Source: Streptomyces sp. HNM0575
GTDB lineage: Bacteria; Actinomycetota; Actinomycetes; Streptomycetales; Streptomycetaceae
Direction: 5' to 3'
Length of the DNA: 64,000 bases
Assembly (NCBI RefSeq): GCF_012726265.1
Contig: NZ_JAASAG010000002.1
Coordinates: forward strand, 868,001 to 932,000
Shown in pieces: positions 1 to 64,000 of this stretch; position 1 is the first letter of the stretch; each line of letters begins with the position of its first letter. The notes beneath the pieces were generated by a model, which was not told the DNA's origin, did not search any database, and saw only the letters and a list, made by a program, of their open reading frames with translations. The position numbers and the translations under genes were made by a program.

Positions 1-1719
1 TCGCGGCGGGCTGCGGGCCTTCCGCGTACGGACGACGCGCTCGCGGCGGACGCGCTCGCGGCGGACGCGCTCGTGGACGGCACACTCGCGGCGAACGGCG
101 CGACGCTCCCGGGCGCACCCCCCGAAGGTCCCGACCCGGTGTGGGGCGTGGTGCGGCGGACCCTGCCCCGGCTGCTGCTCGGTCTCGTGGCCATCGCGGT
201 TCTGATGCTGCTCGCGGCGCCGGTGCTCGTACGGATCCTGGCGCCGGGGCTGCCGGACGCGGACACGGCCGTCGACTGCATGCGTCTGACATCGCTGACC
301 GTGGTGACGTTCGGGCTGGCGGGGTACTTCAGCGCGGCGCTGCGCGCGCACCGGCGTTTCGTGGCCCCCGCGTCGATCTACGTCGCATACAACGCGGCGA
401 TCATCGCGGTGATGTTCGCCGGGCACAACGTATGGGGGGTGCGGGCGGCCGCGCTGGGGGTCGCGGCGGGCGGCGCGCTGATGGTCCTCGTCCAACTCCC
501 CTCGTTCATCAAGCAGTTGCCGTCCCGGGAGCTGCGGTCGTCCCGGGAGCTGCGGTCGTCCCCGCGGAGGGCCCGCGGCACGCGGCCCGCGGCGGCGAAG
601 GGCCCTGCCGTGGCGACGGCGAAAAGCGCGCACGTGACGGCGCACGCGACCACGCACACGGCCGAGCACACCGCCACGACCGCGCACCTGCCCGAGGGTG
701 CCCCTGCCGCGGACGCGGCTGACGCGGCCGGTCTGCCGACCGGTGCCGGACGCGAGCCCGCGACCGCGCCCGCCACGTCCGCCGCGACCGCCACGTCCAA
801 CGCCCCCTTCCCCGGGCCGAGTACGGACGTCGCACCCGACCCGTCCACCGGACGCATCGCGATGCTCGGTCTCGGCGTACTGGCACCGGTCGTGACCTTC
901 GCCGTCAGCCGTCAGGCGCAGGTGCTCTTCGAGCGCTATCTGGCCTCACCGCTGCCCGCCGGGGCCATCTCGCACCTCAACTACGCGCAGAAGGTCGCGC
1001 AGATGCCGATGGTGCTCTCGCTCATGGTGTGCACGGTCACCTTCCCGGTCGTCGCGCGCGCCATGGCGGACGGCGACCGGGAGCGCGCCCGGCTGCGCGT
1101 GGAGCGTGATCTGGCGCTGGTCGGCATCGTCGTGCTGCTGGGTGCCGCGTACGTCATCGCCTGTGCCCCGGAGCTCATCCGACTCCTCTTCCAGCGCGGC
1201 GAGTTCGACGCCGGCGACACCGCGGACACGGCGTCGGTGATGCGGGTATACAGCTGCGGCCTGCTCGGTCACAGCCTGGTGGGGGCGCTGGTGCGCCCGT
1301 TCTTCTCCGGTGCTCGGCCCCCCTGGTATCCGGCCGCTGCGATGGGCGCCGGGCTCTTCGTGACCGTGGCGTCGGGAGCGCTCGCGGTGCGCGTCTGGGG
1401 CGTGCACGGGATCGCCGCCGCCAACGCCGCCGGGATCCTCACCGCCGCGCTGCTCCTGCTGCACGGCCTGGGCGCCCGCGTCGTCGCCATCGACGTACGC
1501 GGAGTCGCGGGCGGGCTGGCGCGGCTGCTGCTGTCCGCCGCGGTCGCCGCGGCGGCCGGCTGGGGCGCCGCCCGGCTCGTCTCAAGTCCGCTGGCCGGAG
1601 CCGCCGTCGGCGGCCTGGCCGTGCTGGTCGTCTTCGCGTCCGTGGCTCATCTCGTACGAGCCCCCGAGTTGCCTCAGCTGTTCGCCGCCGTCAAACGAAG
1701 GTTCGCTCATGTCCGCTGA
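1..1719 (+). CDS. MurJ/MviN-like polysaccharide lipid flippase, 5' truncated
   Basis: The frame is open from base 1, so the true start lies upstream; the GTG at 73 is only the first possible start inside the window. The product is a multi-pass membrane protein of the MOP superfamily (MurJ/MviN), which moves undecaprenyl-linked sugars across the membrane. Several hydrophobic segments are visible, with the family-like stretch ending FQRGEFD near nt 1190-1207. A hydrophilic Ala/Thr/His-rich insert of about 110 residues (nt about 510-850) splits the protein between two membrane segments and is unusual for the family. It is followed by polysaccharide genes, and its stop codon overlaps the deacetylase start (1709), so an exopolysaccharide flippase is more likely than the housekeeping lipid II flippase. 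That preference rests on context only. Confidence 0.8.
   Translation, partial: SRRAAGLPRTDDALAADALAADALVDGTLAANGATLPGAPPEGPDPVWGVVRRTLPRLLLGLVAIAVLMLLAAPVLVRILAPGLPDADTAVDCMRLTSLTVVTFGLAGYFSAALRAHRRFVAPASIYVAYNAAIIAVMFAGHNVWGVRAAALGVAAGGALMVLVQLPSFIKQLPSRELRSSRELRSSPRRARGTRPAAAKGPAVATAKSAHVTAHATTHTAEHTATTAHLPEGAPAADAADAAGLPTGAGREPATAPATSAATATSNAPFPGPSTDVAPDPSTGRIAMLGLGVLAPVVTFAVSRQAQVLFERYLASPLPAGAISHLNYAQKVAQMPMVLSLMVCTVTFPVVARAMADGDRERARLRVERDLALVGIVVLLGAAYVIACAPELIRLLFQRGEFDAGDTADTASVMRVYSCGLLGHSLVGALVRPFFSGARPPWYPAAAMGAGLFVTVASGALAVRVWGVHGIAAANAAGILTAALLLLHGLGARVVAIDVRGVAGGLARLLLSAAVAAAAGWGAARLVSSPLAGAAVGGLAVLVVFASVAHLVRAPELPQLFAAVKRRFAHVR
523..558 (+). repeat. 18-bp direct repeat, two copies, inside flippase insert
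   Basis: Two identical 18-bp units (523-540 and 541-558) encode a duplicated six-residue SRELRS-like block at the start of the hydrophilic insert of the flippase. The in-frame unit length suggests slippage-type expansion. Confidence 0.85.
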
Positions 1720-2890
1720 GTCCGCCGCATTCGCCGAGTCCGCCGAGACCGCCGAGACCGCCCGGCCTGCCGGATCCGCGGGGTCCGCCGGGCCCACGGG
1801 GTCCGCACGGTCCGCCGGGTACGCCGGCTTCCGTGCCCGCATCCCCGCTCTGCCGCTGCCGACGCCGCAGCGCCGCGTGCCCGCACCCGCGTCCGCGCGC
1901 GAGCCGGCGACCGCCACGGCCCGTTCAGGCGTGCGGCGCCGACGGCCTCCCTGGGTGCTGATGTACCACTCCGTCTCCGGCTGCACCGACGACCCGTACC
2001 GGATCACCGTCTCCCCCCACCGGCTCGACCGGCAGCTGCGCTGGCTGCGCGACCACGGACTGTCGGGCGTGAGCGTCGGCGAACTGATGCGGGCACGGGC
2101 CGCCGGTCGCGGCGCCGGACTGGTCGGGCTGACCTTCGACGACGGCTACGCGGACTTCGCCGAGAGCGCGCTGCCGCTGCTGCGCCGGCACGGCTGCACG
2201 GCGACCGTCTTCGTGCTGCCCGGACGGCTCGGCGGCGACAACGCCTGGGACGAACTCGGCCCGCGCAAACCGCTGTTGACGGCCGACGGCATCCGCGCCG
2301 CCGCCGCGGAAGGGATGGAGGTGGGTTCGCACGGCCTCATGCACACCGACCTGACCACCGCCGACGACGCCACCCTCGAAAGGGAGACGAAGCACAGCCG
2401 CGCCTGCCTGGCCGACATCACCGGCACCGCGCCGCAGGGCTTCTGCTATCCGTACGGGACGGTCGACTCACGCGCGGTCGAGGCGGTGCGCGACGCGGGT
2501 TACGGCTACGCGTGCGCCATCGACCCGGGCACGCTGACGTGCATTCATGCGCTTCCGCGGGTGCACATCGACGCCTCGGACACGTCCGTACGGCTGTTCC
2601 TGAAGCGGATGCTGAACCCGCTGCGCCGCAAGCCGCTCCCGTCGGAACCGCCGGTCCAGCACGCACCGGTCCGGCACGCACCGGTCCAGGACTCACCGGT
2701 CCAGGACTCACCGGTCCAGGAGTCGCCCGGTCAGGACCCGCAGGCGGAGGGATCGCCCGCGGCACCCCGGGCGCAGGAGCCCCGGACGCCGGAGGCGCCT
2801 CCCGCCGCAGGCCGCGCGGCAGGGCAGGACGAGGACGCCGCAGGGCAGGACGCGGACGCCGTCGGAAGCGAAACGGGCGGCGGCCGATGA
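1709..2890 (+). CDS. Polysaccharide deacetylase (NodB fold)
   Basis: Predicted metal-dependent carbohydrate N-deacetylase of CE4/NodB type. The core carries TFDDG (about residues 142-146), the histidine motif SHGLMHTDL (about 207) and CYPYG (about 246), the usual order of NodB motifs 1 to 3. About 75 N-terminal residues are Ala/Ser/Pro-rich and disordered, and the C-terminus is a repetitive acidic/Pro tail, so the catalytic domain sits between two flexible ends. No clear signal peptide is seen. The ATG at 1709 overlaps the flippase stop by 11 nt, and the TGA overlaps the next ATG (2887), so the genes are translationally coupled. It probably deacetylates the glycan made by this locus; the substrate cannot be read from the sequence. 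Confidence 0.85.
   Translation: MSAESAAFAESAETAETARPAGSAGSAGPTGSARSAGYAGFRARIPALPLPTPQRRVPAPASAREPATATARSGVRRRRPPWVLMYHSVSGCTDDPYRITVSPHRLDRQLRWLRDHGLSGVSVGELMRARAAGRGAGLVGLTFDDGYADFAESALPLLRRHGCTATVFVLPGRLGGDNAWDELGPRKPLLTADGIRAAAAEGMEVGSHGLMHTDLTTADDATLERETKHSRACLADITGTAPQGFCYPYGTVDSRAVEAVRDAGYGYACAIDPGTLTCIHALPRVHIDASDTSVRLFLKRMLNPLRRKPLPSEPPVQHAPVRHAPVQDSPVQDSPVQESPGQDPQAEGSPAAPRAQEPRTPEAPPAAGRAAGQDEDAAGQDADAVGSETGGGR
2651..2725 (+). repeat. 15-bp in-frame tandem repeat, five units
   Basis: Five units of a 15-bp sequence starting CCGGTCC encode the pentapeptide series PVQHA/PVRHA/PVQDS/PVQDS/PVQES in the C-terminal tail of the deacetylase. Confidence 0.9.
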
Positions 2891-4080
2891 AAGTCGCGCA
2901 CATCATCACCGGGCTCGGCGTCGGCGGCGCCGAACAGCAGCTGCGGCTGATGCTCCGCCATCTCCCCGCCCGCTGCGACGTGTTCACCCTGACCGCGCCG
3001 GGCTCCGTGGCGCAGGGCATCCTCGCCGACGGCCACCGGGTCACTCATCTGGGCATGACCGGCAACCTCGACGCGACGGTCATGCCGCTCCTGGTCCATC
3101 TCCTCCGCGAGGGCCGCTACGACCTCGTACACACCCACCTCTACCGGGCCTGTCTCTACGGACGGCTCGCCGCGCGCATCGCCGGCGTACGTGCGGTGGT
3201 CGCCACCGAGCACTCGCTGGGCGACGACACGATCGAGGGGCGCCCGCTCAGCGCCGGTGTCCGCGCGCTGTATCTCGCCTCCGAACGGCTGGGCTGCGCC
3301 ACGATCGCCGTGTCCGACACGGTGGCGCAGCGGCTGCGTAAGTGGGGCGTACCGGCGTCGCGGGTGCACACCGTGCCCAACGGCATCGACGCCCTCCGCT
3401 TCCGCTTCGACCCCGTGGCGCGTGCGGCCACGCGGGCCCGGCTCGGCATCCCGGAGGGCACGTTCGTCGTGGGCGGGGTCGGGCGGCTCGTGCCGGGCAA
3501 GCACTTCGAGACGCTGGTACGGGCCGTGTCCGTACTCCCGGGCGTACGGCTGCTGCTGGCCGGCGACGGCCCCGAGCGCGAACGGCTCCACGAGATCGCC
3601 TCCGCGCTCGGCGCGCTCGACCGCGTGCACATGCTCGGCGAGTGCGACGGGACGGTCTCCCCTGCGGGCGCCGGCGGCTGGGAGATCCCCGGTCTGCTGG
3701 CCGCGATGGACGTCTTCGTCTCGCCGTCCTCCGACGAGTCGTTCGGGCTGGCCGTGCTGGAGGCGCTCGCGGCCGGTCTGCCGACGCTGCACGTGACGTG
3801 CCCCGCCATCGACGACCTGCCCGCGGAGCAGGCACCCGGCGCGCGCCGCATCGGCACCGGCGTGCCCGAACTCACCGCGCTGCTCTGCCAGTACGAGAAG
3901 GCCGGGCCCGTACGACTGCCCGTGCCCCCCGTCGTGGACCGCTACGACATCGCCCGCAGCGCGGAGCGGCTGATGGCCGTCTACCGCGCCGCGACGGGCG
4001 CACCGCAACTGCCCGCACCGGCACCGTCCGCGCCGACGCCCGTACCGGCGCCGGCGTCCCTACCCCTGACATCGAGGTGA
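2887..4080 (+). CDS. GT4-family glycosyltransferase
   Basis: 397-residue GT-B fold glycosyltransferase. The N-terminus MKVAHIITGLGVGGAEQQL is the typical glycine-rich acceptor-domain opening of GT4 enzymes. The C-terminal donor domain has the E-x7-E signature (ESFGLAVLE, about residues 284-292) followed by ALAAGLP. The start is the ATG at 2887, which overlaps the deacetylase stop as ATGA; a longer upstream frame only reads the antisense-like repeat region of the previous gene. It probably adds a sugar to a lipid-linked repeat unit from an NDP-sugar on the cytoplasmic face. Donor and acceptor are unknown. The last 25 residues are a Pro/Ala tail. Confidence 0.88.
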   Translation: MKVAHIITGLGVGGAEQQLRLMLRHLPARCDVFTLTAPGSVAQGILADGHRVTHLGMTGNLDATVMPLLVHLLREGRYDLVHTHLYRACLYGRLAARIAGVRAVVATEHSLGDDTIEGRPLSAGVRALYLASERLGCATIAVSDTVAQRLRKWGVPASRVHTVPNGIDALRFRFDPVARAATRARLGIPEGTFVVGGVGRLVPGKHFETLVRAVSVLPGVRLLLAGDGPERERLHEIASALGALDRVHMLGECDGTVSPAGAGGWEIPGLLAAMDVFVSPSSDESFGLAVLEALAAGLPTLHVTCPAIDDLPAEQAPGARRIGTGVPELTALLCQYEKAGPVRLPVPPVVDRYDIARSAERLMAVYRAATGAPQLPAPAPSAPTPVPAPASLPLTSR

Positions 4081-4088
4081 GTTCTGCC

Positions 4089-5648
4089 ATGCGCAAGGCC
4101 GCACAGGGATCGGCCAAGTCCCCCGACGCGGGCGGCTCGGCACGTACGAAACAGTCCAGACGCGAAGCCCGCCGGGGAAGGCCCGGCGGCTCCGCACCCG
4201 CCGAAGCGGAAGACGGGGCGAAGGAGGAGGTCGAGAAGGAAATGAAGGAGGAGACGACGGAGAACGCGACGTCCGGCGCGACGACGAGGAGCGATGACGA
4301 GGTGAGACCGAGGCCCGGCGGTACGGCCCCGAAGACGCACACCACCGACACCCCCGCGGGCACCGGCAAGGACGGCGCGGACGCGGCGGAGGGGAAGGCC
4401 GGTACGGACGCTCAGACAGGTACGGAGACGAAGTCCGCCACGGACACCAAGGCCGGTACGGAGACGAAGTCCGGGCAGGAGAGCGGCAACCCGGCCGCGG
4501 GTTCCCGTCCCGCCGCCGGAGCAGCATCCGGCACCGCCGAGCCGGTCGGCGCCCGGAAGGACACGGCCGGGACGGAGGCCGTCAAGACCCAGACCTTCAA
4601 GGCGACTTCGGCCGCGGGTGGCAAGGACGGCCCCGGCGCCGGAACCCCTATCGGCACGAGCCCGAAGACCGCCTCGCTCACCCGGACCACCCCGCTGCGC
4701 GCCAACGCCCTTACGGGGAACGGCGGTCGAGGCGGCACCTCCCCCTCGCGCACATCCGCGCCCGGAGCCACCGGCACGACCACGAGCACGAGCACCGGCA
4801 CGCGTACGGGCACCGGCACGCGTACGGACACGGTGGCCGCCCGTGACACCCGGGCACGCACCCGCCCGGGCGTCCGCAGCCCCGTCCCGGAGCCCGCGAA
4901 GCCCCGTCGCCCCAGGCTGTCCCGGCGCCTGATGGCGGGACTGCGCCGCGTGCCCTTCTGGTGGCCGCTGCCGCTGTGCCTGGCACTGGGAGCAGGAGCG
5001 GGAGCCGGCTACTCGGCGATGACGCCCGCGCAGTACGCAGCGGTCAGCTATGTCGTGGTCTCGCCCGCCGGTCAGTCGGAGGCGGGGGGCGCGCTCGGTT
5101 ACGCACAGGCATACGGCAAGATCGCCACGGACCCGGTGATCATCGCGGACGCCGAGAAGCGGGCCCATCTGCGCCCCGGCACGATCCGCCAGGGCATCCA
5201 GGCCAGCACCTCGCCGGACGCGCCCATGGTGCAGATCACGGCGACCTCGTCCAACGCGTCGCAGGCCGCGAAGAACGCCGACGCCGTCGCCAAGGCCCTC
5301 ACGCACACGGCCAAGTCGTCGGTGAAGCGGACCGGCGCACGGCTCACCGTGCTCTCCGACTCCATGGCTCCCGCGACTCCGGTGTCTCCGTCCCCGGTGG
5401 TCGCGATCTCCGTGGGCGCCTGCGCGGGCGGGCTGCTTGGCGGGCTCGTACTGCTCACGCTCCCGCGGTCGCGCCGCCGTCCGGAGACCGCCACCGCGGC
5501 TCCCGCGGTCTCCTCCGGGACCTACGCCGAGACCTCCGCGGCTTCCGCGTCCGCCGGAACCCCCGCGACCTCCGCGTCCCCCGCGACCTCCGCGTCCCCC
5601 GAGACCTCCGCGCCCGCCGCGACCCCCGGGACGGAGCAGCGGCGATGA
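4089..5648 (+). CDS. Wzz/YveK-like chain-length or export membrane protein
   Basis: 519 residues. The first roughly 285 are low-complexity, rich in Lys, Glu, Thr and Gly (repeated TETK and GTGT blocks), and should be disordered in the cytoplasm. Then comes a membrane segment (about 287-309), an extracytoplasmic domain of about 125 residues, and a second membrane segment (about 435-459) starting with PSPVV. This two-helix layout with a Pro before helix 2 fits Wzz/YveK polysaccharide copolymerases. No BY-kinase Walker domain is present. The ATG at 4089 follows GAGGTGAG at good spacing; a GTG at 4077 overlapping the upstream stop is the alternative. The C-terminal Thr/Ser/Ala tail contains short repeats. 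It probably controls glycan length or export. Confidence 0.75.
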   Translation: MRKAAQGSAKSPDAGGSARTKQSRREARRGRPGGSAPAEAEDGAKEEVEKEMKEETTENATSGATTRSDDEVRPRPGGTAPKTHTTDTPAGTGKDGADAAEGKAGTDAQTGTETKSATDTKAGTETKSGQESGNPAAGSRPAAGAASGTAEPVGARKDTAGTEAVKTQTFKATSAAGGKDGPGAGTPIGTSPKTASLTRTTPLRANALTGNGGRGGTSPSRTSAPGATGTTTSTSTGTRTGTGTRTDTVAARDTRARTRPGVRSPVPEPAKPRRPRLSRRLMAGLRRVPFWWPLPLCLALGAGAGAGYSAMTPAQYAAVSYVVVSPAGQSEAGGALGYAQAYGKIATDPVIIADAEKRAHLRPGTIRQGIQASTSPDAPMVQITATSSNASQAAKNADAVAKALTHTAKSSVKRTGARLTVLSDSMAPATPVSPSPVVAISVGACAGGLLGGLVLLTLPRSRRRPETATAAPAVSSGTYAETSAASASAGTPATSASPATSASPETSAPAATPGTEQRR

Positions 5649-6868
5649 CCTCGGCGACGGTCTGCCGCGATCCGGCCGAGTTCGGCGAACTGGCCCGCGA
5701 GTGGGAGGAGTTGCGCCGCCGCAGCCCCGGCGCCACGACCTTCCAGTCGCATGCGTGGCTCCACTCCTGGTGGCAGTCGTACGGAAGGAGGGGGCGGCTG
5801 CGCGTCGTCCTCGTACGCAGCGAGGGCCGGCTCGTCGCCGCCGCCCCGATGATGCTCACCCACCGGCCGCTGCCCGCGCTGGTGGTGCTCGGCGGCGGCA
5901 TCACGGACTTCTGCGACGTGCTGTTCGACGCCGAGTTCCCCGGTGCGGCGGCGTGCCTCGCGGCGGCCCTGCACCGGGCGGCCCGCGGGGCACTGATCGA
6001 CCTGCGCGAGGTGCGTCCCGGTGCCGCGGCCGAGCAGGTCTACGACGTGTGGCCGGGCATCGGGCGGCGGCTCGCGGACTCCGCGTGCCTCGAACTCCCC
6101 GGCGTCCCCATGGAGGAGCTGCTGGAACGGCTGCCGACGGCCAGCGCCAAGCGCACCCGGCAGAAGCTCCGCAAGATCGACAAGATGGGGATCAAGGAGC
6201 ACGACGTGCTGCCTTCCGAGGCGGCCGAGGCCGTACGCACCCTGCTGCACCTGCACGAGTTGCAGTGGAAGGGCCGCGGCGTGACGCCCGAGCACCTGCG
6301 GCCGCGCTTCCGCGCGCACCTTGAACGCACCGTCGAGCGGCTGACGGAGAGCGGCGACGCGACGATCACCGTGTACCGGATCGACGACGCTGCCGTCGCC
6401 TCGGACATCACGTTCGTCAGCCGCGACATGGTCTGCGGCTATCTCTACGGCGCACATCCGCGGCTGCGGTCGCAGCGGGTGGACATCACCACCATGCTGC
6501 TGCGGCACGCGGCCGGGCACGCCGACGCCAAGGGATGCGGAACGCTCAACCTGCTGCGGGGCGCGGAACCGCACAAGTTGAGATGGCAGGCCGAATCGGT
6601 GGCCAACCGGCGGCTGATCATGACCCGCAGGGAGATGGCTCCGGCGCTGGGCCTGCATCTGGCGCAGATCGCGGGACGGGGTCTCGCGGCGGGTGCGGTA
6701 CGCAGGGGACGGGACGCGGAGTGGCTGCGGCGCATCCTGCCCGGCGGCCCGGAGGGTACGGCCCACGCTCCGGGACCGGGCCAGGGCGCCGCTTCGGGAT
6801 CCGGTTCGGGATCCGGTTCGGGATCCGGCTCGTCGGCGGGAGCGGCAGCGGAACGGGAGCGGGCCTAG
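5645..6868 (+). CDS. BioF2/CelD-like GNAT acyltransferase
   Basis: 407 residues with the layout of the Acetyltransf_6 (BioF2/CelD, FemAB-related) family: an N-terminal HSWWQSYG block, a central region rich in Leu/Arg, and a C-terminal GNAT-type half ending with the LNLLRGAEPHKLRW stretch. Members sit in polysaccharide or cell-wall loci and transfer acyl or aminoacyl groups. The ATG at 5645 overlaps the stop of the Wzz-like gene as ATGA. The C-terminus is a Gly-Ser repeat tail (nt about 6795-6840), another simple-sequence expansion. It is the last gene of this plus-strand run and is followed by a strong hairpin. The acyl donor is unknown. Confidence 0.75.
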   Translation: MTSATVCRDPAEFGELAREWEELRRRSPGATTFQSHAWLHSWWQSYGRRGRLRVVLVRSEGRLVAAAPMMLTHRPLPALVVLGGGITDFCDVLFDAEFPGAAACLAAALHRAARGALIDLREVRPGAAAEQVYDVWPGIGRRLADSACLELPGVPMEELLERLPTASAKRTRQKLRKIDKMGIKEHDVLPSEAAEAVRTLLHLHELQWKGRGVTPEHLRPRFRAHLERTVERLTESGDATITVYRIDDAAVASDITFVSRDMVCGYLYGAHPRLRSQRVDITTMLLRHAAGHADAKGCGTLNLLRGAEPHKLRWQAESVANRRLIMTRREMAPALGLHLAQIAGRGLAAGAVRRGRDAEWLRRILPGGPEGTAHAPGPGQGAASGSGSGSGSGSGSSAGAAAERERA

Positions 6869-6896
6869 CCGACGTTCCGACGTGTTCCACATGCCA

Positions 6897-6926
6897 CGCG
6901 GGCGCCTCCCTCCGGGGGCGCCCGCG
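6897..6926. terminator. Bidirectional hairpin terminator
   Basis: A perfect 10-bp stem (6897-6906 with 6917-6926, CGCGGGCGCC arm) with a 10-nt loop lies between the convergent acyltransferase and GH26-like genes, so it can end transcripts from both sides. Confidence 0.8.
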
Positions 6927-6950
6927 TTCCGTCTCCGTACCAGTCCCGTA

Positions 6951-8312
6951 CTAGTCCCTGAAGCCCCACCTGTCCGGCAGCACCTTGTCGAACCGTACGC
7001 AGAAGTCACCGACCACGAAGCAGTGCTCGTACCACGGAATGCGGCGCCCCGGTTCCGTCGGCACGGGCACCGCGGTGCGCGAGGGCGAAGGCGTGGGCGG
7101 CACGGGAGCGGTGGACGCGGTGGGCGGTGCCGACGGGGTCCCGCTCGCGCCGGGCGACGGCGAGGGCGCGGCCCCCTCCGCCGCCCCGCTCCGTGCGAAG
7201 AGCGCGGCCCGGAAGGTCTCGGCGGAGGCGGGGTTGTGCGGGCACTGCCACACGCCGTGCGGGCAGTAGTCGGTGAGCGTCTGGTACAGCGGCTTGTGGC
7301 GGTCGAACCAGTCGAGCATCCGCCGCACGTACTCCGGGTTGTCGCCGTTGCGGAAGAGTCCCCACTCCGGGTAGGAGACGGCCTTGCCGTGCTGCCTGGC
7401 GAAGTCGACCTGGGCCTGGAGTCCGAGCGGTTCGTTCACCTGCTCATCGAAGGACCGGCCCTCGGGCTGGTCGTAGGTGTCCATTCCGATCACGTCGACG
7501 ACGTCATCGCCGGGGTAGCACTCCGTCCACGGGAAGGCGTCCTTGCCGCGGCTCGGCGCGAAGTCGAAACGGAACTTCTGCCCTGCGACCGACCGCATGG
7601 CGGCGACGGCTCGCCGCCAGTACGCCTTCCACGCCTCCGGGTCGGGCCCGCAACGGTGCGAGTACGTAAGGCCGTTCATCTCCCAGCCGAGCACGATCAC
7701 GGTGTCCGGCGCCTTCTGCCGTACCAGGCGCTCGGCGAGGGTGCGGAAGTGGGCGTCGAAGCGGCCGTCCGCGCCCGCACGCAGCAGCGACCGGACCTCG
7801 TGGTCGGGCAGACCGGCCTCGTTGCGCTCCAGCATCGGCACGTTGAGCACGAAGAGCCGGTCCTTGCGGGCCTGCCGCCACTGCGTCCAGGGAGTCAGGA
7901 ACTCGGGCCGGCCCTCGATGTTGGACCACCGGTCGCCGGGCAGATAGGTGTGGGCGACGTTCAGTTCCGTACCGCCGAGCCAGTTCTGAAACTGCGTCAT
8001 GCGCTGCACTCCGTCGGCGCCGGAGCGGAGGAACGCGCCCAGCGGCGCGAGCGGTGCCGCCGCGGAGCGCAGTGCGGGGGCGCCCGCCCCCGCGTCGCCG
8101 CCGGAAGCAGAACCCGTGCCGGTGCTCGGAGCGGGGGTCGGGGTGGGGGCCGCCTCGCCGGGGCCGCCGACGGTCGAGGCGACGCTGCGGATGAACGATT
8201 CCGTCTCGAAGTCGGGCAGATTCACCGGCAGGACGCTACAGGAGGCCAGCAGCCCGGCGGCCAGGACGGCGCCGCACGCTCCTTTGTATCCGCGGCGGTT
8301 GGGACTTCCCAT
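6951..8312 (-). CDS. GH26-like beta-mannanase family lipoprotein
   Basis: 453-residue exported lipoprotein: basic N-terminus, hydrophobic stretch and lipobox LLASC, a Thr/Pro/Ala linker, then a (beta/alpha)8 glycosidase domain. GWEMNG near residue 210 would hold the acid/base Glu and YPEWGL near 316 the nucleophile Glu, as in GH26-type enzymes. The last 90 residues contain a Ser/Pro/Ala linker and a short tail with CPHN and CVRF cysteines. GGAGG precedes the ATG at 8312. It is the only gene of this locus on the minus strand, convergent with the glycan genes; a role in trimming the secreted glycan is plausible but inferred. Confidence 0.75.
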   Translation of the reverse strand: MGSPNRRGYKGACGAVLAAGLLASCSVLPVNLPDFETESFIRSVASTVGGPGEAAPTPTPAPSTGTGSASGGDAGAGAPALRSAAAPLAPLGAFLRSGADGVQRMTQFQNWLGGTELNVAHTYLPGDRWSNIEGRPEFLTPWTQWRQARKDRLFVLNVPMLERNEAGLPDHEVRSLLRAGADGRFDAHFRTLAERLVRQKAPDTVIVLGWEMNGLTYSHRCGPDPEAWKAYWRRAVAAMRSVAGQKFRFDFAPSRGKDAFPWTECYPGDDVVDVIGMDTYDQPEGRSFDEQVNEPLGLQAQVDFARQHGKAVSYPEWGLFRNGDNPEYVRRMLDWFDRHKPLYQTLTDYCPHGVWQCPHNPASAETFRAALFARSGAAEGAAPSPSPGASGTPSAPPTASTAPVPPTPSPSRTAVPVPTEPGRRIPWYEHCFVVGDFCVRFDKVLPDRWGFRD

Positions 8313-8456
8313 GGCTCCTCCAGGTATGCCGTCGTTGTCCTCGGCCGCGAAACACGCATTTGAGACCTCACCGCTCGGGACGGCTCGGTGCGGTCTGATA
8401 GGCCAATGGGGATATTTTCTCCCTGTTCGCCCTATTCATGATGCAAGGACATACCC
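8313..8456. promoter_or_regulatory. Divergent promoter region, glycosidase / ATP-grasp
   Basis: The 144-bp gap between divergent genes is markedly less GC-rich around 8400-8450 than its surroundings, with a TATTCA element near 8432 ahead of the ATP-grasp gene. No convincing operator was found. Confidence 0.4.
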
Positions 8457-9938
8457 ATGCCGTCGTTCGACACGGAAGTCCCCGTCCTGCTGCTCCGGCT
8501 CGATCCCAATCCGTTCCACCACGGAACGCTGGGCGCCATCCGGTCCTTGGGGCGTACGGGAATCGAGGTGCACGTCGCGGAGGCGGCACCGGGACCTGTG
8601 GACCGCTCCCGGTTCGTGCACCGGGTGCATTCGCTGCCGCCGGACGGCACTTCGGACGCGGAACTCGAGAGGGCCCTGTGCCGCGTCTCGGACGCGATCG
8701 GCGCACCCGCCGTGCTCATCGCACTCGACGACCGGGGCGCGATCGCCGTGGCCGCGCTGGCGGACCGGCTGCGCGAGCGCTTCCTGCTCCCGGCGACGGC
8801 TCCCGGACTGCCCGCCCGCGTCGCCGACAAGGCCGAACTCGCCGAACTATGCGCCGCGGCCGGAATCTCACACCCCGTCACCGTCACGCCCGGCAGCGCG
8901 GCGGAGGCGGCGCGTGAGGCGGCGCTGCTGGGGCTTCCCGCGGTCGCGAAGTGGAGCCGTCCATGGCTGCTGCCGAAGGGCATGCGCAGCACGACGCTCG
9001 TACGCACTCCCGCCGACGCCTCCGAGTTGTACGAGCGCAGCGCTCACGCCGGCAGCCGGCTGCTGTTGCAGCAGCGGCTGAGCGGCGGGCGCGGAACGGA
9101 CTGGTTCTTCCACGGCTACGCCGACGGCGAGGGCGGGTTCCTCGTGGGCGGCGCCGGCCGCAAGGAGCGCTCCTGGCCGCCCCGTACGGGCCTGACGGCG
9201 GTCGGCACTTGGCTCGCCAACCGCGAGGTGGAGGACGCGGCGGCGCGGCTGGCCGCACAGGTCGGCTACCGCGGAATCCTCGACCTCGACTTCCGCTTCG
9301 ACCCGGTCACCGGCTCGTACCACCTGCTCGACTTCAATCCGCGGCCCGGCGCGCAGTTCCGGCTCTTCACGGACGAGGACGGGCTGGACGTCGTAAGGGC
9401 GCAGCATCTGCACCTGACGGGGCGTCCGGTGCCGCGGCAGGGCGACGGGCAGGGGCGGGTGTTCGTGGCGGAGAACTACGCGCTGCTGTCGGCGCTCGTG
9501 GCGGGCGCCTCGCTGGTCGGCGAGCTGCTGCGGGCGGGGCGGGGGCGGACGGCGCGGCGCGAGGAGGGGGAGCACGGGACCCCGCTGCCGCTGCGGCTCC
9601 GGCTCCAACTCCGGCTCCGGGTCTGGCTGCGGCTTGGGCTTGGGCTGGGGCTCCGCCTGCCCCTGGGCGGGCGGGGACGGCGGGGACATGGGCGCGCCGG
9701 CGCCGGACGGGGCGTCGAGCGTGCCTGGTTCGCGCTGGACGATCCGCGGCCGTTCTTCGCGATGGCCGGCGCCTGGTTCGTACGCGGCGCCCTCAAGGTC
9801 TGGCATCGCGTCGGTTCCGTAAGGGCGGCGCTGCCCGCCGCGGCGCCGGGGCTGCCGGCCGCAGCGCACTTCCGAACCACTCGTGACGAGCGATCAGTGC
9901 AAGATCAGAGAGAAGGAAACGCATGTACGACCTCGTAG
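8457..9938 (+). CDS. ATP-grasp ligase with Leu/Arg-Gly/Leu repeat insert
   Basis: 493 residues. The N-terminal pre-ATP-grasp domain, the central AKWSRPWLLPKG lysine region and the C-terminal LDLDFRF / LLDFNPRPG metal-binding block are those of carbamoyl-phosphate-synthetase-like ATP-grasp proteins, which join a carboxylate to an amine or thiol through an acyl phosphate. AAGGA at 8446 precedes the ATG at 8457. After residue 370 an alternating LRLRLQLR / LGLGLGL segment (nt about 9577-9665) interrupts the protein before a last domain. That domain (AWFALDDPRPF, FVRGALKVWHRV) is in the same frame, so the segment is a true in-frame insert. The stop lies 16 nt inside the next gene. The substrate is unknown; D-alanine-like or amino-acid ligation to a glycan or peptide are options. 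Confidence 0.75.
   Translation: MPSFDTEVPVLLLRLDPNPFHHGTLGAIRSLGRTGIEVHVAEAAPGPVDRSRFVHRVHSLPPDGTSDAELERALCRVSDAIGAPAVLIALDDRGAIAVAALADRLRERFLLPATAPGLPARVADKAELAELCAAAGISHPVTVTPGSAAEAAREAALLGLPAVAKWSRPWLLPKGMRSTTLVRTPADASELYERSAHAGSRLLLQQRLSGGRGTDWFFHGYADGEGGFLVGGAGRKERSWPPRTGLTAVGTWLANREVEDAAARLAAQVGYRGILDLDFRFDPVTGSYHLLDFNPRPGAQFRLFTDEDGLDVVRAQHLHLTGRPVPRQGDGQGRVFVAENYALLSALVAGASLVGELLRAGRGRTARREEGEHGTPLPLRLRLQLRLRVWLRLGLGLGLRLPLGGRGRRGHGRAGAGRGVERAWFALDDPRPFFAMAGAWFVRGALKVWHRVGSVRAALPAAAPGLPAAAHFRTTRDERSVQDQREGNACTTS
9577..9665 (+). repeat. 6-bp periodic simple repeat inside ATP-grasp gene
   Basis: Degenerate CGGCTC / GGGCTT hexamers encode alternating Leu-Arg then Gly-Leu residues. The antisense frame reads as a Pro-Glu/Pro-Lys repeat, but the flanking domains are only coherent on the plus strand. 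Confidence 0.75.
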
Positions 9939-11218
9939 TGGTGGGCGCAGGCCCCTACGGCCTTTCCATCGCCTCGCACGCCGCGGCCGCCGGACTCAAC
10001 CTGCGCGTCCTAGGCCGTCCCATGGCCTCGTGGCGCGACCACATGCCACAGGGCATGTACCTCAAGTCCGAGCCCTGGTCCTCCAACCTCTCGGACCCGG
10101 CCGGTACGCACACGCTCGCCGCCTACTGCTCCGCGCGCGGCATCACGGTGGAGCACGGACGGCCGCTGCCGCTCGGCACGTTCACCGAGTACGGGCAGTG
10201 GTTCGGCCGGCGGGCCGCGCCGCCGGCCGACGAGCAGACGGTGACGTCCGTCGTGCCGTGCGCGCGCGGCTTCCGCGTGGAGACGGCCGAGGGCGAGGTG
10301 CTGGTGACCCGTACCGTCGTCGTCGCCGTCGGCGTCATGCCGTTCGTGCACAAGCCGGGACCGCTGCGGAAGCTGCCGCCCGCGCTCGTCTCGCACAGCA
10401 GCCACCACCAGGACCTGAGCCGTTTCAAGGACAGGGACGTCACGGTGGTCGGCGCGGGGCAGGCGGCCCTGGAGACCGCGGCGCTGCTCGCCGAGGAGGG
10501 CGCGCACGTGAGGGTCGTCGCCCGCGCCGACCGCATCAACTGGAACTCCCCGCCGCAGCCCCTCCAGCGCACCCTGCTCAAGGCGATCCGCGATCCGCAC
10601 TGCGGGCTGGGCACCGGCTGGCCGAGCTGGGTCTTCTCCGAGATCCCCTGGGCGGTACGGAAGCTTCCGGCGCCGCTCAGACAGCACATCGCGCGTACGG
10701 CGCTGGGCCCGGCCGGTGCGTGGTGGCTGCGCGACCGCTTCGAGTTCGCGGTGCCGGTGCTGCTCAGCAGCCGGCTCAGCGCCGCGGAGCAGGTGGGCGA
10801 ACAGGTGCGGCTGCGGCTGGAGTCGGCCGACGGCGTCGTGCGCACGGTGCAGACGGACCACGTGGTGGCGGCGACCGGTTTCACCCCGCGGCTGGCACGG
10901 CTGTCGATGCTGGACACCTCGGTGCGCAGCATCCTGCACCGGGTCGGCTCCAGCGACGCCCCCGAACTCAACGCCAGGTTCGAGTCGTCGCACCCCGGAC
11001 TCTTCTTTACGGGCCTGCTGGCGACCCCGTCGTTCGGGCCGTCCATGCGCTTCGTGTACGGGGCGACCTTCGCGGCGAACCGCGTGGTGCAGGGAGTGAA
11101 GCGGCGGCTGGCCGAGCCCAGGCTGGCGACCGTGCCGCACGCCGCCCGCGCCCGGACCACCGAACAGCACCGCGCGGACGGCCAGTTGACGGGAGAGCCC
11201 GCGCCCGCCCGCCGCTGA
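9923..11218 (+). CDS. FAD/NAD(P)-dependent monooxygenase-like oxidoreductase
   Basis: 431 residues. The N-terminal Rossmann motif VVGAGPYGLS (about residues 6-15) binds FAD, and a second one, VVGAGQAALE (about 174), should bind NADPH, as in flavin-containing and lysine/ornithine N-monooxygenase-like enzymes. An ATGF-like motif (VAATGFTPRL) lies near the C-terminus. The ATG at 9923 is preceded by GAAGGA and overlaps the ATP-grasp gene by 16 nt, implying coupled translation and a shared pathway. The last 30 residues are an Ala/Arg tail. Hydroxylation of an amine substrate is a reasonable guess; the sequence does not identify it. Confidence 0.78.
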   Translation: MYDLVVVGAGPYGLSIASHAAAAGLNLRVLGRPMASWRDHMPQGMYLKSEPWSSNLSDPAGTHTLAAYCSARGITVEHGRPLPLGTFTEYGQWFGRRAAPPADEQTVTSVVPCARGFRVETAEGEVLVTRTVVVAVGVMPFVHKPGPLRKLPPALVSHSSHHQDLSRFKDRDVTVVGAGQAALETAALLAEEGAHVRVVARADRINWNSPPQPLQRTLLKAIRDPHCGLGTGWPSWVFSEIPWAVRKLPAPLRQHIARTALGPAGAWWLRDRFEFAVPVLLSSRLSAAEQVGEQVRLRLESADGVVRTVQTDHVVAATGFTPRLARLSMLDTSVRSILHRVGSSDAPELNARFESSHPGLFFTGLLATPSFGPSMRFVYGATFAANRVVQGVKRRLAEPRLATVPHAARARTTEQHRADGQLTGEPAPARR

Positions 11219-11253
11219 CCGGAACGAAAACGTCCCCTGAGCGGAACGGAACT

Positions 11254-11303
11254 CCACGGGCCCCGCCCGCCGCGCTGTGCCGCGCGGCCGGCGGGGCCCG
11301 TGG
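11254..11303. terminator. Long GC hairpin between convergent genes
   Basis: Perfect 14-bp stem (11254-11267 with 11290-11303, arm CCACGGGCCCCGCC) with a 22-nt loop, placed between the ends of the monooxygenase and mqnE. It is the clearest terminator in the window and can serve both strands. Confidence 0.85.
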
Positions 11304-11310
11304 CGCCGCG

Positions 11311-12477
11311 TCAGATGCGCATGGGCTGGGGCGATTCGCGGCGCTCCGGGTCGGGCCCCTCGTACTCGCGGATGACCTCGTAGCGGGTGTTGCGCTCCAT
11401 GGGCCTGAAGCCGGCGTCGCGGATCAGGTCGAGCAGGTCCTCGCGGGTGAGCTTGTCGGGCGTCCCGTAGTTGTCCGCGTCGTGAGTGATCTTGTACTCG
11501 ACGACGGAGCCGTCCATGTCGTCCGCGCCGTGCTGGAGCGCGAGTTGGGCGGTCTGCACGCCGTGCATGACCCAGAAGACCTTCACGTGCGGCACGTTGT
11601 CGAAGAGCAGACGCGAGACCGCGAACGTCTTCAGCGCCTCCGCGCCGGAGGCCATCGTGGTGCGCGCCTGGAGGGTGTTGCGCACCTTGCCGTCCTGCAT
11701 GTCGACGAAGTCGTGCTGGTAGCGCAGCGGGATGAAGACCTGGAAACCGCCGGTCTCGTCCTGGAGTTCACGCAGCCGCAGCACGTGGTCCACGCGGTGG
11801 CGGCGCTCCTCGATGTGCCCGTACAGCATCGTGCACGGCGTCTTGAGGCCCTTCTGGTGCGCGAGGCGGTGGATGCGCGACCAGTCCTCCCAGTGGGTGT
11901 CGTGGTCGACGATGTGCTGCCGTACGTCCCAGTCGAAGATCTCGGCGCCGCCGCCCGTGAGGGACTCCAGACCGGAGTCGATGAGGACGTCGAGGATCTC
12001 GCTCGCGTCCATCCCGGAGATCTTCTCGAAGTGGTGGATCTCGGTGGCGGTGAACGCCTTCAGCGAGACCGTCTCCGGCAGCGCCTCCTTGAGGGCGCTC
12101 AGCGAACGCGGGTAGTAGCGCCAAGGCAGCGTCGGATGCAGGCCGTTGACGATGTGCAGCTCGGTGAGGTTGTCGCCCTCCATCGCCTTGGCGAGCTTCA
12201 CCGCCTCCTCGATGCGCATCGTGTACGCGTCCTTCTCCCCCGGCTTGCGCTGGAAGGAGCAGTACGCGCAGGACGCGGTGCACACGTTGGTCATGTTGAG
12301 GTGGCGGTTGATGTTGAAGTGGACGACGTCGCCGTTCTTGCGCGTCCGCACCTCGTGGGCGAGGCCGCCGAGCCAGGACAGGTCGTCGCACTCGTACAGG
12401 GCGATGCCGTCCTCGCGGGTCAGCCGCTCGCCTGCGCGGACCTTCTCCTCCAGCTCGCGCTTGAGCCCAGAGTCCAT
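11311..12477 (-). CDS. mqnE: Aminodeoxyfutalosine synthase MqnE (radical SAM)
   Basis: 388 residues. MqnE joins 3-[(1-carboxyvinyl)oxy]benzoate to SAM-derived adenosyl radical to give 6-amino-6-deoxyfutalosine in the futalosine route to menaquinone. The [4Fe-4S] motif C66-x3-C70-x2-C73 (CTASCAYC) is present, and NRHLNMTNVC just before it is typical of MqnE/MqnC. AGGAGG lies 7 nt before the ATG. The length fits the family. The paralogue MqnC is the main alternative, but residues around GGGAEIFDWDVR and the linkage to an Lrp gene and to mqnM, mqnP and mqnL favour MqnE. An Lrp gene lies upstream on the same strand, separated by a hairpin. Confidence 0.9.
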   Translation of the reverse strand: MDSGLKRELEEKVRAGERLTREDGIALYECDDLSWLGGLAHEVRTRKNGDVVHFNINRHLNMTNVCTASCAYCSFQRKPGEKDAYTMRIEEAVKLAKAMEGDNLTELHIVNGLHPTLPWRYYPRSLSALKEALPETVSLKAFTATEIHHFEKISGMDASEILDVLIDSGLESLTGGGAEIFDWDVRQHIVDHDTHWEDWSRIHRLAHQKGLKTPCTMLYGHIEERRHRVDHVLRLRELQDETGGFQVFIPLRYQHDFVDMQDGKVRNTLQARTTMASGAEALKTFAVSRLLFDNVPHVKVFWVMHGVQTAQLALQHGADDMDGSVVEYKITHDADNYGTPDKLTREDLLDLIRDAGFRPMERNTRYEVIREYEGPDPERRESPQPMRI

Positions 12478-12540
12478 GCGTCGCCCTCCTAAGATTTCTG
12501 CTTCGAGCGCCTTTGTGAGCCTACTCCCCGCTCACGCGGG

Positions 12541-12559
12541 CCCGCGGACCGGCCGCGGG
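12541..12559 (-). terminator. Hairpin after the Lrp-family gene
   Basis: CCCGCGG (12541-12547) and its exact complement (12553-12559) with a 5-nt loop lie directly after the regulator stop codon and before mqnE. It may attenuate read-through into mqnE. Confidence 0.55.
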
Positions 12560-13015
12560 TCAGGCTTCGTCGGGCAGATCGGTGACCCGGTTCTCCCACT
12601 TGGTGGAGAGCACGACCGTCGTACGCGTACGGGAGACGCCCTTCGTGCCGGAGAGCCGGCGGATGAGGGACTCCAGCGCGTCCACGTCGGACGCGCGCGC
12701 CTTGAGCATGAACGAGTCGTCGCCCGCGATGAACCAGCAGTCCTCGACCTCGTTCAGCTCGCGCAGCCGGGCCGCGACGTCCTCGTGGTCGGTGGCGTCG
12801 GTGAGCTGGATGCCGATGAGGGCCGTGACGCCGAGGCCCAGCGACTTGGCGTCGACCGTCGCGCGGTAGCCGGTGATCACGCCGGCGGTCTCCAGGCGGT
12901 TGATGCGGTCGGTGACGCTGGGCCCGGACAGGCCGACGAGCCGGCCCAGTTCGGCATAGGAGGCCCTGCCGTTCTCCCGCAGCGCCTGGATGAGCTGCCT
13001 GTCCACCGCGTCCAT
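12560..13015 (-). CDS. Lrp/AsnC-family transcriptional regulator
   Basis: 151 residues. The N-terminal winged helix has the family sequence DRQLIQALRENGRASYAELGRLVGLS, followed by the RNA-M effector-binding domain with ALIGIQL and the terminal TTVVLS strand. Lrp-type proteins are octameric amino-acid-sensing regulators. The ATG at 13015 is chosen because homology begins there (MDAVDRQ) and GGAGG lies upstream; the longer open frame is Arg/Pro-rich and not conserved in style. It lies upstream of mqnE and divergent from mqnM, so control of menaquinone genes is possible, though no operator was identified. Confidence 0.85.
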   Translation of the reverse strand: MDAVDRQLIQALRENGRASYAELGRLVGLSGPSVTDRINRLETAGVITGYRATVDAKSLGLGVTALIGIQLTDATDHEDVAARLRELNEVEDCWFIAGDDSFMLKARASDVDALESLIRRLSGTKGVSRTRTTVVLSTKWENRVTDLPDEA

Positions 13016-13290
13016 GGGTCCTGGTGCCTCCGTTGCCGAATATGAAGGCCCCCCGCGCCTGTGCCGGGGAAGGGCGCCGGGGACCGCCCGCCGGGCGGGG
13101 ACCCGGCTTCTTCGCCGGTGGCCGGGGAACCGTGGGCTCCGCGAAATCTCCGGTAACGAATCTAAGGCATGGGGAGCGCTCGCCCTCAGAGACCTCTCCT
13201 CAAGGGGCCTTCTCGGCACCTCATGGGGTCGTGAGCGCACTCCGGGCCCCGGCGAGGACTCCCGCGAGGCGTCGCCGTACGCGAGGTGAT
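13016..13290. other. Intergenic region between lrp and mqnM, non-repeat part
   Basis: 275 bp without a credible gene. It should hold the minus-strand Lrp promoter. A somewhat AT-richer segment lies near 13140-13170. Beyond that no clear motif was seen; the right-hand part of the gap is a tandem repeat annotated separately. Confidence 0.4.
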
Positions 13291-13370
13291 CCGCAAGAGA
13301 CCGGGCCTGACCGCAAGGGGTCGGGCCGGACCGCAAGGGGTCGGGCCGGACCGCAAGAGGCCGGGCCCGA
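13291..13370 (+). repeat. 20-bp tandem repeat, four units, upstream of mqnM
   Basis: Four contiguous 20-bp units beginning CCGCAAG; the two central units are identical and the outer two diverge at a few positions. The array ends 33 bp before the -10 box of mqnM. Confidence 0.9.
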
Positions 13371-13402
13371 CCCGTGGCTCCGCCGTCGCCGGTGCCCACG
13401 CG

Positions 13403-13408
13403 TAGGCT
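13403..13408 (+). promoter_or_regulatory. -10 element TAGGCT of mqnM, leaderless
   Basis: TAGGCT lies 7 nt before the GTG at 13416, so transcription should begin at or next to the start codon. The tandem repeat occupies the place where -35 and upstream contacts would be. Confidence 0.65.
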
Positions 13409-13415
13409 CGTCGGC

Positions 13416-14102
13416 GTGACGGATACGAACGGAGCCCGCACGCCGCGCAGGCCCTGGATCGTCGGCGTCTCCGGCGCCTCGGGCACGCCGTACGCGGCGG
13501 CCGTACTGCGTGCGCTGCTGCACGCCGGCGAGGACGTCGACCTCGTCGTCAGCCGTGCCGCGCGGCTCACGGTCCTCGACGAGACGGGGCACCCCTTCCG
13601 CGACGCGCACGCGCACGAGGACCTGCGCCGCTGGCTGTCCGCCGGCGCCGACGGCACGCCCGACGCCTTCGACCCGGACGTCTCGTCCGTACGGCACTGG
13701 GCCGCCGGGGACCTCGCCGCGGGACCGTCCTCCGGCTCGTATCCCGCACGCGGGATGATCGTGGTGCCCGCGAGCACCGCGTGCGTGGCCGGAGTCGCCC
13801 TCGGGCTCTCGAAGGACCTGCTCCAGCGGGCGGCCTCGGTGACGCTGAAGGAGCGCAGGCCGCTGGTCGTGGCCGTACGTGAGACGCCCCTGCACGGGCA
13901 GACGCTCAGACATCTCGTCTCCCTCGACGACGCGGGAGCGGTGGTGCTGCCGGCGTCCCCCGGCTTCTACGCGGGCGGCAGCACGGCGCAGCAGCTGGTC
14001 GACTTCGTCGCCGGGCGCGCGCTGGACGCGGCGGGCGTACCGCACAAGCTCTACCGGCGCTGGGAGGGCGAGTTGGGGAGCGCGCGGGCCGGAGAGGCCT
14101 AG
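13416..14102 (+). CDS. mqnM: UbiX-like flavin prenyltransferase MqnM
   Basis: 228 residues. UbiX proteins prenylate FMN to prFMN, the cofactor of UbiD decarboxylases; here the partner is the UbiD-like gene at 17.4-18.8 kb. The N-terminal PWIVGVSGASGTPYA is the FMN-binding start of the family, MIVVPASTACVAGVALG and RPLVVAVRETPLH are also characteristic. The GTG at 13416 is preferred over the GTG at 13374 because a TAGGCT -10 box sits 7 nt upstream and homology begins soon after. A mid-protein insert rich in Asp/Ala (about residues 55-105) makes it slightly longer than E. coli UbiX. Confidence 0.88.
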   Translation: MTDTNGARTPRRPWIVGVSGASGTPYAAAVLRALLHAGEDVDLVVSRAARLTVLDETGHPFRDAHAHEDLRRWLSAGADGTPDAFDPDVSSVRHWAAGDLAAGPSSGSYPARGMIVVPASTACVAGVALGLSKDLLQRAASVTLKERRPLVVAVRETPLHGQTLRHLVSLDDAGAVVLPASPGFYAGGSTAQQLVDFVAGRALDAAGVPHKLYRRWEGELGSARAGEA

Positions 14103-14153
14103 GTCTGCGGATGCGACTGGCGTGACGGGCCCGTTGTGCGGTTGGCTCGGCGC

Positions 14154-15488
14154 ATGCAGTTCTTCCGTCCGCCGTCCGCGCCCTCCGGGGCCGCTTCCCG
14201 TACGGCGCGTGCCACCCGTACGACCCTTAGCACCCGTACGACCCTTAGCACCCGTACCACCGGCCGCGGCTCCCGCACGGCTCGTCGCGCCGCTCTCACC
14301 GTCGGCTGCGCCGCGCTGCTCGCCGTCTCCGTCTCCGCGTGCAGCTCGGCGGAGCACCTGACCACCGGCATGAAGGTGCGGAACGCCGTCCTGAAGCTGG
14401 GCGACCAGCCGGCCGCCACCGTCGTCGCCTCGGTCGACGGATCGCCGCGTCAGGCCCGCGAGTTCCTCACGAAGGCCCGCGGCGGGGGCGGGAAGCACCG
14501 GGTCTCGAAGAAGGACGCGTTCAGGCTGGCGCGTGCCGAGCTGACCCTGTCGGCAGGTACGGGCGACGAGGAGGAGAAGACGCCGCTGAAGGAGATGCCG
14601 CGGTCCGACGCCGCGAACGTGGCGGCGGCGCTGAACTTCGGCGGGAAGGACGTCGCGGGGATCAAGTCCGTCGACGACAAGCTCTATCTCAAGGCGGACC
14701 TGCCCCTGCTGGTCGACGAGACCCGGGGCTCCGAGGACGCTCAGGACAAGGCCGAGGAGATCGTGGACCTCGCCGACGACCTGCCCTCGACGCTCGGGGC
14801 GGCACAGGACGCGCTCAAGGGCGAGTGGGTGCGTGCGGATCCCGCGGCGTTCGACGACTTCGCGCACGCCGCCCAGATTCTGGCGGAGCGGCAGCGGGCC
14901 GCGCAGGAGAAGAAGGCGGACGAGAAGAGCCACGAAAAGGGTGACGAGAAGGGCGACGGCAAGAGCGCAAAGCAGGACGAAGGCGACAAAAAGGGCGGGA
15001 AGGACGGGCCGCGCGACCAGGCCGAGCGCGCCCGCGAGATCCGCGACGCGATCACCGTCGGCTCGGCGCTCGACGGCCAGTCGCAGCGCGAGTTCGTCAA
15101 CCGGGTCCAGGAACTGCTGCGTAAGCACGCGGAGTTCGACGCCAAGGGGGAGCGCGGCGGCGCGGAGCGCGTACGGATGACGCTGCCGGGCCACAAGGCG
15201 GCGAAGGACCTGGTCGGGGCTCTGCGCCCGCTGGGTGCGGAGATCGATCCGAAGCGGGTGCCCGACGGCGACATCGCGGCCGACCTGTCGATCCGGCGGG
15301 GCCAGCTCACCTCGCTCACTCTCGACCTCGGGCAGTTCACGCGCGGCGACGCCCACCTGCCGCTGAGCCTGGAGTTCAGCGGCGGCGACGCGGTCGCCGT
15401 GACCGCGCCGGGCGGCACGAAGGAGCTTCAGCCGCAGGACCTGGTGGCCGCGATGATGTACGGCGCTCTGGGCACGGAGAAGTTCTGA
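14154..15488 (+). CDS. Secreted lipoprotein, unknown function
   Basis: 444 residues. A long Arg/Thr-rich N-region, including two 18-bp direct repeats (14215-14232, 14233-14250), precedes a hydrophobic core and the lipobox SVSAC near residue 62. The mature part has LPR-like alternation of beta and helical segments, a Lys/Asp/Glu-rich spacer (nt about 14905-15010) and ends in a compact domain. I do not recognise a catalytic motif; LppX/LprG-type carriers and other actinobacterial lipoproteins have similar size, but that is only a size comparison. ATG 14154 is chosen because it leaves the shortest n-region; GTG 14136 is also possible. It lies 51 nt after mqnM and could be co-transcribed. Confidence 0.6.
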   Translation: MQFFRPPSAPSGAASRTARATRTTLSTRTTLSTRTTGRGSRTARRAALTVGCAALLAVSVSACSSAEHLTTGMKVRNAVLKLGDQPAATVVASVDGSPRQAREFLTKARGGGGKHRVSKKDAFRLARAELTLSAGTGDEEEKTPLKEMPRSDAANVAAALNFGGKDVAGIKSVDDKLYLKADLPLLVDETRGSEDAQDKAEEIVDLADDLPSTLGAAQDALKGEWVRADPAAFDDFAHAAQILAERQRAAQEKKADEKSHEKGDEKGDGKSAKQDEGDKKGGKDGPRDQAERAREIRDAITVGSALDGQSQREFVNRVQELLRKHAEFDAKGERGGAERVRMTLPGHKAAKDLVGALRPLGAEIDPKRVPDGDIAADLSIRRGQLTSLTLDLGQFTRGDAHLPLSLEFSGGDAVAVTAPGGTKELQPQDLVAAMMYGALGTEKF

Positions 15489-15634
15489 CGTCATCCTTGG
15501 ACGTGTGGAGTTCCCGCAGCGCGGAACTCCACATGCGGTGTGCCACGTTTCCAAGGTGTTCACGAGGTCCACGAAGTCGAGGTCCGCGAGGTCACAGCAT
15601 CGGCTCCGCTCACTGTCTCTCAGGGGGAGACTCG

Positions 15635-16261
15635 ATGGCGTACAGATCAGGCTCCGGCATCAACAGCACCAGCGACAGGTCTCCGCGGCGCACCGCATGG
15701 CCCGCGGCCAAGCTGATCCTGTTCTGGGTGGCGCTGCTGTGGGTGCTGGAGTTCGTCGACCAGGCGACGGGCAATTCGCTCGACACCTTCGGGATCATCC
15801 CGCGCAGGGAGGGCGAGCTGGTCGACGTGATCCCGGCGGCCTTCATGCACTTCGGCTTCGGCCATCTCATCGCGAACACGCTGCCGCTGCTCGTCCTCGG
15901 CTTCCTCGCGGCGCTGCGCGGCACCGGGCGCTTCCTGGCCGTCGCCTTCACGATCATCGTCGTCAGCGGCCTGGGCGTATGGCTCGTCGCACCGGACGGC
16001 AGCAATACGGCGGGAGCCTCCGGCCTGATCTTCGGGCTCTTCGGCTATCTGCTCGTGCGCGGCTTCGTGGACCGGCGCATCACGGACGTGGCGCTCGGCG
16101 GCGTCGTCGCCGTGCTGTACGGCTCGATCCTGTGGGGCGTGCTGCCCACCGAGAGCGGAGTCTCCTGGCAGGGGCATCTGTTCGGGCTGATCGGCGGGGT
16201 CGTCGCGGCCTTCATGACCTCGTCGGCCCGTGCGGGGGGCGCAAAGCCGGACTGGCACTGA
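15635..16261 (+). CDS. Rhomboid-family intramembrane serine protease
   Basis: 208 residues with about six membrane helices. The catalytic pair is visible: Ser in GASG (S129) and His in WQGHLFG (H181). The HFGFGHLIANT segment in the second helix, H-x3-H-x3-N, is the usual oxyanion-site motif. It should therefore be an active rhomboid that cuts single-pass membrane proteins. The ATG at 15635 follows a GGGGGAGA Shine-Dalgarno; the longer open frame is unlikely. It is convergent with mqnP. Its substrate is unknown; the neighbouring lipoprotein is not an obvious target. Confidence 0.88.
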   Translation: MAYRSGSGINSTSDRSPRRTAWPAAKLILFWVALLWVLEFVDQATGNSLDTFGIIPRREGELVDVIPAAFMHFGFGHLIANTLPLLVLGFLAALRGTGRFLAVAFTIIVVSGLGVWLVAPDGSNTAGASGLIFGLFGYLLVRGFVDRRITDVALGGVVAVLYGSILWGVLPTESGVSWQGHLFGLIGGVVAAFMTSSARAGGAKPDWH

Positions 16262-16318
16262 GCGCGGTCCGTCTGTCGTGAGCCGTACGCCGTGATCCGT
16301 ACGTCGTGATCCGTACGT

Positions 16319-17380
16319 TCAGACGCTCAGCCCGCGCACCGCCAGGTCCAGCAGCGCGCACACGAACAGCGCGATGCCGATGAACCCGTTGACCTTGAAG
16401 AAGGCCCGGTTCAGCCGGGACAGGTCGCCCGGCCTGACGATCGAGTGCTCGTAGACGAAGGCGACGGCGACGGTCAGCAGGCCCAGCCAGTAGAAGAGCC
16501 CCGCCCCGGTCAGCAGCCCGAACCAGGCCAGCAGCGCCACCGTGACGAGATGGCTCCCGCGCGCCCCGTGGAGCGCCCACGCGATGCCGAAGCGGGCCGG
16601 CACGGAACGCACACCGTGGGCACGGTCGGCCGCGACGTCCTGGCAGGCGTAGATGAGGTCGAAGCCGCCGATCCACACGCCGACCGCCAGCCCGAGCACC
16701 GCCGCCTCCCACGACCAGGCGCCGGTCACCGCGATCCAGGCGCCGACCGGGCCGATCGCCTGCGCGAGACCGAGGATGGCGTGCGGGAAGTCCGTGAAGC
16801 GCTTGCCGTACGGATAGACCACCATCGGCACGGCCGCGACCGGCGCGAGCGCCAGGCACAGGGGGTTGAGCAGCGCGCAGGCGCCGAGGAAGACGGCGAC
16901 GGAGACCAGCGCGCCCGTCCACGCGGAGCGTACGGAGAGCGCGCCGGTGACGAGCTCACGGCCGGCGGTGCGCGGATTGCGGGCGTCGATCTCGCGGTCG
17001 ATGATCCGGTTCGCGGCCATCGCGAAGGTACGCATCCCGACCATCGCGACGGTGACGAGCAGCAGTTCGCGCCACCGGACGGCGCCGCCCGCGAGGAACA
17101 TCGCCGTGAGCGCCGCGATGTAGGCGAACGGCAACGCGAAGACGGAGTGCTCGATCATCACCACGCGCAGGAACGCCCGTACCGCGCCGGGCCGTTGGGG
17201 CTTCCCGGACTCGGACCCGTCGGCGCTTCCGGACTTCCTTCCGGACTTCCCGGCTTCTTCCAGGTTCCCGGGCTTTCCGATCCTCCCGGACTCTCCGGTC
17301 TTCCCGGGCTGCACGATCCTCCCGGGCCTTCCGGACAGGTCCGCCTGGGCGCCCTCCCCCGTCGCGGCGTCCCCGCTCAC
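16319..17380 (-). CDS. mqnP: UbiA-like prenyltransferase MqnP
   Basis: 353 residues with about eight membrane helices in the C-terminal 290. The two Asp-rich UbiA motifs are NRIIDREID and YACQDVAAD, which bind the Mg-diphosphate of the polyprenyl donor. In the futalosine route MqnP prenylates 1,4-dihydroxy-6-naphthoate. The N-terminal 60 residues are a Gly/Lys/Ser repeat linker (GKTGESGRIGKPG-like) not needed for catalysis. GTG at 17380 overlaps the mqnL stop as GTGA, so mqnL-mqnP is one translationally coupled unit. Confidence 0.88.
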   Translation of the reverse strand: MSGDAATGEGAQADLSGRPGRIVQPGKTGESGRIGKPGNLEEAGKSGRKSGSADGSESGKPQRPGAVRAFLRVVMIEHSVFALPFAYIAALTAMFLAGGAVRWRELLLVTVAMVGMRTFAMAANRIIDREIDARNPRTAGRELVTGALSVRSAWTGALVSVAVFLGACALLNPLCLALAPVAAVPMVVYPYGKRFTDFPHAILGLAQAIGPVGAWIAVTGAWSWEAAVLGLAVGVWIGGFDLIYACQDVAADRAHGVRSVPARFGIAWALHGARGSHLVTVALLAWFGLLTGAGLFYWLGLLTVAVAFVYEHSIVRPGDLSRLNRAFFKVNGFIGIALFVCALLDLAVRGLSV

Positions 17381-18828
17381 AGGCCGTACTCCTTCCACCG
17401 CTCGGTGACCAGTCGTGCGACCTCCGGGTCGGAGTCGATCGCGTGCGGCCAGCCGCCGTCGCGCGTGTAGCCCTCCTCGGGCAGCTTCGCCGTGGCGTCG
17501 ACGCCGGCCTTGCCTCCCCAGAACTGCTGGTAGGAGGCGTGGTCGAGATGGTCCACCGGGCCTTCGACGACCGTCAGGTCCCGCGAGTAGTCGACGTTGC
17601 CGAGCGCCCGCCACGCCACCTCGTGCATGTTCCGCACGTCGCACTCGGCGTCGACGACCACGATCAGCTTCTCCAGCGAGAGCATGTGCGCGCCCCAGAT
17701 CGCGTGCATGACCTTCTGGGCGTGCTTCGGGTACTTCTTCTCGATCGAGACGAGCATGCAGTTGTGGAAGCCGCCGGCCTCCGGGAGGTGGTAGTCCACG
17801 ATGTCGGGGACGATGATCTTCAGCAGGGGCAGGAAGAACCGCTCGGTGGCGCGCCCCAGCGGCCCGTCCTCCGTCGGCGGCCTGCCCACCACGATCGACT
17901 GGAAGACGGGACGCTTCCGCATCGTCACGCAGTCGATCGTCAGCGCCGGGAAGTCCTCCTGCGGCGTATAGAAACCGGTGTGGTCGCCGAACGGGCCCTC
18001 CGGCAGCGTCTTCCCGGGCTCCAGCCACCCCTCCAGCACCACTTCGGCATTGGCGGGCACCTGAAGCGGCACCGTCTTGCAGTCGGTCATCTCGACGCGC
18101 TTGCCCTGCGTGAAGCCCGCGAAGAGATATTCGTCGATGTCGCCGGGCAGCGGCGCCGTCGAGGCGTACGTCACAGCGGGCGGGCAGCCGAAGGCGATGG
18201 CGACGGGCAGCTTCTCACCGCGCCGCGCGGCGACCTGGTAGTGGTTCCGGCTGTCCTTGTGGATCTGCCAGTGCATGCCGATGGTGCGCCGGTCGTGCCG
18301 CTGGAGGCGGTAGAGACCGAGGTTGCGCACGCCCGTCTCGGGGTGCTTGGTGTGCGTGAGACCGAGGTTGAAGAAGGAGCCGCCGTCCTCGGGCCAGGTG
18401 AACAGCGCGGGCAGCGTCTCCAGATCGACGTCGTCGCCGCGCACCACCACTTCGTGTACGGGCGCGTCCTTCACCTTCTTCGGCGGTACGTGCGCCATCG
18501 CGCCGAGCTTCCCGAAGGCCTCGCGCATCCCGACGAAGCCCTGCGGGAGCTCGGGCTTGAGCAGGCCGCCGATCCTCTCGCTGATCTCGTCGTACGACTC
18601 CAGGCCCAGCGCCTTCAGCAGGCGGCGGTCCGTGCCGAAGACGTTCATCGCGAGCGGCAGGGACGAGCCCTTCACGTTCTCGAAGAGCAGCGCCGGGCCG
18701 CCGGACTTCTGCACCCGGTCGACGATCTCCCCGACCTCCAGATACGGATCCACCTCCGCCTTGATCCGCTTCAGGTCCCGGTCGCGCTCCAGTGCCCGCA
18801 GCAGCGAGCGGAGGTCGTCGTATGCCAT
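17377..18828 (-). CDS. mqnL: UbiD-like prFMN-dependent decarboxylase MqnL
   Basis: 483 residues, normal UbiD length. Motifs include NLGLYRLQRHDRRTIGMHWQ around the prFMN/metal site, a Glu-rich catalytic segment (EVVLEGWLEPG) and GPFGDHTGFY. It should decarboxylate the prenylated naphthoate (or the naphthoate) using prFMN supplied by MqnM. The ATG at 18828 fits the family start MAYDDLRSLL; a GATACT -10-like box 7 nt upstream suggests a leaderless transcript, and the longer upstream frame is discarded. It is divergent from the gene at 19060 and coupled to mqnP. Confidence 0.9.
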   Translation of the reverse strand: MAYDDLRSLLRALERDRDLKRIKAEVDPYLEVGEIVDRVQKSGGPALLFENVKGSSLPLAMNVFGTDRRLLKALGLESYDEISERIGGLLKPELPQGFVGMREAFGKLGAMAHVPPKKVKDAPVHEVVVRGDDVDLETLPALFTWPEDGGSFFNLGLTHTKHPETGVRNLGLYRLQRHDRRTIGMHWQIHKDSRNHYQVAARRGEKLPVAIAFGCPPAVTYASTAPLPGDIDEYLFAGFTQGKRVEMTDCKTVPLQVPANAEVVLEGWLEPGKTLPEGPFGDHTGFYTPQEDFPALTIDCVTMRKRPVFQSIVVGRPPTEDGPLGRATERFFLPLLKIIVPDIVDYHLPEAGGFHNCMLVSIEKKYPKHAQKVMHAIWGAHMLSLEKLIVVVDAECDVRNMHEVAWRALGNVDYSRDLTVVEGPVDHLDHASYQQFWGGKAGVDATAKLPEEGYTRDGGWPHAIDSDPEVARLVTERWKEYGL

Positions 18829-19059
18829 GCGCCCCAGTATCCGGCATGGGCTCACGCACTTGACGGCCCGCCCCCGGGGCCCTCCGCGCACCGTTACGCT
18901 GGCTTACGTACGTACGGCGCCGGATCGCGGTGCGTACCGCGTGACAAGCGCACGCGCGAAGCACAGACGCATACACACGCACATGCACAGCAAGACGAAC
19001 CGCACCAACCGCACTTCCGGCCCGCCGTGCCGAGTCAGCTCGCCTAGGGGGCGTCCCGC

Positions 19060-19587
19060 ATGCTCAGGTATCTGCCGTTCCTTCTCGTCCTGGCGGTGTG
19101 GATCTACGCCTTCATCGACTGCCTCAACACACCTGAGCAGGAGGTCCGGAAGCTGCCCAAGGTGGTGTGGGTGATCGTCATCCTGCTCTTCGGGCAGGTG
19201 CTGCTGGGCCCCGTCGCGTGGTTCATCGTCGGGCGTCCGCGCAGGAACGCCCCGTACGGTGCCACGCGCCCCGACGAGCGCCGCTGGATCGCGCCCGACG
19301 ACAACCCGGAGTTCCTCAAGTCGCTCAAGGACGGTGCGCAGCAGCGCGACCCGGGCGACGACGAGGTGAGGGGCGAAGGGCAGCAGCAGGACGGTACGGG
19401 CTCCGACGCGGGCGGCGACGGTGCAGCGGCCGGAGGCGACACCGGAGCCGGCACCGCGGTGGCCGAGCCGCCGGCGCCGCGCCCCGGGGCCGAGCCGCAG
19501 GAGGCCGAAGTGCGCCGTCACGACGAGGAGTCGGGGCGCCGGGACGACGGCCGGGGCGGCCCGGACGAGACGCCGCCCAAGGGCTGA
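19060..19587 (+). CDS. PLDc_N-type small membrane protein
   Basis: 175 residues. The first 60 form two membrane helices with the PLDc_N (phospholipase D nuclease N-terminal) pattern: FIDCLNTPEQEVRKLPKVVWVIVI and GPVAWFIVGR. No phospholipase catalytic HKD domain follows; the rest is a charged, Gln/Gly/Ala-rich tail. Such proteins are common in actinobacteria and of unknown function. A near-exact repeat of the last codons and stop (CCCAAGGGCTGA twice, 19576-19603) suggests a small tandem duplication over the stop codon. Confidence 0.7.
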   Translation: MLRYLPFLLVLAVWIYAFIDCLNTPEQEVRKLPKVVWVIVILLFGQVLLGPVAWFIVGRPRRNAPYGATRPDERRWIAPDDNPEFLKSLKDGAQQRDPGDDEVRGEGQQQDGTGSDAGGDGAAAGGDTGAGTAVAEPPAPRPGAEPQEAEVRRHDEESGRRDDGRGGPDETPPKG

Positions 19588-19660
19588 GCGGCGCCCAAGG
19601 GCTGAGCGCCCCGGAGCCGGGGCCGTCAGCGGACCGGGGCGGTCAGCGGGGCCGGGGCCG

Positions 19661-20812
19661 TCAGCCGACCCCCGCGTACGAGTGCTTGCCGTTGAAGAAG
19701 ATGTTCACGCCGTAGTAGTTGAACAGGAAGCACGCGAAGGCGAGCAGTGCCAGGTAGGCGGCCTTGCGTCCCTTCCAGCCGGCGGTGGCGCGGGCGTGCA
19801 GATAGCAGGCGTACGCGACCCACGTGATGAACGACCAGACCTCCTTGGGGTCCCAGCCCCAGTAGCGGCCCCACGCGTCGCCCGCCCAGATGGCGCCCGC
19901 GACGATGGTGAAGGTCCAGAAGGGGAAGACGGCCGCGTTGATCCGGTACGCGAACCTGTCCAGCGACGTCGACGACGGCAGCCGCTCCAGCACCGAGGTG
20001 GCGAAGCCGCCAGGGGTGCCGCCCGCCAGCAGCTTGGTCTCGTAGCGGTCCCGGAAGAGGTAGAGCGCCGTCGAGACGAAGCCGAGGTAGAACAGGGCGC
20101 CGCAGGTGATCGCCAGCGAGACGTGGATCCACAGCCAGTACGAGTGCAGCGCGGGCACCAGCTGCTCGCTGTCGGTGTAGAGCACCGTGACGGCCAGGCC
20201 CAGGTCGAGCAGCACCGTCGTCACCAGCGGCAGGCCGATCCAGCGGACGTTCTTCTTCGCGACGAGGAAGCCGAGGTACGCCCCGACGGCGACCATCGAG
20301 AAGGCCGTCGAGAACTCGTACATGTTGCCCCAGGGGGCGCGCTGCACCGACAGGGAGCGTGCGAGCACCCCGGCGACGTGCAGCAGGAAGGCGAGCGTCG
20401 TGAGCGAGACCGCGATCCGGCCGTACAGATCGCCCTGTTCGTCGCCCGCGGCGGCGCCGGGACCGTCCGGCAGCTCGCCGCGGCGGCCCGCGGAGGAGCG
20501 CACGACGACCTCGGGGCGCGGGCGCTCCAGGACGGACGTGCCGCCTGACGAGGCGGCCCCCGAACCCTCCCCGGCGGAGGACGACTTGGCGGGGGACGCC
20601 TTGCCGGACGACGTGCCCGCGGTCGCGGTCTGCTCGTCCCGAGCCTTCCCCGGGCTCAGCGCGGCGGCCGTACGGGCCACCTTGCTGCGGCTGCCGAAGG
20701 CCCATTCGGCGACGTGCGCGAGGAAGGCGAGGGTGTAGACGGCCATCGCCGAATAGACCAGGTAGTTGCTGATCTCGGCGAGATTCTCGTTCGTTCCGGC
20801 GGCGATGTTCAC
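19661..20812 (-). CDS. ccsB: Cytochrome c biogenesis protein CcsB (CcsA/ResC type)
   Basis: 383 residues. Multi-pass membrane protein of system II cytochrome c maturation that, with ResB, delivers and attaches heme to apocytochromes on the outer face. The Trp-rich heme-handling motif WGRYWGWDPKEVWSFITW is near residue 320. A Ser/Ala-rich loop of about 70 residues (about 45-120) lies between helices 1 and 2. The GTG at 20812 overlaps the resB stop as GTGA. It is the last gene of the minus-strand cytochrome unit. Confidence 0.92.
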   Translation of the reverse strand: MNIAAGTNENLAEISNYLVYSAMAVYTLAFLAHVAEWAFGSRSKVARTAAALSPGKARDEQTATAGTSSGKASPAKSSSAGEGSGAASSGGTSVLERPRPEVVVRSSAGRRGELPDGPGAAAGDEQGDLYGRIAVSLTTLAFLLHVAGVLARSLSVQRAPWGNMYEFSTAFSMVAVGAYLGFLVAKKNVRWIGLPLVTTVLLDLGLAVTVLYTDSEQLVPALHSYWLWIHVSLAITCGALFYLGFVSTALYLFRDRYETKLLAGGTPGGFATSVLERLPSSTSLDRFAYRINAAVFPFWTFTIVAGAIWAGDAWGRYWGWDPKEVWSFITWVAYACYLHARATAGWKGRKAAYLALLAFACFLFNYYGVNIFFNGKHSYAGVG

Positions 20813-22704
20813 GTGCGTTCTCCTCGCGGCGAGGCTTCGGCGCTGTCCTCGTCCTTGCCCTGGTCCCTGCCCTGGTCCCTGCCCTGGTCCTTGCCCTGGT
20901 CCCGGCCGTCGTCCTCTGTGCCGTTGCTGCCGTTCGCGCTGTTCGTGCCGTTGGCGCTGTGCGCGCTGTCGGTGGCGTCACCGGCGTCCCGGTCCCGTAC
21001 CGGCGGCGCCTCCGCCTGTAGGGCGTACGCCAAGTCACCCAGCTCCTCCGGGAGTCTGGCCGACTCGCTGCGTCCGAGCCCGGCCATCTCCACGACCGTA
21101 CGTCCGTCCGGACCCGCGACCGCACGCACCCACACCCGCCGCCGCTGGATGAACAGCGACCCGGCCAGCCCGCCGATCGCGGCGAGCGCGCCGCCGAGCG
21201 CCCAGCCCGCGCCCACCTGGTGCACGACCTGGAACTGGGCCCACTGCCGTACGCCCTCGAACTTCAGCTCGGCGCCGCCGTCCGGCAGCTTCATGGTCTC
21301 GCCCGGCAGCATCTTCTTCGCAAGCGGGCTCCCGTCGGACTTCTTGAACTGCTTCATCCGCTTGGTGTCGAGCTGGTAGACGCTCTGCCCGGCCCCGAAC
21401 TCCATACCGAGGTCGCCGTGGTACGCGGTGAGGAAGAGCACCGGGTACTTCAGGGACGGCGACCGCGAGAACATCGAGCCCGAACCCGAGCCGCCGAAGG
21501 TCGGCACGAAGAAGCCCTGAAAGCCGAGCTGGTCCTTGCGGCCCTGCGCGTTCTTGTAGTCGGTGACCTTGACGACGCCGGACGAGGTGAGGTTGGGGTC
21601 CTGCGGGAGGAAGGCCACGGGGCCGCGGTAGGCCGTGCGGCCCTTGCCGTCCTTGACGGAGACGACGGGCGCGTAGCCGTTGCCGTTGAGGAAGACCTTG
21701 GAATCGCCCACCTCAAGCGGGTGGTTGACCCTGATCGACCCCTGCTTCTCCTTGCCGCCGGGTCCCTGCCAGTACGAGACGCCGGCGCGGTAGTCGCGTG
21801 CCGTGCCCTTCTGCGGGCCGGACTCCTCGTAGGTGGCGCGGAAGTCCTTGAGCGTGAAGCCGAAGGAGTCCAGGTCGTCCGGGTCGAAGAGGGAGCCGGA
21901 CTTGAAGTCGTCGTACTGGGTGAGGGTGTTGGAGAAGCCGTCGCCCTCGATAATCAGCTTGCCGCCGTCGGACTTCCACAACTGCCCCGCGGCGAAGGCG
22001 AGCAGCAGCACGATCAGCGCGACGTGGAAGACCAGGTTGCCGGCCTCGCGCAGATAGCCCTTCTCGGACGCGACGGCGTCGCTCTCGCGCTCGACCCGGA
22101 ACCGGCGTCCGCCCAGCAGCTTCCGCGCGCCGCCGAGCACCTCCTCCGGGCCCGCCTCCGTACGCCAGGTCGTGTACGCGGGCATCCGCTCCAGGCGGCG
22201 CGGTGCGCGCGGCGGCCTGCTGCGCAGCTGCCCGACGAACTGCCAGGTGCGCGGGACGATGCAGCCGGCCAGGGAGACGAAGAGCAGGATGTAGATCGCC
22301 GAGAACCACACGGACGTGTAGACGTCGAAGAGCTGCAACTTCTCGTAGACGGGCGCGAGTACGTCGTGCTTCTTCTGGAACTCCTCGACCTTGACGCTGT
22401 CGACGTTGCTCTGCGGGATGACCGATCCGGGGATGGCCGCGAGGGAGAGCAGGAAGAGCAGGATCAGCGCGACGCGCATCGACGTCAGCTGCCGCCAGAA
22501 CCAGCGGGCCCAGCCGACGACGCCGATGGAGGGGACGTTGAGCTTCTCCTCGCCCGGCGCGGTGGAGAGCGACGAGAGCTGGGACTCGGCCTCGCGCGCG
22601 AGCCGCGCCTCCTCGGAGCCGCCCTTTGCGGCGCCGTCACCGCCGCCGGGGACCGCGGCGTCACCGTCGACGCCGCCGCCGGTCCCCGTGTCCGTCGTAC
22701 GCAT
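20809..22704 (-). CDS. resB: Cytochrome c biogenesis protein ResB
   Basis: 631 residues, longer than many ResB because of a charged C-terminal tail (repeated Asp-Gln-Gly-Lys/Arg units, nt 20845-20905). Four membrane helices and a large extracytoplasmic domain between helices 3 and 4 fit the family (SMRVALILLFLLSLAAIPGS, DVYTSVWFSAIYILLFVSL). It forms the heme-ligation complex with CcsB. The ATG at 22704 shares one base with the ccdA stop (TGATG). About 55 N-terminal residues form a Gly/Asp/Ala-rich cytoplasmic segment. Confidence 0.92.
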   Translation of the reverse strand: MRTTDTGTGGGVDGDAAVPGGGDGAAKGGSEEARLAREAESQLSSLSTAPGEEKLNVPSIGVVGWARWFWRQLTSMRVALILLFLLSLAAIPGSVIPQSNVDSVKVEEFQKKHDVLAPVYEKLQLFDVYTSVWFSAIYILLFVSLAGCIVPRTWQFVGQLRSRPPRAPRRLERMPAYTTWRTEAGPEEVLGGARKLLGGRRFRVERESDAVASEKGYLREAGNLVFHVALIVLLLAFAAGQLWKSDGGKLIIEGDGFSNTLTQYDDFKSGSLFDPDDLDSFGFTLKDFRATYEESGPQKGTARDYRAGVSYWQGPGGKEKQGSIRVNHPLEVGDSKVFLNGNGYAPVVSVKDGKGRTAYRGPVAFLPQDPNLTSSGVVKVTDYKNAQGRKDQLGFQGFFVPTFGGSGSGSMFSRSPSLKYPVLFLTAYHGDLGMEFGAGQSVYQLDTKRMKQFKKSDGSPLAKKMLPGETMKLPDGGAELKFEGVRQWAQFQVVHQVGAGWALGGALAAIGGLAGSLFIQRRRVWVRAVAGPDGRTVVEMAGLGRSESARLPEELGDLAYALQAEAPPVRDRDAGDATDSAHSANGTNSANGSNGTEDDGRDQGKDQGRDQGRDQGKDEDSAEASPRGERT

Positions 22705-23516
22705 CAGATTCCCACTGTGTAGTCCGACGACCAGACTTGAAGGTCGTACACGATCCGGTCCCATATCCCGGTGACGAGCAGAAGACCGACCACGACGAGC
22801 ATCACGCCGCCGGTCCTCATCACCCACGCATAGTGCCGCTTCACCCAGCCGAAGGCACCGAGCGTGCGGCGGAAGGCGATCGCGGCCACGACGAACGGGA
22901 CGCCCAGACCCAGGCAGTACGCCACGGTCAGCAGCGCCCCGCGTCCCGCGCTGGCCTCGCTGAAGGCCAGCGTCTGCACGGCCGCGAGCGTCGGCCCGAT
23001 GCACGGCGTCCAGCCGATGCCGAACAGCACCCCGAGCATCGGCGCCCCCGCCAGGCCCACCGACGGCCGCCGCTGTATGCGCAGTTCGCGGGAGGTGAGA
23101 CGCGACAGCGGGCCGAGGGCGCCCATGAACGCCAGCCCCAGCACGATCGTCAGGGCGCCCAGCACCCGGGAGATGACCGTGCGGTGCTCCTGGAGCGTCG
23201 CCCCGAAGCCGCCGAAGAGGGCGCCGCCTGAGACGAAGACCGCGGTGAAGCCGAGCACGAACAGGCCCGCGCCGAGCAGCATCCGCCCACGCCTGGCCTG
23301 CGCCAGATCCGTGCCGCTGACGCCGGTGACATAGCTGAGATAGCCGGGCACCAGCGGCAGCACGCACGGGGAGAAGAAGGAGACGAGACCGCCGAGCACG
23401 GCCACGGGCACCGCCAGCAGCAGTGCTCCGCTGAGGACCGTGTGGTTCACCCCGCCCGTACCGGCCGCGAGTACGGGGCCGTGGGCGGTGGCCGCGGCGG
23501 TGGCGAGCACGCTCAT
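22704..23516 (-). CDS. ccdA: Thiol-disulfide transporter CcdA
   Basis: 270 residues, six membrane helices. The two redox cysteines are in FFSPCVLPLVPGY and GWTPCIGPTL, one in each three-helix half. CcdA carries reducing equivalents across the membrane to the thioredoxin-like lipoprotein encoded next door, keeping apocytochrome CxxCH cysteines reduced. It starts 7 nt after the tlpA stop and overlaps resB by one base. Confidence 0.92.
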   Translation of the reverse strand: MSVLATAAATAHGPVLAAGTGGVNHTVLSGALLLAVPVAVLGGLVSFFSPCVLPLVPGYLSYVTGVSGTDLAQARRGRMLLGAGLFVLGFTAVFVSGGALFGGFGATLQEHRTVISRVLGALTIVLGLAFMGALGPLSRLTSRELRIQRRPSVGLAGAPMLGVLFGIGWTPCIGPTLAAVQTLAFSEASAGRGALLTVAYCLGLGVPFVVAAIAFRRTLGAFGWVKRHYAWVMRTGGVMLVVVGLLLVTGIWDRIVYDLQVWSSDYTVGI

Positions 23517-23523
23517 GGCGTCG

Positions 23524-24132
23524 TCACTTCTCCGTCGTCAACGGGTCGAGCACGGAACGCAGTTCCTTCTCGCCGAGCTCCTTCAGGGCCCGTACGGCGA
23601 TCTTCCCGTCGCGGTCGAGGATGAGCGTGGACGGAATTGCCTGCGGGGACAGACTGCCCTTGGGGAAGCGGAGGATGAGCTTGCCGCTGGGGTCGTAGAA
23701 GCTCGGGTAGTCGATGCCGTAGTTGCGCTCGAAGGACTTGGCGTTGGCGCGGTCGAGGTCGCGGGTGTTGATGCCGACGAACCGTACGTCCTTGTCCTCG
23801 GTGTCCTTGGCGACCTTGGCGAGGTTCGGGGCCTCCGCGCGGCAGGGCGCGCACCAGGAGCCCCAGACGTTCAGGACGACGATCTTGCCCTTGTAGTCGG
23901 AGAGTTCCAGCCGCTTGCCGTCGACACCTTTGCCCGAAATGTCCGGAGCCTGCTGCCGCTCGCCGCGCTTCACCTCGGTGATCTTCCCGGTGCCCCGTAC
24001 GAACTTCGTGTCCCCCGACGACGATCCGGTGTCGTCCTCGCCGCCGCCGCAGCCGGCCAGCACCGACGCAGCCGCCGCGAGCAACACGGCCAGCAGTGCG
24101 GAGCGGTATCGGAAGGGGCGGGTCTGACTCAT
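23524..24132 (-). CDS. resA: TlpA/ResA-like thioredoxin lipoprotein
   Basis: 202 residues. Signal peptide with lipobox VLAGC (C28), a short Gly/Asp/Ser linker, then a thioredoxin fold with the WCAPC active site (C94, C97) and a cis-Pro (SPQAIPSTLILD). ATG at 24132 is preferred to the upstream GTG/ATG frame because it starts directly at the signal peptide. It should reduce apocytochrome c thiols, being recharged by CcdA. ResA and CcsX are functionally equivalent names. Confidence 0.88.
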   Translation of the reverse strand: MSQTRPFRYRSALLAVLLAAAASVLAGCGGGEDDTGSSSGDTKFVRGTGKITEVKRGERQQAPDISGKGVDGKRLELSDYKGKIVVLNVWGSWCAPCRAEAPNLAKVAKDTEDKDVRFVGINTRDLDRANAKSFERNYGIDYPSFYDPSGKLILRFPKGSLSPQAIPSTLILDRDGKIAVRALKELGEKELRSVLDPLTTEK

Positions 24133-24238
24133 GTGAAAAGTTTCGCATGGGCCCGTGGCCGATCTTTCACGCCCCCCTTGTGCCCGTTGCGCACGGGCCG
24201 TCCGCACTTGGGGCGGGCGCCGTCACGCACCGCACCCG

Positions 24239-25006
24239 TCAGGCGCCGCGCCCGCCGCCGCCCGTGCCGCGCCTGGCGCCCGTCCGCAGATGTGGGGGCA
24301 CGAGGTCGCGGGCCGGTTCCGTATAGCCGACGGAGACGATCTCGTCCCCGTGGAAGGTGAAGGTCGTGAGCGAGGCCAGCGTGCACTGGCGGCGGCGCGG
24401 GTCGTGCCACAGCCGGCGCCGCTCGACGAAGCTGCGCAGCGTCCAGATCGGCAGCTGGTGCGAGACGCAGACCGCCTCGCGCCCGCGGGCGGCGTCCCTG
24501 GCCGCGTCGAGCGCGGTCCGCATCCGCCGCACCTGATGCACGTACGACTCGCCCCACGAGGGCCGGAAGGGGTTGAAGAGGTGGCGCCAGTTCGCGGGCC
24601 TGCGCAGGGCGCCGTCGCCGACGCCGACGGTCTTGCCCTGGAAGACGTTGTCGGCCTCGATCAGGCCGTCGTCGCTGGCGACGTCCAGGCCGTGCGCCTT
24701 CGCGATGGGCGCCGCCGTCTCCTGCGCCCGCTCCAGCGGCGAGGCCACGACGTGGGCGATGTCGCGGCCGGCGAGATGCTCGGCGACCCGGTCGGCCATC
24801 CGGCGCCCCAGCTCGGAGAGGTGGTAGCCGGGCAGCCGCCCGTAGAGGACGCCGCCGGGATTCTCGACCTCGCCGTGCCGCATCACGTGCACGACGGTGA
24901 CGACCCCCTCGCGGCCCTCCGAACTCCCCCGGGCTTCCGAACTTCCCTGGCCCTCCGAACTTCCCCGGGCCTCCGAACTCCCGCGGCCCTCACGGCTGTC
25001 GCTCAT
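24239..25006 (-). CDS. Histidine phosphatase (phosphoglycerate-mutase-like)
   Basis: 255 residues. The phosphohistidine motif [10 protein letters not shown] and the second catalytic His in CVSHQLPIW define the family. About 30 N-terminal residues are a SSEARG-type repeat (18-bp units 24913-24984) before the domain. ATG at 25006 overlaps the hemL stop as ATGA, so it is coupled to hemL and read before tlpA in the cytochrome unit. The substrate is unknown; conserved linkage to hemL and cytochrome genes in streptomycetes suggests a supporting phosphatase role. Confidence 0.85.
24913..24984 (-). repeat. 18-bp in-frame tandem repeat, four units
   Basis: Four imperfect 18-bp units encode the hexapeptide series [24 protein letters not shown] at the N-terminus of the phosphatase. 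Confidence 0.9.
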
Positions 25007-26310
25007 GCCGTCGCCTCCGCGGCGGCCCGCGCCGCGTCGGGCAGCGCATCGGCGACGCGCTCCAGCGCACCGTCGTCGTGCGCTGTCGAGACGAACCACG
25101 ACTCGAAGGCGGAGGGCGGCAGATACACGCCCTGCTCCAGCATCGAGTGGAAGAGCGCGGTGAAGCGGAACACCTCCTGGGCCCTTGCCCCCTCGTAGTC
25201 GGTGACGGGCTCGTCGGTGAAGAACACGGAGAACATGTTGCCCGCGGCCTGCACTTGATGCGCCACGCCCGCCTTGCTCAACGCCTCGGTGACGGCACCG
25301 CGCAGCTGCTCGGACGCCGAGTCGACCGCCGCGTACGCCGCGTCGTCCAGCAGTCGCAGCTGAGCCAGGCCCGCGGCGGTGGCGACCGGATTCCCGGAGA
25401 GGGTGCCGGCCTGGTAGACGGGCCCCTCCGGGGCGAGCTGGGCCATCACGTCAGCCCGTCCGCCGAAGGCCGCGGCCGGGAAGCCACCGCCCATCACCTT
25501 GCCGAACGTCATCAGATCGGGGACGACTTGGTCGATCCCGAACCAGCCCTGCCTGCTGACGCGGAAGCCCGTCATCACCTCGTCCGAGACGAACAGCGCG
25601 CCGTGCTCCCGGCACAGCTCCTTCAACTGCCCGTTGAAGCCCGGCTCCGGCGGGACGATGCCCATGTTGCCGGGGGACGCCTCGGTGATGACGCACGCGA
25701 TCGCGCCCGGCTGCGCGGCGAACGCGGCCCGTACGGCGTCGATGTCGTTGTACGGCAGCACGATCGTCTCCGCCGCCTGCGCCTCGGTGACTCCCGGCGT
25801 GCCCGGCAGCCCGAACGTGGCGACGCCCGAACCCGCCGACGCCAGCAGCGAGTCCACATGCCCGTGGTAACAGCCCGCGAACTTCACGACCTTGGAGCGC
25901 CCGGTGAATCCCCGCGCGAGCCTGATCGCCGACATCGTCGCCTCCGTGCCGGAGGAGACGAGCCGCACCCGCTCGACCGGTCCGATGCGGTCCACGATCT
26001 CCTCCGCCAGGGCGACTTCGCCCTCGCCGGGCGTGCCGAAGGACGTGCCCCGGCTCACCGCCTCCTGCACGGCGGCGATCACCTCGGGGTGGGAGTGGCC
26101 GAGGATCATCGGTCCCCACGAGCAGACGAGGTCCACGTACTCCCGTCCGTCGGCGTCCACGAGGTACGGACCGGCACCGGACACCATGAACCGGGGCGTA
26201 CCGCCCACTGCTTGGAAGGCGCGGACCGGAGAATTCACGCCTCCCGGCGTCACGGCGGCGGCGCGGTCGAAGAGCGACTGCGATACTGGGGCCTCGTACG
26301 AGTAAGTCAC
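25003..26310 (-). CDS. hemL: Glutamate-1-semialdehyde 2,1-aminomutase HemL
   Basis: 435 residues, standard length. PLP-dependent class III aminotransferase that converts glutamate-1-semialdehyde to 5-aminolevulinate in the C5 heme pathway, after HemA (at 53-55 kb here). The PLP lysine is K271 in [11 protein letters not shown], and the N-terminal [12 protein letters not shown] is family-specific. GTG at 26310 is the start. It heads the minus-strand unit running through the phosphatase to ccsB, linking heme supply to cytochrome c assembly. Confidence 0.95.
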
Positions 26311-26642
26311 AGGGCCATGGTGTCAGAGCATCGTGAGAGCACTGCGTCGTCTTGCCGCGGGTGGGTAAGCGAGACGCAGGAGGCCGGTGAGGTACCGGCC
26401 CGGTAACGCGGGGATTACCCGGGCGCTGCGGGGCGTTTCACGGACCGCAGGGCGGGGAGGTCTCTGTCACGATGATCGGGTTGCGCGGCGGCGGCCGCGA
26501 GTGGTCGGGTGGTGACATGCAGCGCGGTGGTGGACTGGGAGAGGGTACCGGGGACCTCGGTCCGGAGCGCGCGCGGGGACGCCACCGTAGAGACGCGGCG
26601 GAGAGAGACACAGGGAGCAGCAGGGGTGGCGGCCGAGTGGGG
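26311..26642. other. Intergenic region hemL / conserved hypothetical, with inverted repeat
   Basis: 332 bp between divergent genes. An inverted repeat with CCCGGTAA (26399-26406) and TTACCCGGG (26415-26423) arms could be an operator. The upstream open frame from 26472 is Gly/Arg-rich and looks non-coding. Confidence 0.4.
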
Positions 26643-27071
26643 GTGACCTACAAGTACTTCGGCGCACCGGACGGCGCGACGGCTGCCCGGGTCCCGGTCT
26701 CCATGCGCCCCGAGGAGCTCGGCGGAGACGAGCTCGGCCACGGCATGTTCACCAAGATCAAGCCGGAGACCATGGCCGCGATGGTGCTCACGGGCATCGA
26801 GGGCATACCTCTTCACCGGGTCCCGCCGCTCGAACTCGTGGTGCTGCACCCGGATTACGCCGTCGTCAAGCTGCCCATGACCGTCGTGGACCCGCTGCGC
26901 GGCATCGGCGAGGAGTCGGTGGGCGCGGCGGCCTTCATCTGGTCCACGGTGCCCGACCGCGCGGGCCCGCAGGACGCGTTCAACGTGTATCAACTCCTGC
27001 ACGAGTGGCAGGACTTCTCCGACCGTCTGCACATGGCGGGCCACCAGCCGTACTGCCTGGTGTGGCCCTGA
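26643..27071 (+). CDS. Conserved actinobacterial hypothetical protein
   Basis: 142 residues from the GTG at 26643 (VTYKYFGAPDG). The coherent sequence starts here; 57 residues of Gly/Arg-rich open frame upstream (to 26472) look non-coding, and a GTG at 26637 is also possible. The protein has no signal peptide or membrane helix and a mixed alpha/beta composition, with conserved-looking blocks GMFTKIKPETMAAMVLTG, VVLHPDYAVVKLPMTVVD and HQPYCLVWP. I recognise it as a streptomycete conserved protein without a known function. It is convergent with the TetR gene, only 3 nt apart. Confidence 0.65.
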   Translation: MTYKYFGAPDGATAARVPVSMRPEELGGDELGHGMFTKIKPETMAAMVLTGIEGIPLHRVPPLELVVLHPDYAVVKLPMTVVDPLRGIGEESVGAAAFIWSTVPDRAGPQDAFNVYQLLHEWQDFSDRLHMAGHQPYCLVWP

Positions 27072-27074
27072 CCG

Positions 27075-27746
27075 CTACGGGCTCTCCGCCGTGAGATAGC
27101 GCTGCACCGTGGGTCCCAGCCAGTTCACGATCTCCTCGTGCGTCAGTCCGACCGAGAACGGCAGCTTCAGCACGTAACGGCTGACGGCCATCCCGAGGAC
27201 CTGCGAGGCCAGCAGCGCCGCACGCAGGGGCACTTGCTCCGGGTCCGGGCACACCGTGGCGACGACGGGCGCCACTTGGTCGCGGAAGACCGAGTGCACG
27301 CGCTCCGCGCCCGCCGGGTTGGTGACGCCGACGCGCAGCAGTGCGTTGAGGGTCTCGTCGCCCTCCCAGCGGTGCAGGAAGTGGCGTACGAGCCGGGTGC
27401 CGATCTCGTCGGCGGGTACGCCGCTCAACTCCGGGAGCCGCAGGTCGATTTCGGAGGCGGCGGCGAAGAGGCCCTCCTTGTTGCCGTAGTAGCGCATGAC
27501 CATCGAGGGGTCGATGCCGGCGTCGCGCGCTATGGCGCGGATCGTCGCCCGCTCGTATCCGTCCGTGGCGAAGCGCTCGCGTGCGGCGCGCAGGATCGCC
27601 GCACGCGTCGAGTCCGAGCGGCGCGTGGACCGGACGGGAGCCGCCTGCGCGGAGGCCGCATGGGCCTTGCCGGCTGCGGCGACGGACGGGGCCGCGGCTT
27701 CGGCGGAGGCTCCCGCACGGGGGCGTGACTTCGCTTCGTCTTCCAC
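27075..27746 (-). CDS. TetR-family transcriptional regulator
   Basis: 223 residues. About 40 Ala-rich N-terminal residues precede the TetR DNA-binding domain (TRAAILRAARERFATDGYERATIRAIARDAGIDPSMVMRYYGNKEGLF), then a C-terminal ligand domain of the TetR_C type with FLHRWEGDE. GTG at 27746 has a TACAGT -10 box 7 nt upstream, so a leaderless transcript is likely. A 16-bp palindromic site (27761-27776) lies in the -10/-35 spacer, the usual place for autorepression. The same site is found over the promoter of the monooxygenase gene at 31673, its probable target. Confidence 0.88.
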   Translation of the reverse strand: MEDEAKSRPRAGASAEAAAPSVAAAGKAHAASAQAAPVRSTRRSDSTRAAILRAARERFATDGYERATIRAIARDAGIDPSMVMRYYGNKEGLFAAASEIDLRLPELSGVPADEIGTRLVRHFLHRWEGDETLNALLRVGVTNPAGAERVHSVFRDQVAPVVATVCPDPEQVPLRAALLASQVLGMAVSRYVLKLPFSVGLTHEEIVNWLGPTVQRYLTAESP

Positions 27747-27753
27747 GCCAACG

Positions 27754-27759
27754 ACTGTA
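27754..27759 (-). promoter_or_regulatory. -10 element of the tetR-type gene
   Basis: TACAGT on the minus strand, 7 nt before the GTG start at 27746, giving a leaderless transcript. Confidence 0.6.
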
Positions 27760-27760
27760 G

Positions 27761-27776
27761 GCCAACGTGCGTTGAC
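27761..27776. promoter_or_regulatory. Predicted TetR operator, autoregulatory
   Basis: GCCAACGTGCGTTGAC has perfect CAACG / CGTTG arms around a 2-nt centre. It sits just upstream of the -10 box. Fifteen of 16 bases recur at 31554-31569. Confidence 0.7.
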
Positions 27777-27860
27777 GGACCAGACCCCTGGTCACGGGGT
27801 ACGGAAGCCGGCGCTGCCCGGGGAGTGCGGGAGCACCGGCGGTCCCGTGCGGCCGCCGTC

Positions 27861-28604
27861 TCAGGGCACGGGCGACAGCGACGGCAGGACGATCTCCCGG
27901 TGCACGGAGCGGATGTGCGCCTCCACCGCCTGCCCGGCACGCTCGGCCTCACCGGCCGCCACGGCGTCGTAGATCTCGTGATGCTCGGAGCGCAGCCGGG
28001 CGGCGACCGTCTCCCAGTCGTCGACGCGGTTGAAGACGGTGAGCAGCGTCTGCCGCACCGCGTTGCGCACGGACACGGTCAGGTCGGCGACGAGGCGGTT
28101 GCCCGCCGCCTCCGCGATGGCGACGTGGAAGTCCGTGTCGCAGTCGTTGAACGCCTCGCGCGGAAGGCCGGCCGCGTCCATGCGGTCCAGTTGCTCACGA
28201 ATCCGCGCGAGGTCGTCCGGACCGGCGCGCTCGGCGGCGAGCCGGGCACTGGAACGCTCCAGTACGGCACGTGCCTCGACGACGTCGTCGAGCGGGAAGT
28301 GCGCGAGCGCGATGTGCAGTCTGAGGAACTGGGTGAGCCCCGCGTCGGGCATGGCTGCGATCACGTTCCCCGAATCCGGTCCCGTGCCGACACGGGGCCG
28401 CAGCGCCCCCTGCGCCTCCAGCACGCGCAGCGCCTCGCGCACGGCCGCCCTGCTCACCCCGAGCAGTTCGCTCAACTCCCGCTCGGGCGGCAGCCGGTCG
28501 CCCACCCGGAGCCTTCCGTTGTGGATGAGCTGCTCGATCCTGGTGAGCACGAGTTCGTACGTACGGGAACGGGCCACGGGTTCCCAGTCGTCCGGCCCGG
28601 CCAT
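27861..28604 (-). CDS. GntR-family (FadR/FCD) regulator of the permease
   Basis: 247 residues. N-terminal GntR winged helix (GDRLPPERELSELLGVSRAAVREALRVLEAQGAL) and C-terminal FCD domain with the metal-type residues DTDFHVAIAEAAGN and RSEHHEIYDAV. LldR-type members respond to lactate or related acids. ATG at 28604 has AGGGG a few nt upstream; the longer frame is discarded. It is divergent from the lactate-type permease, and two TGGTC-N-GACCA sites fill the shared upstream region, so it should control the permease and itself. Confidence 0.88.
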   Translation of the reverse strand: MAGPDDWEPVARSRTYELVLTRIEQLIHNGRLRVGDRLPPERELSELLGVSRAAVREALRVLEAQGALRPRVGTGPDSGNVIAAMPDAGLTQFLRLHIALAHFPLDDVVEARAVLERSSARLAAERAGPDDLARIREQLDRMDAAGLPREAFNDCDTDFHVAIAEAAGNRLVADLTVSVRNAVRQTLLTVFNRVDDWETVAARLRSEHHEIYDAVAAGEAERAGQAVEAHIRSVHREIVLPSLSPVP

Positions 28605-28702
28605 GAAACCCCTCCCGAATCCGCGGCGTCGTGCCACTCGCCCGGTGGCGCCGAAACGGCACGGCACCTGTCGCCGGGAGCGCAATCCAATCACCCATGC
28701 TT

Positions 28703-28713
28703 TGGTCGGACCA
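28703..28713. promoter_or_regulatory. GntR operator 1
   Basis: TGGTCGGACCA, matching the TGGT-N3-ACCA pattern bound by FadR-subfamily GntR proteins. Located upstream of the permease -35 element. Confidence 0.7.
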
Positions 28714-28729
28714 CATCATGTGCGGTCCC

Positions 28730-28758
28730 TGGACAGCGAGTTGGGCTCTTCATAGTGT
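28730..28758 (+). promoter_or_regulatory. Promoter of the lactate-type permease gene
   Basis: -35 TGGACA (28730-28735), 17-bp spacer, -10 TAGTGT (28753-28758). Transcription should start near 28765, 35 nt before the ATG. Confidence 0.65.
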
Positions 28759-28775
28759 GTGGCAGCTTCTTTGCA

Positions 28776-28786
28776 TGGTCTGACCA
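28776..28786. promoter_or_regulatory. GntR operator 2
   Basis: TGGTCTGACCA, same arms as operator 1, placed just after the predicted transcription start of the permease gene, where bound repressor would block elongation or open-complex formation. Confidence 0.7.
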
Positions 28787-28799
28787 AATCCGTACGGGG

Positions 28800-30620
28800 A
28801 TGCCCTTGTACCAGCCCGCGCTCTCTCCGCTCTCCGGCGGCCTCGCGCTGTCGGCGCTCGTGGCCACGGTGCCGCTGCTGACCCTGTTCCTCCTGCTCGG
28901 AGCGGCCCGGGTACGCGCGCACTGGGCCGGACTCGCCGCTCTGGCCGTCGCGGTGGGCATCGCCGTCGCCGTGTACGGGATGCCGCTGAAGCTGGCGGCC
29001 CTCGCCGCGAGCGAAGGCGCCGTGTTCGGCCTCTTCCCCATCGGCTGGATCCTGGTGACGGCCATCTGGCTGTACCAACTGACCGTCGTCAGCGGCACGT
29101 TCGAGGATCTGCGCCGCTCACTCGGTCTCATCAGCGACGACCCGCGGGTGCTGGCGGTCGTGCTGGCGTTCTGCTTCGGCGCCCTGCTGGAGGCGCTCGC
29201 GGGCTTCGGCGCACCCGTGGCGATCACCGGGATCATGCTGATCGCGCTGGGCTTCCCGCCGTTCCGCGCGGCGGTGACCGTGCTGGTCGCCAACACCGCG
29301 CCCGTCGCCTTCGGCGCCATGGGCATACCCGTCATCACGGCGGGCGGGCTGACCAAGATCCCGTACACGGACATCGGCGCGTACGTCGGCCATCAGGTGC
29401 CGCTGCTCGCGCTCTTGGTGCCGCTGCTGCTGACGGTGCTGGTGGACGGCTTCCGCGGGCTGCGGCAGATATGGCCGGTCGCGCTGGTGTGCGGCGCGAC
29501 CTTCGCGCTCGTGCAGTACGTCAGCTCCAACTACATATCCGTGGAGCTGACCGACATCATCACCTCGCTCGCCAGCATGGTGGCGGCCGTGGTGTTCATG
29601 AGGTTCTGGCGGCCGCGGGGCAGCGAGGAGGCGAGGGCCGAACTCCTCGGCGAGGCCGGCGGACGGGGCCGCTACGACGCGGGCGGGCAGCGGACGGCGA
29701 CGGCGCGCGGATCAAACGGCGGGCACGGAGGACACGGAGGACCGACGGGCGGACCGTACGGCCACCGCGAACAGCACGGCGACCACGGGCGAGGACGCGG
29801 GCACGCGCGGCACGGCACCGCGGCACACGCACCGCGCACCGGCCACGGAGCCGCACCCGTGCGCCCGCCGGCGGACGGCAGACGCCTGGCCTCGGCCTTC
29901 GCCCCGTACATCATCGTCATCTCGGTCTTCTCCGTCGCCCAACTGTGGACGCCCGTCAAGGAGTTCCTCGGCGCCACCGACATCGCCGTCCCCTGGCCGG
30001 GCCTGGACGGAAAGCTGCGCACCGTCTCCGGCGGCGAAGTGGACTCCACGGTCTACAACCTGGCGTGGCTGTCCTCCCCCGGGACCCTCCTGCTGCTCTC
30101 CGGCGTCATCACCGCGCTCGTGCTCCGCATCGAACCGCAGTCCGCGCTGCGGGAGTTGGGCGCCACGCTCGTCAAGCTGCGCACGGCGCTGCTGACCGTC
30201 GCGTCCGTGCTCGCGCTCGCGTACGCGATGAACCTCTCCGGCCAGACCATCACCATCGGCACGTTCGTGGCCGGGAGCGGAAGCGCGCTCGCGCTGCTCT
30301 CCCCGGTGCTCGGCTGGTTCGGCACCGCGGTCACGGGCTCCGACACCTCGGCCAACGCGCTCTTCGCGACCCTCCAGCACACCGCCGCCAAGGGAGCCGG
30401 CCTCGATCCGACGCTGCTGGTATCCGGGAACACCTCGGGCGGCGTCGTGGGCAAGATGATCAGCCCGCAGAACCTCACCATCGCCGCGACCGCGGTCGGC
30501 TGCGCCGGCCAGGAGTCCGAACTGCTGCGCGCGACGCTCAAGTGGAGCCTCGGACTGCTGCTGATCCTCTCCGTGTTGATCTATGCACAGTCCGGCATCC
30601 TGGCCTGGACGCTGCCGTAG
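28800..30620 (+). CDS. L-lactate permease family transporter (LctP/LldP)
   Basis: 606 residues, about 13-14 membrane helices. Family stretches include FGALLEALAGFGAPVAITG, ANTAPVAFGAMGIPVI and the C-terminal GSDTSANALFATLQ and SGNTSGGVVGKMISPQN. LctP members move lactate or glycolate with protons. A His/Gly/Arg-rich cytoplasmic loop of about 85 residues (nt 29620-29880) is longer than usual. ATG 28800 aligns with the family N-terminus; the long upstream frame crosses the promoter and is not coding. Regulated by the divergent GntR gene. Confidence 0.9.
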   Translation: MPLYQPALSPLSGGLALSALVATVPLLTLFLLLGAARVRAHWAGLAALAVAVGIAVAVYGMPLKLAALAASEGAVFGLFPIGWILVTAIWLYQLTVVSGTFEDLRRSLGLISDDPRVLAVVLAFCFGALLEALAGFGAPVAITGIMLIALGFPPFRAAVTVLVANTAPVAFGAMGIPVITAGGLTKIPYTDIGAYVGHQVPLLALLVPLLLTVLVDGFRGLRQIWPVALVCGATFALVQYVSSNYISVELTDIITSLASMVAAVVFMRFWRPRGSEEARAELLGEAGGRGRYDAGGQRTATARGSNGGHGGHGGPTGGPYGHREQHGDHGRGRGHARHGTAAHAPRTGHGAAPVRPPADGRRLASAFAPYIIVISVFSVAQLWTPVKEFLGATDIAVPWPGLDGKLRTVSGGEVDSTVYNLAWLSSPGTLLLLSGVITALVLRIEPQSALRELGATLVKLRTALLTVASVLALAYAMNLSGQTITIGTFVAGSGSALALLSPVLGWFGTAVTGSDTSANALFATLQHTAAKGAGLDPTLLVSGNTSGGVVGKMISPQNLTIAATAVGCAGQESELLRATLKWSLGLLLILSVLIYAQSGILAWTLP

Positions 30621-30681
30621 CGCTTTGACATCCTTTGTACTTCGGGCCCGTGGCCGTGCCATCAGGGAGACGACTGAAGAA

Positions 30682-31386
30682 GTGGACCGCTTGTCCCAGC
30701 ACACGTCATCCGACCCCGGCAGGCCCGCGTTCAACCGCGAGGCGGCGCGCAGCACGCGCCAGGCCCTCGGGATGCGGGCCGAGGACGTCGCGTCCACGAT
30801 GCTCAGCGCGTACGGCGTGCAGGTCACCCCGCTGACGGTGCTCAGCTGGGAGTCGGGCGACCAGAGCCCCGGCGAGCGGGAGTTGGCGGCTCTGGCGGGT
30901 GTGCTGTGGTGCTCGGTGGGCGACCTCATGGGCTCGCTGAGCAGTGTGCACCAGCACCGGCTCGCCCGTGGCGTCTCGACGTTCGACATGGCGCTGCGCC
31001 TGGGCGTCTCCCCCGCCGAGTACGAGGAGATGGAGCGCAGCGGACGGTGGCGGCTGACCGGGCGTCAGGCCGAACTCCTCGCGGAGGCACTCGCGTTGCC
31101 GCTCCGCGCGTATCTCGACGTCACCGGGCTCGGCGCCGAGGTGGGCGAGCTGCTGCTGCGTGCGGTCACGAACCGCTGGCAGCCGTACGTACAGCCCGTG
31201 TGCAAGCTGCTGGACCTGCCGCGGGCGCGGGTCAGCGGGATCCTTCACCATCTGCACTCCGAATACCAGGCCATGGTCGGCACGTTGGACTGGGGCGGCG
31301 GCACGATCTCCATGGAGCCCGGCGAGGAGGGGCGCGCGTTCCTGGCGCGCCTGGTGGACCTGTTCTGCGCGCGCCTGGACGACTGA
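30682..31386 (+). CDS. XRE-like helix-turn-helix regulator
   Basis: 234 residues from GTG 30682; TTG 30691 is also possible with a GAAGAAG ribosome site. The sequence holds an XRE-type HTH (ARSTRQALGMRAEDVASTML, followed by VLSWESGDQSPGERELAALA), then a second, weaker HTH-like region (ARGVSTFDMALRLGVSPAEYEEME). The C-terminal 100 residues resemble no domain I can name. It lies 61 nt after the permease gene, and a TTGACA at 30625 suggests its own promoter. Target unknown. Confidence 0.7.
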   Translation: MDRLSQHTSSDPGRPAFNREAARSTRQALGMRAEDVASTMLSAYGVQVTPLTVLSWESGDQSPGERELAALAGVLWCSVGDLMGSLSSVHQHRLARGVSTFDMALRLGVSPAEYEEMERSGRWRLTGRQAELLAEALALPLRAYLDVTGLGAEVGELLLRAVTNRWQPYVQPVCKLLDLPRARVSGILHHLHSEYQAMVGTLDWGGGTISMEPGEEGRAFLARLVDLFCARLDD

Positions 31387-31466
31387 GCGCGGGGCGGCGC
31401 CGGCGCCGCTCTCATCCGCGGGCAGGCGAGCGTGAGTTCGCAGCCCGGGGCGCGTGGGCGGACCCC

Positions 31467-31522
31467 GTGAGCCGGGCTGCGTGAGCCGGGTCCCGTGAGC
31501 CGGGCCCTGTGAGCCGATTCCC
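31467..31522 (+). repeat. 14-bp tandem repeat, four units
   Basis: Four units beginning GTGAGCCG (31467, 31481, 31495, 31509), the last diverged, in the gap before the operator-rich promoter of the monooxygenase gene. Confidence 0.85.
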
Positions 31523-31553
31523 CGTAGACCGGCACCTGAGCCAACACCCGTGG

Positions 31554-31627
31554 GCCAACATGCGTTGACATCGCCGAGAGGGCCCATCTACCGTGGTGCC
31601 AACGGGTGTTGACCAACGTCTGTTGAC
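31554..31627. promoter_or_regulatory. Cluster of three TetR-type operators
   Basis: Three sites share CCAAC-N4-6-GTTGAC: 31554-31569 (one mismatch to the tetR site), 31598-31613 and 31612-31627, the latter two overlapping. A further half-like CCAAC lies at 31541. They bracket the predicted promoter, consistent with repression by the TetR protein encoded at 27.1 kb. Confidence 0.68.
31565..31594 (+). promoter_or_regulatory. Promoter of the aromatic monooxygenase gene
   Basis: -35 TTGACA (31565-31570), which is the right arm of the first operator, 18-bp spacer, -10 TACCGT (31589-31594). The second operator begins 4 nt after the -10 box. Confidence 0.6.
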
Positions 31628-31672
31628 ATCGGCATCCGCTTGTCCGGCCTTGTTCGGCGATCGGGAGGACTC

Positions 31673-33424
31673 ATGGCACCCAGCGGCACCCGAGCCACCG
31701 GTACGGCTCCCGGCGGCGAGCCGGAGCGCATCGCCCACGGCGGCGACCGGACCGCGGACGTGATCGTCGTCGGCGCGGGGCCCACGGGGCTCATGGCCGC
31801 CGGGGACCTCGCCGAGGCCGGGCACCGGGTCACGCTCGTCGAGCGCCGCCCGGAGGGGATCAGCAACCTCACCCGCTCCCTCGTCGTGCACGCCCGCACG
31901 CTGGAGCAGCTGGACGCCCGCGGTCTGGCCGACGAACTGATCGGCACGGGCGCCCGGATGGAGACGCTCGGCCTCTTCGGACGTGCGGAGCTGCGACCGT
32001 CGCGGCTGCCGAGCCGCTTCCCGTTCGTACTGGTCACCGGCCAGTACGAGGTGGAGCGGCTGCTGGAGCGGCGCGCCCGCAAGGCGGGGGTGACCTTCGT
32101 GCACGGCACGGAGGTGCTGGAGCTCCGCCAGGACGGCTCGGGCGTCGAGGTCGACGTCGCGGCCACGCCGCCGGAGGAGGGGGCGTACGACGGAACGGTT
32201 CCCGCGTACGGGAGCGAGACGGAAGGCGGGGCCGATGCGGGGGCGGGGGCCGAGGCGTCCTCCCCGGCCGACGCCTCCGTCACGGCCGAAGCGGGCCGTA
32301 CGGCCGACGCGTCCGGCACCACGGAGTCGGCCGAGACGGCCGAAACGGCCGGGGCGACCGCCACGGCCGGGACCGCCGACGCGCCCCGCACGCTTCGCGG
32401 CTCCTACGTCATCGGCACCGACGGCGTGCACAGCACCGTCCGCGAACTGCTGGGGCTGCCCTTCCCCGGCAAGTCCGTGATCCGTTCGATCGTGCTGGCC
32501 GACGTCCGGCTGACCGACCCGCCGTCCAACCCCTTCCTCGTCAACGCGACGCAGGACGGTTTCGCGCTCATCGCGGGCTTCGGAGACGGCTGGTACCGGG
32601 TGATGGGCTGGAGCCGCCACCGGCAGCTGCCCGACACCGAGCCCGCCGGACTGGAGGAGGTCAGGGAGCTCGCGGTGGCGGCACTCGGCTCCGACCACGG
32701 GATGCACGACCCGCGCTGGATCTCCCGCTTCCACAGCGACGAACGGCAGGCACCGCGCTACCGCGTGGGCCGGGTCTTCCTCGCGGGCGACGCCGCACAC
32801 GTCCACTCGCCCGCCGGCGGCCTGGGCATGAACACCGGCCTCCAGGACGCGGCGAACCTCAGCTGGAAGCTCTCGGCCGTGCTGCGCGGCCACTCCCCCG
32901 CCACGCTCCTGGAGACGTACGACGGCGAACGGCACCCCGTGGGCAGCCTCGTGCTGCGCATCAGCGGCACCATCATCCGGCTCGCCCTCGCGCGTTCCGC
33001 CGCGGGCCGCACGCTGCGCGCCACCGGGGCCGGACTCCTCAGCCGCGTACGCCCGTTGGCCGGACGTGCCGTGCGGACGGTCTCCGGCATCGCCATCTCC
33101 TACCCGGCGCCGCGCGGCTCCCATCCGCTCGCCGGCAGGCGCGCGCCGGACCTGCCGCTCGCCTCCGGGTCCCGTCTCTACGAGGCGCTGCGCGCGGGCT
33201 CGTTCGTACTCGTCTCGCCTGTGGACGCGCCTCCGCCGGACACGGGCGTGGAGGCCGACGACCGTACGGTCCACGTGCGTTCGGCGTCGACCGGCGGCCG
33301 GACCCTGCTGGTACGGCCGGACGCCTATATCGCGTGGGCGAGCGACAAGCAGGATCCGCAGGGGCTGCGTCAGGCGCTGGCGGAGTGGACGGGCTCACCG
33401 GCGGTACGGGAAGTGGAAGCGTAA
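31673..33424 (+). CDS. FAD-dependent aromatic monooxygenase (PHBH/TetX-like)
   Basis: 583 residues. Class A flavoprotein monooxygenase: GxGxxG in VIVVGAGPTGLMAAG, the DG motif YVIGTDGVHSTVRELLG, and the GD motif VFLAGDAAHVHSPAGGLGMN. Such enzymes hydroxylate phenolic or polyketide substrates with NAD(P)H and O2. An Ala/Glu/Thr-rich insert of about 60 residues (nt 32190-32390) sits just before the DG motif. The C-terminal 90 residues look like the thioredoxin-like domain of the MhpA/RdmE group. GGGAGG lies 4 nt before the ATG at 31673. Its promoter carries TetR-type operators, so induction by substrate or toxin is likely. Confidence 0.88.
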   Translation: MAPSGTRATGTAPGGEPERIAHGGDRTADVIVVGAGPTGLMAAGDLAEAGHRVTLVERRPEGISNLTRSLVVHARTLEQLDARGLADELIGTGARMETLGLFGRAELRPSRLPSRFPFVLVTGQYEVERLLERRARKAGVTFVHGTEVLELRQDGSGVEVDVAATPPEEGAYDGTVPAYGSETEGGADAGAGAEASSPADASVTAEAGRTADASGTTESAETAETAGATATAGTADAPRTLRGSYVIGTDGVHSTVRELLGLPFPGKSVIRSIVLADVRLTDPPSNPFLVNATQDGFALIAGFGDGWYRVMGWSRHRQLPDTEPAGLEEVRELAVAALGSDHGMHDPRWISRFHSDERQAPRYRVGRVFLAGDAAHVHSPAGGLGMNTGLQDAANLSWKLSAVLRGHSPATLLETYDGERHPVGSLVLRISGTIIRLALARSAAGRTLRATGAGLLSRVRPLAGRAVRTVSGIAISYPAPRGSHPLAGRRAPDLPLASGSRLYEALRAGSFVLVSPVDAPPPDTGVEADDRTVHVRSASTGGRTLLVRPDAYIAWASDKQDPQGLRQALAEWTGSPAVREVEA

Positions 33425-33440
33425 GCGGCCTGACGGCGAG

Positions 33441-33620
33441 CACGGGACCGCGGGGTTCCGTATCCGCGAGCACGGGACCGCGGGGTTCCGTATCCGCGGG
33501 CACGAAACCGCGGGGCTCCGTATCCGCGGACACGAAACCGCGGGGTTCCGTATCCGCGGGCGCGGGACCGCGGGGCTCCGCAGCGACGGGCGCGGGACCG
33601 CGGGGCTCCCTGGCCGCGGC
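33441..33620. repeat. 30-bp tandem repeat, six units
   Basis: Six contiguous 30-bp units starting at 33441, 33471, 33501, 33531, 33561 and 33591, each with ACCGCGGGG near its centre; the first four are nearly identical, the last two have diverged. All frames stay open across it because the unit is divisible by three, but no start codon with a ribosome site was found, so it is treated as intergenic. Confidence 0.9.
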
Positions 33621-33687
33621 ACGCGGGACCGCACGTAGACGAGATCGCCCGCGACCCGCGCCCTCCGTGCACACCGCGGGCCTCGCG

Positions 33688-33693
33688 TAACCT
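33688..33693 (+). promoter_or_regulatory. -10 element of the ynfA-type gene, leaderless
   Basis: TAACCT ends 6 nt before the ATG at 33700. Confidence 0.55.
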
Positions 33694-33699
33694 GCCGCC

Positions 33700-34035
33700 A
33701 TGCTCGTCGCCCGCTCCGTCGCCCTGTTCGTCCTCGCGGCGCTCATGGAGATCGGCGGAGCGTGGCTCGTCTGGCAGGGAGTTCGCGAACACCGCGGCTG
33801 GGCCTGGATCGGCGCGGGCGTGATCGCCCTCGGCGTCTACGGCTTCGTCGCCACGCTCCAGCCCGACGCCCACTTCGGCCGCATCCTCGCCGCGTACGGC
33901 GGCGTCTTCGTCGCGGGTTCCCTGCTGTGGGGCATGGCCATGGACGGGTTCCGCCCGGACCGCTGGGACGTGACGGGCGCTTTGATCTGCCTCGCCGGAG
34001 TCGCCGTCATCATGTACGCGCCGCGCGGCCACTGA
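33700..34035 (+). CDS. YnfA-family (UPF0060) small membrane protein
   Basis: 111 residues, four membrane helices, the standard size. Family blocks [40 protein letters not shown] and [18 protein letters not shown] are clear. The family resembles small multidrug-resistance transporters, but its physiological role is not settled. A -10 box 6 nt upstream indicates leaderless transcription. It sits downstream of the 30-bp repeat array. Confidence 0.92.
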
Positions 34036-34150
34036 CCGCGGGCCGGGCCCTCCCCCGCACCGCGGCGACCGTCCCCGCGGCGACCCGTACCGCCCCGGTC
34101 CGGGGATCCCACGTGCACCCCGCGGCGGCCGGGCCCACCGGCACACGGCG

Positions 34151-34156
34151 TAGCCT
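34151..34156 (+). promoter_or_regulatory. -10 element of the SDR gene, leaderless
   Basis: TAGCCT ends 7 nt before the ATG at 34164. Confidence 0.55.
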
Positions 34157-34163
34157 CTTGGCC

Positions 34164-34925
34164 ATGAGCAACCGCACCGCCGTCATCAGCGGCGCCAGCA
34201 GCGGCATCGGCGCCGCCACCGCCCGCCGGCTGGCCGAGGCCGGATACCGGGTCGTGCTCACCGCGCGCCGCAAGGACCGGATCGACGCTCTGGCCGCGGA
34301 GTTGACGGGCGAGGGGCACTCGGCCGAGGCCCACGCCCTCGACGTCACCGACCGCGCCGCCGTCGACGCCTTCGCGGCGGGGCTCGACCGCTGCGACGTG
34401 CTCGTCAACAACGCGGGAGGCGCCCTCGGCACCGACCCCGTCGCCACCGCGGACCCCGCCGACTGGCGCCGCATGTACGAGGTCAACGTCATCGGCGTAC
34501 TGCACCTCACACAGGCGCTGCTGCCTGCGCTCACCCGATCCCCCTCCGGCGAGGGCACCGTCGTTGTCGTCTCCTCCACGGCGGGTCACGGAACCTACGA
34601 GGGCGGGGGCGGCTATGTCGCCGCCAAGCACGGCTCCCATGTGCTCGCCGAGACACTGCGCCTGGAGCTGTGCGGGGACCCCGTACGAGTCATCGAGATC
34701 GCGCCCGGCATGGTGAAGACCGACGAGTTCGCGCTCACCCGCTTCCGCGGCGACGCCGCACGCGCGGCGAAGGTCTACGAAGGCGTCGCCGAACCGCTCA
34801 CCGCGGAGGACGTGGCGGACACGATCGCGTGGACCGTGACCCGGCCGCCGCACGTCAACGTGGACCTGCTGGTGGTGCGTCCGCGCGCCCAGGCCTCCAA
34901 CACCAAGGTCCACCGCGAACGCTGA
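34164..34925 (+). CDS. Short-chain dehydrogenase/reductase (SDR)
   Basis: 253 residues, classical SDR. NAD(P) motif SGASSGIG, NNAG in the fourth strand, catalytic Ser in VVSSTAG and the Y-x3-K pair in YVAAKHG. The Arg pair in TARRKDR after strand 2 favours NADP. The ATG at 34164 has TAGCCT 7 nt upstream; the longer frame is spurious. Similar enzymes are often annotated as serine/3-hydroxy acid dehydrogenases of the YdfG type, but the substrate cannot be told from this sequence. Confidence 0.9.
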   Translation: MSNRTAVISGASSGIGAATARRLAEAGYRVVLTARRKDRIDALAAELTGEGHSAEAHALDVTDRAAVDAFAAGLDRCDVLVNNAGGALGTDPVATADPADWRRMYEVNVIGVLHLTQALLPALTRSPSGEGTVVVVSSTAGHGTYEGGGGYVAAKHGSHVLAETLRLELCGDPVRVIEIAPGMVKTDEFALTRFRGDAARAAKVYEGVAEPLTAEDVADTIAWTVTRPPHVNVDLLVVRPRAQASNTKVHRER

Positions 34926-35254
34926 GGCGCACGCGCCGGCCGCGCTCCGCCACCGGCGTCCCCGTGCAGGGGGCAAGGGGCAGGGGGGCTGGTTGCGGGC
35001 TGCGGGCCCGTGCAGAACCCCCGCGTAAGACATCTCACTTGGCGCCCCGCGAACAGAACAGAAGAAGACGCACTGAATCCGCGAAACGGAAAACCCGGAC
35101 TTCGCGCAACATATGCACTGCCCGGACGGACGCCTCCGGCGCGCGTGCGGTAGACATTGTCTTCCGCGGCACCGCCGCCGCGGAAGCACGATCCCCACCG
35201 GGCGTCGACGGGGCGCCCACAGGACGGCAGCAGCGCCGAGCAGGAGGCAGCACA
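34926..35254 (+). promoter_or_regulatory. Intergenic region with promoter of the DUF3558-like lipoproteins
   Basis: 329 bp without a credible gene. TAGACA at 35151-35156 fits a -10 box, giving a leader of about 90 nt. The segment 35040-35120 is unusually A-rich for this genome. Confidence 0.45.
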
Positions 35255-36292
35255 GTGCAGCGGAGGGCAAGGACGTACGCAACCGGCGTCACCGGTTTCG
35301 CGCTGGTCGCCGTGCTCTCCGGAGGGCTCACCGCCTGCACCGGTTCGTCCGGCCAGGGCTCCGGCTCCGACACCAAGCCCGGCAACTCCTCGTCCGCCGG
35401 GCCCCCGGCGCAGCCCGGCAAGTACAGCACGCTGCCCGAGCCGTGCGGAGCCGTCGGGCTCGGCACCCTCAAGAAGCTGCTGCCCGGGGCCGAGGCCGCC
35501 GAGGGCGCGGGCGGCAGCAGCGACGCGTCCGGCAAGAACGACGACGCCGACCCGGACTCCTCCCCGTTCAAGGGGCAGGCGATCGTCACGTACGACACCG
35601 ACCGCCGCGCCGGCTGCCGCTGGAAGAGCGCGACCACCCTCGCCACCCGCCATCTCGCGGTCGACCTGGAGCGGGTCGTCTCCTACGACCCGGCCGTCAG
35701 CGACGACAAGCAGGCCCAACTGCTCTACGACGAGCGCGCTGGCCAGGCCGAGATCCCCACGGACGACGACAGCACTCCCCCGCCCGACGACGGCGGGGAC
35801 GCCGACGGCGGCGACGACCAAGGCACGGGCGGGGACACCGGCGACGGCGGCAAGAGCGACGACAAGAGCAGCGACAAGAACAGCGACGCGGGCGACGGCA
35901 AGGGCGGCGACAAGAGCAAGAGCGGCGGCGCCGACGCGGGCGGGGACGGCGGCGGCGACGGGAACGACGAGGGTGAGAAATCCGACAGCGGTTCCGCGGC
36001 CGCGAACGAATCCGGAGGGGGCCCCGACGCGTCCCAGTCTCCGGACGAGGATCTCTCGCCCCGTATGCTCGGCGACATCGGCGACAACGCTTACATCGAC
36101 GACCAACTGGACACCGGCGACTCGGGAGTCCACCGTGACATCACGCTCGTCTTCCGCAGCGCGAACGTGATCGCCACCGTCAGGTACGACCAGTGGCTCA
36201 CGGACAAGCGGCGCACCCCGGACAGCGCCGAGTTGCAGGAGAAGGCCCGTAACGTGGCCGCGGAGCTGGCTGCGGGCTTCGACGACAACTGA
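35255..36292 (+). CDS. DUF3558-like lipoprotein with acidic spacer
   Basis: 345 residues. Signal peptide with lipobox GLTAC, then LPEPCGAVGLGTLKKLLPG, which parallels the DUF3558 opening of the next gene (LPDACKSLSKGTVEKLTPK). A CRWKS cysteine pairs with the first, as in the family. Between the two halves lies an Asp/Gly/Lys/Ser-rich spacer of roughly 100 residues (nt 35755-36020). The C-terminal part (SANVIATVRYD...TPDSAELQEKA) again matches the neighbour. AGGAGG is 7 nt before the GTG start. It is 27 nt from the next gene, probably one operon. Function unknown; surface-exposed. Confidence 0.7.
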   Translation: MQRRARTYATGVTGFALVAVLSGGLTACTGSSGQGSGSDTKPGNSSSAGPPAQPGKYSTLPEPCGAVGLGTLKKLLPGAEAAEGAGGSSDASGKNDDADPDSSPFKGQAIVTYDTDRRAGCRWKSATTLATRHLAVDLERVVSYDPAVSDDKQAQLLYDERAGQAEIPTDDDSTPPPDDGGDADGGDDQGTGGDTGDGGKSDDKSSDKNSDAGDGKGGDKSKSGGADAGGDGGGDGNDEGEKSDSGSAAANESGGGPDASQSPDEDLSPRMLGDIGDNAYIDDQLDTGDSGVHRDITLVFRSANVIATVRYDQWLTDKRRTPDSAELQEKARNVAAELAAGFDDN

Positions 36293-36319
36293 CGCAGACC
36301 GACTGGAAGCGAAGGAATC

Positions 36320-37036
36320 ATGCCTCGTAATGCTCAGCGAACCTCAGGGCGACGCTCCCGGCGTCCGGTACGGACGCTCGCCTGCGCGGCAGTCGCAGTC
36401 CCCGCACTGCTGTTGGCGGGCTGCTCCTCCGACTCCGGCGGCGACGACGACGGCGGTGCGGCCTCGTCGGACGACGCCGGAAGCCAGAAGACCGCGGCTC
36501 CGGTGAAGTTCAAGGAGCTCCCGGACGCCTGCAAGTCGCTCTCCAAGGGCACGGTCGAGAAGCTGACGCCGAAGACGGACAACGCCTCCGGCAAGCGGAT
36601 CGGCTCCGGCAACACCACGGACTCGGGCAGCTGCCTGTGGAGCGGCCTGGACAAGTTCGACTACCGGCAGCTGACCATCTCCCTCAAGCGCTTCGAGTCC
36701 GACGCCTCGCGCGGCTCCGGCGACAAGCTGGCGGGCGCGTTCATGTCGCAGCAGGCGGACGCGCTCAAGACCGAGAAGTCCAACAAGGACGTCAAGTCCT
36801 CCCCGGTGAGCGGGATCGGCGACAGCGCGACGTCCCTCGGCTACGAGGTCGAGAAGAAGGACGGGAAGAAGTCCGAGGACTTCCGTGAGCACCGTGTCGT
36901 GGCACGCACCGCGAACGTCGTGGTGACCGTGGACTACGCGGGCGCCGGTTTCGAGAGCGGAAAGACGCCCGGCGCGGACGAGTTGAAGAAGAACGCCGAG
37001 CAGGCCGCCAAGGAAGCCGTCGCGTCGCTGAAGTGA
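36320..37036 (+). CDS. DUF3558-family lipoprotein
   Basis: 238 residues. Lipobox LLAGC, short Asp/Gly/Ser linker, then the DUF3558 domain with its conserved early Cys (LPDAC) and CLWSG, and a C-terminal strand-helix (RTANVVVTVDYAG...ELKKNAEQAAKEAV). It looks like a paralogue of the protein upstream, minus the acidic spacer. GAAGGA precedes the ATG. DUF3558 proteins are actinobacterial exported lipoproteins without assigned function. Confidence 0.8.
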   Translation: MPRNAQRTSGRRSRRPVRTLACAAVAVPALLLAGCSSDSGGDDDGGAASSDDAGSQKTAAPVKFKELPDACKSLSKGTVEKLTPKTDNASGKRIGSGNTTDSGSCLWSGLDKFDYRQLTISLKRFESDASRGSGDKLAGAFMSQQADALKTEKSNKDVKSSPVSGIGDSATSLGYEVEKKDGKKSEDFREHRVVARTANVVVTVDYAGAGFESGKTPGADELKKNAEQAAKEAVASLK

Positions 37037-37238
37037 CTTCAGCTGAGGTGACTTCGCCGAAGTGGCGTTCACCGGCGTGACGTTCACCGAGTGACGCACC
37101 GCCGCGCCGGGCGCGCTCGCGCCCGGCGCAGGTGGGGCACATGACGCGCCCGCGAGTCGCACACCCGTGCGGCGAAGGCTTGACGCATGTGCCAGTCTGG
37201 TGCGCCGCGTCGCTTTCCGAGGGTGGGGGACAACTCCA

Positions 37239-38939
37239 GTGCAAGGCGTACAACTGACTCGTACACACCGCATATTGGTCGCGGTGGTCGTCATCGGTGC
37301 CGTGACGATCGCCGCCATCGGTTTCGCCGGGTCCTTCGCCGCCGTGCGCGATCTCGCCGCGCGCAAGGGCTTCGGCGCCTTCGCGCCCTTCTTCCCCATC
37401 GGCATCGACGCGGGCATCGTCGTACTGCTGGCGCTGGACCTGCTGCTGACGTGGATCCGCATCCCGTTCCCGCTGCTGCGCCAGACGGCCTGGCTGCTGA
37501 CCGCGGCCACCATCGCCTTCAACGGCGCCGCCGCCTGGCCCGACGCGCTCGGCGTGGGGATGCACGCGGTGATCCCGGTCCTCTTCGTCGTCTCGGTCGA
37601 GGCCGCGCGGCACGCGATCGGCCGGATCGCGGACATCACCGCGGACAAGCACATGGAGGGCGTACGCATCTCGCGCTGGCTGCTCGCCTTCCCCTCCACC
37701 TTCAAGCTGTGGCGCCGGATGAAGCTGTGGGAGCTGCGCAGTTACGACGAGGTCATCCGCATGGAACAGGAGCGGCTCGTCTACGAGGCCAGGCTCCAGG
37801 CTCACTACGGACGCGGCTGGCGGCGCAAGGCCCCCGTGGAGTCGCTGATGCCGCTGAAGCTGGCGCGCTACGGGGTCCCGCTCGCCGAGACCGGTCCGTC
37901 CGGGCTGGAGGCCGCCGGGATCGAGGCGCCGGCGACGCTGACGCGGGCGCGCACGGGGGCGGTCACCGGTACGGAGGCGGGTGCGGGAACGGGCGCCGCC
38001 GAGGGGGAGGCGGGGGCGTTGCGGCGGCAGCACGCGGCGCTCACGGCGGGCACGGGCGGCACGGGCGGCATGGAGGAGACCGCGCCCGTTGAGTCCGGCC
38101 GTGCCGAACAGCAGGGCTGGTACAGGCAGTTGGAGAGCCCGGAGGGCGCAGCGGGCGCGTACGCGGGGGCGGGAGCGGCGGAACGGCCGCAGCCCGGACA
38201 GCCGCAACAAGCCCCGCAGCAGGCCCAACAGCAGCCCGCACAGCCGCAGTCACAGCCGTATGAGGACGCCGGTGCCGCCGGATACCCGCAGCAGCCCGCC
38301 GCCGAGGCCGGGCCGCGGGCCGCCCGCACCCGGGCGCAGGCGCAGGTGCCCGACCCCGTGCAGGAGGTGCCCGGCTACGGGACGGCGGCCCAGGACCCGG
38401 TCGCGCAGGGCGAGTCCGCCGCCCCCGAGTACACGTACGCCGCAGGGTCGGCGTCCTCCGGCCCGCAGGTCACCGTCCCCGTGGGCCCGGGACGGCGCCG
38501 CGCGCTCGGCAACTCCAACCCGCCCGGCAGCAACGGCGCTCCCGCCTATCTGCCTCCCCAACGGGCCGAGGAGCAGCAGCAGTTGTTCATGGAGCCCGCC
38601 CCGGCCGCGGGTGCGGCGTACGCCGGTGCCGCGGCGGACGACCTCGACTTCGCCTCCGCGCAGCCCGAGCCGCCCGCGCCGGCGCCCTCCGCGTCCGACG
38701 ACGCCGAGCCCGTGGGCATACCGGACGGCGTGCCGCGCGAGGAGTTCTACTTCTCCGCGTACCGCCAGTTCGTCGCGTCGCACACCAGCTTCCCCAACGC
38801 ACGCCAGCTCTCGCGCGACCTGCACGAGCGGCACGGTGTGACCAACGTGGACGGCTCGCTGCTCAGCGAGGCGTATCTGCGCACCTATCTGCGGGAGTTC
38901 AGGGAGCGCTACAACACCGAGATGGGCCTCGCGGGCTGA
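37239..38939 (+). CDS. DUF2637 membrane protein with Pro/Gln linker and C-terminal domain
   Basis: 566 residues. The first 130 carry four membrane helices of DUF2637, the family that includes SpdB-like plasmid-spread proteins and chromosomal homologues (SFAAVRDLAARKGFGAFAP, PIGIDAGIVVLLALDLLLTW). A helical cytoplasmic segment follows, then about 250 residues of Ala/Gly/Pro/Gln linker, then a compact C-terminal domain (EEFYFSAYRQFVASHTSFPNARQL...LRTYLREFRERY) that resembles a helix-turn-helix fold. GTG 37239 follows GGGGGAC at good spacing. A membrane-anchored DNA-binding role is an inference; no plasmid genes are nearby. Confidence 0.75.
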   Translation: MQGVQLTRTHRILVAVVVIGAVTIAAIGFAGSFAAVRDLAARKGFGAFAPFFPIGIDAGIVVLLALDLLLTWIRIPFPLLRQTAWLLTAATIAFNGAAAWPDALGVGMHAVIPVLFVVSVEAARHAIGRIADITADKHMEGVRISRWLLAFPSTFKLWRRMKLWELRSYDEVIRMEQERLVYEARLQAHYGRGWRRKAPVESLMPLKLARYGVPLAETGPSGLEAAGIEAPATLTRARTGAVTGTEAGAGTGAAEGEAGALRRQHAALTAGTGGTGGMEETAPVESGRAEQQGWYRQLESPEGAAGAYAGAGAAERPQPGQPQQAPQQAQQQPAQPQSQPYEDAGAAGYPQQPAAEAGPRAARTRAQAQVPDPVQEVPGYGTAAQDPVAQGESAAPEYTYAAGSASSGPQVTVPVGPGRRRALGNSNPPGSNGAPAYLPPQRAEEQQQLFMEPAPAAGAAYAGAAADDLDFASAQPEPPAPAPSASDDAEPVGIPDGVPREEFYFSAYRQFVASHTSFPNARQLSRDLHERHGVTNVDGSLLSEAYLRTYLREFRERYNTEMGLAG

Positions 38940-38948
38940 GCCGGCCGA

Positions 38949-38963
38949 GCCGACTGAGTCGGC
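38949..38963. terminator. Short hairpin between convergent DUF2637 and lysS genes
   Basis: GCCGACTGAGTCGGC is a near-perfect palindrome, 10 nt after the DUF2637 stop; it folds with a very small loop. Confidence 0.45.
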
Positions 38964-39025
38964 CGAGCGGCACGTACATCACTGCGACCACATCACTGCG
39001 ACGCGCTCGGCCGCGCCCGCGTGCG

Positions 39026-40795
39026 TCACGCCCCGAGCAGCTTGCGCACCCGGTCCGCGCCCACCGCCAGCAGCAGGGTCGGCAGCCTCGGCCCGGTGTC
39101 GCTGCCCACGAGCAGCCTGTAGACCAGCGCGAAGAACGACCGCTGCGCCACCTTGAGTTCGGGCGTGGGCTTGGCGTCCGGATCGATGCCCGCGCGGATC
39201 TTCGGCACCCCGTAGACGAGCTGCGTCAGCCCCTCCAGCGACCAGTGGTCGTCGAGCCCCTCCAGCAGCAGCCGCAGCGACTCGCGCTGCCCGTCGTCCA
39301 GCGACTCCAGCAGCGCCGTGTCCGGCTCCTCGCGCACGCGCGTGCGCTGCTCCGCCGGTACCTGCGTGGTGATCCACCGCTGGGCGCGGTCCAGCCTCGG
39401 CCGCACCTCGTCGAGGGAGCGCACCGGGCGCTCCGGGTCCAGCTCGCCGAGGATCCGCAGCGTCTGCTCGTCGTTGCCCGCGGTCACGTCGGCCACGGAC
39501 GCCAGCGTGCGGTACGGCAGCGGGCGCGGCGTGGCGGGCAGCGGCCCGGAGGCCGTGGACGAGGCGCGGGCGTGCGCGGCGGCGTCGGCGGGCTGCGCGG
39601 CCCCTGAGGCGAGCTTGCGCTCCAGGGCGTCCCACTCGTCGTACGTACGCTGGATCTCCTGGTCGAAGGCGACCTTGAAGGACTGGTTCGGGCGGCGGCG
39701 GGCGTAGAGCCAGCGCAGCAGCGGCGCCTCCATGATCTCCAACGCGTCGGCGGGCGTGGGCACTCCGCCCTTCGACGACGACATCTTCGCCATGCCGCTG
39801 ATGCCGACGAACGCGTACATCGGGCCGATGGGCTGCTCGGCGCCGAAGATCTCCTTCACCAGCTGGCCGCCGACCACGAACGACGACCCCGGCGACTGGT
39901 GGTCGACACCGCTCGGCTCGAAGACCACGCCCTCGTAGGCCCAGCGCATCGGCCAGTCGACCTTCCATACGAGCTTGCCGTGGCTGTGCTCGCTCAGCAG
40001 CACCGTCTCGCTGTGCCCGCAGCTGCCGCAGGTGTAGGTCAGCTCGGTGGTCCCGTCGTCGTAGGCCGTGACCGTCGTGGTGTCGCGCCCGCAGGCGGTG
40101 CAGTACGGCTTGTACGGGTAGTACGCACCGGCGCCCGAGCCCGAGCCGTCGTCCTCGGCGGCGGCGCCGGAGCCCTCGGCGGCCTCGATCTCGGCGGCGT
40201 CCGGCTCGCCCTGCTTCTGCTTCTTCTGCTGCTGCTTCTTGCCCATGGGGGCCGCGGCCGCCTTGTCCAGCGTCCGGTACCGCTCCAGCACGGCGTCGAT
40301 GTGGTCGCGTTCGCGCATCGCGAAAAGGATCTGCTCGCGGTAGGCGCCCGAGGTGTACATCTCCGTCTGGCTGATGCCGCGGTACTCGACGCCCAGCTCC
40401 GCGAGCGAGTCCTCCATCGCGGACCTGAAGTGCTCGCCCCAGCTGCCGTACGGACTGCCGGGAGGCGCGGGCACGGACGTCAGCGGCTTGCCGATGTGCT
40501 CGTCCCACGACGAGTCGACGCCCTCGACTCCGGCGGGCACCTTGCGGAACCGGTCGTAGTCGTCCCAGGAGATGATGTGCTCGCACGGAACGCCGCGGCG
40601 CTTGATCTCGTCGGCGACCAGGTGCGGCGTCATCACCTCGCGCAGATTGCCGAGATGGATCGGCCCGGAGGGCGAGAGGCCGGAGGCGCAGACGACTGGT
40701 TTCCCCGGCGACCGACGCTCCGCCTCGGCGATGACGTCGTCCGCGATACGGGAGACCCAGTCGGTCTCGGGGGTGGTCTGAGCCACTTCCGGCAC
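39026..40795 (-). CDS. lysS: Lysyl-tRNA synthetase, class I
   Basis: 589 residues. Class I type, not the common class II enzyme: HIGH-like [10 protein letters not shown] near the N-terminus and KMSSSKG in the middle. A zinc-ribbon-like CTACG...CGSCG lies in between, and a Lys/Gln then acidic linker precedes it (nt 40140-40250). GTG 40795 (VPEVAQTT) is preferred because homology starts there; GTG 40786 has the better-spaced AGAAGGA, and ATG 40834 gives 602 residues. Divergent from argS with a 151-bp shared gap. Confidence 0.92.
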
Positions 40796-40946
40796 ATCCT
40801 TCTCTGTCTTCTCCGCCAAGCCTGCGGGGCCCATTCTCCCACTGCGTACGGCCGCCCTTCACACCGAATACTGCTGCGACGGCCGGTGGCACCGCGTGAA
40901 ATACTCGGATTCCGCTCAGTCACCCACGTACGGAACGGCTCGCTTC

Positions 40947-42722
40947 ATGCCCTCGGTCCCGTCGCTCGCCACCACGCTCCACCAGCGCCTCGCGGAGGCT
41001 CTCTCGGCCGCCCTGCCGGAGGACACTCCCGGAGGGTGGATCGACCCCATGCTGCGCCGGAGCGACCGTGCGGACTTCCAGGCCAACGGCGTGCTGGCGC
41101 TCGCCAAGCGGCTCAAGGCGAACCCCCGGGACCTGGCGGGCCGGGTCGTGGAGAGCCTGCCGCCCAACGAGGAGATCGAGAGCGTCGAGGTCTCCGGCCC
41201 CGGCTTCATCAACATCACCGCGTCCGACGCCGCCCTGCTGCGCACCCTCGCGGCGCGCTCCGACGACGAGCGGCTCGGCGTCCCGTACGCGGACCGGCCC
41301 GGCACCACGGTGATCGACTACTCGCAGCCGAACGTGGCGAAGGAGATGCACGTCGGCCACCTGCGGTCCACGGTCATCGGCGACGCGATCATGAAGATCC
41401 TGGAGCACCGCGGCGAGAAGGTGATCCGGCGCCACCACATCGGCGACTGGGGCACGCAGTTCGGCATGCTCATCCAGTATCTGGTCGAGCATCCGCACGA
41501 GTTGGACCACGAGTCGGACGCGGTGGACGCGAAGGACGAGGGCGAGGCCGCCATGGCGCGCCTCAACCGGCTCTACAAGGCGGCCTATTCGCTCTTCGAG
41601 TCCGACGAGGAGTTCAAGGCACGCGCCCGCGACCGGGTCGTCGCGCTCCAGTCCGGCGACGAGGAGTCCCTGGCCCTCTGGCACAAGATCGTCGACGAGT
41701 CGAAGACGTACTTCCAGGGCGTCTACGAGACGCTCGACGTCGAGATCCGCGACGAGGACATCGTCGGCGAGAGCGCCTACAACGACGGCCTCCAGGCGGT
41801 CGTGAAGGACCTGGAGTCCTCGGGTGTGGCCGTGCGCTCCGAGGGCGCCCTGTGCGTCTTCTTCGAAGACGTCAAGGGCCCCGACGGCACGCCGACGCCG
41901 CTGATCGTGCAGAAGTCCAACGGCGGCTTCGGCTATGCCGCCACGGACCTCGCCGCGATCCGCGACCGCATCGGCGAGCTGCACGCCGACACCGTGCTGT
42001 ACGTGGTGGACGCGCGGCAGGCGCTGCACTTCCGGATGGTCTTCGAGACGGCGCGGCGCGCGGGCTGGCTGCCCGAAGGGGCCGCGCGGCAGCTCGCGTT
42101 CGGCACCGTGCTCGGCAAGGACGGCAAGCCGTTCAAGACCCGCGCCGGCGAGTCGGTGCGGCTGGCGGACCTGCTGGAGGAGGCGACGCAGCGCGCCGCC
42201 GTGGTCGTACGGGAGAAGGCGCAGGACCTCACGGAGGAGGAGATCCAGGAGCGCGCCGCGCAGGTCGGCATCGGCGCCGTGAAGTACGCGGACCTGTCCA
42301 ACTCCATGACGAGGGACTACGTCTTCGACCTGGACCGGATGGTCTCCCTTCAGGGCGACACCAGCGTCTATCTCCAGTACGCGTACGCGCGCATCCAGTC
42401 CATCTTCCGCAAGGCGGGCGGCGAGCGGGCGCAGGTGCACCCGCTGCTGCAACTGGAGCCCGCGGAACGGGCGTTGGCGCTGCACCTCGACGAGTTCGGC
42501 GACACCCTCGCGGCAGTGGCGGAGAGCTACGAGCCGCACAAGCTGGCGGCGTACCTCTACGAACTGGCCACGCTCTACAGCCCGTTCTACGAGAACTGCC
42601 CGGTCCTGAAGGCGGAGACCACGGAGCTGGTCCAGAACCGCCTCTTCCTGTGCGACCTCACGGCCCGCACGCTCGGGCAGGGCATGGCGCTGCTGGGCAT
42701 CCGCACGCCCGAGCGGCTCTGA
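40947..42722 (+). CDS. argS: Arginyl-tRNA synthetase
   Basis: 591 residues, class I enzyme. The tRNA-binding N-domain is followed by [21 protein letters not shown] (HIGH equivalent HVGH), and the KMSK region is the degenerate [10 protein letters not shown], common for ArgRS. The DALR anticodon-binding domain ends the protein ([14 protein letters not shown]). ATG 40947 matches the family start. A 10-bp hairpin follows the stop. Confidence 0.95.
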
Positions 42723-42733
42723 GCACGTTCCGG

Positions 42734-42759
42734 CGGAGCGCTCTCACGGGAGCGCTCCG
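42734..42759. terminator. Hairpin terminator after argS
   Basis: CGGAGCGCTC (42734-42743) pairs perfectly with 42750-42759 around a 6-nt loop. Confidence 0.75.
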
Positions 42760-42787
42760 GCCGGACGCCCTGCCGGGGCGGAGCGCT

Positions 42788-42997
42788 CTAGGTGAAGGGA
42801 AGGTTGTTGCCCTGGTGGCCTCCGCCGCCACCCATCTGGGCCTTCCACTTCCACTGCCTGCCGTACGGGTCCACATCGGCGTACGCGCGGCCTTCGGCGC
42901 TCTCGCCGGTCCCCCGCCTCTGCCGCGTGAAGACGACGGCGGTCAGGCCGACGGCGACCGCGACGCAGACGGCGAGCGCGATGATCAGGGCCACCAT
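42788..42997 (-). CDS. Small single-pass membrane protein
   Basis: 69 residues: an N-terminal membrane helix (VALIIALAVCVAVAVGLTAVVF), a basic stop-transfer RQRR, and a tail with GRQWKWKAQMGGGGGHQGNN. AGGGGG lies about 9 nt before the ATG. Codon use is coding-like and the sequence style is that of conserved streptomycete small membrane proteins. No function can be assigned. It lies convergent to argS, separated by the argS hairpin. Confidence 0.6.
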   Translation of the reverse strand: MVALIIALAVCVAVAVGLTAVVFTRQRRGTGESAEGRAYADVDPYGRQWKWKAQMGGGGGHQGNNLPFT

Positions 42998-43221
42998 GAA
43001 TTCATTCCCCCTTGGTCCCCGGTCGTTCCGGGTCTCCTGACAGCCGCTACCCGGCGGCGCACGGGCCCATTGCGGATCTGAGGAGAATCAGAGCTTTCCG
43101 TCCGCACGCCGCGAGTACGGGCGGGCCGTGTCCGGCGGTCAAGAGCGCGCGGCGCCCCCGCGGGCGGAAGTAGCATCCACGACCGGGAGACACCCGCTGA
43201 CGCCGCATCAGGAGGACGCTC

Positions 43222-44739
43222 ATGCCCCGGGAACGCTCAGAACCCTCCAGACGTACCGCCCTTTACGGCCTGGCCGGCGCCGCGGCCGTGGTCGGATTCG
43301 ACCCCGGCTCGCGCGCCTGGGCCACCGAGCGCACCGTACGGCGGCGGCCCCCGGGCGGCGGATTCGAGCATGTGCCGCCGCTGGACGGCGAGTTGCTCAC
43401 CGACGACGCCTCGCGCGACGCCGCGGCCGAGGACTTCGGGCACATCGTCCACCGCCGCCCTGCGGCGGTCCTGCGGCCCGGCTCCGTCGACGACGTCGTG
43501 GCGATGGTCCGCTTCTGCCGCAGGCACCGCATCCCGGTGGCGCCCCGCGGCCAGGGCCACGCGACGTTCGGGCAGGCGCAGACCGAGGGCGGCCTGGTGA
43601 TCGAGACGTCGCCGCTCGACCACGTGGGCAAGGTCGAGAACGGCACGGTCACGGTGGGCGCGGGCGCCCGGTGGAGCACCGTCGCCAAGTCCACGCTGCG
43701 GCACGGCCTCACACCGCCCGTCTTCACGGACTATCTCGAACTCTCCGTCGGCGGCACCCTGTCCGTCGGCGGCCTCGGCGGGCAGGCCCACCGGCACGGC
43801 TCACAGGCCGACACGGTCACCGAGCTCCAAGTCGTCACCGGCGCGGGCGAGTCGGTGCGCTGCTCGGCGACGCGGCACGCGGACCTGTTCGACGCCGTAC
43901 GGGCGGGCCTGGGCCAGTGCGCGGTCGTCGTGGGTGCCACGCTGCGCCTCGTACGCGCCCCGAAGACGGTGCGGCACTTCCAGCTGCCGTACACCGACCT
44001 GGAGGTCTTCCTGGAGGACCAGCGGCGGCTGACGGCCGAGCGCCGCTTCGACTACGTCGAGGGCCTGGTGCTTCCCACCGAGTCCGCGGGTGCCTCCCAG
44101 TCGGGCGGCGCCGAGGGGGTCTTCCAGATCCACGTGCTGGAGGCCGTCGCCTACGGACCTCCCGCCGGGCCGGAGCCCGACGACGAGAGGCTGCTGGCGG
44201 GACTGCGCTTCGACAGCGCCGGAATGACCGCGGACACCCTGGAGTACTACGCGTTCCTGGACCGGCTCGCGCCCTCAGTCGCCGACCAGAAGGAGCAGGG
44301 CCTCTGGGACGACCCGCACCCCTGGCTCAACCTGCTGCTGCCGTCCGCCTCCGTGACTCGGCTGGCCTCCGGCATCCTCGACGCGCTCAGGCCGGAGGAC
44401 GTCGGTACGAGCGGAGTCGTGCTGCTCTACCCGCTGCGGCGCGAGGTGCTGCACGCCCCCTTGCTGCGGATGCCGGACGACCCGGTGCCGTACCTGCTCG
44501 CGGTGCTGCGCACGGGTCCGCCCGACGACCAGGCCACCGTCGACCGGCTGCTCGCGGCCAACCGCGCGGCGTACGAGACGGTGCGCGACGCGGGCGGCAA
44601 GCAGTACCCGGTGGGATCCGTACCGTTCCGCCGCCCCGACTGGCGGGACCACTTCGGGGAGGCGTGGCCTGCCCTGGCCGCCGCGCGCCGCCGCTACGAC
44701 CCGGCGGGCATCCTCGTCCCGGGCCAGGGCATCTTCTGA
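43222..44739 (+). CDS. Tat-exported FAD-linked oxidase, cytokinin-dehydrogenase-like
   Basis: 505 residues. A twin-arginine signal (SRRTALYGLAG, R10-R11) marks export of a folded flavoprotein. The PCMH-type FAD domain has GQGHATFGQAQ, whose His is in the position of covalent 8-alpha-histidyl FAD, and VGGTLSVGGLGG. The C-terminal half resembles the cytokinin-binding domain of plant cytokinin dehydrogenases, ending YDPAGILVPGQGIF. AGGAGGA precedes the ATG. The true substrate may be an amine, alcohol or sugar rather than cytokinin; the sequence alone does not settle it. Confidence 0.8.
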   Translation: MPRERSEPSRRTALYGLAGAAAVVGFDPGSRAWATERTVRRRPPGGGFEHVPPLDGELLTDDASRDAAAEDFGHIVHRRPAAVLRPGSVDDVVAMVRFCRRHRIPVAPRGQGHATFGQAQTEGGLVIETSPLDHVGKVENGTVTVGAGARWSTVAKSTLRHGLTPPVFTDYLELSVGGTLSVGGLGGQAHRHGSQADTVTELQVVTGAGESVRCSATRHADLFDAVRAGLGQCAVVVGATLRLVRAPKTVRHFQLPYTDLEVFLEDQRRLTAERRFDYVEGLVLPTESAGASQSGGAEGVFQIHVLEAVAYGPPAGPEPDDERLLAGLRFDSAGMTADTLEYYAFLDRLAPSVADQKEQGLWDDPHPWLNLLLPSASVTRLASGILDALRPEDVGTSGVVLLYPLRREVLHAPLLRMPDDPVPYLLAVLRTGPPDDQATVDRLLAANRAAYETVRDAGGKQYPVGSVPFRRPDWRDHFGEAWPALAAARRRYDPAGILVPGQGIF

Positions 44740-44763
44740 ACGGACGGGGACGGCGGAAAGGCG

Positions 44764-44803
44764 AGAGGCCGTGCGCGGCGGGCGGTTCGGCCGCACGGCC
44801 TCT
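44764..44803. terminator. Bidirectional hairpin terminator
   Basis: 12-bp perfect stem (44764-44775 with 44792-44803, arm AGAGGCCGTGCG) with a 16-nt loop, between the convergent oxidase and DedA genes, followed by CTTG. Confidence 0.8.
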
Positions 44804-44933
44804 TGTCCTCTCGGCCTCCTGGCCTCCCGTTCTCTTGGCCTCTTGGCCTCTCAAGGCCCCTGCCTCTCAAGGCCCCTCACGACCTCTGACGGTCCCGGAG
44901 CCTCACGGGCGGAGCTGCGGCCGGGGGGAGCCG

Positions 44934-45629
44934 TCATCGTGGCGGCATGCGAACAGGCCCGTCCGGGCGTCCGGTTGGCGTCACGTCCGTACCGTCACGC
45001 CGGTCACGCCCGCCACGCCCGCCACGCCCCTCACGGCGGCGGCGCAGCCTCACACCCGTGACGGCCAGCGCTGCCGCCGCCGCGAGGGCGACGCCGATCG
45101 CCGGTCCGCCCAGGGGGCCGAACCGCGGCAGGGCGGAGGCCGCCGCGTAGCCCGCGCCGGCCTCCGCCCCGGCCCACACCAGCGCGGCCACCGCGCTGTA
45201 CGGCGCGATCCGCCGGTAGGGCAGCAGCGCCGCACCCGCCAGATGCGGCGCCAGCGTGCGCACGACGGGCACGAAGCGAGCGAGGAAGACGGCCTGGCCG
45301 CCGTACGCGTCCATGAGGGCACCGGCGCGCAGCCACGCGGCAGCCGGCACGCGTCGGCCGATCCGTCCGGTGCGCGCACGGGCGCCCAGCAGCCGCCCGG
45401 TGCGGTGGCCGAGCGCGTCCCCGGCGACGACGGCGCAGGCCGCGGCCGTGACGACGAGCGGAAGTTCCAGCACACCGCTGCGGCCGAGCGCGCCGGCCGT
45501 CAGCAGCAGCGTGAGCGTGGGCACGAACGCCCCGATCAGCAGCACCGATTCGGCGAGTACGGCTGAGACCAGTACGGCGTAGGAGACGGGGTCCGGCACT
45601 CTTCCGAGCAGTTCGGCCAGTTCGTTCAC
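44934..45629 (-). CDS. DedA-family membrane protein
   Basis: 231 residues. The DedA (SNARE-associated, VTT) core is visible: AVLAESVLLIGAFVPTLTLLLTAG, GDALGHRTGRLLG and the R/P motif FLARFVPVVRTLAPHLAG. DedA proteins act in lipid flipping, including undecaprenyl-phosphate recycling. The GTG at 45629 overlaps the methyltransferase stop as GTGA, so both are made together. The C-terminus is an Arg/Gly-rich tail. Pairing with a lipid-methyltransferase-like gene suggests phospholipid work at the membrane. Confidence 0.88.
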   Translation of the reverse strand: MNELAELLGRVPDPVSYAVLVSAVLAESVLLIGAFVPTLTLLLTAGALGRSGVLELPLVVTAAACAVVAGDALGHRTGRLLGARARTGRIGRRVPAAAWLRAGALMDAYGGQAVFLARFVPVVRTLAPHLAGAALLPYRRIAPYSAVAALVWAGAEAGAGYAAASALPRFGPLGGPAIGVALAAAAALAVTGVRLRRRREGRGGRGGRDRRDGTDVTPTGRPDGPVRMPPR

Positions 45630-46426
45630 CGCAGCGCCCGCCGGGGCGGCTGCGGTGCGACGGCGGGCATGGGGGTGGCGGCGGACATGGCGGCGGCGGG
45701 CTGTACGGACGGCAGGCGCAGCTGCCACACCGTCGCGGGCGGCAGATTGCTCCACGCGGTGCGCGCGGCGGTCTCGTACCGGTTCCGGTAGCGGGCGAGG
45801 GTCTCCTCGACGGCGCGGTGCCGGCTCGACTCGGCACGAGAGGACAGCAGGGACCGCGCGGTTCCGGTGCCGCGGTATGCGAACCAGGTGAGCACGCCGC
45901 CGGGCCGCAGCAGCGCCAGATAGCACTCCATGATCGACTCGACCTGTTCCGGGGCGAAGTTGGTCAGCGGCAGCCCGGAGACGATCACGTCGTAGCGGCG
46001 TCCGGTCTCCAGCCTCTCCACGAACTCCTCGTGGACCCGTACCTCCGCCGCCTCCGCCCCGTCCTCCCCGTCCGCCCGCTCCACACGCGCGCCCTCGAAC
46101 CGCCGCAGCCGTGCCGCGAACCGCGGGTTGGCCTCCACCAGGTCCAGCCGGCTGCCGGGACAGAGCCTGCCGAGCAGTACGCGCGTGACCGACCCGGTGC
46201 CCGCGCCCGCTTCCAGCACGTCGAGCGGCCGCCCGGCCCAGTCGTCCAGCGGTGCCGCGAGCAGCCCCGCGAGCGCCCTGCCGCTGGGGGCGACGGCGCC
46301 CGTCGTACGCATGTTGCGCGCGGCCTCGCGCAGGAACAGCCAGCTCCCCGCGGGGTGCCGGGCGGGCTGCTTGGCGGCCGGCCGCTGCGCGGGCAGGCGG
46401 CCGGCGGTGTTCGTCCGGTTGTCCAT
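45626..46426 (-). CDS. SAM-dependent methyltransferase, PmtA-like
   Basis: 266 residues. Rossmann SAM-binding motif LEAGAGTGSVT, acidic residue at the end of strand 2 (LDLVEANPRF), and VIVSGLPLTNFAPE as motif IV. The overall sequence (WLFLREAARNM at the start, SGLPLTNF) is like phosphatidylethanolamine N-methyltransferases of the PmtA type and rRNA-dimethylase-like proteins. ATG 46426 has TACCGT 7 nt upstream. It is divergent from a two-component pair. The substrate is inferred from family and from coupling to DedA. Confidence 0.78.
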   Translation of the reverse strand: MDNRTNTAGRLPAQRPAAKQPARHPAGSWLFLREAARNMRTTGAVAPSGRALAGLLAAPLDDWAGRPLDVLEAGAGTGSVTRVLLGRLCPGSRLDLVEANPRFAARLRRFEGARVERADGEDGAEAAEVRVHEEFVERLETGRRYDVIVSGLPLTNFAPEQVESIMECYLALLRPGGVLTWFAYRGTGTARSLLSSRAESSRHRAVEETLARYRNRYETAARTAWSNLPPATVWQLRLPSVQPAAAMSAATPMPAVAPQPPRRALR

Positions 46427-46433
46427 GACCGGG

Positions 46434-46439
46434 ACGGTA
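46434..46439 (-). promoter_or_regulatory. -10 element of the methyltransferase-dedA unit
   Basis: TACCGT on the minus strand, 7 nt before the ATG at 46426; leaderless. Confidence 0.55.
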
Positions 46440-46473
46440 TTGACGGCGGCCGCCGGGCGGACCCGCCCATGTG

Positions 46474-46522
46474 CGACTGCCACCCCCTACGAAAGTCGGG
46501 GGCGGAGGTGTCCGAACGTAGG
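46474..46522. promoter_or_regulatory. Nested inverted repeats between divergent promoters
   Basis: CGACT/AGTCG (46474-46478, 46494-46498), CCACCCCC/GGGGGCGG (46480-46487, 46498-46505) and CCTACG/CGTAGG (46486-46491, 46517-46522) overlap between the two divergent -10 boxes, a likely binding site for the adjacent response regulator. Confidence 0.5.
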
Positions 46523-46545
46523 AGGGCCACACGGCGCCCACGGCC

Positions 46546-46551
46546 TACTCT
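46546..46551 (+). promoter_or_regulatory. -10 element of the histidine kinase gene, leaderless
   Basis: TACTCT ends 7 nt before the GTG at 46559. Confidence 0.55.
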
Positions 46552-46558
46552 CCTGCCC

Positions 46559-47704
46559 GTGGGTCCAGGGGACATCGGCTCGTGGTCGCGTCGGGGCCGC
46601 CTCGCCTTGGTGGCGGCGGTGACCGTCACAGCCGTGAGCAACAGCGCGACCGTCGCGGGCAGTTACCTCAACCCCGCTCCCGCCGCCGGACTGCTGTGCG
46701 GCGGCGCACTGCTCCTGCGCCACGGCCTCCCGGCGGCCTCCCCGGTCATGACGACCGCCGCCGCCGGGGTCTGGGGCTGGCCCATGCTGGCCCCGCTGCT
46801 GGTGGCCCTCTACGACCTCGCCGTACGCGGCCGTGCCCTCGTCGCGACCGCCTGCGCGGTGCTGTCCCTGCTGGGCAACGCGGTGTTCCGGCCCCGGATC
46901 TCACTGCTCACCCCGCAGCAGTACGGGCCCGCGCTCTTCCTCACCCTCGCCCTGGTGCTGGGGCTGTGGGCCGGAAACCGCCGCCGGCTCGTGGCCGCCC
47001 TCACCGCGAACGTCGAACACCTCCTCACCGAACGGGAGTTGCGGGAGCAGGCCGCCCGGCTGTCCGAACGATCCGCGATAGCCGCCGAGATGCACGACGT
47101 ACTCGCACACCGGCTCACCCTGATCGCCCTGCACAGCGGCGTCCTCACCACCAAGAAGGCCGCCCTCCCCGAGCCGATGGCCGAACGCGTCGACCTGCTG
47201 CGCACCGCGTGCACCGACGGGCTGGCCGACCTGCGCGACGTGCTGCGGGCCCTGCGGGAGTCCGGGCCGCAGGGCGGAGCCGAGGGAGTCGCGGCGCCCG
47301 TGCTCCAGGAGGTCGGCGAGGTCATCGAACAGGCCCGTACGGCAGGGCAGTCGGTCGAGTGGCACAGCCACGGCAGCCCGGAGCAGGCGCCCTCCGCCCA
47401 CCGGCTCGCGGTGCTGCGCCTCGTACAGGAAGCGCTCACCAACGCCCGCAAGCACGCCCCGGAAGGATCCGTGACCGTCGACATCGGCTACGGACCGCCC
47501 ACTACCCTCGTCGAGGTGACCAACACAGCCACCCCACAGGCCGGTCCACCGCCTCCGTCCGGCTTCGGACTGGTCGGTCTGGCGGAACGCGTCGAGGCCC
47601 TGGGAGGAAACCTGGAGGCCGGTCCGGCCGGGACCGGGTCCTGGCGCGTCGCCGCCCGCATTCCCCATACGGCCCGCTCCGAACAGAACGGTGTCCCCCA
47701 GTGA
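46559..47704 (+). CDS. Sensor histidine kinase (NarL-system, DesK-like)
   Basis: 381 residues. About five membrane helices, a coiled linker (LTERELREQAARLSERS), the HisKA_3 phosphoacceptor AEMHDVLAHRLT (H179), and an HATPase domain with LVQEALTNARKHAPEG and GFGLVGLAERV. GTG 46559 is preferred because TACTCT lies 7 nt upstream; GTG 46508 is in frame and also possible. The stop overlaps the response regulator GTG as GTGA. No extracellular sensor domain is present, so an in-membrane signal, such as bilayer state, is plausible. Confidence 0.88.
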   Translation: MGPGDIGSWSRRGRLALVAAVTVTAVSNSATVAGSYLNPAPAAGLLCGGALLLRHGLPAASPVMTTAAAGVWGWPMLAPLLVALYDLAVRGRALVATACAVLSLLGNAVFRPRISLLTPQQYGPALFLTLALVLGLWAGNRRRLVAALTANVEHLLTERELREQAARLSERSAIAAEMHDVLAHRLTLIALHSGVLTTKKAALPEPMAERVDLLRTACTDGLADLRDVLRALRESGPQGGAEGVAAPVLQEVGEVIEQARTAGQSVEWHSHGSPEQAPSAHRLAVLRLVQEALTNARKHAPEGSVTVDIGYGPPTTLVEVTNTATPQAGPPPPSGFGLVGLAERVEALGGNLEAGPAGTGSWRVAARIPHTARSEQNGVPQ

Positions 47705-48354
47705 TCCGCGTCATGATCGTCGACGACGACGCCCTCGTCCGCCTCGGACTCGCCGATCTCCTCGACGGCGACGACGGCATCGAGGTCGTCGCCCAGGCCG
47801 CCGACGGACGCCAGGCCGTCGAATGCGCCACCGCACACCGCATCGACGTCGCGCTCGTCGACGTACGGATGCCGCGCATGGACGGCATCGCCGCCACCAT
47901 GCATCTGCGTGCGCTGCCCCACCCGCCGAGGGTCGTCACCCTGACCACCTTCGACTTCGACGAGTACGTGCACGACGCGCTCGCCGCCGGGGCCGACGGC
48001 TTCCTGCTGAAGGACACCCGCCCGGAAGAGATCCGGCGCGCGGTGCACCTCGTCGCCTCGGGCTCGGCGATGCTGCACCCCGCCGCCGCCCGCCACCTCA
48101 TCGACCGCTACCACCACGCGACGGGCCCGAGGGCGGGCGCCGCCCAGTCCCGCCTCGGCGTTCTCACGCCACGCGAGCGGGACGTGCTCGCGCTGCTCGC
48201 CGAGGGCGCGACCAACGCCCATATCGCGCAGGCCCTCGGGATGCGGGAGAGCACGGTCAAAGCGCACGTCAGCCGGATACTCACCGGGCTCGACGTGGAC
48301 AACCGGGTGCAGGCGGCGCTGCTGGCCCGGGACGCGGGACTGACCTCGACGTGA
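47701..48354 (+). CDS. Response regulator, NarL/FixJ family
   Basis: 217 residues. Receiver domain with acidic pocket VDDD, phosphoacceptor D54 in LVDVRMP, Thr in LTTFDFDEY and Lys in LLKDT. C-terminal LuxR-type HTH (LTPRERDVLALLAEGATNAHIAQALGMRESTVKAHVSRIL). GTG 47701 overlaps the kinase stop. It is the cognate partner of the kinase. The nested inverted repeats at 46.48-46.52 kb are candidate targets, which would put the methyltransferase-DedA unit under its control. Confidence 0.9.
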   Translation: MIRVMIVDDDALVRLGLADLLDGDDGIEVVAQAADGRQAVECATAHRIDVALVDVRMPRMDGIAATMHLRALPHPPRVVTLTTFDFDEYVHDALAAGADGFLLKDTRPEEIRRAVHLVASGSAMLHPAAARHLIDRYHHATGPRAGAAQSRLGVLTPRERDVLALLAEGATNAHIAQALGMRESTVKAHVSRILTGLDVDNRVQAALLARDAGLTST

Positions 48355-48405
48355 CGTCGACCTGACACCGGCCTGACACCCACCTGACACCGGTCTGACG
48401 TCGGG
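48351..48405 (+). repeat. 11-bp direct repeats, five units, over the regulator stop codon
   Basis: Units start at 48351, 48362, 48373, 48384 and 48395; three central units begin CTGACACC and the outer ones CTGACGTC or GTGACGTC. The spacing is one helical turn. Confidence 0.85.
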
Positions 48406-48625
48406 GCCCTGCGCTGTGCGTTCCGCCGTCCACGCGGCGGATTCCACCCGTCCTCGTACCGCCCAGGATCTTCAATGCGCAACCATCGCTCTGATAGCTT
48501 CAACGCGGCTGCACATAAGGGCAGTTGACGGCCGGCACGCCCCCTGACCAGGGACCGGGGCCCGGACGTGTGACCGCCCCCTGCATCCGCACCCTCAGCG
48601 GCACGGCAGAAGAGGAAGCACAGCG

Positions 48626-49429
48626 ATGACCGGTCCCGGCGAACGGCCCTCCCAGATCGACACCAGCAGGGCGCACTCGGCCCGGATGTACGACTACTAC
48701 CTCGGCGGCAAGGACTGGTACCCCGTGGACCAGGAGGCCGCCGAGAAGGTCAAGAAGGTCTTTCCCTTCATCGTCCTCGGCGCGCGCGCCAACCGGGACT
48801 TCATGCACCGCGCCACCCGCACCCTCGCCCGCGAGTACGGCATCCGGCAGTTCGTCGACGTCGGCACCGGCATCCCCACCGAGCCCAACCTGCACCAGGT
48901 CGCCCAGCAGGCCGCCCCGGAATCACGCGTGGTCTACGCCGACAACGACCCGACGGTGCTGGAGTACACCGACGCGCTGACCCTCAGCAGCCCCCAGGGC
49001 CGCACGGCGTACGTACACGCCGACCTGCGGCAGGACTCGATCCTCGACGACCCGAAGCTCCGCGAAGTCATCGACCTGGAAAGGCCGTTGGCGCTGTCGA
49101 TGCTCGCCGTCACGCACTTCCTGCCTGACGAGCACAGGCCGCAGGAGATCGTACGGTCCATGGTCGACCGTCTCGCCCCCGGCAGCTTCCTGGTCCTCTC
49201 GCACGCCACCCCCGACTTCAACCCCGCGGCGCAGAAGGCCGTCGAGGTCTACCGCCAGAGCGGCACCCCGGCCCAGATACGCACCAAGTCCGAGGTGCTG
49301 CGCTTCTTCGAGGGCACCGAGCTGATCGAGCCGGGCCTGACCACGACCCACCGCTGGCGCCCGGACGGCGACTCCGGCATCACCGACGAGGACGCCTTCT
49401 TCTACGCGGGCATCGGCCGCAAGCCCTGA
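48626..49429 (+). CDS. S-adenosyl methyltransferase, PF04672 type
   Basis: 267 residues. The N-terminal RMYDYYLGGKDWYPVDQEAA and the SAM motif FVDVGTGIPTEPNLHQVAQ are hallmarks of this large actinomycete-specific methyltransferase family, with VVYADNDPTVLEY as the acidic strand-2 motif and LSMLAVTHFLPD as motif IV. GGAAGCA precedes the ATG. Members occur in many copies per genome, and their substrates are mostly unknown. It stands alone between the two-component pair and the heme operon. Confidence 0.9.
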   Translation: MTGPGERPSQIDTSRAHSARMYDYYLGGKDWYPVDQEAAEKVKKVFPFIVLGARANRDFMHRATRTLAREYGIRQFVDVGTGIPTEPNLHQVAQQAAPESRVVYADNDPTVLEYTDALTLSSPQGRTAYVHADLRQDSILDDPKLREVIDLERPLALSMLAVTHFLPDEHRPQEIVRSMVDRLAPGSFLVLSHATPDFNPAAQKAVEVYRQSGTPAQIRTKSEVLRFFEGTELIEPGLTTTHRWRPDGDSGITDEDAFFYAGIGRKP

Positions 49430-49436
49430 CGACGGC

Positions 49437-49460
49437 CCGGCCGCCATACCAGGCGGCCGG
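49437..49460. terminator. Hairpin between convergent methyltransferase and hemB
   Basis: CCGGCCGCC (49437-49445) pairs perfectly with 49452-49460, 6-nt loop; placed to serve mainly the methyltransferase transcript. Confidence 0.7.
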
Positions 49461-49553
49461 AACCCGGAGACCCGAGCCCCGGAGACCCGGACCGGCCGCC
49501 ATGGGCACCGCAGGCGCGGCGTCACGGCATTACGACGTCACATCAGCACGGCG

Positions 49554-50576
49554 TCACAGCTTGGCCGCGACCTCCGTCGCCCAGTACGTGAGGATCAGGT
49601 CCGCGCCCGCGCGTTTGAAGCTCGTCAGGGTCTCCATGATCGCCCGGTCCCGGTCGATCCAGCCGTTCCGCCCGGCGGCCTCGACCATCGCGTACTCGCC
49701 GGAGATCTGGTAGACGCCGACGGGGACTCGGGCGTGCTCGGCGAAGTCGCGCAGCACGTCCAGATACGGCAGGCCCGGCTTGACCATCACCATGTCGGCG
49801 CCCTCGGCGGCGTCCAGGGACAGCTCGCGCAGCGCCTCGCGGGAGTTGGCCGGGTTCTGCTGGTAGGTGTTGCGGTCGCCCTGGAGCGAGGAGCCGACGG
49901 CCTCGCGGAACGGCCCGTAGAAGGCCGAGGCGAACTTCGCGGTGTAGGCGAAGAGGGACACGTCCTGGTGCCCCGCCTCGTCCAGCGCGCGCCGCACATG
50001 GCCGATCTGGCCGTCCATCATGCCGCTGGGGCCCAGCACATGGGCGCCGGCCTCGGCCTGTACGCGGGCCATCTCGGCGTACCGCTCCAGCGTCGCGTCG
50101 TTGTCGACCCGCCCGCGTTCGTCCACCACGCCGCAGTGGCCGTGGTCCGTCGTCTCGTCCAGGCACAGGTCGGACATGATCACGATGTCGTCGCCGACCT
50201 CGGCCCGTACGTCCCGCAGCGCGACCTGGAGGATGCCCTCGGGGTCCGTGCCGGCCGTGCCGACGGCGTCCTTGTCCTCCTCCTTGGGCACGCCGAAGAT
50301 CATGATTCCGCCGACGCCCGCGCGTACCGCCTCGTGCGCCGCCTTCTTCAGCGTCTCGCGCGTGTGCTGCACGACGCCCGGCATGGACGAGACGGGCACC
50401 GGCTCCCCGATGCCGTCCCGCACGAAGACGGGAAGGATCAACTCGGCCGGGTGCAGCCGGTGTTCGGCGACCATGCGGCGCATCGCCGGCGTGGTACGGA
50501 GCCGGCGCGGCCGTACGGACGGGAAGCCGCCCGCGGTGCCGCCCGTACCGCCCGGGAGTCCTGCTGCTGCGCTCAC
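49554..50576 (-). CDS. hemB: Delta-aminolevulinate dehydratase (porphobilinogen synthase)
   Basis: 340 residues, full length. Condenses two aminolevulinates to porphobilinogen. The two active-site lysines lie in FAYTAKFASAFYGP and MVMVKPGLPYLD. The metal-binding loop reads SDLCLDETTDHGHCG, with two Cys of the zinc set and Asp/Thr/His in others, so mixed Mg/Zn use is possible. GTG 50576 overlaps the hemD stop as GTGA. Last gene of the rex-hem operon. Confidence 0.95.
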   Translation of the reverse strand: MSAAAGLPGGTGGTAGGFPSVRPRRLRTTPAMRRMVAEHRLHPAELILPVFVRDGIGEPVPVSSMPGVVQHTRETLKKAAHEAVRAGVGGIMIFGVPKEEDKDAVGTAGTDPEGILQVALRDVRAEVGDDIVIMSDLCLDETTDHGHCGVVDERGRVDNDATLERYAEMARVQAEAGAHVLGPSGMMDGQIGHVRRALDEAGHQDVSLFAYTAKFASAFYGPFREAVGSSLQGDRNTYQQNPANSREALRELSLDAAEGADMVMVKPGLPYLDVLRDFAEHARVPVGVYQISGEYAMVEAAGRNGWIDRDRAIMETLTSFKRAGADLILTYWATEVAAKL

Positions 50577-52258
50577 GACGACCGTGCCCTCCTCCTGGCC
50601 GGACGCTTCTCGCTCGGCCGCTTCACCACGTCACCGGCCTCCAGGGCCTCCGCCCGGCGCTCCGCACCGAAGTCCGCCAGCGCCTCGGCCAGTTTGTGCA
50701 CCGACGGCTCGGGCGACATGACGTCCACGCGAAGCCCGTGCTCCTCCGCCGTCTTGGCGGTGGCCGGGCCGATACAGGCGATGACCGTGACGTTGTGCGG
50801 CTTGCCCGCGATGCCCACGAGATTCCGCACCGTGGACGACGAGGTGAACAGCACCGCGTCGAAGCCGCCGCCCTTGATCGCCTCCCGCGTCTCGGCAGGC
50901 GGCGGCGAGGCGCGCACCGTGCGGTACGCGGTGACGTCGTCGACCTCCCAGCCCAGCTCGATCAGCCCGGCCACGAGGGTCTCGGTGGCGATGTCGGCCC
51001 GCGGCAGGAAGACGCGGTCGATGGGGTCGAAGACCGGGTCGTAGGGCGGCCAGTCGTCCAGCAGCCCGGCGGCGGACTGCTCGCCGCTGGGCACCAGGTC
51101 CGGCTTCACACCGAACTCGACGAGGGCCTTCGCGGTCTGCTCGCCCACCGCCGCGACCTTGATCCCGGCGAAGGCACGCGCGTCCAGCCCGTACTCCTCG
51201 AACTTCTCGCGCACCGCCTTCACCGCGTTGACCGACGTGAAGGCGATCCACTCGTACCGCCCGGTGACCAGTCCCTTGACCGCGCGCTCCATCTGCTGCG
51301 GGGTGCGCGGCGGTTCGACGGCGATGGTGGGCACCTCGGCGGGCACCGCACCGTAACTGCGCAGCTGGTCGGAGAGCGACTCCGCCTGCTCCTTCGTCCG
51401 CGGCACAAGCACCTGCCAGCCGAAGAGCGGCTTGGACTCGAACCAGGCGAGGCGCTGGCGTTCCGCCGCCGCACCGCGCTCCCCGACCACGGCTATCACC
51501 GGCTGCCCGCCGTCGGAGGACGGCAGCACCTTCGCGGACTTGAGCACCTGGCCCATCGTGCCCAGCGTGGCGCTCCAGGAGCGCTGCCTGGTGGTGGTGC
51601 CCGCCGCGGTGACCGTGAGCGGCGTCTCGGGCTTGCGTCCGCCCGCGACGAGTTCGCCCGTGACGGAGGCGACGGAGTCCAGCGTCGTGGAGACGACGAC
51701 GGTCGCGTCGCTCGCGCCGACCTCCGTCCAGCATCTGTCGTCGGCCGTACGCGCGTCGATGAAGCGGACGTCGGTGCCCTCGCCGTCGCGCAGCGGGATC
51801 CCGGCGTACGCGGGCACGCCCACGGCGGTCGCGATGCCCGGCACCACCTCGAACGGGATGCCTTCGCCGGCGCACGCCAGCATCTCGCGCGCCGCGTCGG
51901 CGTCGAGGCCGGGGTCGCCCGTCACCGCTCGCACGACCCGCTTGCCCGACCGTGCGGCCGCCATGGCAAGATCTGCTGCACCGTTCGCGGCCCCGCCCGC
52001 TGACGTGCCGTCAGCTTTCGGGTCCTGCCCGGCCCCGTCCTCCACTCGGAGCGGCGTGTCCACCCCTGCCCGCGCATGGCTGCGGACGACGTCGTACACC
52101 TGCGGGTCGGCGACAAGCACGTCGGCCTGCGCCAGCGCCTCGACGGCGCGCAGCGTCAGCAGACCCGGGTCACCGGGACCGGCACCGAGGAAGGTGACGT
52201 GCCCGTGTGCGCCGTAGAGGTGCTGAGTTGTCGAGTTGTGGGCAGTGGTGGGGCTCAA
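50573..52258 (-). CDS. hemD: Uroporphyrinogen-III synthase with N-terminal SUMT-like domain
   Basis: 561 residues. The C-terminal 260 are HemD, closing hydroxymethylbilane to uroporphyrinogen III (VLVPRTKEQAESLSDQLRS, FTSVNAVKAVRE, FTSSSTVRNL). The N-terminal half has the SUMT/CobA P-loop-like FLGAGPGDPGLLTLRA, but the RLKGGDPF active motif is replaced by RAVTGDPGLD, so methyltransferase activity is doubtful. Start is TTG 52258, overlapping the hemC stop as TTGA; no ATG or GTG gives a better start. Fused CobA-HemD proteins are normal in streptomycetes. Confidence 0.9.
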   Translation of the reverse strand: MSPTTAHNSTTQHLYGAHGHVTFLGAGPGDPGLLTLRAVEALAQADVLVADPQVYDVVRSHARAGVDTPLRVEDGAGQDPKADGTSAGGAANGAADLAMAAARSGKRVVRAVTGDPGLDADAAREMLACAGEGIPFEVVPGIATAVGVPAYAGIPLRDGEGTDVRFIDARTADDRCWTEVGASDATVVVSTTLDSVASVTGELVAGGRKPETPLTVTAAGTTTRQRSWSATLGTMGQVLKSAKVLPSSDGGQPVIAVVGERGAAAERQRLAWFESKPLFGWQVLVPRTKEQAESLSDQLRSYGAVPAEVPTIAVEPPRTPQQMERAVKGLVTGRYEWIAFTSVNAVKAVREKFEEYGLDARAFAGIKVAAVGEQTAKALVEFGVKPDLVPSGEQSAAGLLDDWPPYDPVFDPIDRVFLPRADIATETLVAGLIELGWEVDDVTAYRTVRASPPPAETREAIKGGGFDAVLFTSSSTVRNLVGIAGKPHNVTVIACIGPATAKTAEEHGLRVDVMSPEPSVHKLAEALADFGAERRAEALEAGDVVKRPSEKRPARRRARSS

Positions 52259-53253
52259 AGTGCTCGCTCCCCCATCAGACCGGCCGCGCCCTTGGCGAGC
52301 ATCTCGTCGGCGAGCTCGCGCCCCATCTTCTCCGGGGTCGCTGTGCCCTCCGCGGACGCCGGTACGGGACCGGTGGTGGACAGCTGCACCAGCGTCTCGC
52401 CGTCGATGGTTCCGACGACGCCGCGCAGGCGCATTTCGGTGACAGCCTGCCCGTCGCCAAGCAGGTCGGCGAGCGCGCCCACGGGGGCGCTGCAACCGGC
52501 TTCCAAGGCGGCGAGCAGGGTTCGCTCGGCGGTCACGGCGGCCCGCGTGTGCGGGTCGTCGAGCTCGGCGAGCTGGGTGGCCAGATGTGCGTCGGCCGAT
52601 GCGCACTCGACGGCGAGTGCCCCCTGGCCGGGGGCCGGCAGCAGGGCGTCGGGACTGAGCAGTTCCGTGACCTCGTCGAGGCGTCCGGTGCGTTCCATCC
52701 CGGCTGCTGCGAGCACCACGGCGTCGAGTTCGCCTGAGCGCACATACCCGATGCGCGTGTCGATATTCCCGCGGATCGGCACGGTCTCGACCTCCGTACC
52801 GAGGCCGCGGGCCCAGGCGGCGAGCTGGGACATCCGGCGCGGCGATCCCGTGCCGACGCGGGCGGGCCTGCCGGTCGCACGCACGCTCGCGGCGAGCTGC
52901 TCGAAGCGCAGGCCGTCGCGGGCGATCAGCACGTCCCGCGGGTCGGCGCGGCGCGGCACGGCCGCCAGGGTCAACTCCCCGGGCTGCGCGGTCGGCAGGT
53001 CCTTCAGCGAGTGGACGGCGAAGTCGATGCGGCCGTCGAGCAGCGCGTCGCGCAGCGCCGTGACGAAGACGCCGGTGCCGCCGATCTGCGCGAGGTGCTC
53101 CCTGCTCGTATCGCCGTACGTCGTGATCTCGACCAGCTCGACGGGACGGCCGGTGACCCGGCGCACCTGCTCGGCCACGAGGCCCGACTGGGCCATGGCG
53201 AGCTTGCTGCGCCGGGTGCCCAACTTCAGGGCGTTCGCTGGGCTGTTGCTCAT
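52255..53253 (-). CDS. hemC: Hydroxymethylbilane synthase (porphobilinogen deaminase)
   Basis: 332 residues. Polymerises four porphobilinogens to hydroxymethylbilane. The dipyrromethane cofactor Cys is C254 in ALEAGCSAPVG; GTRRSKLAMAQ and HSLKDLPT, with the catalytic Asp of the family region, are present. ATG 53253 overlaps the hemA stop as ATGA and uses GAGGTGAG within the end of hemA as ribosome site. Confidence 0.95.
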   Translation of the reverse strand: MSNSPANALKLGTRRSKLAMAQSGLVAEQVRRVTGRPVELVEITTYGDTSREHLAQIGGTGVFVTALRDALLDGRIDFAVHSLKDLPTAQPGELTLAAVPRRADPRDVLIARDGLRFEQLAASVRATGRPARVGTGSPRRMSQLAAWARGLGTEVETVPIRGNIDTRIGYVRSGELDAVVLAAAGMERTGRLDEVTELLSPDALLPAPGQGALAVECASADAHLATQLAELDDPHTRAAVTAERTLLAALEAGCSAPVGALADLLGDGQAVTEMRLRGVVGTIDGETLVQLSTTGPVPASAEGTATPEKMGRELADEMLAKGAAGLMGERAL

Positions 53254-54821
53254 GTGCTCACCTCGTCGCGCCCGGCCGTGCCGTGACCCGGGGCGCCTGC
53301 TTTCTCGTTCTGCTCGCCCCGCGGGCCGTCGCCGCGGCGCTCCGGGGACGGTGTGGGCTCCGGTACGCCGGAGACGGGGCTGCTGACGGCGGCGACCGTC
53401 TGCGGATCGAGGTCGAAGAGCTCGCGCAGGGCGTCCGCGTAACCGGCGCCGCCCGGCTCACCGGCCAGCTGCTTCGCACGCACCGTCGGCGCGTGCAGCA
53501 GCTTGTCGACGACCCGCCGCACGGTCTGGGTGATCTCCGCGCGCTGCTTGTCGTCGAGGTCCTGGAGGCGGCCTTCGAGCCGGGCCATCTCGGACGCCAC
53601 GACGTCCGCGGCCATCGTGCGCAGCGCGACCACGGTGGGGGTGATCGTCGCGGCCCGCTGTGCGGCGCCGAAGGCGGCGACCTCCTCCCTGACGAGGGTG
53701 CGTACGGCGTCCACGTCGGCGGCGAGCGGCGCGTCGGCGGCGACCTCCGCGAGCGACTCGATGTCGACGAGGCGGGCGCCCTCGGTGCCGTGGACGGCGG
53801 CGTCGATGTCGCGGGGCATGGCCAGGTCGAGCAGGGCCATGGAGGCGCCGGGGCCGCCGTCTTCGGAGCCCGGGGAGCCGTCTGACCGGGACCCGGCACC
53901 GGCGGCCCCGTCAGACCCGGACTCGGTCCCGGCAGCCGCTTGCGTCCGCTGCTCCAGCGCCTCCCGTACGGCCTCCACCGTGAGCACGAGCCCGGTGGCG
54001 CCCGTACAGGAGACGACGATGTCCGCGCGCGGCAGCTCCGCGGCGAGCCCGTCGATCGGCAGCGCATGCGCGCGCGGCCCGTGCCCGGCGGTCAGCGCGG
54101 CGGCGGGCGCCGCCCCCGCGGCAAGGCCTGGAGCCAGCCCGGAGGCCAGCCGCTCGGCGCGGTCCAGGGTCCTGTTGGCGATCACCAGTTCGGCCACACC
54201 GGCCCGCGCGAGGGTCGTGGCGGCCAGGGACGACATCGAGCCCGCCCCGACGACCAGCGCCCGCTTGCCGCGCACCCACTTCTCGACGGGCGCGGGACGC
54301 GCGAGCTGTTCCAGGCCGAAGGTGACGAGCGACTGCCCCGCCTTGTCGATGCCCGTCTCGCTGTGCGCGCGCTTGCCCGTGCGCAGCGCCTGCTGGAAGA
54401 GGTCGTTCAGCAGCCGCCCGGCGGTGTGCTGGTCCTGGGCGACGGCGAGCGCGTCCTTGATCTGGCCGAGGATCTGGCCCTCGCCGACCACCATCGAGTC
54501 GAGGCCGCAGGCCACCGAGAACAGGTGGTGGACGGCCCGGTCCTCGTAGTGCACGTACAGATGCGGCGTGAGCTCGTCCAGACCGACGCCGCTGTGCTGC
54601 GCGAGCAGCGTCGACAGCTCGCCGACGCCGGCGTGGAACTTGTCGACGTCGGCGTACAGCTCGATGCGGTTGCAGGTGGAGAGCACGGCGGCCTCCGCCG
54701 CGGGCTCGGCGCTCACGGCGTCCTGAAGCAGCTTCTCCCGTACGCGGGGTGCGAGCACGGCGCGCTCCAGCACGCTCACGGGCGCGCTGCGGTGGCTCAG
54801 TCCGACGACCAGCAGGCTCAT
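53250..54821 (-). CDS. hemA: Glutamyl-tRNA reductase
   Basis: 523 residues, longer than the usual about 420 because of low-complexity inserts (GLAPGLAAGAAPA near 235 and a Gly/Ser/Asp block near 300). Reduces Glu-tRNA to glutamate-1-semialdehyde, first step of C5 heme synthesis. Catalytic C50 in LSTCNRIELYA, VGEGQILGQIKDA, and the NADPH-binding LVVGAGSMSSLAATTL are all present. The 4-nt ATGA overlap with rex puts it under Rex control. Confidence 0.95.
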   Translation of the reverse strand: MSLLVVGLSHRSAPVSVLERAVLAPRVREKLLQDAVSAEPAAEAAVLSTCNRIELYADVDKFHAGVGELSTLLAQHSGVGLDELTPHLYVHYEDRAVHHLFSVACGLDSMVVGEGQILGQIKDALAVAQDQHTAGRLLNDLFQQALRTGKRAHSETGIDKAGQSLVTFGLEQLARPAPVEKWVRGKRALVVGAGSMSSLAATTLARAGVAELVIANRTLDRAERLASGLAPGLAAGAAPAAALTAGHGPRAHALPIDGLAAELPRADIVVSCTGATGLVLTVEAVREALEQRTQAAAGTESGSDGAAGAGSRSDGSPGSEDGGPGASMALLDLAMPRDIDAAVHGTEGARLVDIESLAEVAADAPLAADVDAVRTLVREEVAAFGAAQRAATITPTVVALRTMAADVVASEMARLEGRLQDLDDKQRAEITQTVRRVVDKLLHAPTVRAKQLAGEPGGAGYADALRELFDLDPQTVAAVSSPVSGVPEPTPSPERRGDGPRGEQNEKAGAPGHGTAGRDEVST

Positions 54822-55600
54822 GCGGGCATCACGGCGGGGCGGTCCCCGTCAGATCCCGGCTCGGAGCGCTTGCTGACCGACGCGGCGGGCGGCGCCGCGG
54901 GAGGCGCGGTCTCGGTCTCCTCCTCGGGGGCCTCCTCGCCCGCCTTGCGCTGCTCGTGGAAGGCGAGGATCTGGAGCTCGATGGAGAGGTCGACCTTCCG
55001 TACGTCGACGCCGTCGGGGACGGACAGCACGGTCGGCGCGAAGTTGAGGATGGAGGTGACGCCGGCGGCCACGAGCCTGTCGCACACCTGCTGCGCGGAG
55101 CCCGCGGGAGTGGCGATGACCCCGATGGAGACGCCGCTCTCGTCGATGATCTGCTCGAGCCCGTCCGTGTGCTGCACGTCGATCCCGGCGACGGGCTTCC
55201 CGGTCAGCGAGGGATCGGCGTCGATCAGCGCGGCCACGCGGAACCCGCGGGAGGCGAAGCCCCCGTAATTGGCAAGCGCCGCACCGAGGTTGCCGATGCC
55301 GACGATGACGACGGGCCAGTCCTGGGTCAGGCCCAGCTCACGTGAGATCTGGTAGACGAGGTATTCGACGTCGTAGCCCACGCCGCGGGTGCCGTAGGAA
55401 CCGAGGTACGAGAAGTCCTTGCGCAGCTTGGCCGAGTTCACCCCCGCCGCGGCGGCCAGCTCCTCCGAGGAGACCGTGGGCACCGAGCGCTCGGAGAGCG
55501 CCGTCAGGGCCCGCAGATACAGCGGTAGCCGGGCGACGGTGGCCTCGGGGATCCCTCGGCTCCGGGTCGCCGCCGGTCGGTGGTTTCGGCCAGTTGCCAC
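54818..55600 (-). CDS. rex: Redox-sensing repressor Rex
   Basis: 260 residues. N-terminal winged helix (ATVARLPLYLRALTALSERS, SSEELAAAAGVNSAKLRKDFS) and C-terminal Rossmann domain VVIVGIGNLGAALANYGGF that senses NADH/NAD+. High NADH releases Rex from DNA and induces respiratory genes. GTG 55600 (VATGRNHRP) has AGGAGC 5 nt upstream and matches the known Rex N-terminus; the longer frame is discarded. An acidic Pro/Ala tail ends the protein. It heads the rex-hemA-hemC-hemD-hemB operon. Confidence 0.95.
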   Translation of the reverse strand: MATGRNHRPAATRSRGIPEATVARLPLYLRALTALSERSVPTVSSEELAAAAGVNSAKLRKDFSYLGSYGTRGVGYDVEYLVYQISRELGLTQDWPVVIVGIGNLGAALANYGGFASRGFRVAALIDADPSLTGKPVAGIDVQHTDGLEQIIDESGVSIGVIATPAGSAQQVCDRLVAAGVTSILNFAPTVLSVPDGVDVRKVDLSIELQILAFHEQRKAGEEAPEEETETAPPAAPPAASVSKRSEPGSDGDRPAVMPA

Positions 55601-55685
55601 GGTGCTCCTGCCGGTTGCGCGAAGCGGTGAGCGCTCCCGCGCGAGCCGCGCGTCCCGAACGCTCCATCGTGACAAGGCTATGCCT

Positions 55686-55703
55686 TTGTGAACGCGTGCA
55701 CAA
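55686..55703. promoter_or_regulatory. Rex operator (ROP)
   Basis: TTGTGAACGCGTGCACAA is within one base of the Rex consensus TGTGAACGCGTTCACA, about 85 bp upstream of rex, consistent with autoregulation of the rex-hem operon. Confidence 0.88.
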
Positions 55704-55854
55704 AGATGGAGTCCGATTTGTCCGGTCAACGTGACCGGTGCCACATGCGACAGACGCGACACACGTCACTCCTCACATCACGGCCGCCGCCGGCGGCTTC
55801 CCCGCCCGGCTCCCAACTGCCGTGCGGGGCACGGCGACCGGCCCTTTCGCACGA

Positions 55855-55995
55855 CGACCGGTACGCGTCGCGTATACGACCCGTACACGTCCGGTACGCG
55901 CTCCGTACGCATCCGGTGCGCGGCCCGCACACGGCTCGTATACAGCTCGTACGCGACCCGTACGCCGCTCATGCGCGGCCCGTACGCGACGGGCA
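55855..55995. repeat. Degenerate short repeats rich in CGTACGCG
   Basis: About nine imperfect units of roughly 15 bp built from GTAC/GCGC/ATAC steps (for example CCGTACACGTCCGGTACGCG). They fill most of the 425-bp gap between rex and the glutaredoxin-like gene. All frames stay open, but no coding signal was found. Confidence 0.65.
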
Positions 55996-56025
55996 CACAC
56001 CTGAACCCGGCGGCCACGGGCCGGT

Positions 56026-56271
56026 CTAGCTCTCCAGTGCCTTGCGCAGCCGCTGCGGGTCCACCCGCCAGAAGTCGTGCTGCGCACCGTCCACCAGCAC
56101 GACCGGGATCTGCTCCCAGTACTTCCGGTACAGCTCCTGGTCGTTCTCGATGCTCTTCTCCTCCCAGGACGCTCCGGTCTCGGCGCACACCCGCACGATC
56201 ACATCGCGCGCGATGTCGCAGAGATGGCATCCGGGCTTGCCGATCAGGGTGACAGTCCTCATGCCCGCCAT
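56026..56271 (-). CDS. Glutaredoxin-like thiol-redox protein
   Basis: 81 residues. Small thioredoxin fold with the CxxC pair in [11 protein letters not shown] (C15, C18) and a cis-Pro in QIPVVLVDG. It resembles the DUF836/NrdH-like glutaredoxin group of actinobacteria. ATG 56271 is preferred, since GGAGAA lies 8 nt upstream; ATG 56262 is also possible. It is encoded just upstream of rex on the same strand, with the ROP and a long repeat gap between them. A redox partner is not identifiable. Confidence 0.85.
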
Positions 56272-56442
56272 TGTCACGCTTCTCCGGCACCACACGTCAC
56301 CTCCGCGACGTTTCACAACCGGCACGGGGGACGCCGCCCACCCGGCGCCATACCAGCGGTATGCAACCGCCGTGTCCCGAATATGTCCTGCACGGCCCAC
56401 AGTTGGACATCCATGCGTAACAGGCATGCCGTGCGAAGTGGC

Positions 56443-56448
56443 TATCCT
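56443..56448 (+). promoter_or_regulatory. -10 element of the HAD phosphatase gene, leaderless
   Basis: TATCCT ends 7 nt before the ATG at 56456. Confidence 0.55.
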
Positions 56449-56455
56449 CGATGCC

Positions 56456-57460
56456 ATGTCCTCCCGGCGTTCCCGCCCCTCTCCCCGGCACGCTCCCCGG
56501 CACGCGTGGTCCTGGATCGCCCGCCGCGGCCGCGCCGTGAGCGCACGCAGCGTGCTCGCGGGCGAGGCGTCCGCCGACGCGGCCCGCAAGCAGGAACTGG
56601 AGCTGCGGCAGGCCGAAGAGCTCCAGCAGGGCGTGTTCGCGGCCGTGCAGGCAGAAGAGGAAGAGGAGTTCGAGTTCCCCGTCGCGGGCGATACCCGCGC
56701 GGCCGCCTTCTTCGACCTCGACAACACGGTCATGCAGGGCGCCGCGCTCTTCCACTTCGGCCGCGGCCTGTACAAGCGCGACTTCTTCGAGAAGCGCGAA
56801 CTGGCCCGGTTCGCCTGGCAGCAGGCGTGGTTCAGGATGGCCGGCAATGAGAACGCCGGACACATGGCGGACGTGCGCTCCAGCGCCCTGTCCATCGTCG
56901 AGGGGCACAGCGTCGCCGAACTGACCACGATCGGCGAGGAGATCTACGACGAGTACATGGCCGGCCGCATCTGGCCCGGCACCCGCGCCCTCGCACAGGC
57001 CCATCTCGACGCGGGCCAGAAGGTCTGGCTCGTGACCGCCGCGCCGGTCGAGACGGCGACGATCATCGCCCGCCGCCTCGGACTGACCGGTGCGCTCGGC
57101 ACGGTCGCCGAATCCGTCGACGGCGTCTACACGGGCCGGCTGGTGGGCGAGCCGCTGCACGGTCCGGCCAAGGCCGAGGCCGTACGGGCGCTCGCCGCGG
57201 CCGAGGAACTGGAGCTGGAGCGCTGCGCCGCGTACAGCGACTCGGCGAACGACATTCCGATGCTCTCGCTCGTCGGATATCCGTATGCGATCAATCCTGA
57301 CAGCCGCCTTCGCGACCACGCGCGCGAAATGGGCTGGCGGCTGCGGGACTACCGGACCGGCAGGAAGGCGGCGAAGGTCGGCATTCCGGCAGCCGCCGGC
57401 GTCGGTGCCGTGGCGGGCGGAGCCGCGGCCGCGGTCGCCCTTCAGCGCCGCCGGCGATGA
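56456..57460 (+). CDS. HAD-IB family phosphatase (SerB-like)
   Basis: 334 residues. HAD motif [12 protein letters not shown] (nucleophile D87, D89), motif II LVTAAP, motif III Lys in GPAKAEAV and motif [13 protein letters not shown]. The sequence is of the HAD-IB hydrolase group related to SerB and to CicA-type proteins. A basic/coiled N-terminal extension with a Glu run ([10 protein letters not shown]) precedes the domain, and the C-terminus is a hydrophobic Ala/Gly segment ending RRRR that may anchor it to the membrane. It lies divergent from the glutaredoxin-like gene. Phosphate substrate unknown. Confidence 0.85.
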
Positions 57461-57835
57461 GGGGGGACGGACCGCAAACCGCCGGACGGAGGCGGCGACA
57501 CGCCGTGACGGCGTACCTCCCGGGCGGTCGGACGCCGCGATTTCCCCGCCGTGCGGCGATCGTGCTCCCGCCTGTGACGCTTCGGACCTCTGGGCACAAG
57601 TCGTAACTCGAACGACAAGTTACGACCGGAAAGCGATCGTTGGACCGATCACACTCGGTGCAATACCAGGCACCAAGGCGTAACAGATCAGACCGAACCG
57701 GCGATTTCAGCAACTACGCGTAGCACTCTCTATACGAAGCGTTATTCTCCTCAGACGCAATCGGTACCCACACGTCCCTTCCGGGTCGAACGGTCCCGTA
57801 CTGCACGTGATGGAAGCTCTGCCTCTGGGAGTCCC
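57461..57835 (+). promoter_or_regulatory. bldN upstream region with inverted repeats
   Basis: 375 bp, distinctly AT-richer than its surroundings. TCGTAACT (57601-57608) and AGTTACGA (57618-57625) form an 8-bp-arm inverted repeat, and CTACGCGTAG (57714-57723) is a perfect 10-bp palindrome just before a TATACG/TATTCT AT-rich stretch (57731-57747). A long regulatory leader is typical for bldN; BldD control is known in Streptomyces but I could not match its box with certainty. Confidence 0.5.
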
Positions 57836-58759
57836 GTGTACCCACACGTCGGGGTTGACGCCTCGGGCCTGGCTACGCTGCGCAGCACGGTCGTTGCGGC
57901 ACTCGGCCGGCTACGCGCTCTTGTCCCCCATGCGTACGCCCCCGCCCTCGCATCAGCCGTGCCCGTCCCCGCCGGCCCCCGCTACGCACTCGCCCACCGC
58001 GCCGCCACGAGCGCCGTGGGCGCCGCGGCCGCCCCCGCCGCACCTGTCCCCTCATCCGCCCCCGTCCCCGCTCCGTCCGCTTCACCGTCCTCGTCGGCCG
58101 GCGGCGGCGCCACGGCCTCCGGCGGTGTCGGACGGCGCACCCGCAGCTCTGCGTCCGGCAGTTCGGGCGCCTCCACCGCCCGGCGCGCACGGCCCGCCGC
58201 GACGGACACCGACAGCCGCCGCATGATGGACCTCGTCGAGCGCGCGCAGGCCGGCGAGGCCGAGGCCTTCGGGCGTCTCTACGACCAGTACAGCGACACG
58301 GTCTACCGGTACATCTACTACCGCGTGGGCGGCCGGGCGACGGCCGAGGACCTCACGAGCGAGACGTTCCTGCGGGCGCTCCGGCGCATCGGCACCTTCA
58401 CCTGGCAGGGCCGCGACTTCGGCGCGTGGCTGGTCACGATCGCGCGCAACCTGGTCGCCGACCACTTCAAGTCGAGCCGCTTCCGGCTGGAAGTGACCAC
58501 GGGCGAGATGCTCGACGCCAACGAAGTCGAGCGCAGCCCCGAGGAGTCGGTGCTGGAGTCCCTCTCCAACGCCGCACTGCTCGACGCCGTACGCAGGCTC
58601 AACCCGCAGCAGATGGAGTGCGTCACCCTGCGCTTCCTCCAGGGCCTCTCCGTGGCCGAGACGGCACGCGCCATGGGCAAGAACGAGGGCGCGATCAAGA
58701 CTCTTCAGTACCGCGCGGTGCGCACCCTGGCACGGCTGCTGCCTCAGGACGCGCGCTGA
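57836..58759 (+). CDS. bldN: ECF sigma factor BldN, developmental
   Basis: 307 residues. The N-terminal MYPHVGVDASGLATLR followed by an Ala/Pro/Ser-rich segment is the characteristic BldN pro-region, here about 125 residues and longer than in S. coelicolor. Region 2 (FGRLYDQYSDTVYRYIYYRVGG, TSETFLRALRRIGTF) and region 4 (LNPQQMECVTLRFLQGLSVAETARAMGKNEGAIKTLQYRAVRTL) are almost unmistakable. BldN drives aerial-hypha genes and is inhibited by RsbN, encoded next. GTG 57836 is the start. Confidence 0.95.
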   Translation: MYPHVGVDASGLATLRSTVVAALGRLRALVPHAYAPALASAVPVPAGPRYALAHRAATSAVGAAAAPAAPVPSSAPVPAPSASPSSSAGGGATASGGVGRRTRSSASGSSGASTARRARPAATDTDSRRMMDLVERAQAGEAEAFGRLYDQYSDTVYRYIYYRVGGRATAEDLTSETFLRALRRIGTFTWQGRDFGAWLVTIARNLVADHFKSSRFRLEVTTGEMLDANEVERSPEESVLESLSNAALLDAVRRLNPQQMECVTLRFLQGLSVAETARAMGKNEGAIKTLQYRAVRTLARLLPQDAR

Positions 58760-59051
58760 GCGTCCGACCCCACCGCAGCCCAACTCGCCTGTCCCGGCGC
58801 CCGGTTGGACCGTTTTCACCGCTTTTTCCACGGCCGTGACTTCAGCACAGAGTGACGCCGCGCACGCATGCGGTCACATCATCGTGAGTCCGTAACCCGA
58901 GTGGCTTGCCGCTCGTTGTGGGGGTGTTGTCTCCCCGCACCCGTGACGCGCAAGGTTTCGCTCCCACTTACGAGTGAACATCGGCGTAATGCCGGACAGC
59001 CGTCCGTTCGTGGCAGGGAGTGGACCGTGCTGACGAGAGGAGGTGCCGCCC

Positions 59052-60425
59052 GTGATCGGGTCCGTAGCCGCGAGCAAGCGGGCTGCCGCCTTCGCCCGAG
59101 CCCTGGACGAGCACGAGCGCGAGCACGAGCTCGACGAGGCCGCGGCGGCCGACCGTACGACGGAAGACCAGCGCGCAGGCGTCTCGTTGCCCGCCGCCCT
59201 GCGGCTGCCCGCGCCGAGCGCCCCGGCCGGCGACGATCCGGTGGCGGCCGGGGCCGGGCCCGTAGCAGCCCCGGTGGAGTGCTCGTCCGACGAGGACGGT
59301 GAGGCCGAGCCGTCGCTGCTGCTCGGCCTGGCCGAGAGACTCCGCGCCGTGCCCAGACCCGCGATGGCGCCCGACGTCAAGATCGTCCAGCGGGCACGGC
59401 TGATCGCCGCCATGGAGGCGGAGTTCGCCTCGCCGGAGGCCCGCGCCCGCCAGATCCCCGCACAGCGCGATGTGCGCAGTGGCGGCGCACGGAAAGGAGC
59501 CCATCGGGCCCCCGCCCTCGGCCCGTTGAGCAGGCTCCGCCCCAACTCCCGTCTCGGCAAGGGGATCGCGGCAGGAGGGCTGGGCGTCGGCGTCGCCGCC
59601 TCGGCCCTCGGAGGAGTCGCCGCGGCCAGCAGCGAGGCGCTTCCCGGCGACTCGCTGTACGGCGTCAAGCGGGGCATGGAAGACCTCCGCCTTGACTACG
59701 CGGACGACGAGGCCGACCGCGGCCAGGTCCATCTCGACCACGCGGCGACGCGGCTGCGGGAGGCCCGCCGGCTGATGGAACGCACCCGTGGCGGCGCCGA
59801 GTTGGACGAGGAGTCGGCGGCCGGGGTCCACAGGGCCCTCGCCGGGATGAGCTACGACGCCGCGGAGGGCCGGCGGCTGCTCAACGCCGCGTACGAGAGG
59901 GACGGCAGCATCGCGCCGATGCGCTCGCTGTCCTCGTTCAGCTCAGGGCAGCGCGAGAGCTGGACGAAGCTGCGGGAGCACCTTCCCCCGGAGTTCGCCG
60001 ACGTGGGCGACGAAGTGAGTTCCGTGTTCGACTCGATGGACAGCGACGTCGCACCGATCGCGAGCCTCATCTCCGCCGACGACGAGGCCACTTCGGGCTC
60101 CGGCGGACGCGGCGGTCCGGGCGCCCGCAAGCGTGCGGACGAGGCCCGCCGGTCCGCCTCGCCGTCCGGCTCCGCCGACACCGGCGACCGGGCGGCGGGC
60201 GAGAGCGGCACACCGTCGCCCTCCGGCACGGACCCGCGCACCGGCGAACTCATCGGCGGCAGCGGCCTCTTGGACCCGTCCCGGGATCCGCACGGGCACG
60301 GCGGCCAGTCGCGGCCGGGCTCCGGCGGGAGCGGCGACTCGGGGCGCGGGTCGGACGTCACGCTGCCGCCCATCGTTCCGGACGTACTTCCCGGGCTGAA
60401 GAAGCTCTCGGAGCACGACGAGTAG
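59052..60425 (+). CDS. rsbN: Anti-sigma factor RsbN (DUF5667 protein)
   Basis: 457 residues. The cytoplasmic N-terminus (ASKRAAAFARALDEHEREHE) is the BldN-binding part of RsbN. A single membrane helix (about 175-195, GLGVGVAASALGGVAAAS) is followed by the DUF5667 extracellular domain with ALPGDSLYGVKRGMEDLRL, then a Ser/Gly/Asp-rich tail. GTG 59052 lies 7 nt after AGGAGGT and is preferred over GTG 59043. It follows bldN by 292 bp, probably with its own promoter, since rsbN is a known BldN target. Confidence 0.88.
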   Translation: MIGSVAASKRAAAFARALDEHEREHELDEAAAADRTTEDQRAGVSLPAALRLPAPSAPAGDDPVAAGAGPVAAPVECSSDEDGEAEPSLLLGLAERLRAVPRPAMAPDVKIVQRARLIAAMEAEFASPEARARQIPAQRDVRSGGARKGAHRAPALGPLSRLRPNSRLGKGIAAGGLGVGVAASALGGVAAASSEALPGDSLYGVKRGMEDLRLDYADDEADRGQVHLDHAATRLREARRLMERTRGGAELDEESAAGVHRALAGMSYDAAEGRRLLNAAYERDGSIAPMRSLSSFSSGQRESWTKLREHLPPEFADVGDEVSSVFDSMDSDVAPIASLISADDEATSGSGGRGGPGARKRADEARRSASPSGSADTGDRAAGESGTPSPSGTDPRTGELIGGSGLLDPSRDPHGHGGQSRPGSGGSGDSGRGSDVTLPPIVPDVLPGLKKLSEHDE

Positions 60426-60449
60426 CGGGCGCCCGGCGCCAGCGCAGCA

Positions 60450-60492
60450 CGCGGCGCCCCTTCCCGTAGCCGTACGGGGAAGGGGCGCCGCG
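60450..60492. terminator. Long bidirectional hairpin
   Basis: Arms 60450-60468 and 60473-60492 (GCGGCGCCCC and its complement, one-base bulge) lie between the convergent rsbN and acyltransferase genes. Confidence 0.8.
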
Positions 60493-60572
60493 CCGCGTTC
60501 CGGCTGCCACTGCGACCGCGACCGCGACAGGGTCCGTTTCCACAACGGGCTCTGGAGGCCCAGGACCAGGCC

Positions 60573-61781
60573 CTAGAAGAACACCGAACGCCGCCGCACC
60601 AGCAGCTTGTAGAGCGTGTGCTGGATGGTCTCCCGTATCTGGTCGGTGAGGTTGAACATCAGCATCGGGTCGTCGGCCGATCCGGGCGGATAGCCGTCCG
60701 TCGGTATCGGCTCGCCGAACTGGATGGTCCACTTCGTCGGCAGCGGTACGGCACCGAGCGGCCCCAGCAGGGGGAACGTCGGCGTCACCGGGAGGTACGG
60801 GAAGCCCAGCAGTCTGGCGAGCGTCTTCGCGTTGCCCACCATCGGATAGATCTCCTCGGCGCCGACTACCGAGCACGGCACGATCGGCGCCCCCGCGCGC
60901 AGCGCCGTCGACACGAAGCCGCCGCGTCCGAAGCGCTGGAGCTTGTAGCGCTCCGAGAACGGCTTGCCCAGCCCCTTGAACCCCTCGGGCATCACGCCGA
61001 CGACCTCGCCCCTGCTCAGCAGCGCCGCCGCATCCTCCGAACAGGCAAGCGTGTGCCCGGCCTTGCGCGCCAGCGCGTTGACGACCGGGAGTGTGAAGAC
61101 GAGATCGGCCGCGAGCAGCCGGAGGTGGCGGCCCGCCGGATGGTTGTCGTGCACGGCGACCTGCATCATCAGACCGTCGAGCGGCAGGGTGCCGGAGTGG
61201 TTGGAGACGACGAGTGCGGAGCCGTCGGCGGGTATGTTCTCGACGCCGCGCGCCTCGACGCGGAAGTACTTCTCGTACAGGGGGCGCAGCATCGACATCA
61301 GCACCTGGTCGGTCAGTTCGGCGTCGTAGCCGAAGTCGTCGACCTCGTACTCGCCGGTGACCCTCCTGCGGAGGAATGCCAGCGCCTTGGCGGCCCTGTC
61401 CTCCCAGACGCTGCCGTCCCAGGCGGCGCCGGGACCGTCGCCGGCGTCGTGCCGGCCGCCATCCGTCTGCCCTGCCTGCGCCCGCCCGGCGTCCGTGGGT
61501 CCGGTGCCCGTGGGTCCGGTGCCCGTGGGTCCGGTGCCCGTGGGTCCGGTGCCCGTACGGTCTCCCTTCGTACGGTCACCCTCTGCCCGGCCGCCCTCCG
61601 CCCGGTATCCGTCCGCCCGTCCGGCACGCAGCCGCCGCTGCTCCCCTCCTCCGGGGCGCCCCTGCTGCCGCTGCTGTCCGCCGCGTCGCTCGTTGCCCTG
61701 CTGCCCGCTCCGCTCGTACGCACCGCCCCGCTCGTGCCCGTCGTCGGGAGACCCGAACGGTATGACCTTCGCATCAGCCAC
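60573..61781 (-). CDS. MGAT-like lysophospholipid acyltransferase
   Basis: 402 residues. LPLAT acyltransferase with NHSGTLPLDGLM (about residue 192) as motif I, closer to the HPHG-x2-PxD form of MGAT-like enzymes than to classical PlsC HX4D, and GVMPEGFKGLGKPF as the motif III region. The N-terminus is a disordered linker of about 130 residues with a GTGPT repeat. GTG 61781 follows GAGGAGGT by 8 nt and overlaps the epimerase stop by 8 nt, so the two genes are coupled. It probably acylates a glycerolipid; the substrate is unproven. Confidence 0.85.
   Translation of the reverse strand: MADAKVIPFGSPDDGHERGGAYERSGQQGNERRGGQQRQQGRPGGGEQRRLRAGRADGYRAEGGRAEGDRTKGDRTGTGPTGTGPTGTGPTGTGPTDAGRAQAGQTDGGRHDAGDGPGAAWDGSVWEDRAAKALAFLRRRVTGEYEVDDFGYDAELTDQVLMSMLRPLYEKYFRVEARGVENIPADGSALVVSNHSGTLPLDGLMMQVAVHDNHPAGRHLRLLAADLVFTLPVVNALARKAGHTLACSEDAAALLSRGEVVGVMPEGFKGLGKPFSERYKLQRFGRGGFVSTALRAGAPIVPCSVVGAEEIYPMVGNAKTLARLLGFPYLPVTPTFPLLGPLGAVPLPTKWTIQFGEPIPTDGYPPGSADDPMLMFNLTDQIRETIQHTLYKLLVRRRSVFF
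61495..61554 (-). repeat. 15-bp perfect in-frame tandem repeat, four units
   Basis: Four identical 15-bp units (first 61495-61509) encode (GTGPT)4 on the minus strand in the acyltransferase linker. Identity of all four suggests recent expansion. Confidence 0.92.
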
Positions 61782-62880
61782 GCCGGCCGACCTCCTCGTC
61801 CTGCGGTCCTTCCTCATCCGGCGACCCCACCATCGCGGCCAGCTTGTCCACCGTACGAGCGAGAGTCTCCGGCGGCAGCAGCCCCGGCCCGCGACCGCGC
61901 GCGAAGGCCGCGAGCGTCCCGGCCGTCGTGAACCGCGGCTCGAAACCGAGGACTTCACGCATCTGAGCCGTGCGCACCACGCGTCCGTGCGTCAGCAGCC
62001 GCACCTGCTCCGGTGAGAAGTCCGCGAGCCCGGTCGACTGGAGCAGCGACCTGCCCCAGCGGACCGCGGGCAGCAGCATCGGCACCGTCGGCCGCCCGAG
62101 CCGCCTCGCGCACTGCGAGAGCAACAGGGTGCCGTCTCCCGCGATGTTGAACGTGCCCGCGCTCAGCGTCCCCGGCCGCGGCTCTCGCGCCGCCAGCCGC
62201 AGCACCTCCACCGCGTCGTCCTCGTGCACGAACTGCAACCGCGGGTCGTAGCCGAGCACCGTCGGCAGCACGGGCAGCGCGAAGTACGACGCGAGAGGCG
62301 AGTCCATGGACGGCCCGAGCACATGGGCGAACCTGAGCACGGTGACGGAGACTTCGGGACGGCGCCGCGCGAAGCCCCGTACATACCCCTCGACCTCCAC
62401 CGCGTCCTTCGCGAAGCCGCCCCCGGGCAGCGACTTGGCGGGCGTGGACTCGTCGAAGACGGCCGGGTCGCGGGGCGTACCGCCGTAGACGCCCGTCGTC
62501 GACTTCACCACCAGCCGCCGCACGGCCGGGGCCTTCTGGCAGGCGCCGAGCAGCTGCATCGTGCCTATGACGTTGACTTCCTTGACGGAGCCGCGGCCGC
62601 CGCTCCCGGGCACCGCCGGCGGCGTCCCGTTCACATCCATGTGGACGACGGTGTCCACGCCGTACCGGGCGAGCACGCCGGTGATGTCCGGCTGCCGGAT
62701 GTCGGCGAGCACGAACTCGGCGCCGGTGCCCAGGTGATGCACGGGTTCGACGACGTCGACGCCGATCACCCGGTCCACGTCCGGCTCACGCTGGACACGC
62801 CGCACGAAGCGGCCGGCGAGCGGCCGGGCCACTCCGGTGACGAGCACGACCCTGCCCAAATTCCCTCCCCAGGCGCCCAT
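61774..62880 (-). CDS. NAD-dependent epimerase/dehydratase (extended SDR)
   Basis: 368 residues from ATG 62880; TTG 62859 has GGGGAGGG directly upstream and gives the family-like start LGRVVLVTGVARPLAG, so it may be the true start. The sequence has the TGVARPLAG dinucleotide motif, GVDVVEP strand-2 Asp, and a long SDR_e core ending in LRLAAREP... The usual YxxxK is not obvious, the nearest Lys being in GGGFAKDAVEVEGY, where order is reversed, so redox catalysis is uncertain. Coupled to the acyltransferase, suggesting lipid or glycolipid metabolism. Confidence 0.78.
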   Translation of the reverse strand: MGAWGGNLGRVVLVTGVARPLAGRFVRRVQREPDVDRVIGVDVVEPVHHLGTGAEFVLADIRQPDITGVLARYGVDTVVHMDVNGTPPAVPGSGGRGSVKEVNVIGTMQLLGACQKAPAVRRLVVKSTTGVYGGTPRDPAVFDESTPAKSLPGGGFAKDAVEVEGYVRGFARRRPEVSVTVLRFAHVLGPSMDSPLASYFALPVLPTVLGYDPRLQFVHEDDAVEVLRLAAREPRPGTLSAGTFNIAGDGTLLLSQCARRLGRPTVPMLLPAVRWGRSLLQSTGLADFSPEQVRLLTHGRVVRTAQMREVLGFEPRFTTAGTLAAFARGRGPGLLPPETLARTVDKLAAMVGSPDEEGPQDEEVGRRG

Positions 62881-63072
62881 TTGCGGCTTGTGTCCCGCAA
62901 AGCGGGATTCGGATCCGGCGGGCAGCACGGCTCCGCTTCTGCGGATTCCGGTTCACGCCTGTCCGTACACGCGGCCCCGAAACGCAGCCTACGTAACGAA
63001 ACCGCCGCCCCGCCGCGCCGCACACCTGGTGCGGGCAGCAGAACGGCGGTCAACGACGAACGCGGCGCTCGC

Positions 63073-63171
63073 TCACTTCTTGTTGCGACGCTGAACACGC
63101 GTCCGCTTCAGGAGCTTGCGGTGCTTCTTCTTGGCCATCCGCTTACGCCGCTTCTTGATTACTGAGCCCAC
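63073..63171 (-). CDS. bS22-like / AURKAIP1-COX24 32-residue protein
   Basis: 32 residues, two thirds Lys or Arg, with the COX24-type core [19 protein letters not shown] 63171 is preceded by GAGGG at 6 nt. This tiny protein is a ribosome-associated subunit (bS22) in actinobacteria and lies on rRNA near the decoding region. It is too short for default ORF calling. The neighbouring minus-strand genes may be co-transcribed. Confidence 0.85.
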
Positions 63172-63320
63172 GACAACCCTCGCTCACAAATCATCTCCGC
63201 CGATGCGGAGAGAACTGTCTTCACTCGGCGCGGGGCGTCCGAGCCCACACGACCTACATGAGGTTCAGCCTACCCGTCGCCGGGCGCGGCTCGTAATCCG
63301 AGGGTCGTCGCGCAGCGCCG

Positions 63321-63530
63321 TCAGGCCGTTTCCACCCCCACATAGGATTCCTGGAGGTATTCATGGACGGCCTGCTCTGGGACCCGGAAGGACCTGCCCA
63401 CCCGGATCGCCGGCAGATGACCGCTGTGCACCAGCCGGTACACGGTCATCTTGGACACTCGCATCACCGAGGCGACTTCGGCCACGGTCAGAAAGTTGAC
63501 CTCGTTCAGAGGTCCCTTGCCAGCTGCCAT
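63321..63530 (-). CDS. Small excisionase-type helix-turn-helix DNA-binding protein
   Basis: 69 residues, MerR-like/excisionase HTH: LTVAEVASVMRVSKMTVYRLVHSGHLPAIRVGRSFRVPEQAV. It is related in fold to BldC but is not BldC. In S. coelicolor a protein of this kind near bldN (SCO3328, BdtA) is a reported BldD target; I believe this is its orthologue, from memory. ATG 63530 has AGGTG 5 nt upstream. The gene precedes the bS22-like gene by about 150 nt. Confidence 0.85.
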   Translation of the reverse strand: MAAGKGPLNEVNFLTVAEVASVMRVSKMTVYRLVHSGHLPAIRVGRSFRVPEQAVHEYLQESYVGVETA

Positions 63531-63659
63531 GTCACACCTGAACCTTCCGCACATGTCGGTCACCGGCTTCCCCTTCCGGCGACTCCCGCTCGCATGCGCG
63601 CTCCTCCCCAGATTAGGGGCGGGTGATGCAAGTGGGGAAGAGGAGTAGCGATCGGTCTC

Positions 63660-64000
63660 CTACTGTGACAGACACGCTCGATTGAGTACATAGCGCGCCC
63701 AGCGGACCGTAGCCACGGAACCGCGCAGCGTCACCGGCCGCCACGGCGCGGCACTGCCCCCGGCACGGCCCGCGTACGCCACCGGATCGTCCGCCCCCTC
63801 GTGCCCGATGGCCTCAATCGTTATCGATACCCAACTGACCTGCTGCGCAGACCCGTTGGCGATGTCCGATGAGACCCGCGGACCGGGCCGCGCCGATACG
63901 TGCGTCCCGTCATCGCCGTGACGGACACGGTCCGGAGCGGCAGGGGCGAATACGTGTGCACCACAGGCGCACGGGGTGCGGGATGTACGCCGGGGCCGTG
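63660..64000 (-). CDS. Partial hypothetical protein, 5' end beyond the window
   Basis: An open minus-strand frame runs from the window edge to a TAG at 63660-63662, with no start codon early enough inside the window to be called as a full ORF. The C-terminal 75 residues look protein-like (VSWVSITIEAIGHEGADD, RGSVATVRWARYVLN), while third-position GC (about 75 percent by eye) is lower than in neighbouring genes. I do not recognise the family. It could be the 3' end of a real gene or chance. Confidence 0.4.
   Translation of the reverse strand, partial: RPRRTSRTPCACGAHVFAPAAPDRVRHGDDGTHVSARPGPRVSSDIANGSAQQVSWVSITIEAIGHEGADDPVAYAGRAGGSAAPWRPVTLRGSVATVRWARYVLNRACLSQ

Follow-up and report, generated by a model that had tools for sequence, protein, structure and literature searches.

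Our goal was to understand whether a TetR-family regulator controls a monooxygenase gene from which it is separated by other genes. The two genes lie about 3.9 kb apart in a 64-kb stretch of Streptomyces DNA, which we refer to as the window, and are separated by a block encoding a GntR regulator, a lactate permease and an XRE protein (27861-31386). A first-pass annotation, made from the DNA letters, had proposed that one TetR acts at its own promoter and, about 4 kb off, at that of the monooxygenase gene (hereafter MOX), via a shared palindrome. Features of the region are listed in Table 1.

Results

Palindromic sites in the tetR and MOX promoters

The TetR protein matches PF00440 with 48.5 bits (cut-off 24) and PF17920 with 101.4 bits (cut-off 26.2), which places it in the TetR family. 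Its AlphaFold model is all-helix (mean pLDDT 83.9). When this model was used for a structure search, the best PDB matches were TetR-family chains, with low TM-scores and poor superposition. The search returned a generic TetR fold and no clue to a ligand. The MOX protein has the domains of an FAD-dependent aromatic-ring hydroxylase (PF01494, 269.5 bits; PF21274, 62.4 bits). Its nearest solved chains are the rifampin monooxygenases (Rox/Iri) 5kow (248 bits) and 5vqb (241 bits), and polyketide oxygenases are also among them. Yet MOX falls well short of the rifampin monooxygenase equivalog NF033145, scoring 319 bits against a cut-off of 800.

The tetR promoter carries the palindrome GCCAACGTGCGTTGAC at 27761-27776, between the -10 and -35 elements, just as the first-pass annotation described. 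The three copies it reported at the MOX promoter are also in place; one shares 15 of 16 bases with the tetR palindrome (31554-31569), and the others are at 31598-31613 and 31612-31627. The window has six sites that differ from YCAACRNNYGTTGR at no more than one position, and all six are in the tetR and MOX promoters. Two of these, each with one mismatch (27748-27761 and 31541-31554), add to the four already described. It had also been claimed that one operator contains the MOX -35 element; the 31554 site holds most of TTGACA (31565-31570).

Table 1. Positions in the window of genes, promoter elements and palindromes at and between tetR and MOX.
Feature	Position	Strand	Remarks
TetR-family repressor gene (tetR)	27075..27746	-	TetR_N and TetR_C_16; predicted leaderless GTG start
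TetR-side op4	27748..27761		one mismatch; covers tetR -10; aligned with relatives
tetR -10, TACAGT	27754..27759	-	ends 7 bp ahead of start codon, as in relatives
TetR-side op3 palindrome, CCAACGTGCGTTGA	27762..27775		fills space between tetR -35 and -10
tetR -35-like, CTGGTC (weak)	27778..27783	-	18-bp spacer to -10
GntR (FCD type) regulator	27861..28604	-	PF00392 and PF07729 on longer ORF; start possible up to 28694
Candidate GntR operator, TGGTCGGACCA	28703..28713		putative function
Candidate GntR operator, TGGTCTGACCA	28776..28786		putative function
Lactate permease family transporter	28800..30620	+	PF02652, 437.7 bits
XRE/HTH protein	30682..31386	+	HTH_31 and HTH_3
MOX-side op4	31541..31554		one mismatch; matches tetR -10 region of single-copy relatives, without the -10
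MOX-side op3 palindrome, CCAACATGCGTTGA	31555..31568		overlaps MOX -35
MOX -35, TTGACA	31565..31570	+	reverse complement TGTCAA: first T in 90%, rest in 100% of 40 canonical loci
MOX -10, TACCGT	31589..31594	+	18-bp spacer; first T in 93%, A in 100%, last T in 100% of 40 canonical loci
op2 palindrome, CCAACGGGTGTTGA	31599..31612		
op1 palindrome, CCAACGTCTGTTGA	31613..31626		
MOX, FAD monooxygenase, predicted target	31673..33424	+	FAD_binding_3 and Rng_hyd_C
YnfA/UPF0060 small membrane protein	33700..34035	+	PF02694

The number of sites says little. For the window alone, four sites with up to 3 mismatches were found against 1.18 expected; this is weak evidence, as 5 of 100 shuffles reached four. 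Across the 7.38-Mb genome, no pattern is in excess over its backwards control: CCAACNNNNGTTGAC occurs 4 times against 3, YCAACNNNNGTTGR 6 times against 6, and YCAACRNNYGTTGR, whose core was refined from relatives and so is a post hoc choice, 4 times against 3. Hence, the genome scan suggested as a check in the first-pass annotation gives a divided result. The count is at chance level, but the places are confined to the two promoters (4/4 for CCAACNNNNGTTGAC). The same is true of all four YCAACRNNYGTTGR sites and of four of the six YCAACNNNNGTTGR sites. The YCAACNNNNGTTGR matches outside these promoters (C3 and C5) do not have the RNNY core. We rule out a chance origin because of these genome-wide places, together with control patterns in related loci (below), and not because of raw counts or window shuffles.

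The operator array in related loci

TetR homologues came from two sets, the 29 best other genomes of 121 in the genus and the 80 best among 384 relatives in named contigs. A TetR with at least 62% identity is encoded by 57 of the 121 Streptomyces genomes, the window genome included. Earlier counts used 109 loci; dropping 6 duplicates left 103. In 89 of these, TetR and MOX are divergent and within 1.1 kb. Two further loci are divergent but far apart (S. abyssalis, L031, and Streptomyces sp. WMMB 322, L032), 4 are tandem and 8 have no MOX in the stretch, a class that includes L020 and L060, which lie near contig ends.

Sites are concentrated where tetR begins. In the 490 bp taken at each tetR start, the 103 loci have 253 sites, where the remainder of the loci would predict 0.73. 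None of five control patterns (swapped arms, reversed, or a core spacer of 3, 5 or 6) occurs there. Near the tetR start of the 89 divergent loci, there is at least one strict site in 88, at least two in 83, and at least three in 64; L097 is a divergent pair with degenerate sites only. The conservation that the first-pass annotation had asked about is seen in close homologues, since the related loci are best matches only. Just 23 sites fall elsewhere in the 103 loci: 5 in MOX promoters of split loci, 12 in tandem MOX promoters, 4 in L110 and 2 in other places. The second operator set of L110 sits beside N bases and looks like an assembly artefact, so it was left out of the evidence.

The strict motif was also sought in 18 whole genomes, hand-picked from those behind the 80 named loci. 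There, 58 of 73 sites are at tetR or MOX and 15 are elsewhere; the reversed pattern occurs 49 times. The sites elsewhere are found in 9 of the 18 genomes (five in G425, two each in G423 and G426, and one each in six others). For the operator, the proposal of a self-contained circuit fits the window genome, in which strict sites are restricted to the two promoters; the nine genomes above have extra strict sites.

The usual array runs op1, 14 bp, op2, 40 to 42 bp, op3; the tetR -10 element is covered by a degenerate op4. The 14-bp spacing was counted 71 times and the 40-42 bp spacing 68 times. Forty loci have a canonical layout, in which op2 and op3 are 42 bp apart and degenerate op4 is 14 bp further on. 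In the MOX direction, TTGACA overlaps op3 and is followed, after 18 bp, by a -10 element of the form TAnnnT and then by op2 and op1. In the tetR direction, a TGG-type -35 element is followed by 18 bp, mostly op3, then TACAGT inside op4, and an ATG 7 bp on. The window promoters match both halves of this layout, in two separate places.

A simple promoter scan for the sigma-70 consensus found no site between 27000 and 34000. Hence, the -10 and -35 elements in Table 1 rest on conservation. In the 40 canonical-spacing loci (duplicates included), the tetR -10 columns are T 95%, A 100%, C 100%, A 85%, G 72% and T 93%, and TGG is present at the -35 position in 88-93%. The position of the start codon, 7 bp past the -10 element, suggests that the tetR message is leaderless. 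A DNA search of 41 relatives with the tetR promoter stretch returned, besides the window, short pieces only, with matches in 8 genomes.

Overlap of this kind, with one site holding most of TTGACA and another covering the tetR -10 element, might mean that the sites are a conserved sigma-factor promoter element and not operators. We give this next to no weight. The sites are two-fold symmetric about a fixed 4-bp core, they recur in tandem at a 14-bp spacing downstream of the MOX -10 element as well, and this genome has no strict sites outside the two promoters. Operators remain the preferred reading.

TetR as the likely reader of the motif

If the sites are operators, which protein reads them? 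Five TetRs with 53-57% identity all have a divergent MOX relative, and all five have sites. Below 45% identity, sites are found in 0/15. The putative recognition helix is PSMVMRYYG in the first groups and of ALVH type in 14 of the 15 TetRs below 45%; the exception is L140, whose TetR (42% identity) has the similar helix PAMVMRYYG but which lacks both the site and MOX. In the tandem loci (L036, L037, L040 and L041), a MOX relative with 35-39% identity lies behind TetR, and three strict sites precede MOX; at L040, tetR itself is not preceded by a strict site. We consider TetR the likely reader because the array follows the TetR clade down to 53-57% identity and is absent below 45%, where the putative helix differs in 14 of 15, and because genes of the intervening block are found in only two of the other loci.

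The XRE gene adjoins the MOX promoter, and so the palindrome could instead be read by the XRE protein, or by a global regulator, with tetR merely another target. Such an arrangement is very improbable. Nearly all loci carry sites, but homologues of the block occur at only L031 and L032 of 109 other loci (flanks of about 1.5 kb for L002-L030). Furthermore, close XRE homologues are confined to three split genomes among 12 searched, and the sites track this clade of TetRs together with its MOX rather than TetRs at large. GntR was also considered as the reader and is ruled out on distribution.

Taken together, the places of the sites, the divergent relatives, five genomes with unlinked genes (described below) and the lack of sites at distant TetRs strongly support the original proposal of one TetR acting at both promoters. 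We conclude that tetR very probably controls MOX in the window, both genes having kept the same DNA switch.

A doubled promoter in the split clade

The permease of the intervening block belongs to the LctP family (TIGR00795, 420.1 bits, cut-off 341.15). Of the 12 genomes searched, only the three split ones have a close homologue of the permease (84-85%) and of the XRE protein (89-90%). The best matches in the other nine are 55-57% for the permease, in three genomes, and 39-46% for XRE, in five, with none in the rest. S. abyssalis has a second permease, at 66%. With its own GntR regulator and candidate operator palindromes, the block may be a second regulon enclosed by the first.

The window, L031 and L032 each have two copies of the op3/op4 module, separated by about 3.8 kb that include the block. 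S. nanshensis (L033) also has two copies, but these are 125 bp apart and have no block between them. These four loci form one clade (support 100/99), with L034 and L035, which have one module each, next to it. By eye, the MOX-side copy reads CCCAC in 4/4 loci of the clade, and the TetR-side copies, like L034, L035 and L093, read CCTAC. The tetR -10 element is thus gone from the MOX-side copy. The TetR-side copies, also by eye, have no MOX -10 element. Note that CCCAC alone is not diagnostic, since it is found in some single-copy loci (e.g. L011, L014 and L016). Similarly, the split clade is not alone in having the module doubled locally, because L083 and L090 match it twice, 56 bp apart, inside the array. 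The strict 29-bp form of the module was found in 151 of 392 Streptomyces genomes sampled, and the reversed control is absent among the matches listed. Among those matches, a same-strand pair 3.8 kb apart occurs in the window genome and in G415, which has the same coordinates as S. abyssalis.

The block may have arrived with the promoter duplication and been lost later from S. nanshensis, or the duplication may have come first and the insertion later. Arrival together is a real possibility, though we think it somewhat the less probable. Gene trees weakly nest L033 within the four-member clade, and, over 7360 aligned downstream columns, site patterns that place L033 outside number 33 against 34 and 34, with 19 for the third alternative. 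Conversely, duplication first needs no clean excision, and no remnant of the block is visible by eye in the about 97 bp between the L033 copies.

Separation might also have weakened the link, such that TetR now acts mainly on its own gene, while MOX in part escapes control or is transcribed by read-through from XRE. The XRE gene ends just 154 bp ahead of the first MOX operator. A terminator scan found no terminator-like site between XRE and MOX; its one match, inside tetR, is at chance level. Even so, decay of this sort is unlikely. The MOX side of the window has three strict sites and one near-perfect site at near-ancestral spacing, and the MOX sides of the other split loci have three strict sites (L032) and two (L031).

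Downstream of MOX, the YnfA gene is possibly read through from it. YnfA is present in 31 of the 80 named loci, always on the MOX strand, and is absent from the L032 stretch. We do not claim YnfA as a proven member of the regulon, given that it occurs in only 31/80 loci and that the MOX -10 element is gone where YnfA is divergent to TetR.

Separation in other lineages

In the genomes of L046, L052, L059, L062 and L079, MOX (56-60% in the best stretch) is on a different contig from TetR. Two of these unlinked MOX genes have three strict sites, and three have two, the remaining position being degenerate. In the 9-10 kb read near the unlinked MOX in the five genomes, there is no TetR relative. Each genome has one TetR with 70-72% identity and its own op3; the next best TetR is at 37-42%. 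The last T of the tetR -10 element is absent from the MOX-side copies in all five (two of which are near-identical). In G420 and G421, MOX lies >270 kb from either contig end and, hence, the genes are unlinked there. The fractions of strict sites at tetR or MOX in the five genomes are 4/4, 3/3, 3/3, 3/3 and 4/6. L073 joins these five in a single clade, which is distinct from that of the window.

There seem to have been at least two independent separations: one in the window clade, and one in the S. flavidovirens/S. chryseus clade, whose MOX sits on a separate contig. There are further candidates. In one strain (G107; L139/L158), the module lies near MOX and a degenerate copy lies at tetR, with a remnant between them that, read from its translation, is MFS transporter-like. 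The second candidate is the tandem group, with MOX behind TetR.

Discussion

From the sequence comparisons above, it is highly likely that TetR represses itself and, in trans, MOX through these operators, and that an ancestral shared promoter was duplicated and then divided. TetR-family proteins bind as dimers, and the predicted targets of the dimer are the 14-bp palindromes YCAACRNNYGTTGR. At the tetR promoter, TetR would bind op3, between the -35 and -10 elements, and op4, over the -10 element, so causing autorepression. At the MOX promoter, 3.8 kb away, TetR would act in trans, occupying op3 and op4, at and upstream of the -35 element, and op2 and op1, from about the start point downstream. 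A small molecule would free TetR and turn both genes on; it is probably an aromatic compound, either a natural product or a xenobiotic, that MOX is able to hydroxylate. We infer that MOX serves in detoxification or tailoring and is switched on by an aromatic compound. The earlier description of a xenobiotic or antibiotic response circuit is, on the enzyme class of MOX, a fair guess.

The ancestral state would have been divergent tetR and MOX genes with one shared bidirectional promoter. In the window clade, the op3/op4 promoter was duplicated, the GntR-lactate permease-XRE block now lying between the copies, and each copy retains the -10 element of its own gene and lacks that of the other. The duplication-degeneration-complementation model describes two copies of a two-sided element, each losing a different side. 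Here, the element is instead a bacterial bidirectional promoter-operator, and the losses accompany the parting of regulator and target.

Ahn et al. (2012, PMC3511530) describe that Streptomyces TetRs tested with less than 200 bp to a divergent gene repressed that gene. In the window, palindromic operators are present at both promoters and the distance is about 3.9 kb. The same paper covers SCO7222, beside the monooxygenase SCO7223 in S. coelicolor, which was footprinted on three palindromes and shown to repress using a reporter. That system also has a TetR-family repressor, a divergent monooxygenase and three intergenic palindromic operators (PMC3511530). However, its operator, TGGAACGNCGTTCCA, differs from the window palindrome and, with up to 2 mismatches allowed, has 0 matches in the window; its genes are unsplit and 146 bp apart (PMC3511530), unlike the window pair. 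The relatives likewise fit the TetR/tetA paradigm as outlined in that source (PMC3511530), with an autorepressor and its target divergent about palindromic operators; the window differs in the distance between regulator and target, each with its own promoter-operator copy. Since wiring of this type is already known from SCO7222/SCO7223, what is new here is the operator, together with the duplication and division of the promoter. Literature searches, covering few subscription papers, found no paper on this TetR-MOX pair or operator, and short operator strings matched no text of a paper bacterial by title.

Regulation of MOX by TetR seems to have lasted longer than the adjacency of the two genes. 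On balance, we favour a natural series, in which a shared promoter-operator duplicates, each copy sheds the half that its own gene can spare, and the pair is parted by relocation or by foreign genes while the link is kept. The states observed, namely shared, doubled, split and unlinked, offer a test series for the survival of regulatory links as gene order changes. Reporter strains built on these operators could reveal the ligand. In Streptomyces, TetR targets are normally predicted by adjacency, a criterion that breaks down for the window and for five further genomes. Because the operator recovers the target where adjacency fails, the motif would be a handle on a widespread oxidative module.

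Putative operators between the GntR and permease genes

The block separating the tetR gene from MOX, the FAD monooxygenase gene predicted to be its target, comprises GntR, lactate permease and XRE genes. This block seems to have a regulator-operator pair of its own, consisting of GntR and putative TGGTCNGACCA operators. With up to one mismatch permitted, the only matches to TGGTCNGACCA in the window are the two perfect palindromes listed below. Note that 2.11 matches are expected at the same looseness. Hence, it is the position and perfection of the palindromes that count.

Palindrome, repeat and gene coordinates
Feature	Position	Location and description
Perfect TGGTCNGACCA palindrome	28703-28713	Between GntR and permease genes
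Perfect TGGTCNGACCA palindrome	28776-28786	Between GntR and permease genes
14-bp tandem repeat, 4.1 copies	31459-31516	Just upstream of MOX operators
18-bp-period repeat	32248-32379	Inside MOX; encodes Ala/Thr-rich low-complexity stretch
30-bp tandem repeat, 6.5 copies	33436-33632	Between MOX and YnfA
YnfA/UPF0060 gene	33700-34035	MOX strand

At L157 in the S. abyssalis genome, GntR and permease genes are paired a second time; this permease shows 66% identity, and the gene after it looks LldE-like from its translation. A lactate operon resembling this set may be the origin of the GntR-permease-XRE block. Separately, L158 of genome G107 contains, at 1-3600, an MFS-transporter-like remnant flanked by two copies of the bidirectional tetR-MOX promoter module; this is possibly an independent TetR-MOX split.

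MOX, its downstream region and operator number

When MOX is compared with solved relatives, most matches start past the Ala/Thr-rich stretch. YnfA/UPF0060 is on the MOX strand at 31 of 80 named loci and is divergent to TetR in genomes with MOX located elsewhere.

The tandem repeat preceding the MOX operators shares its period with the operator array, and perhaps represents decayed operator copies. At another related locus, L074, the 14-bp unit GGCCTACGCTTGTT occurs in tandem before tetR (about 9850-10001), which suggests that operator number changes by slippage.
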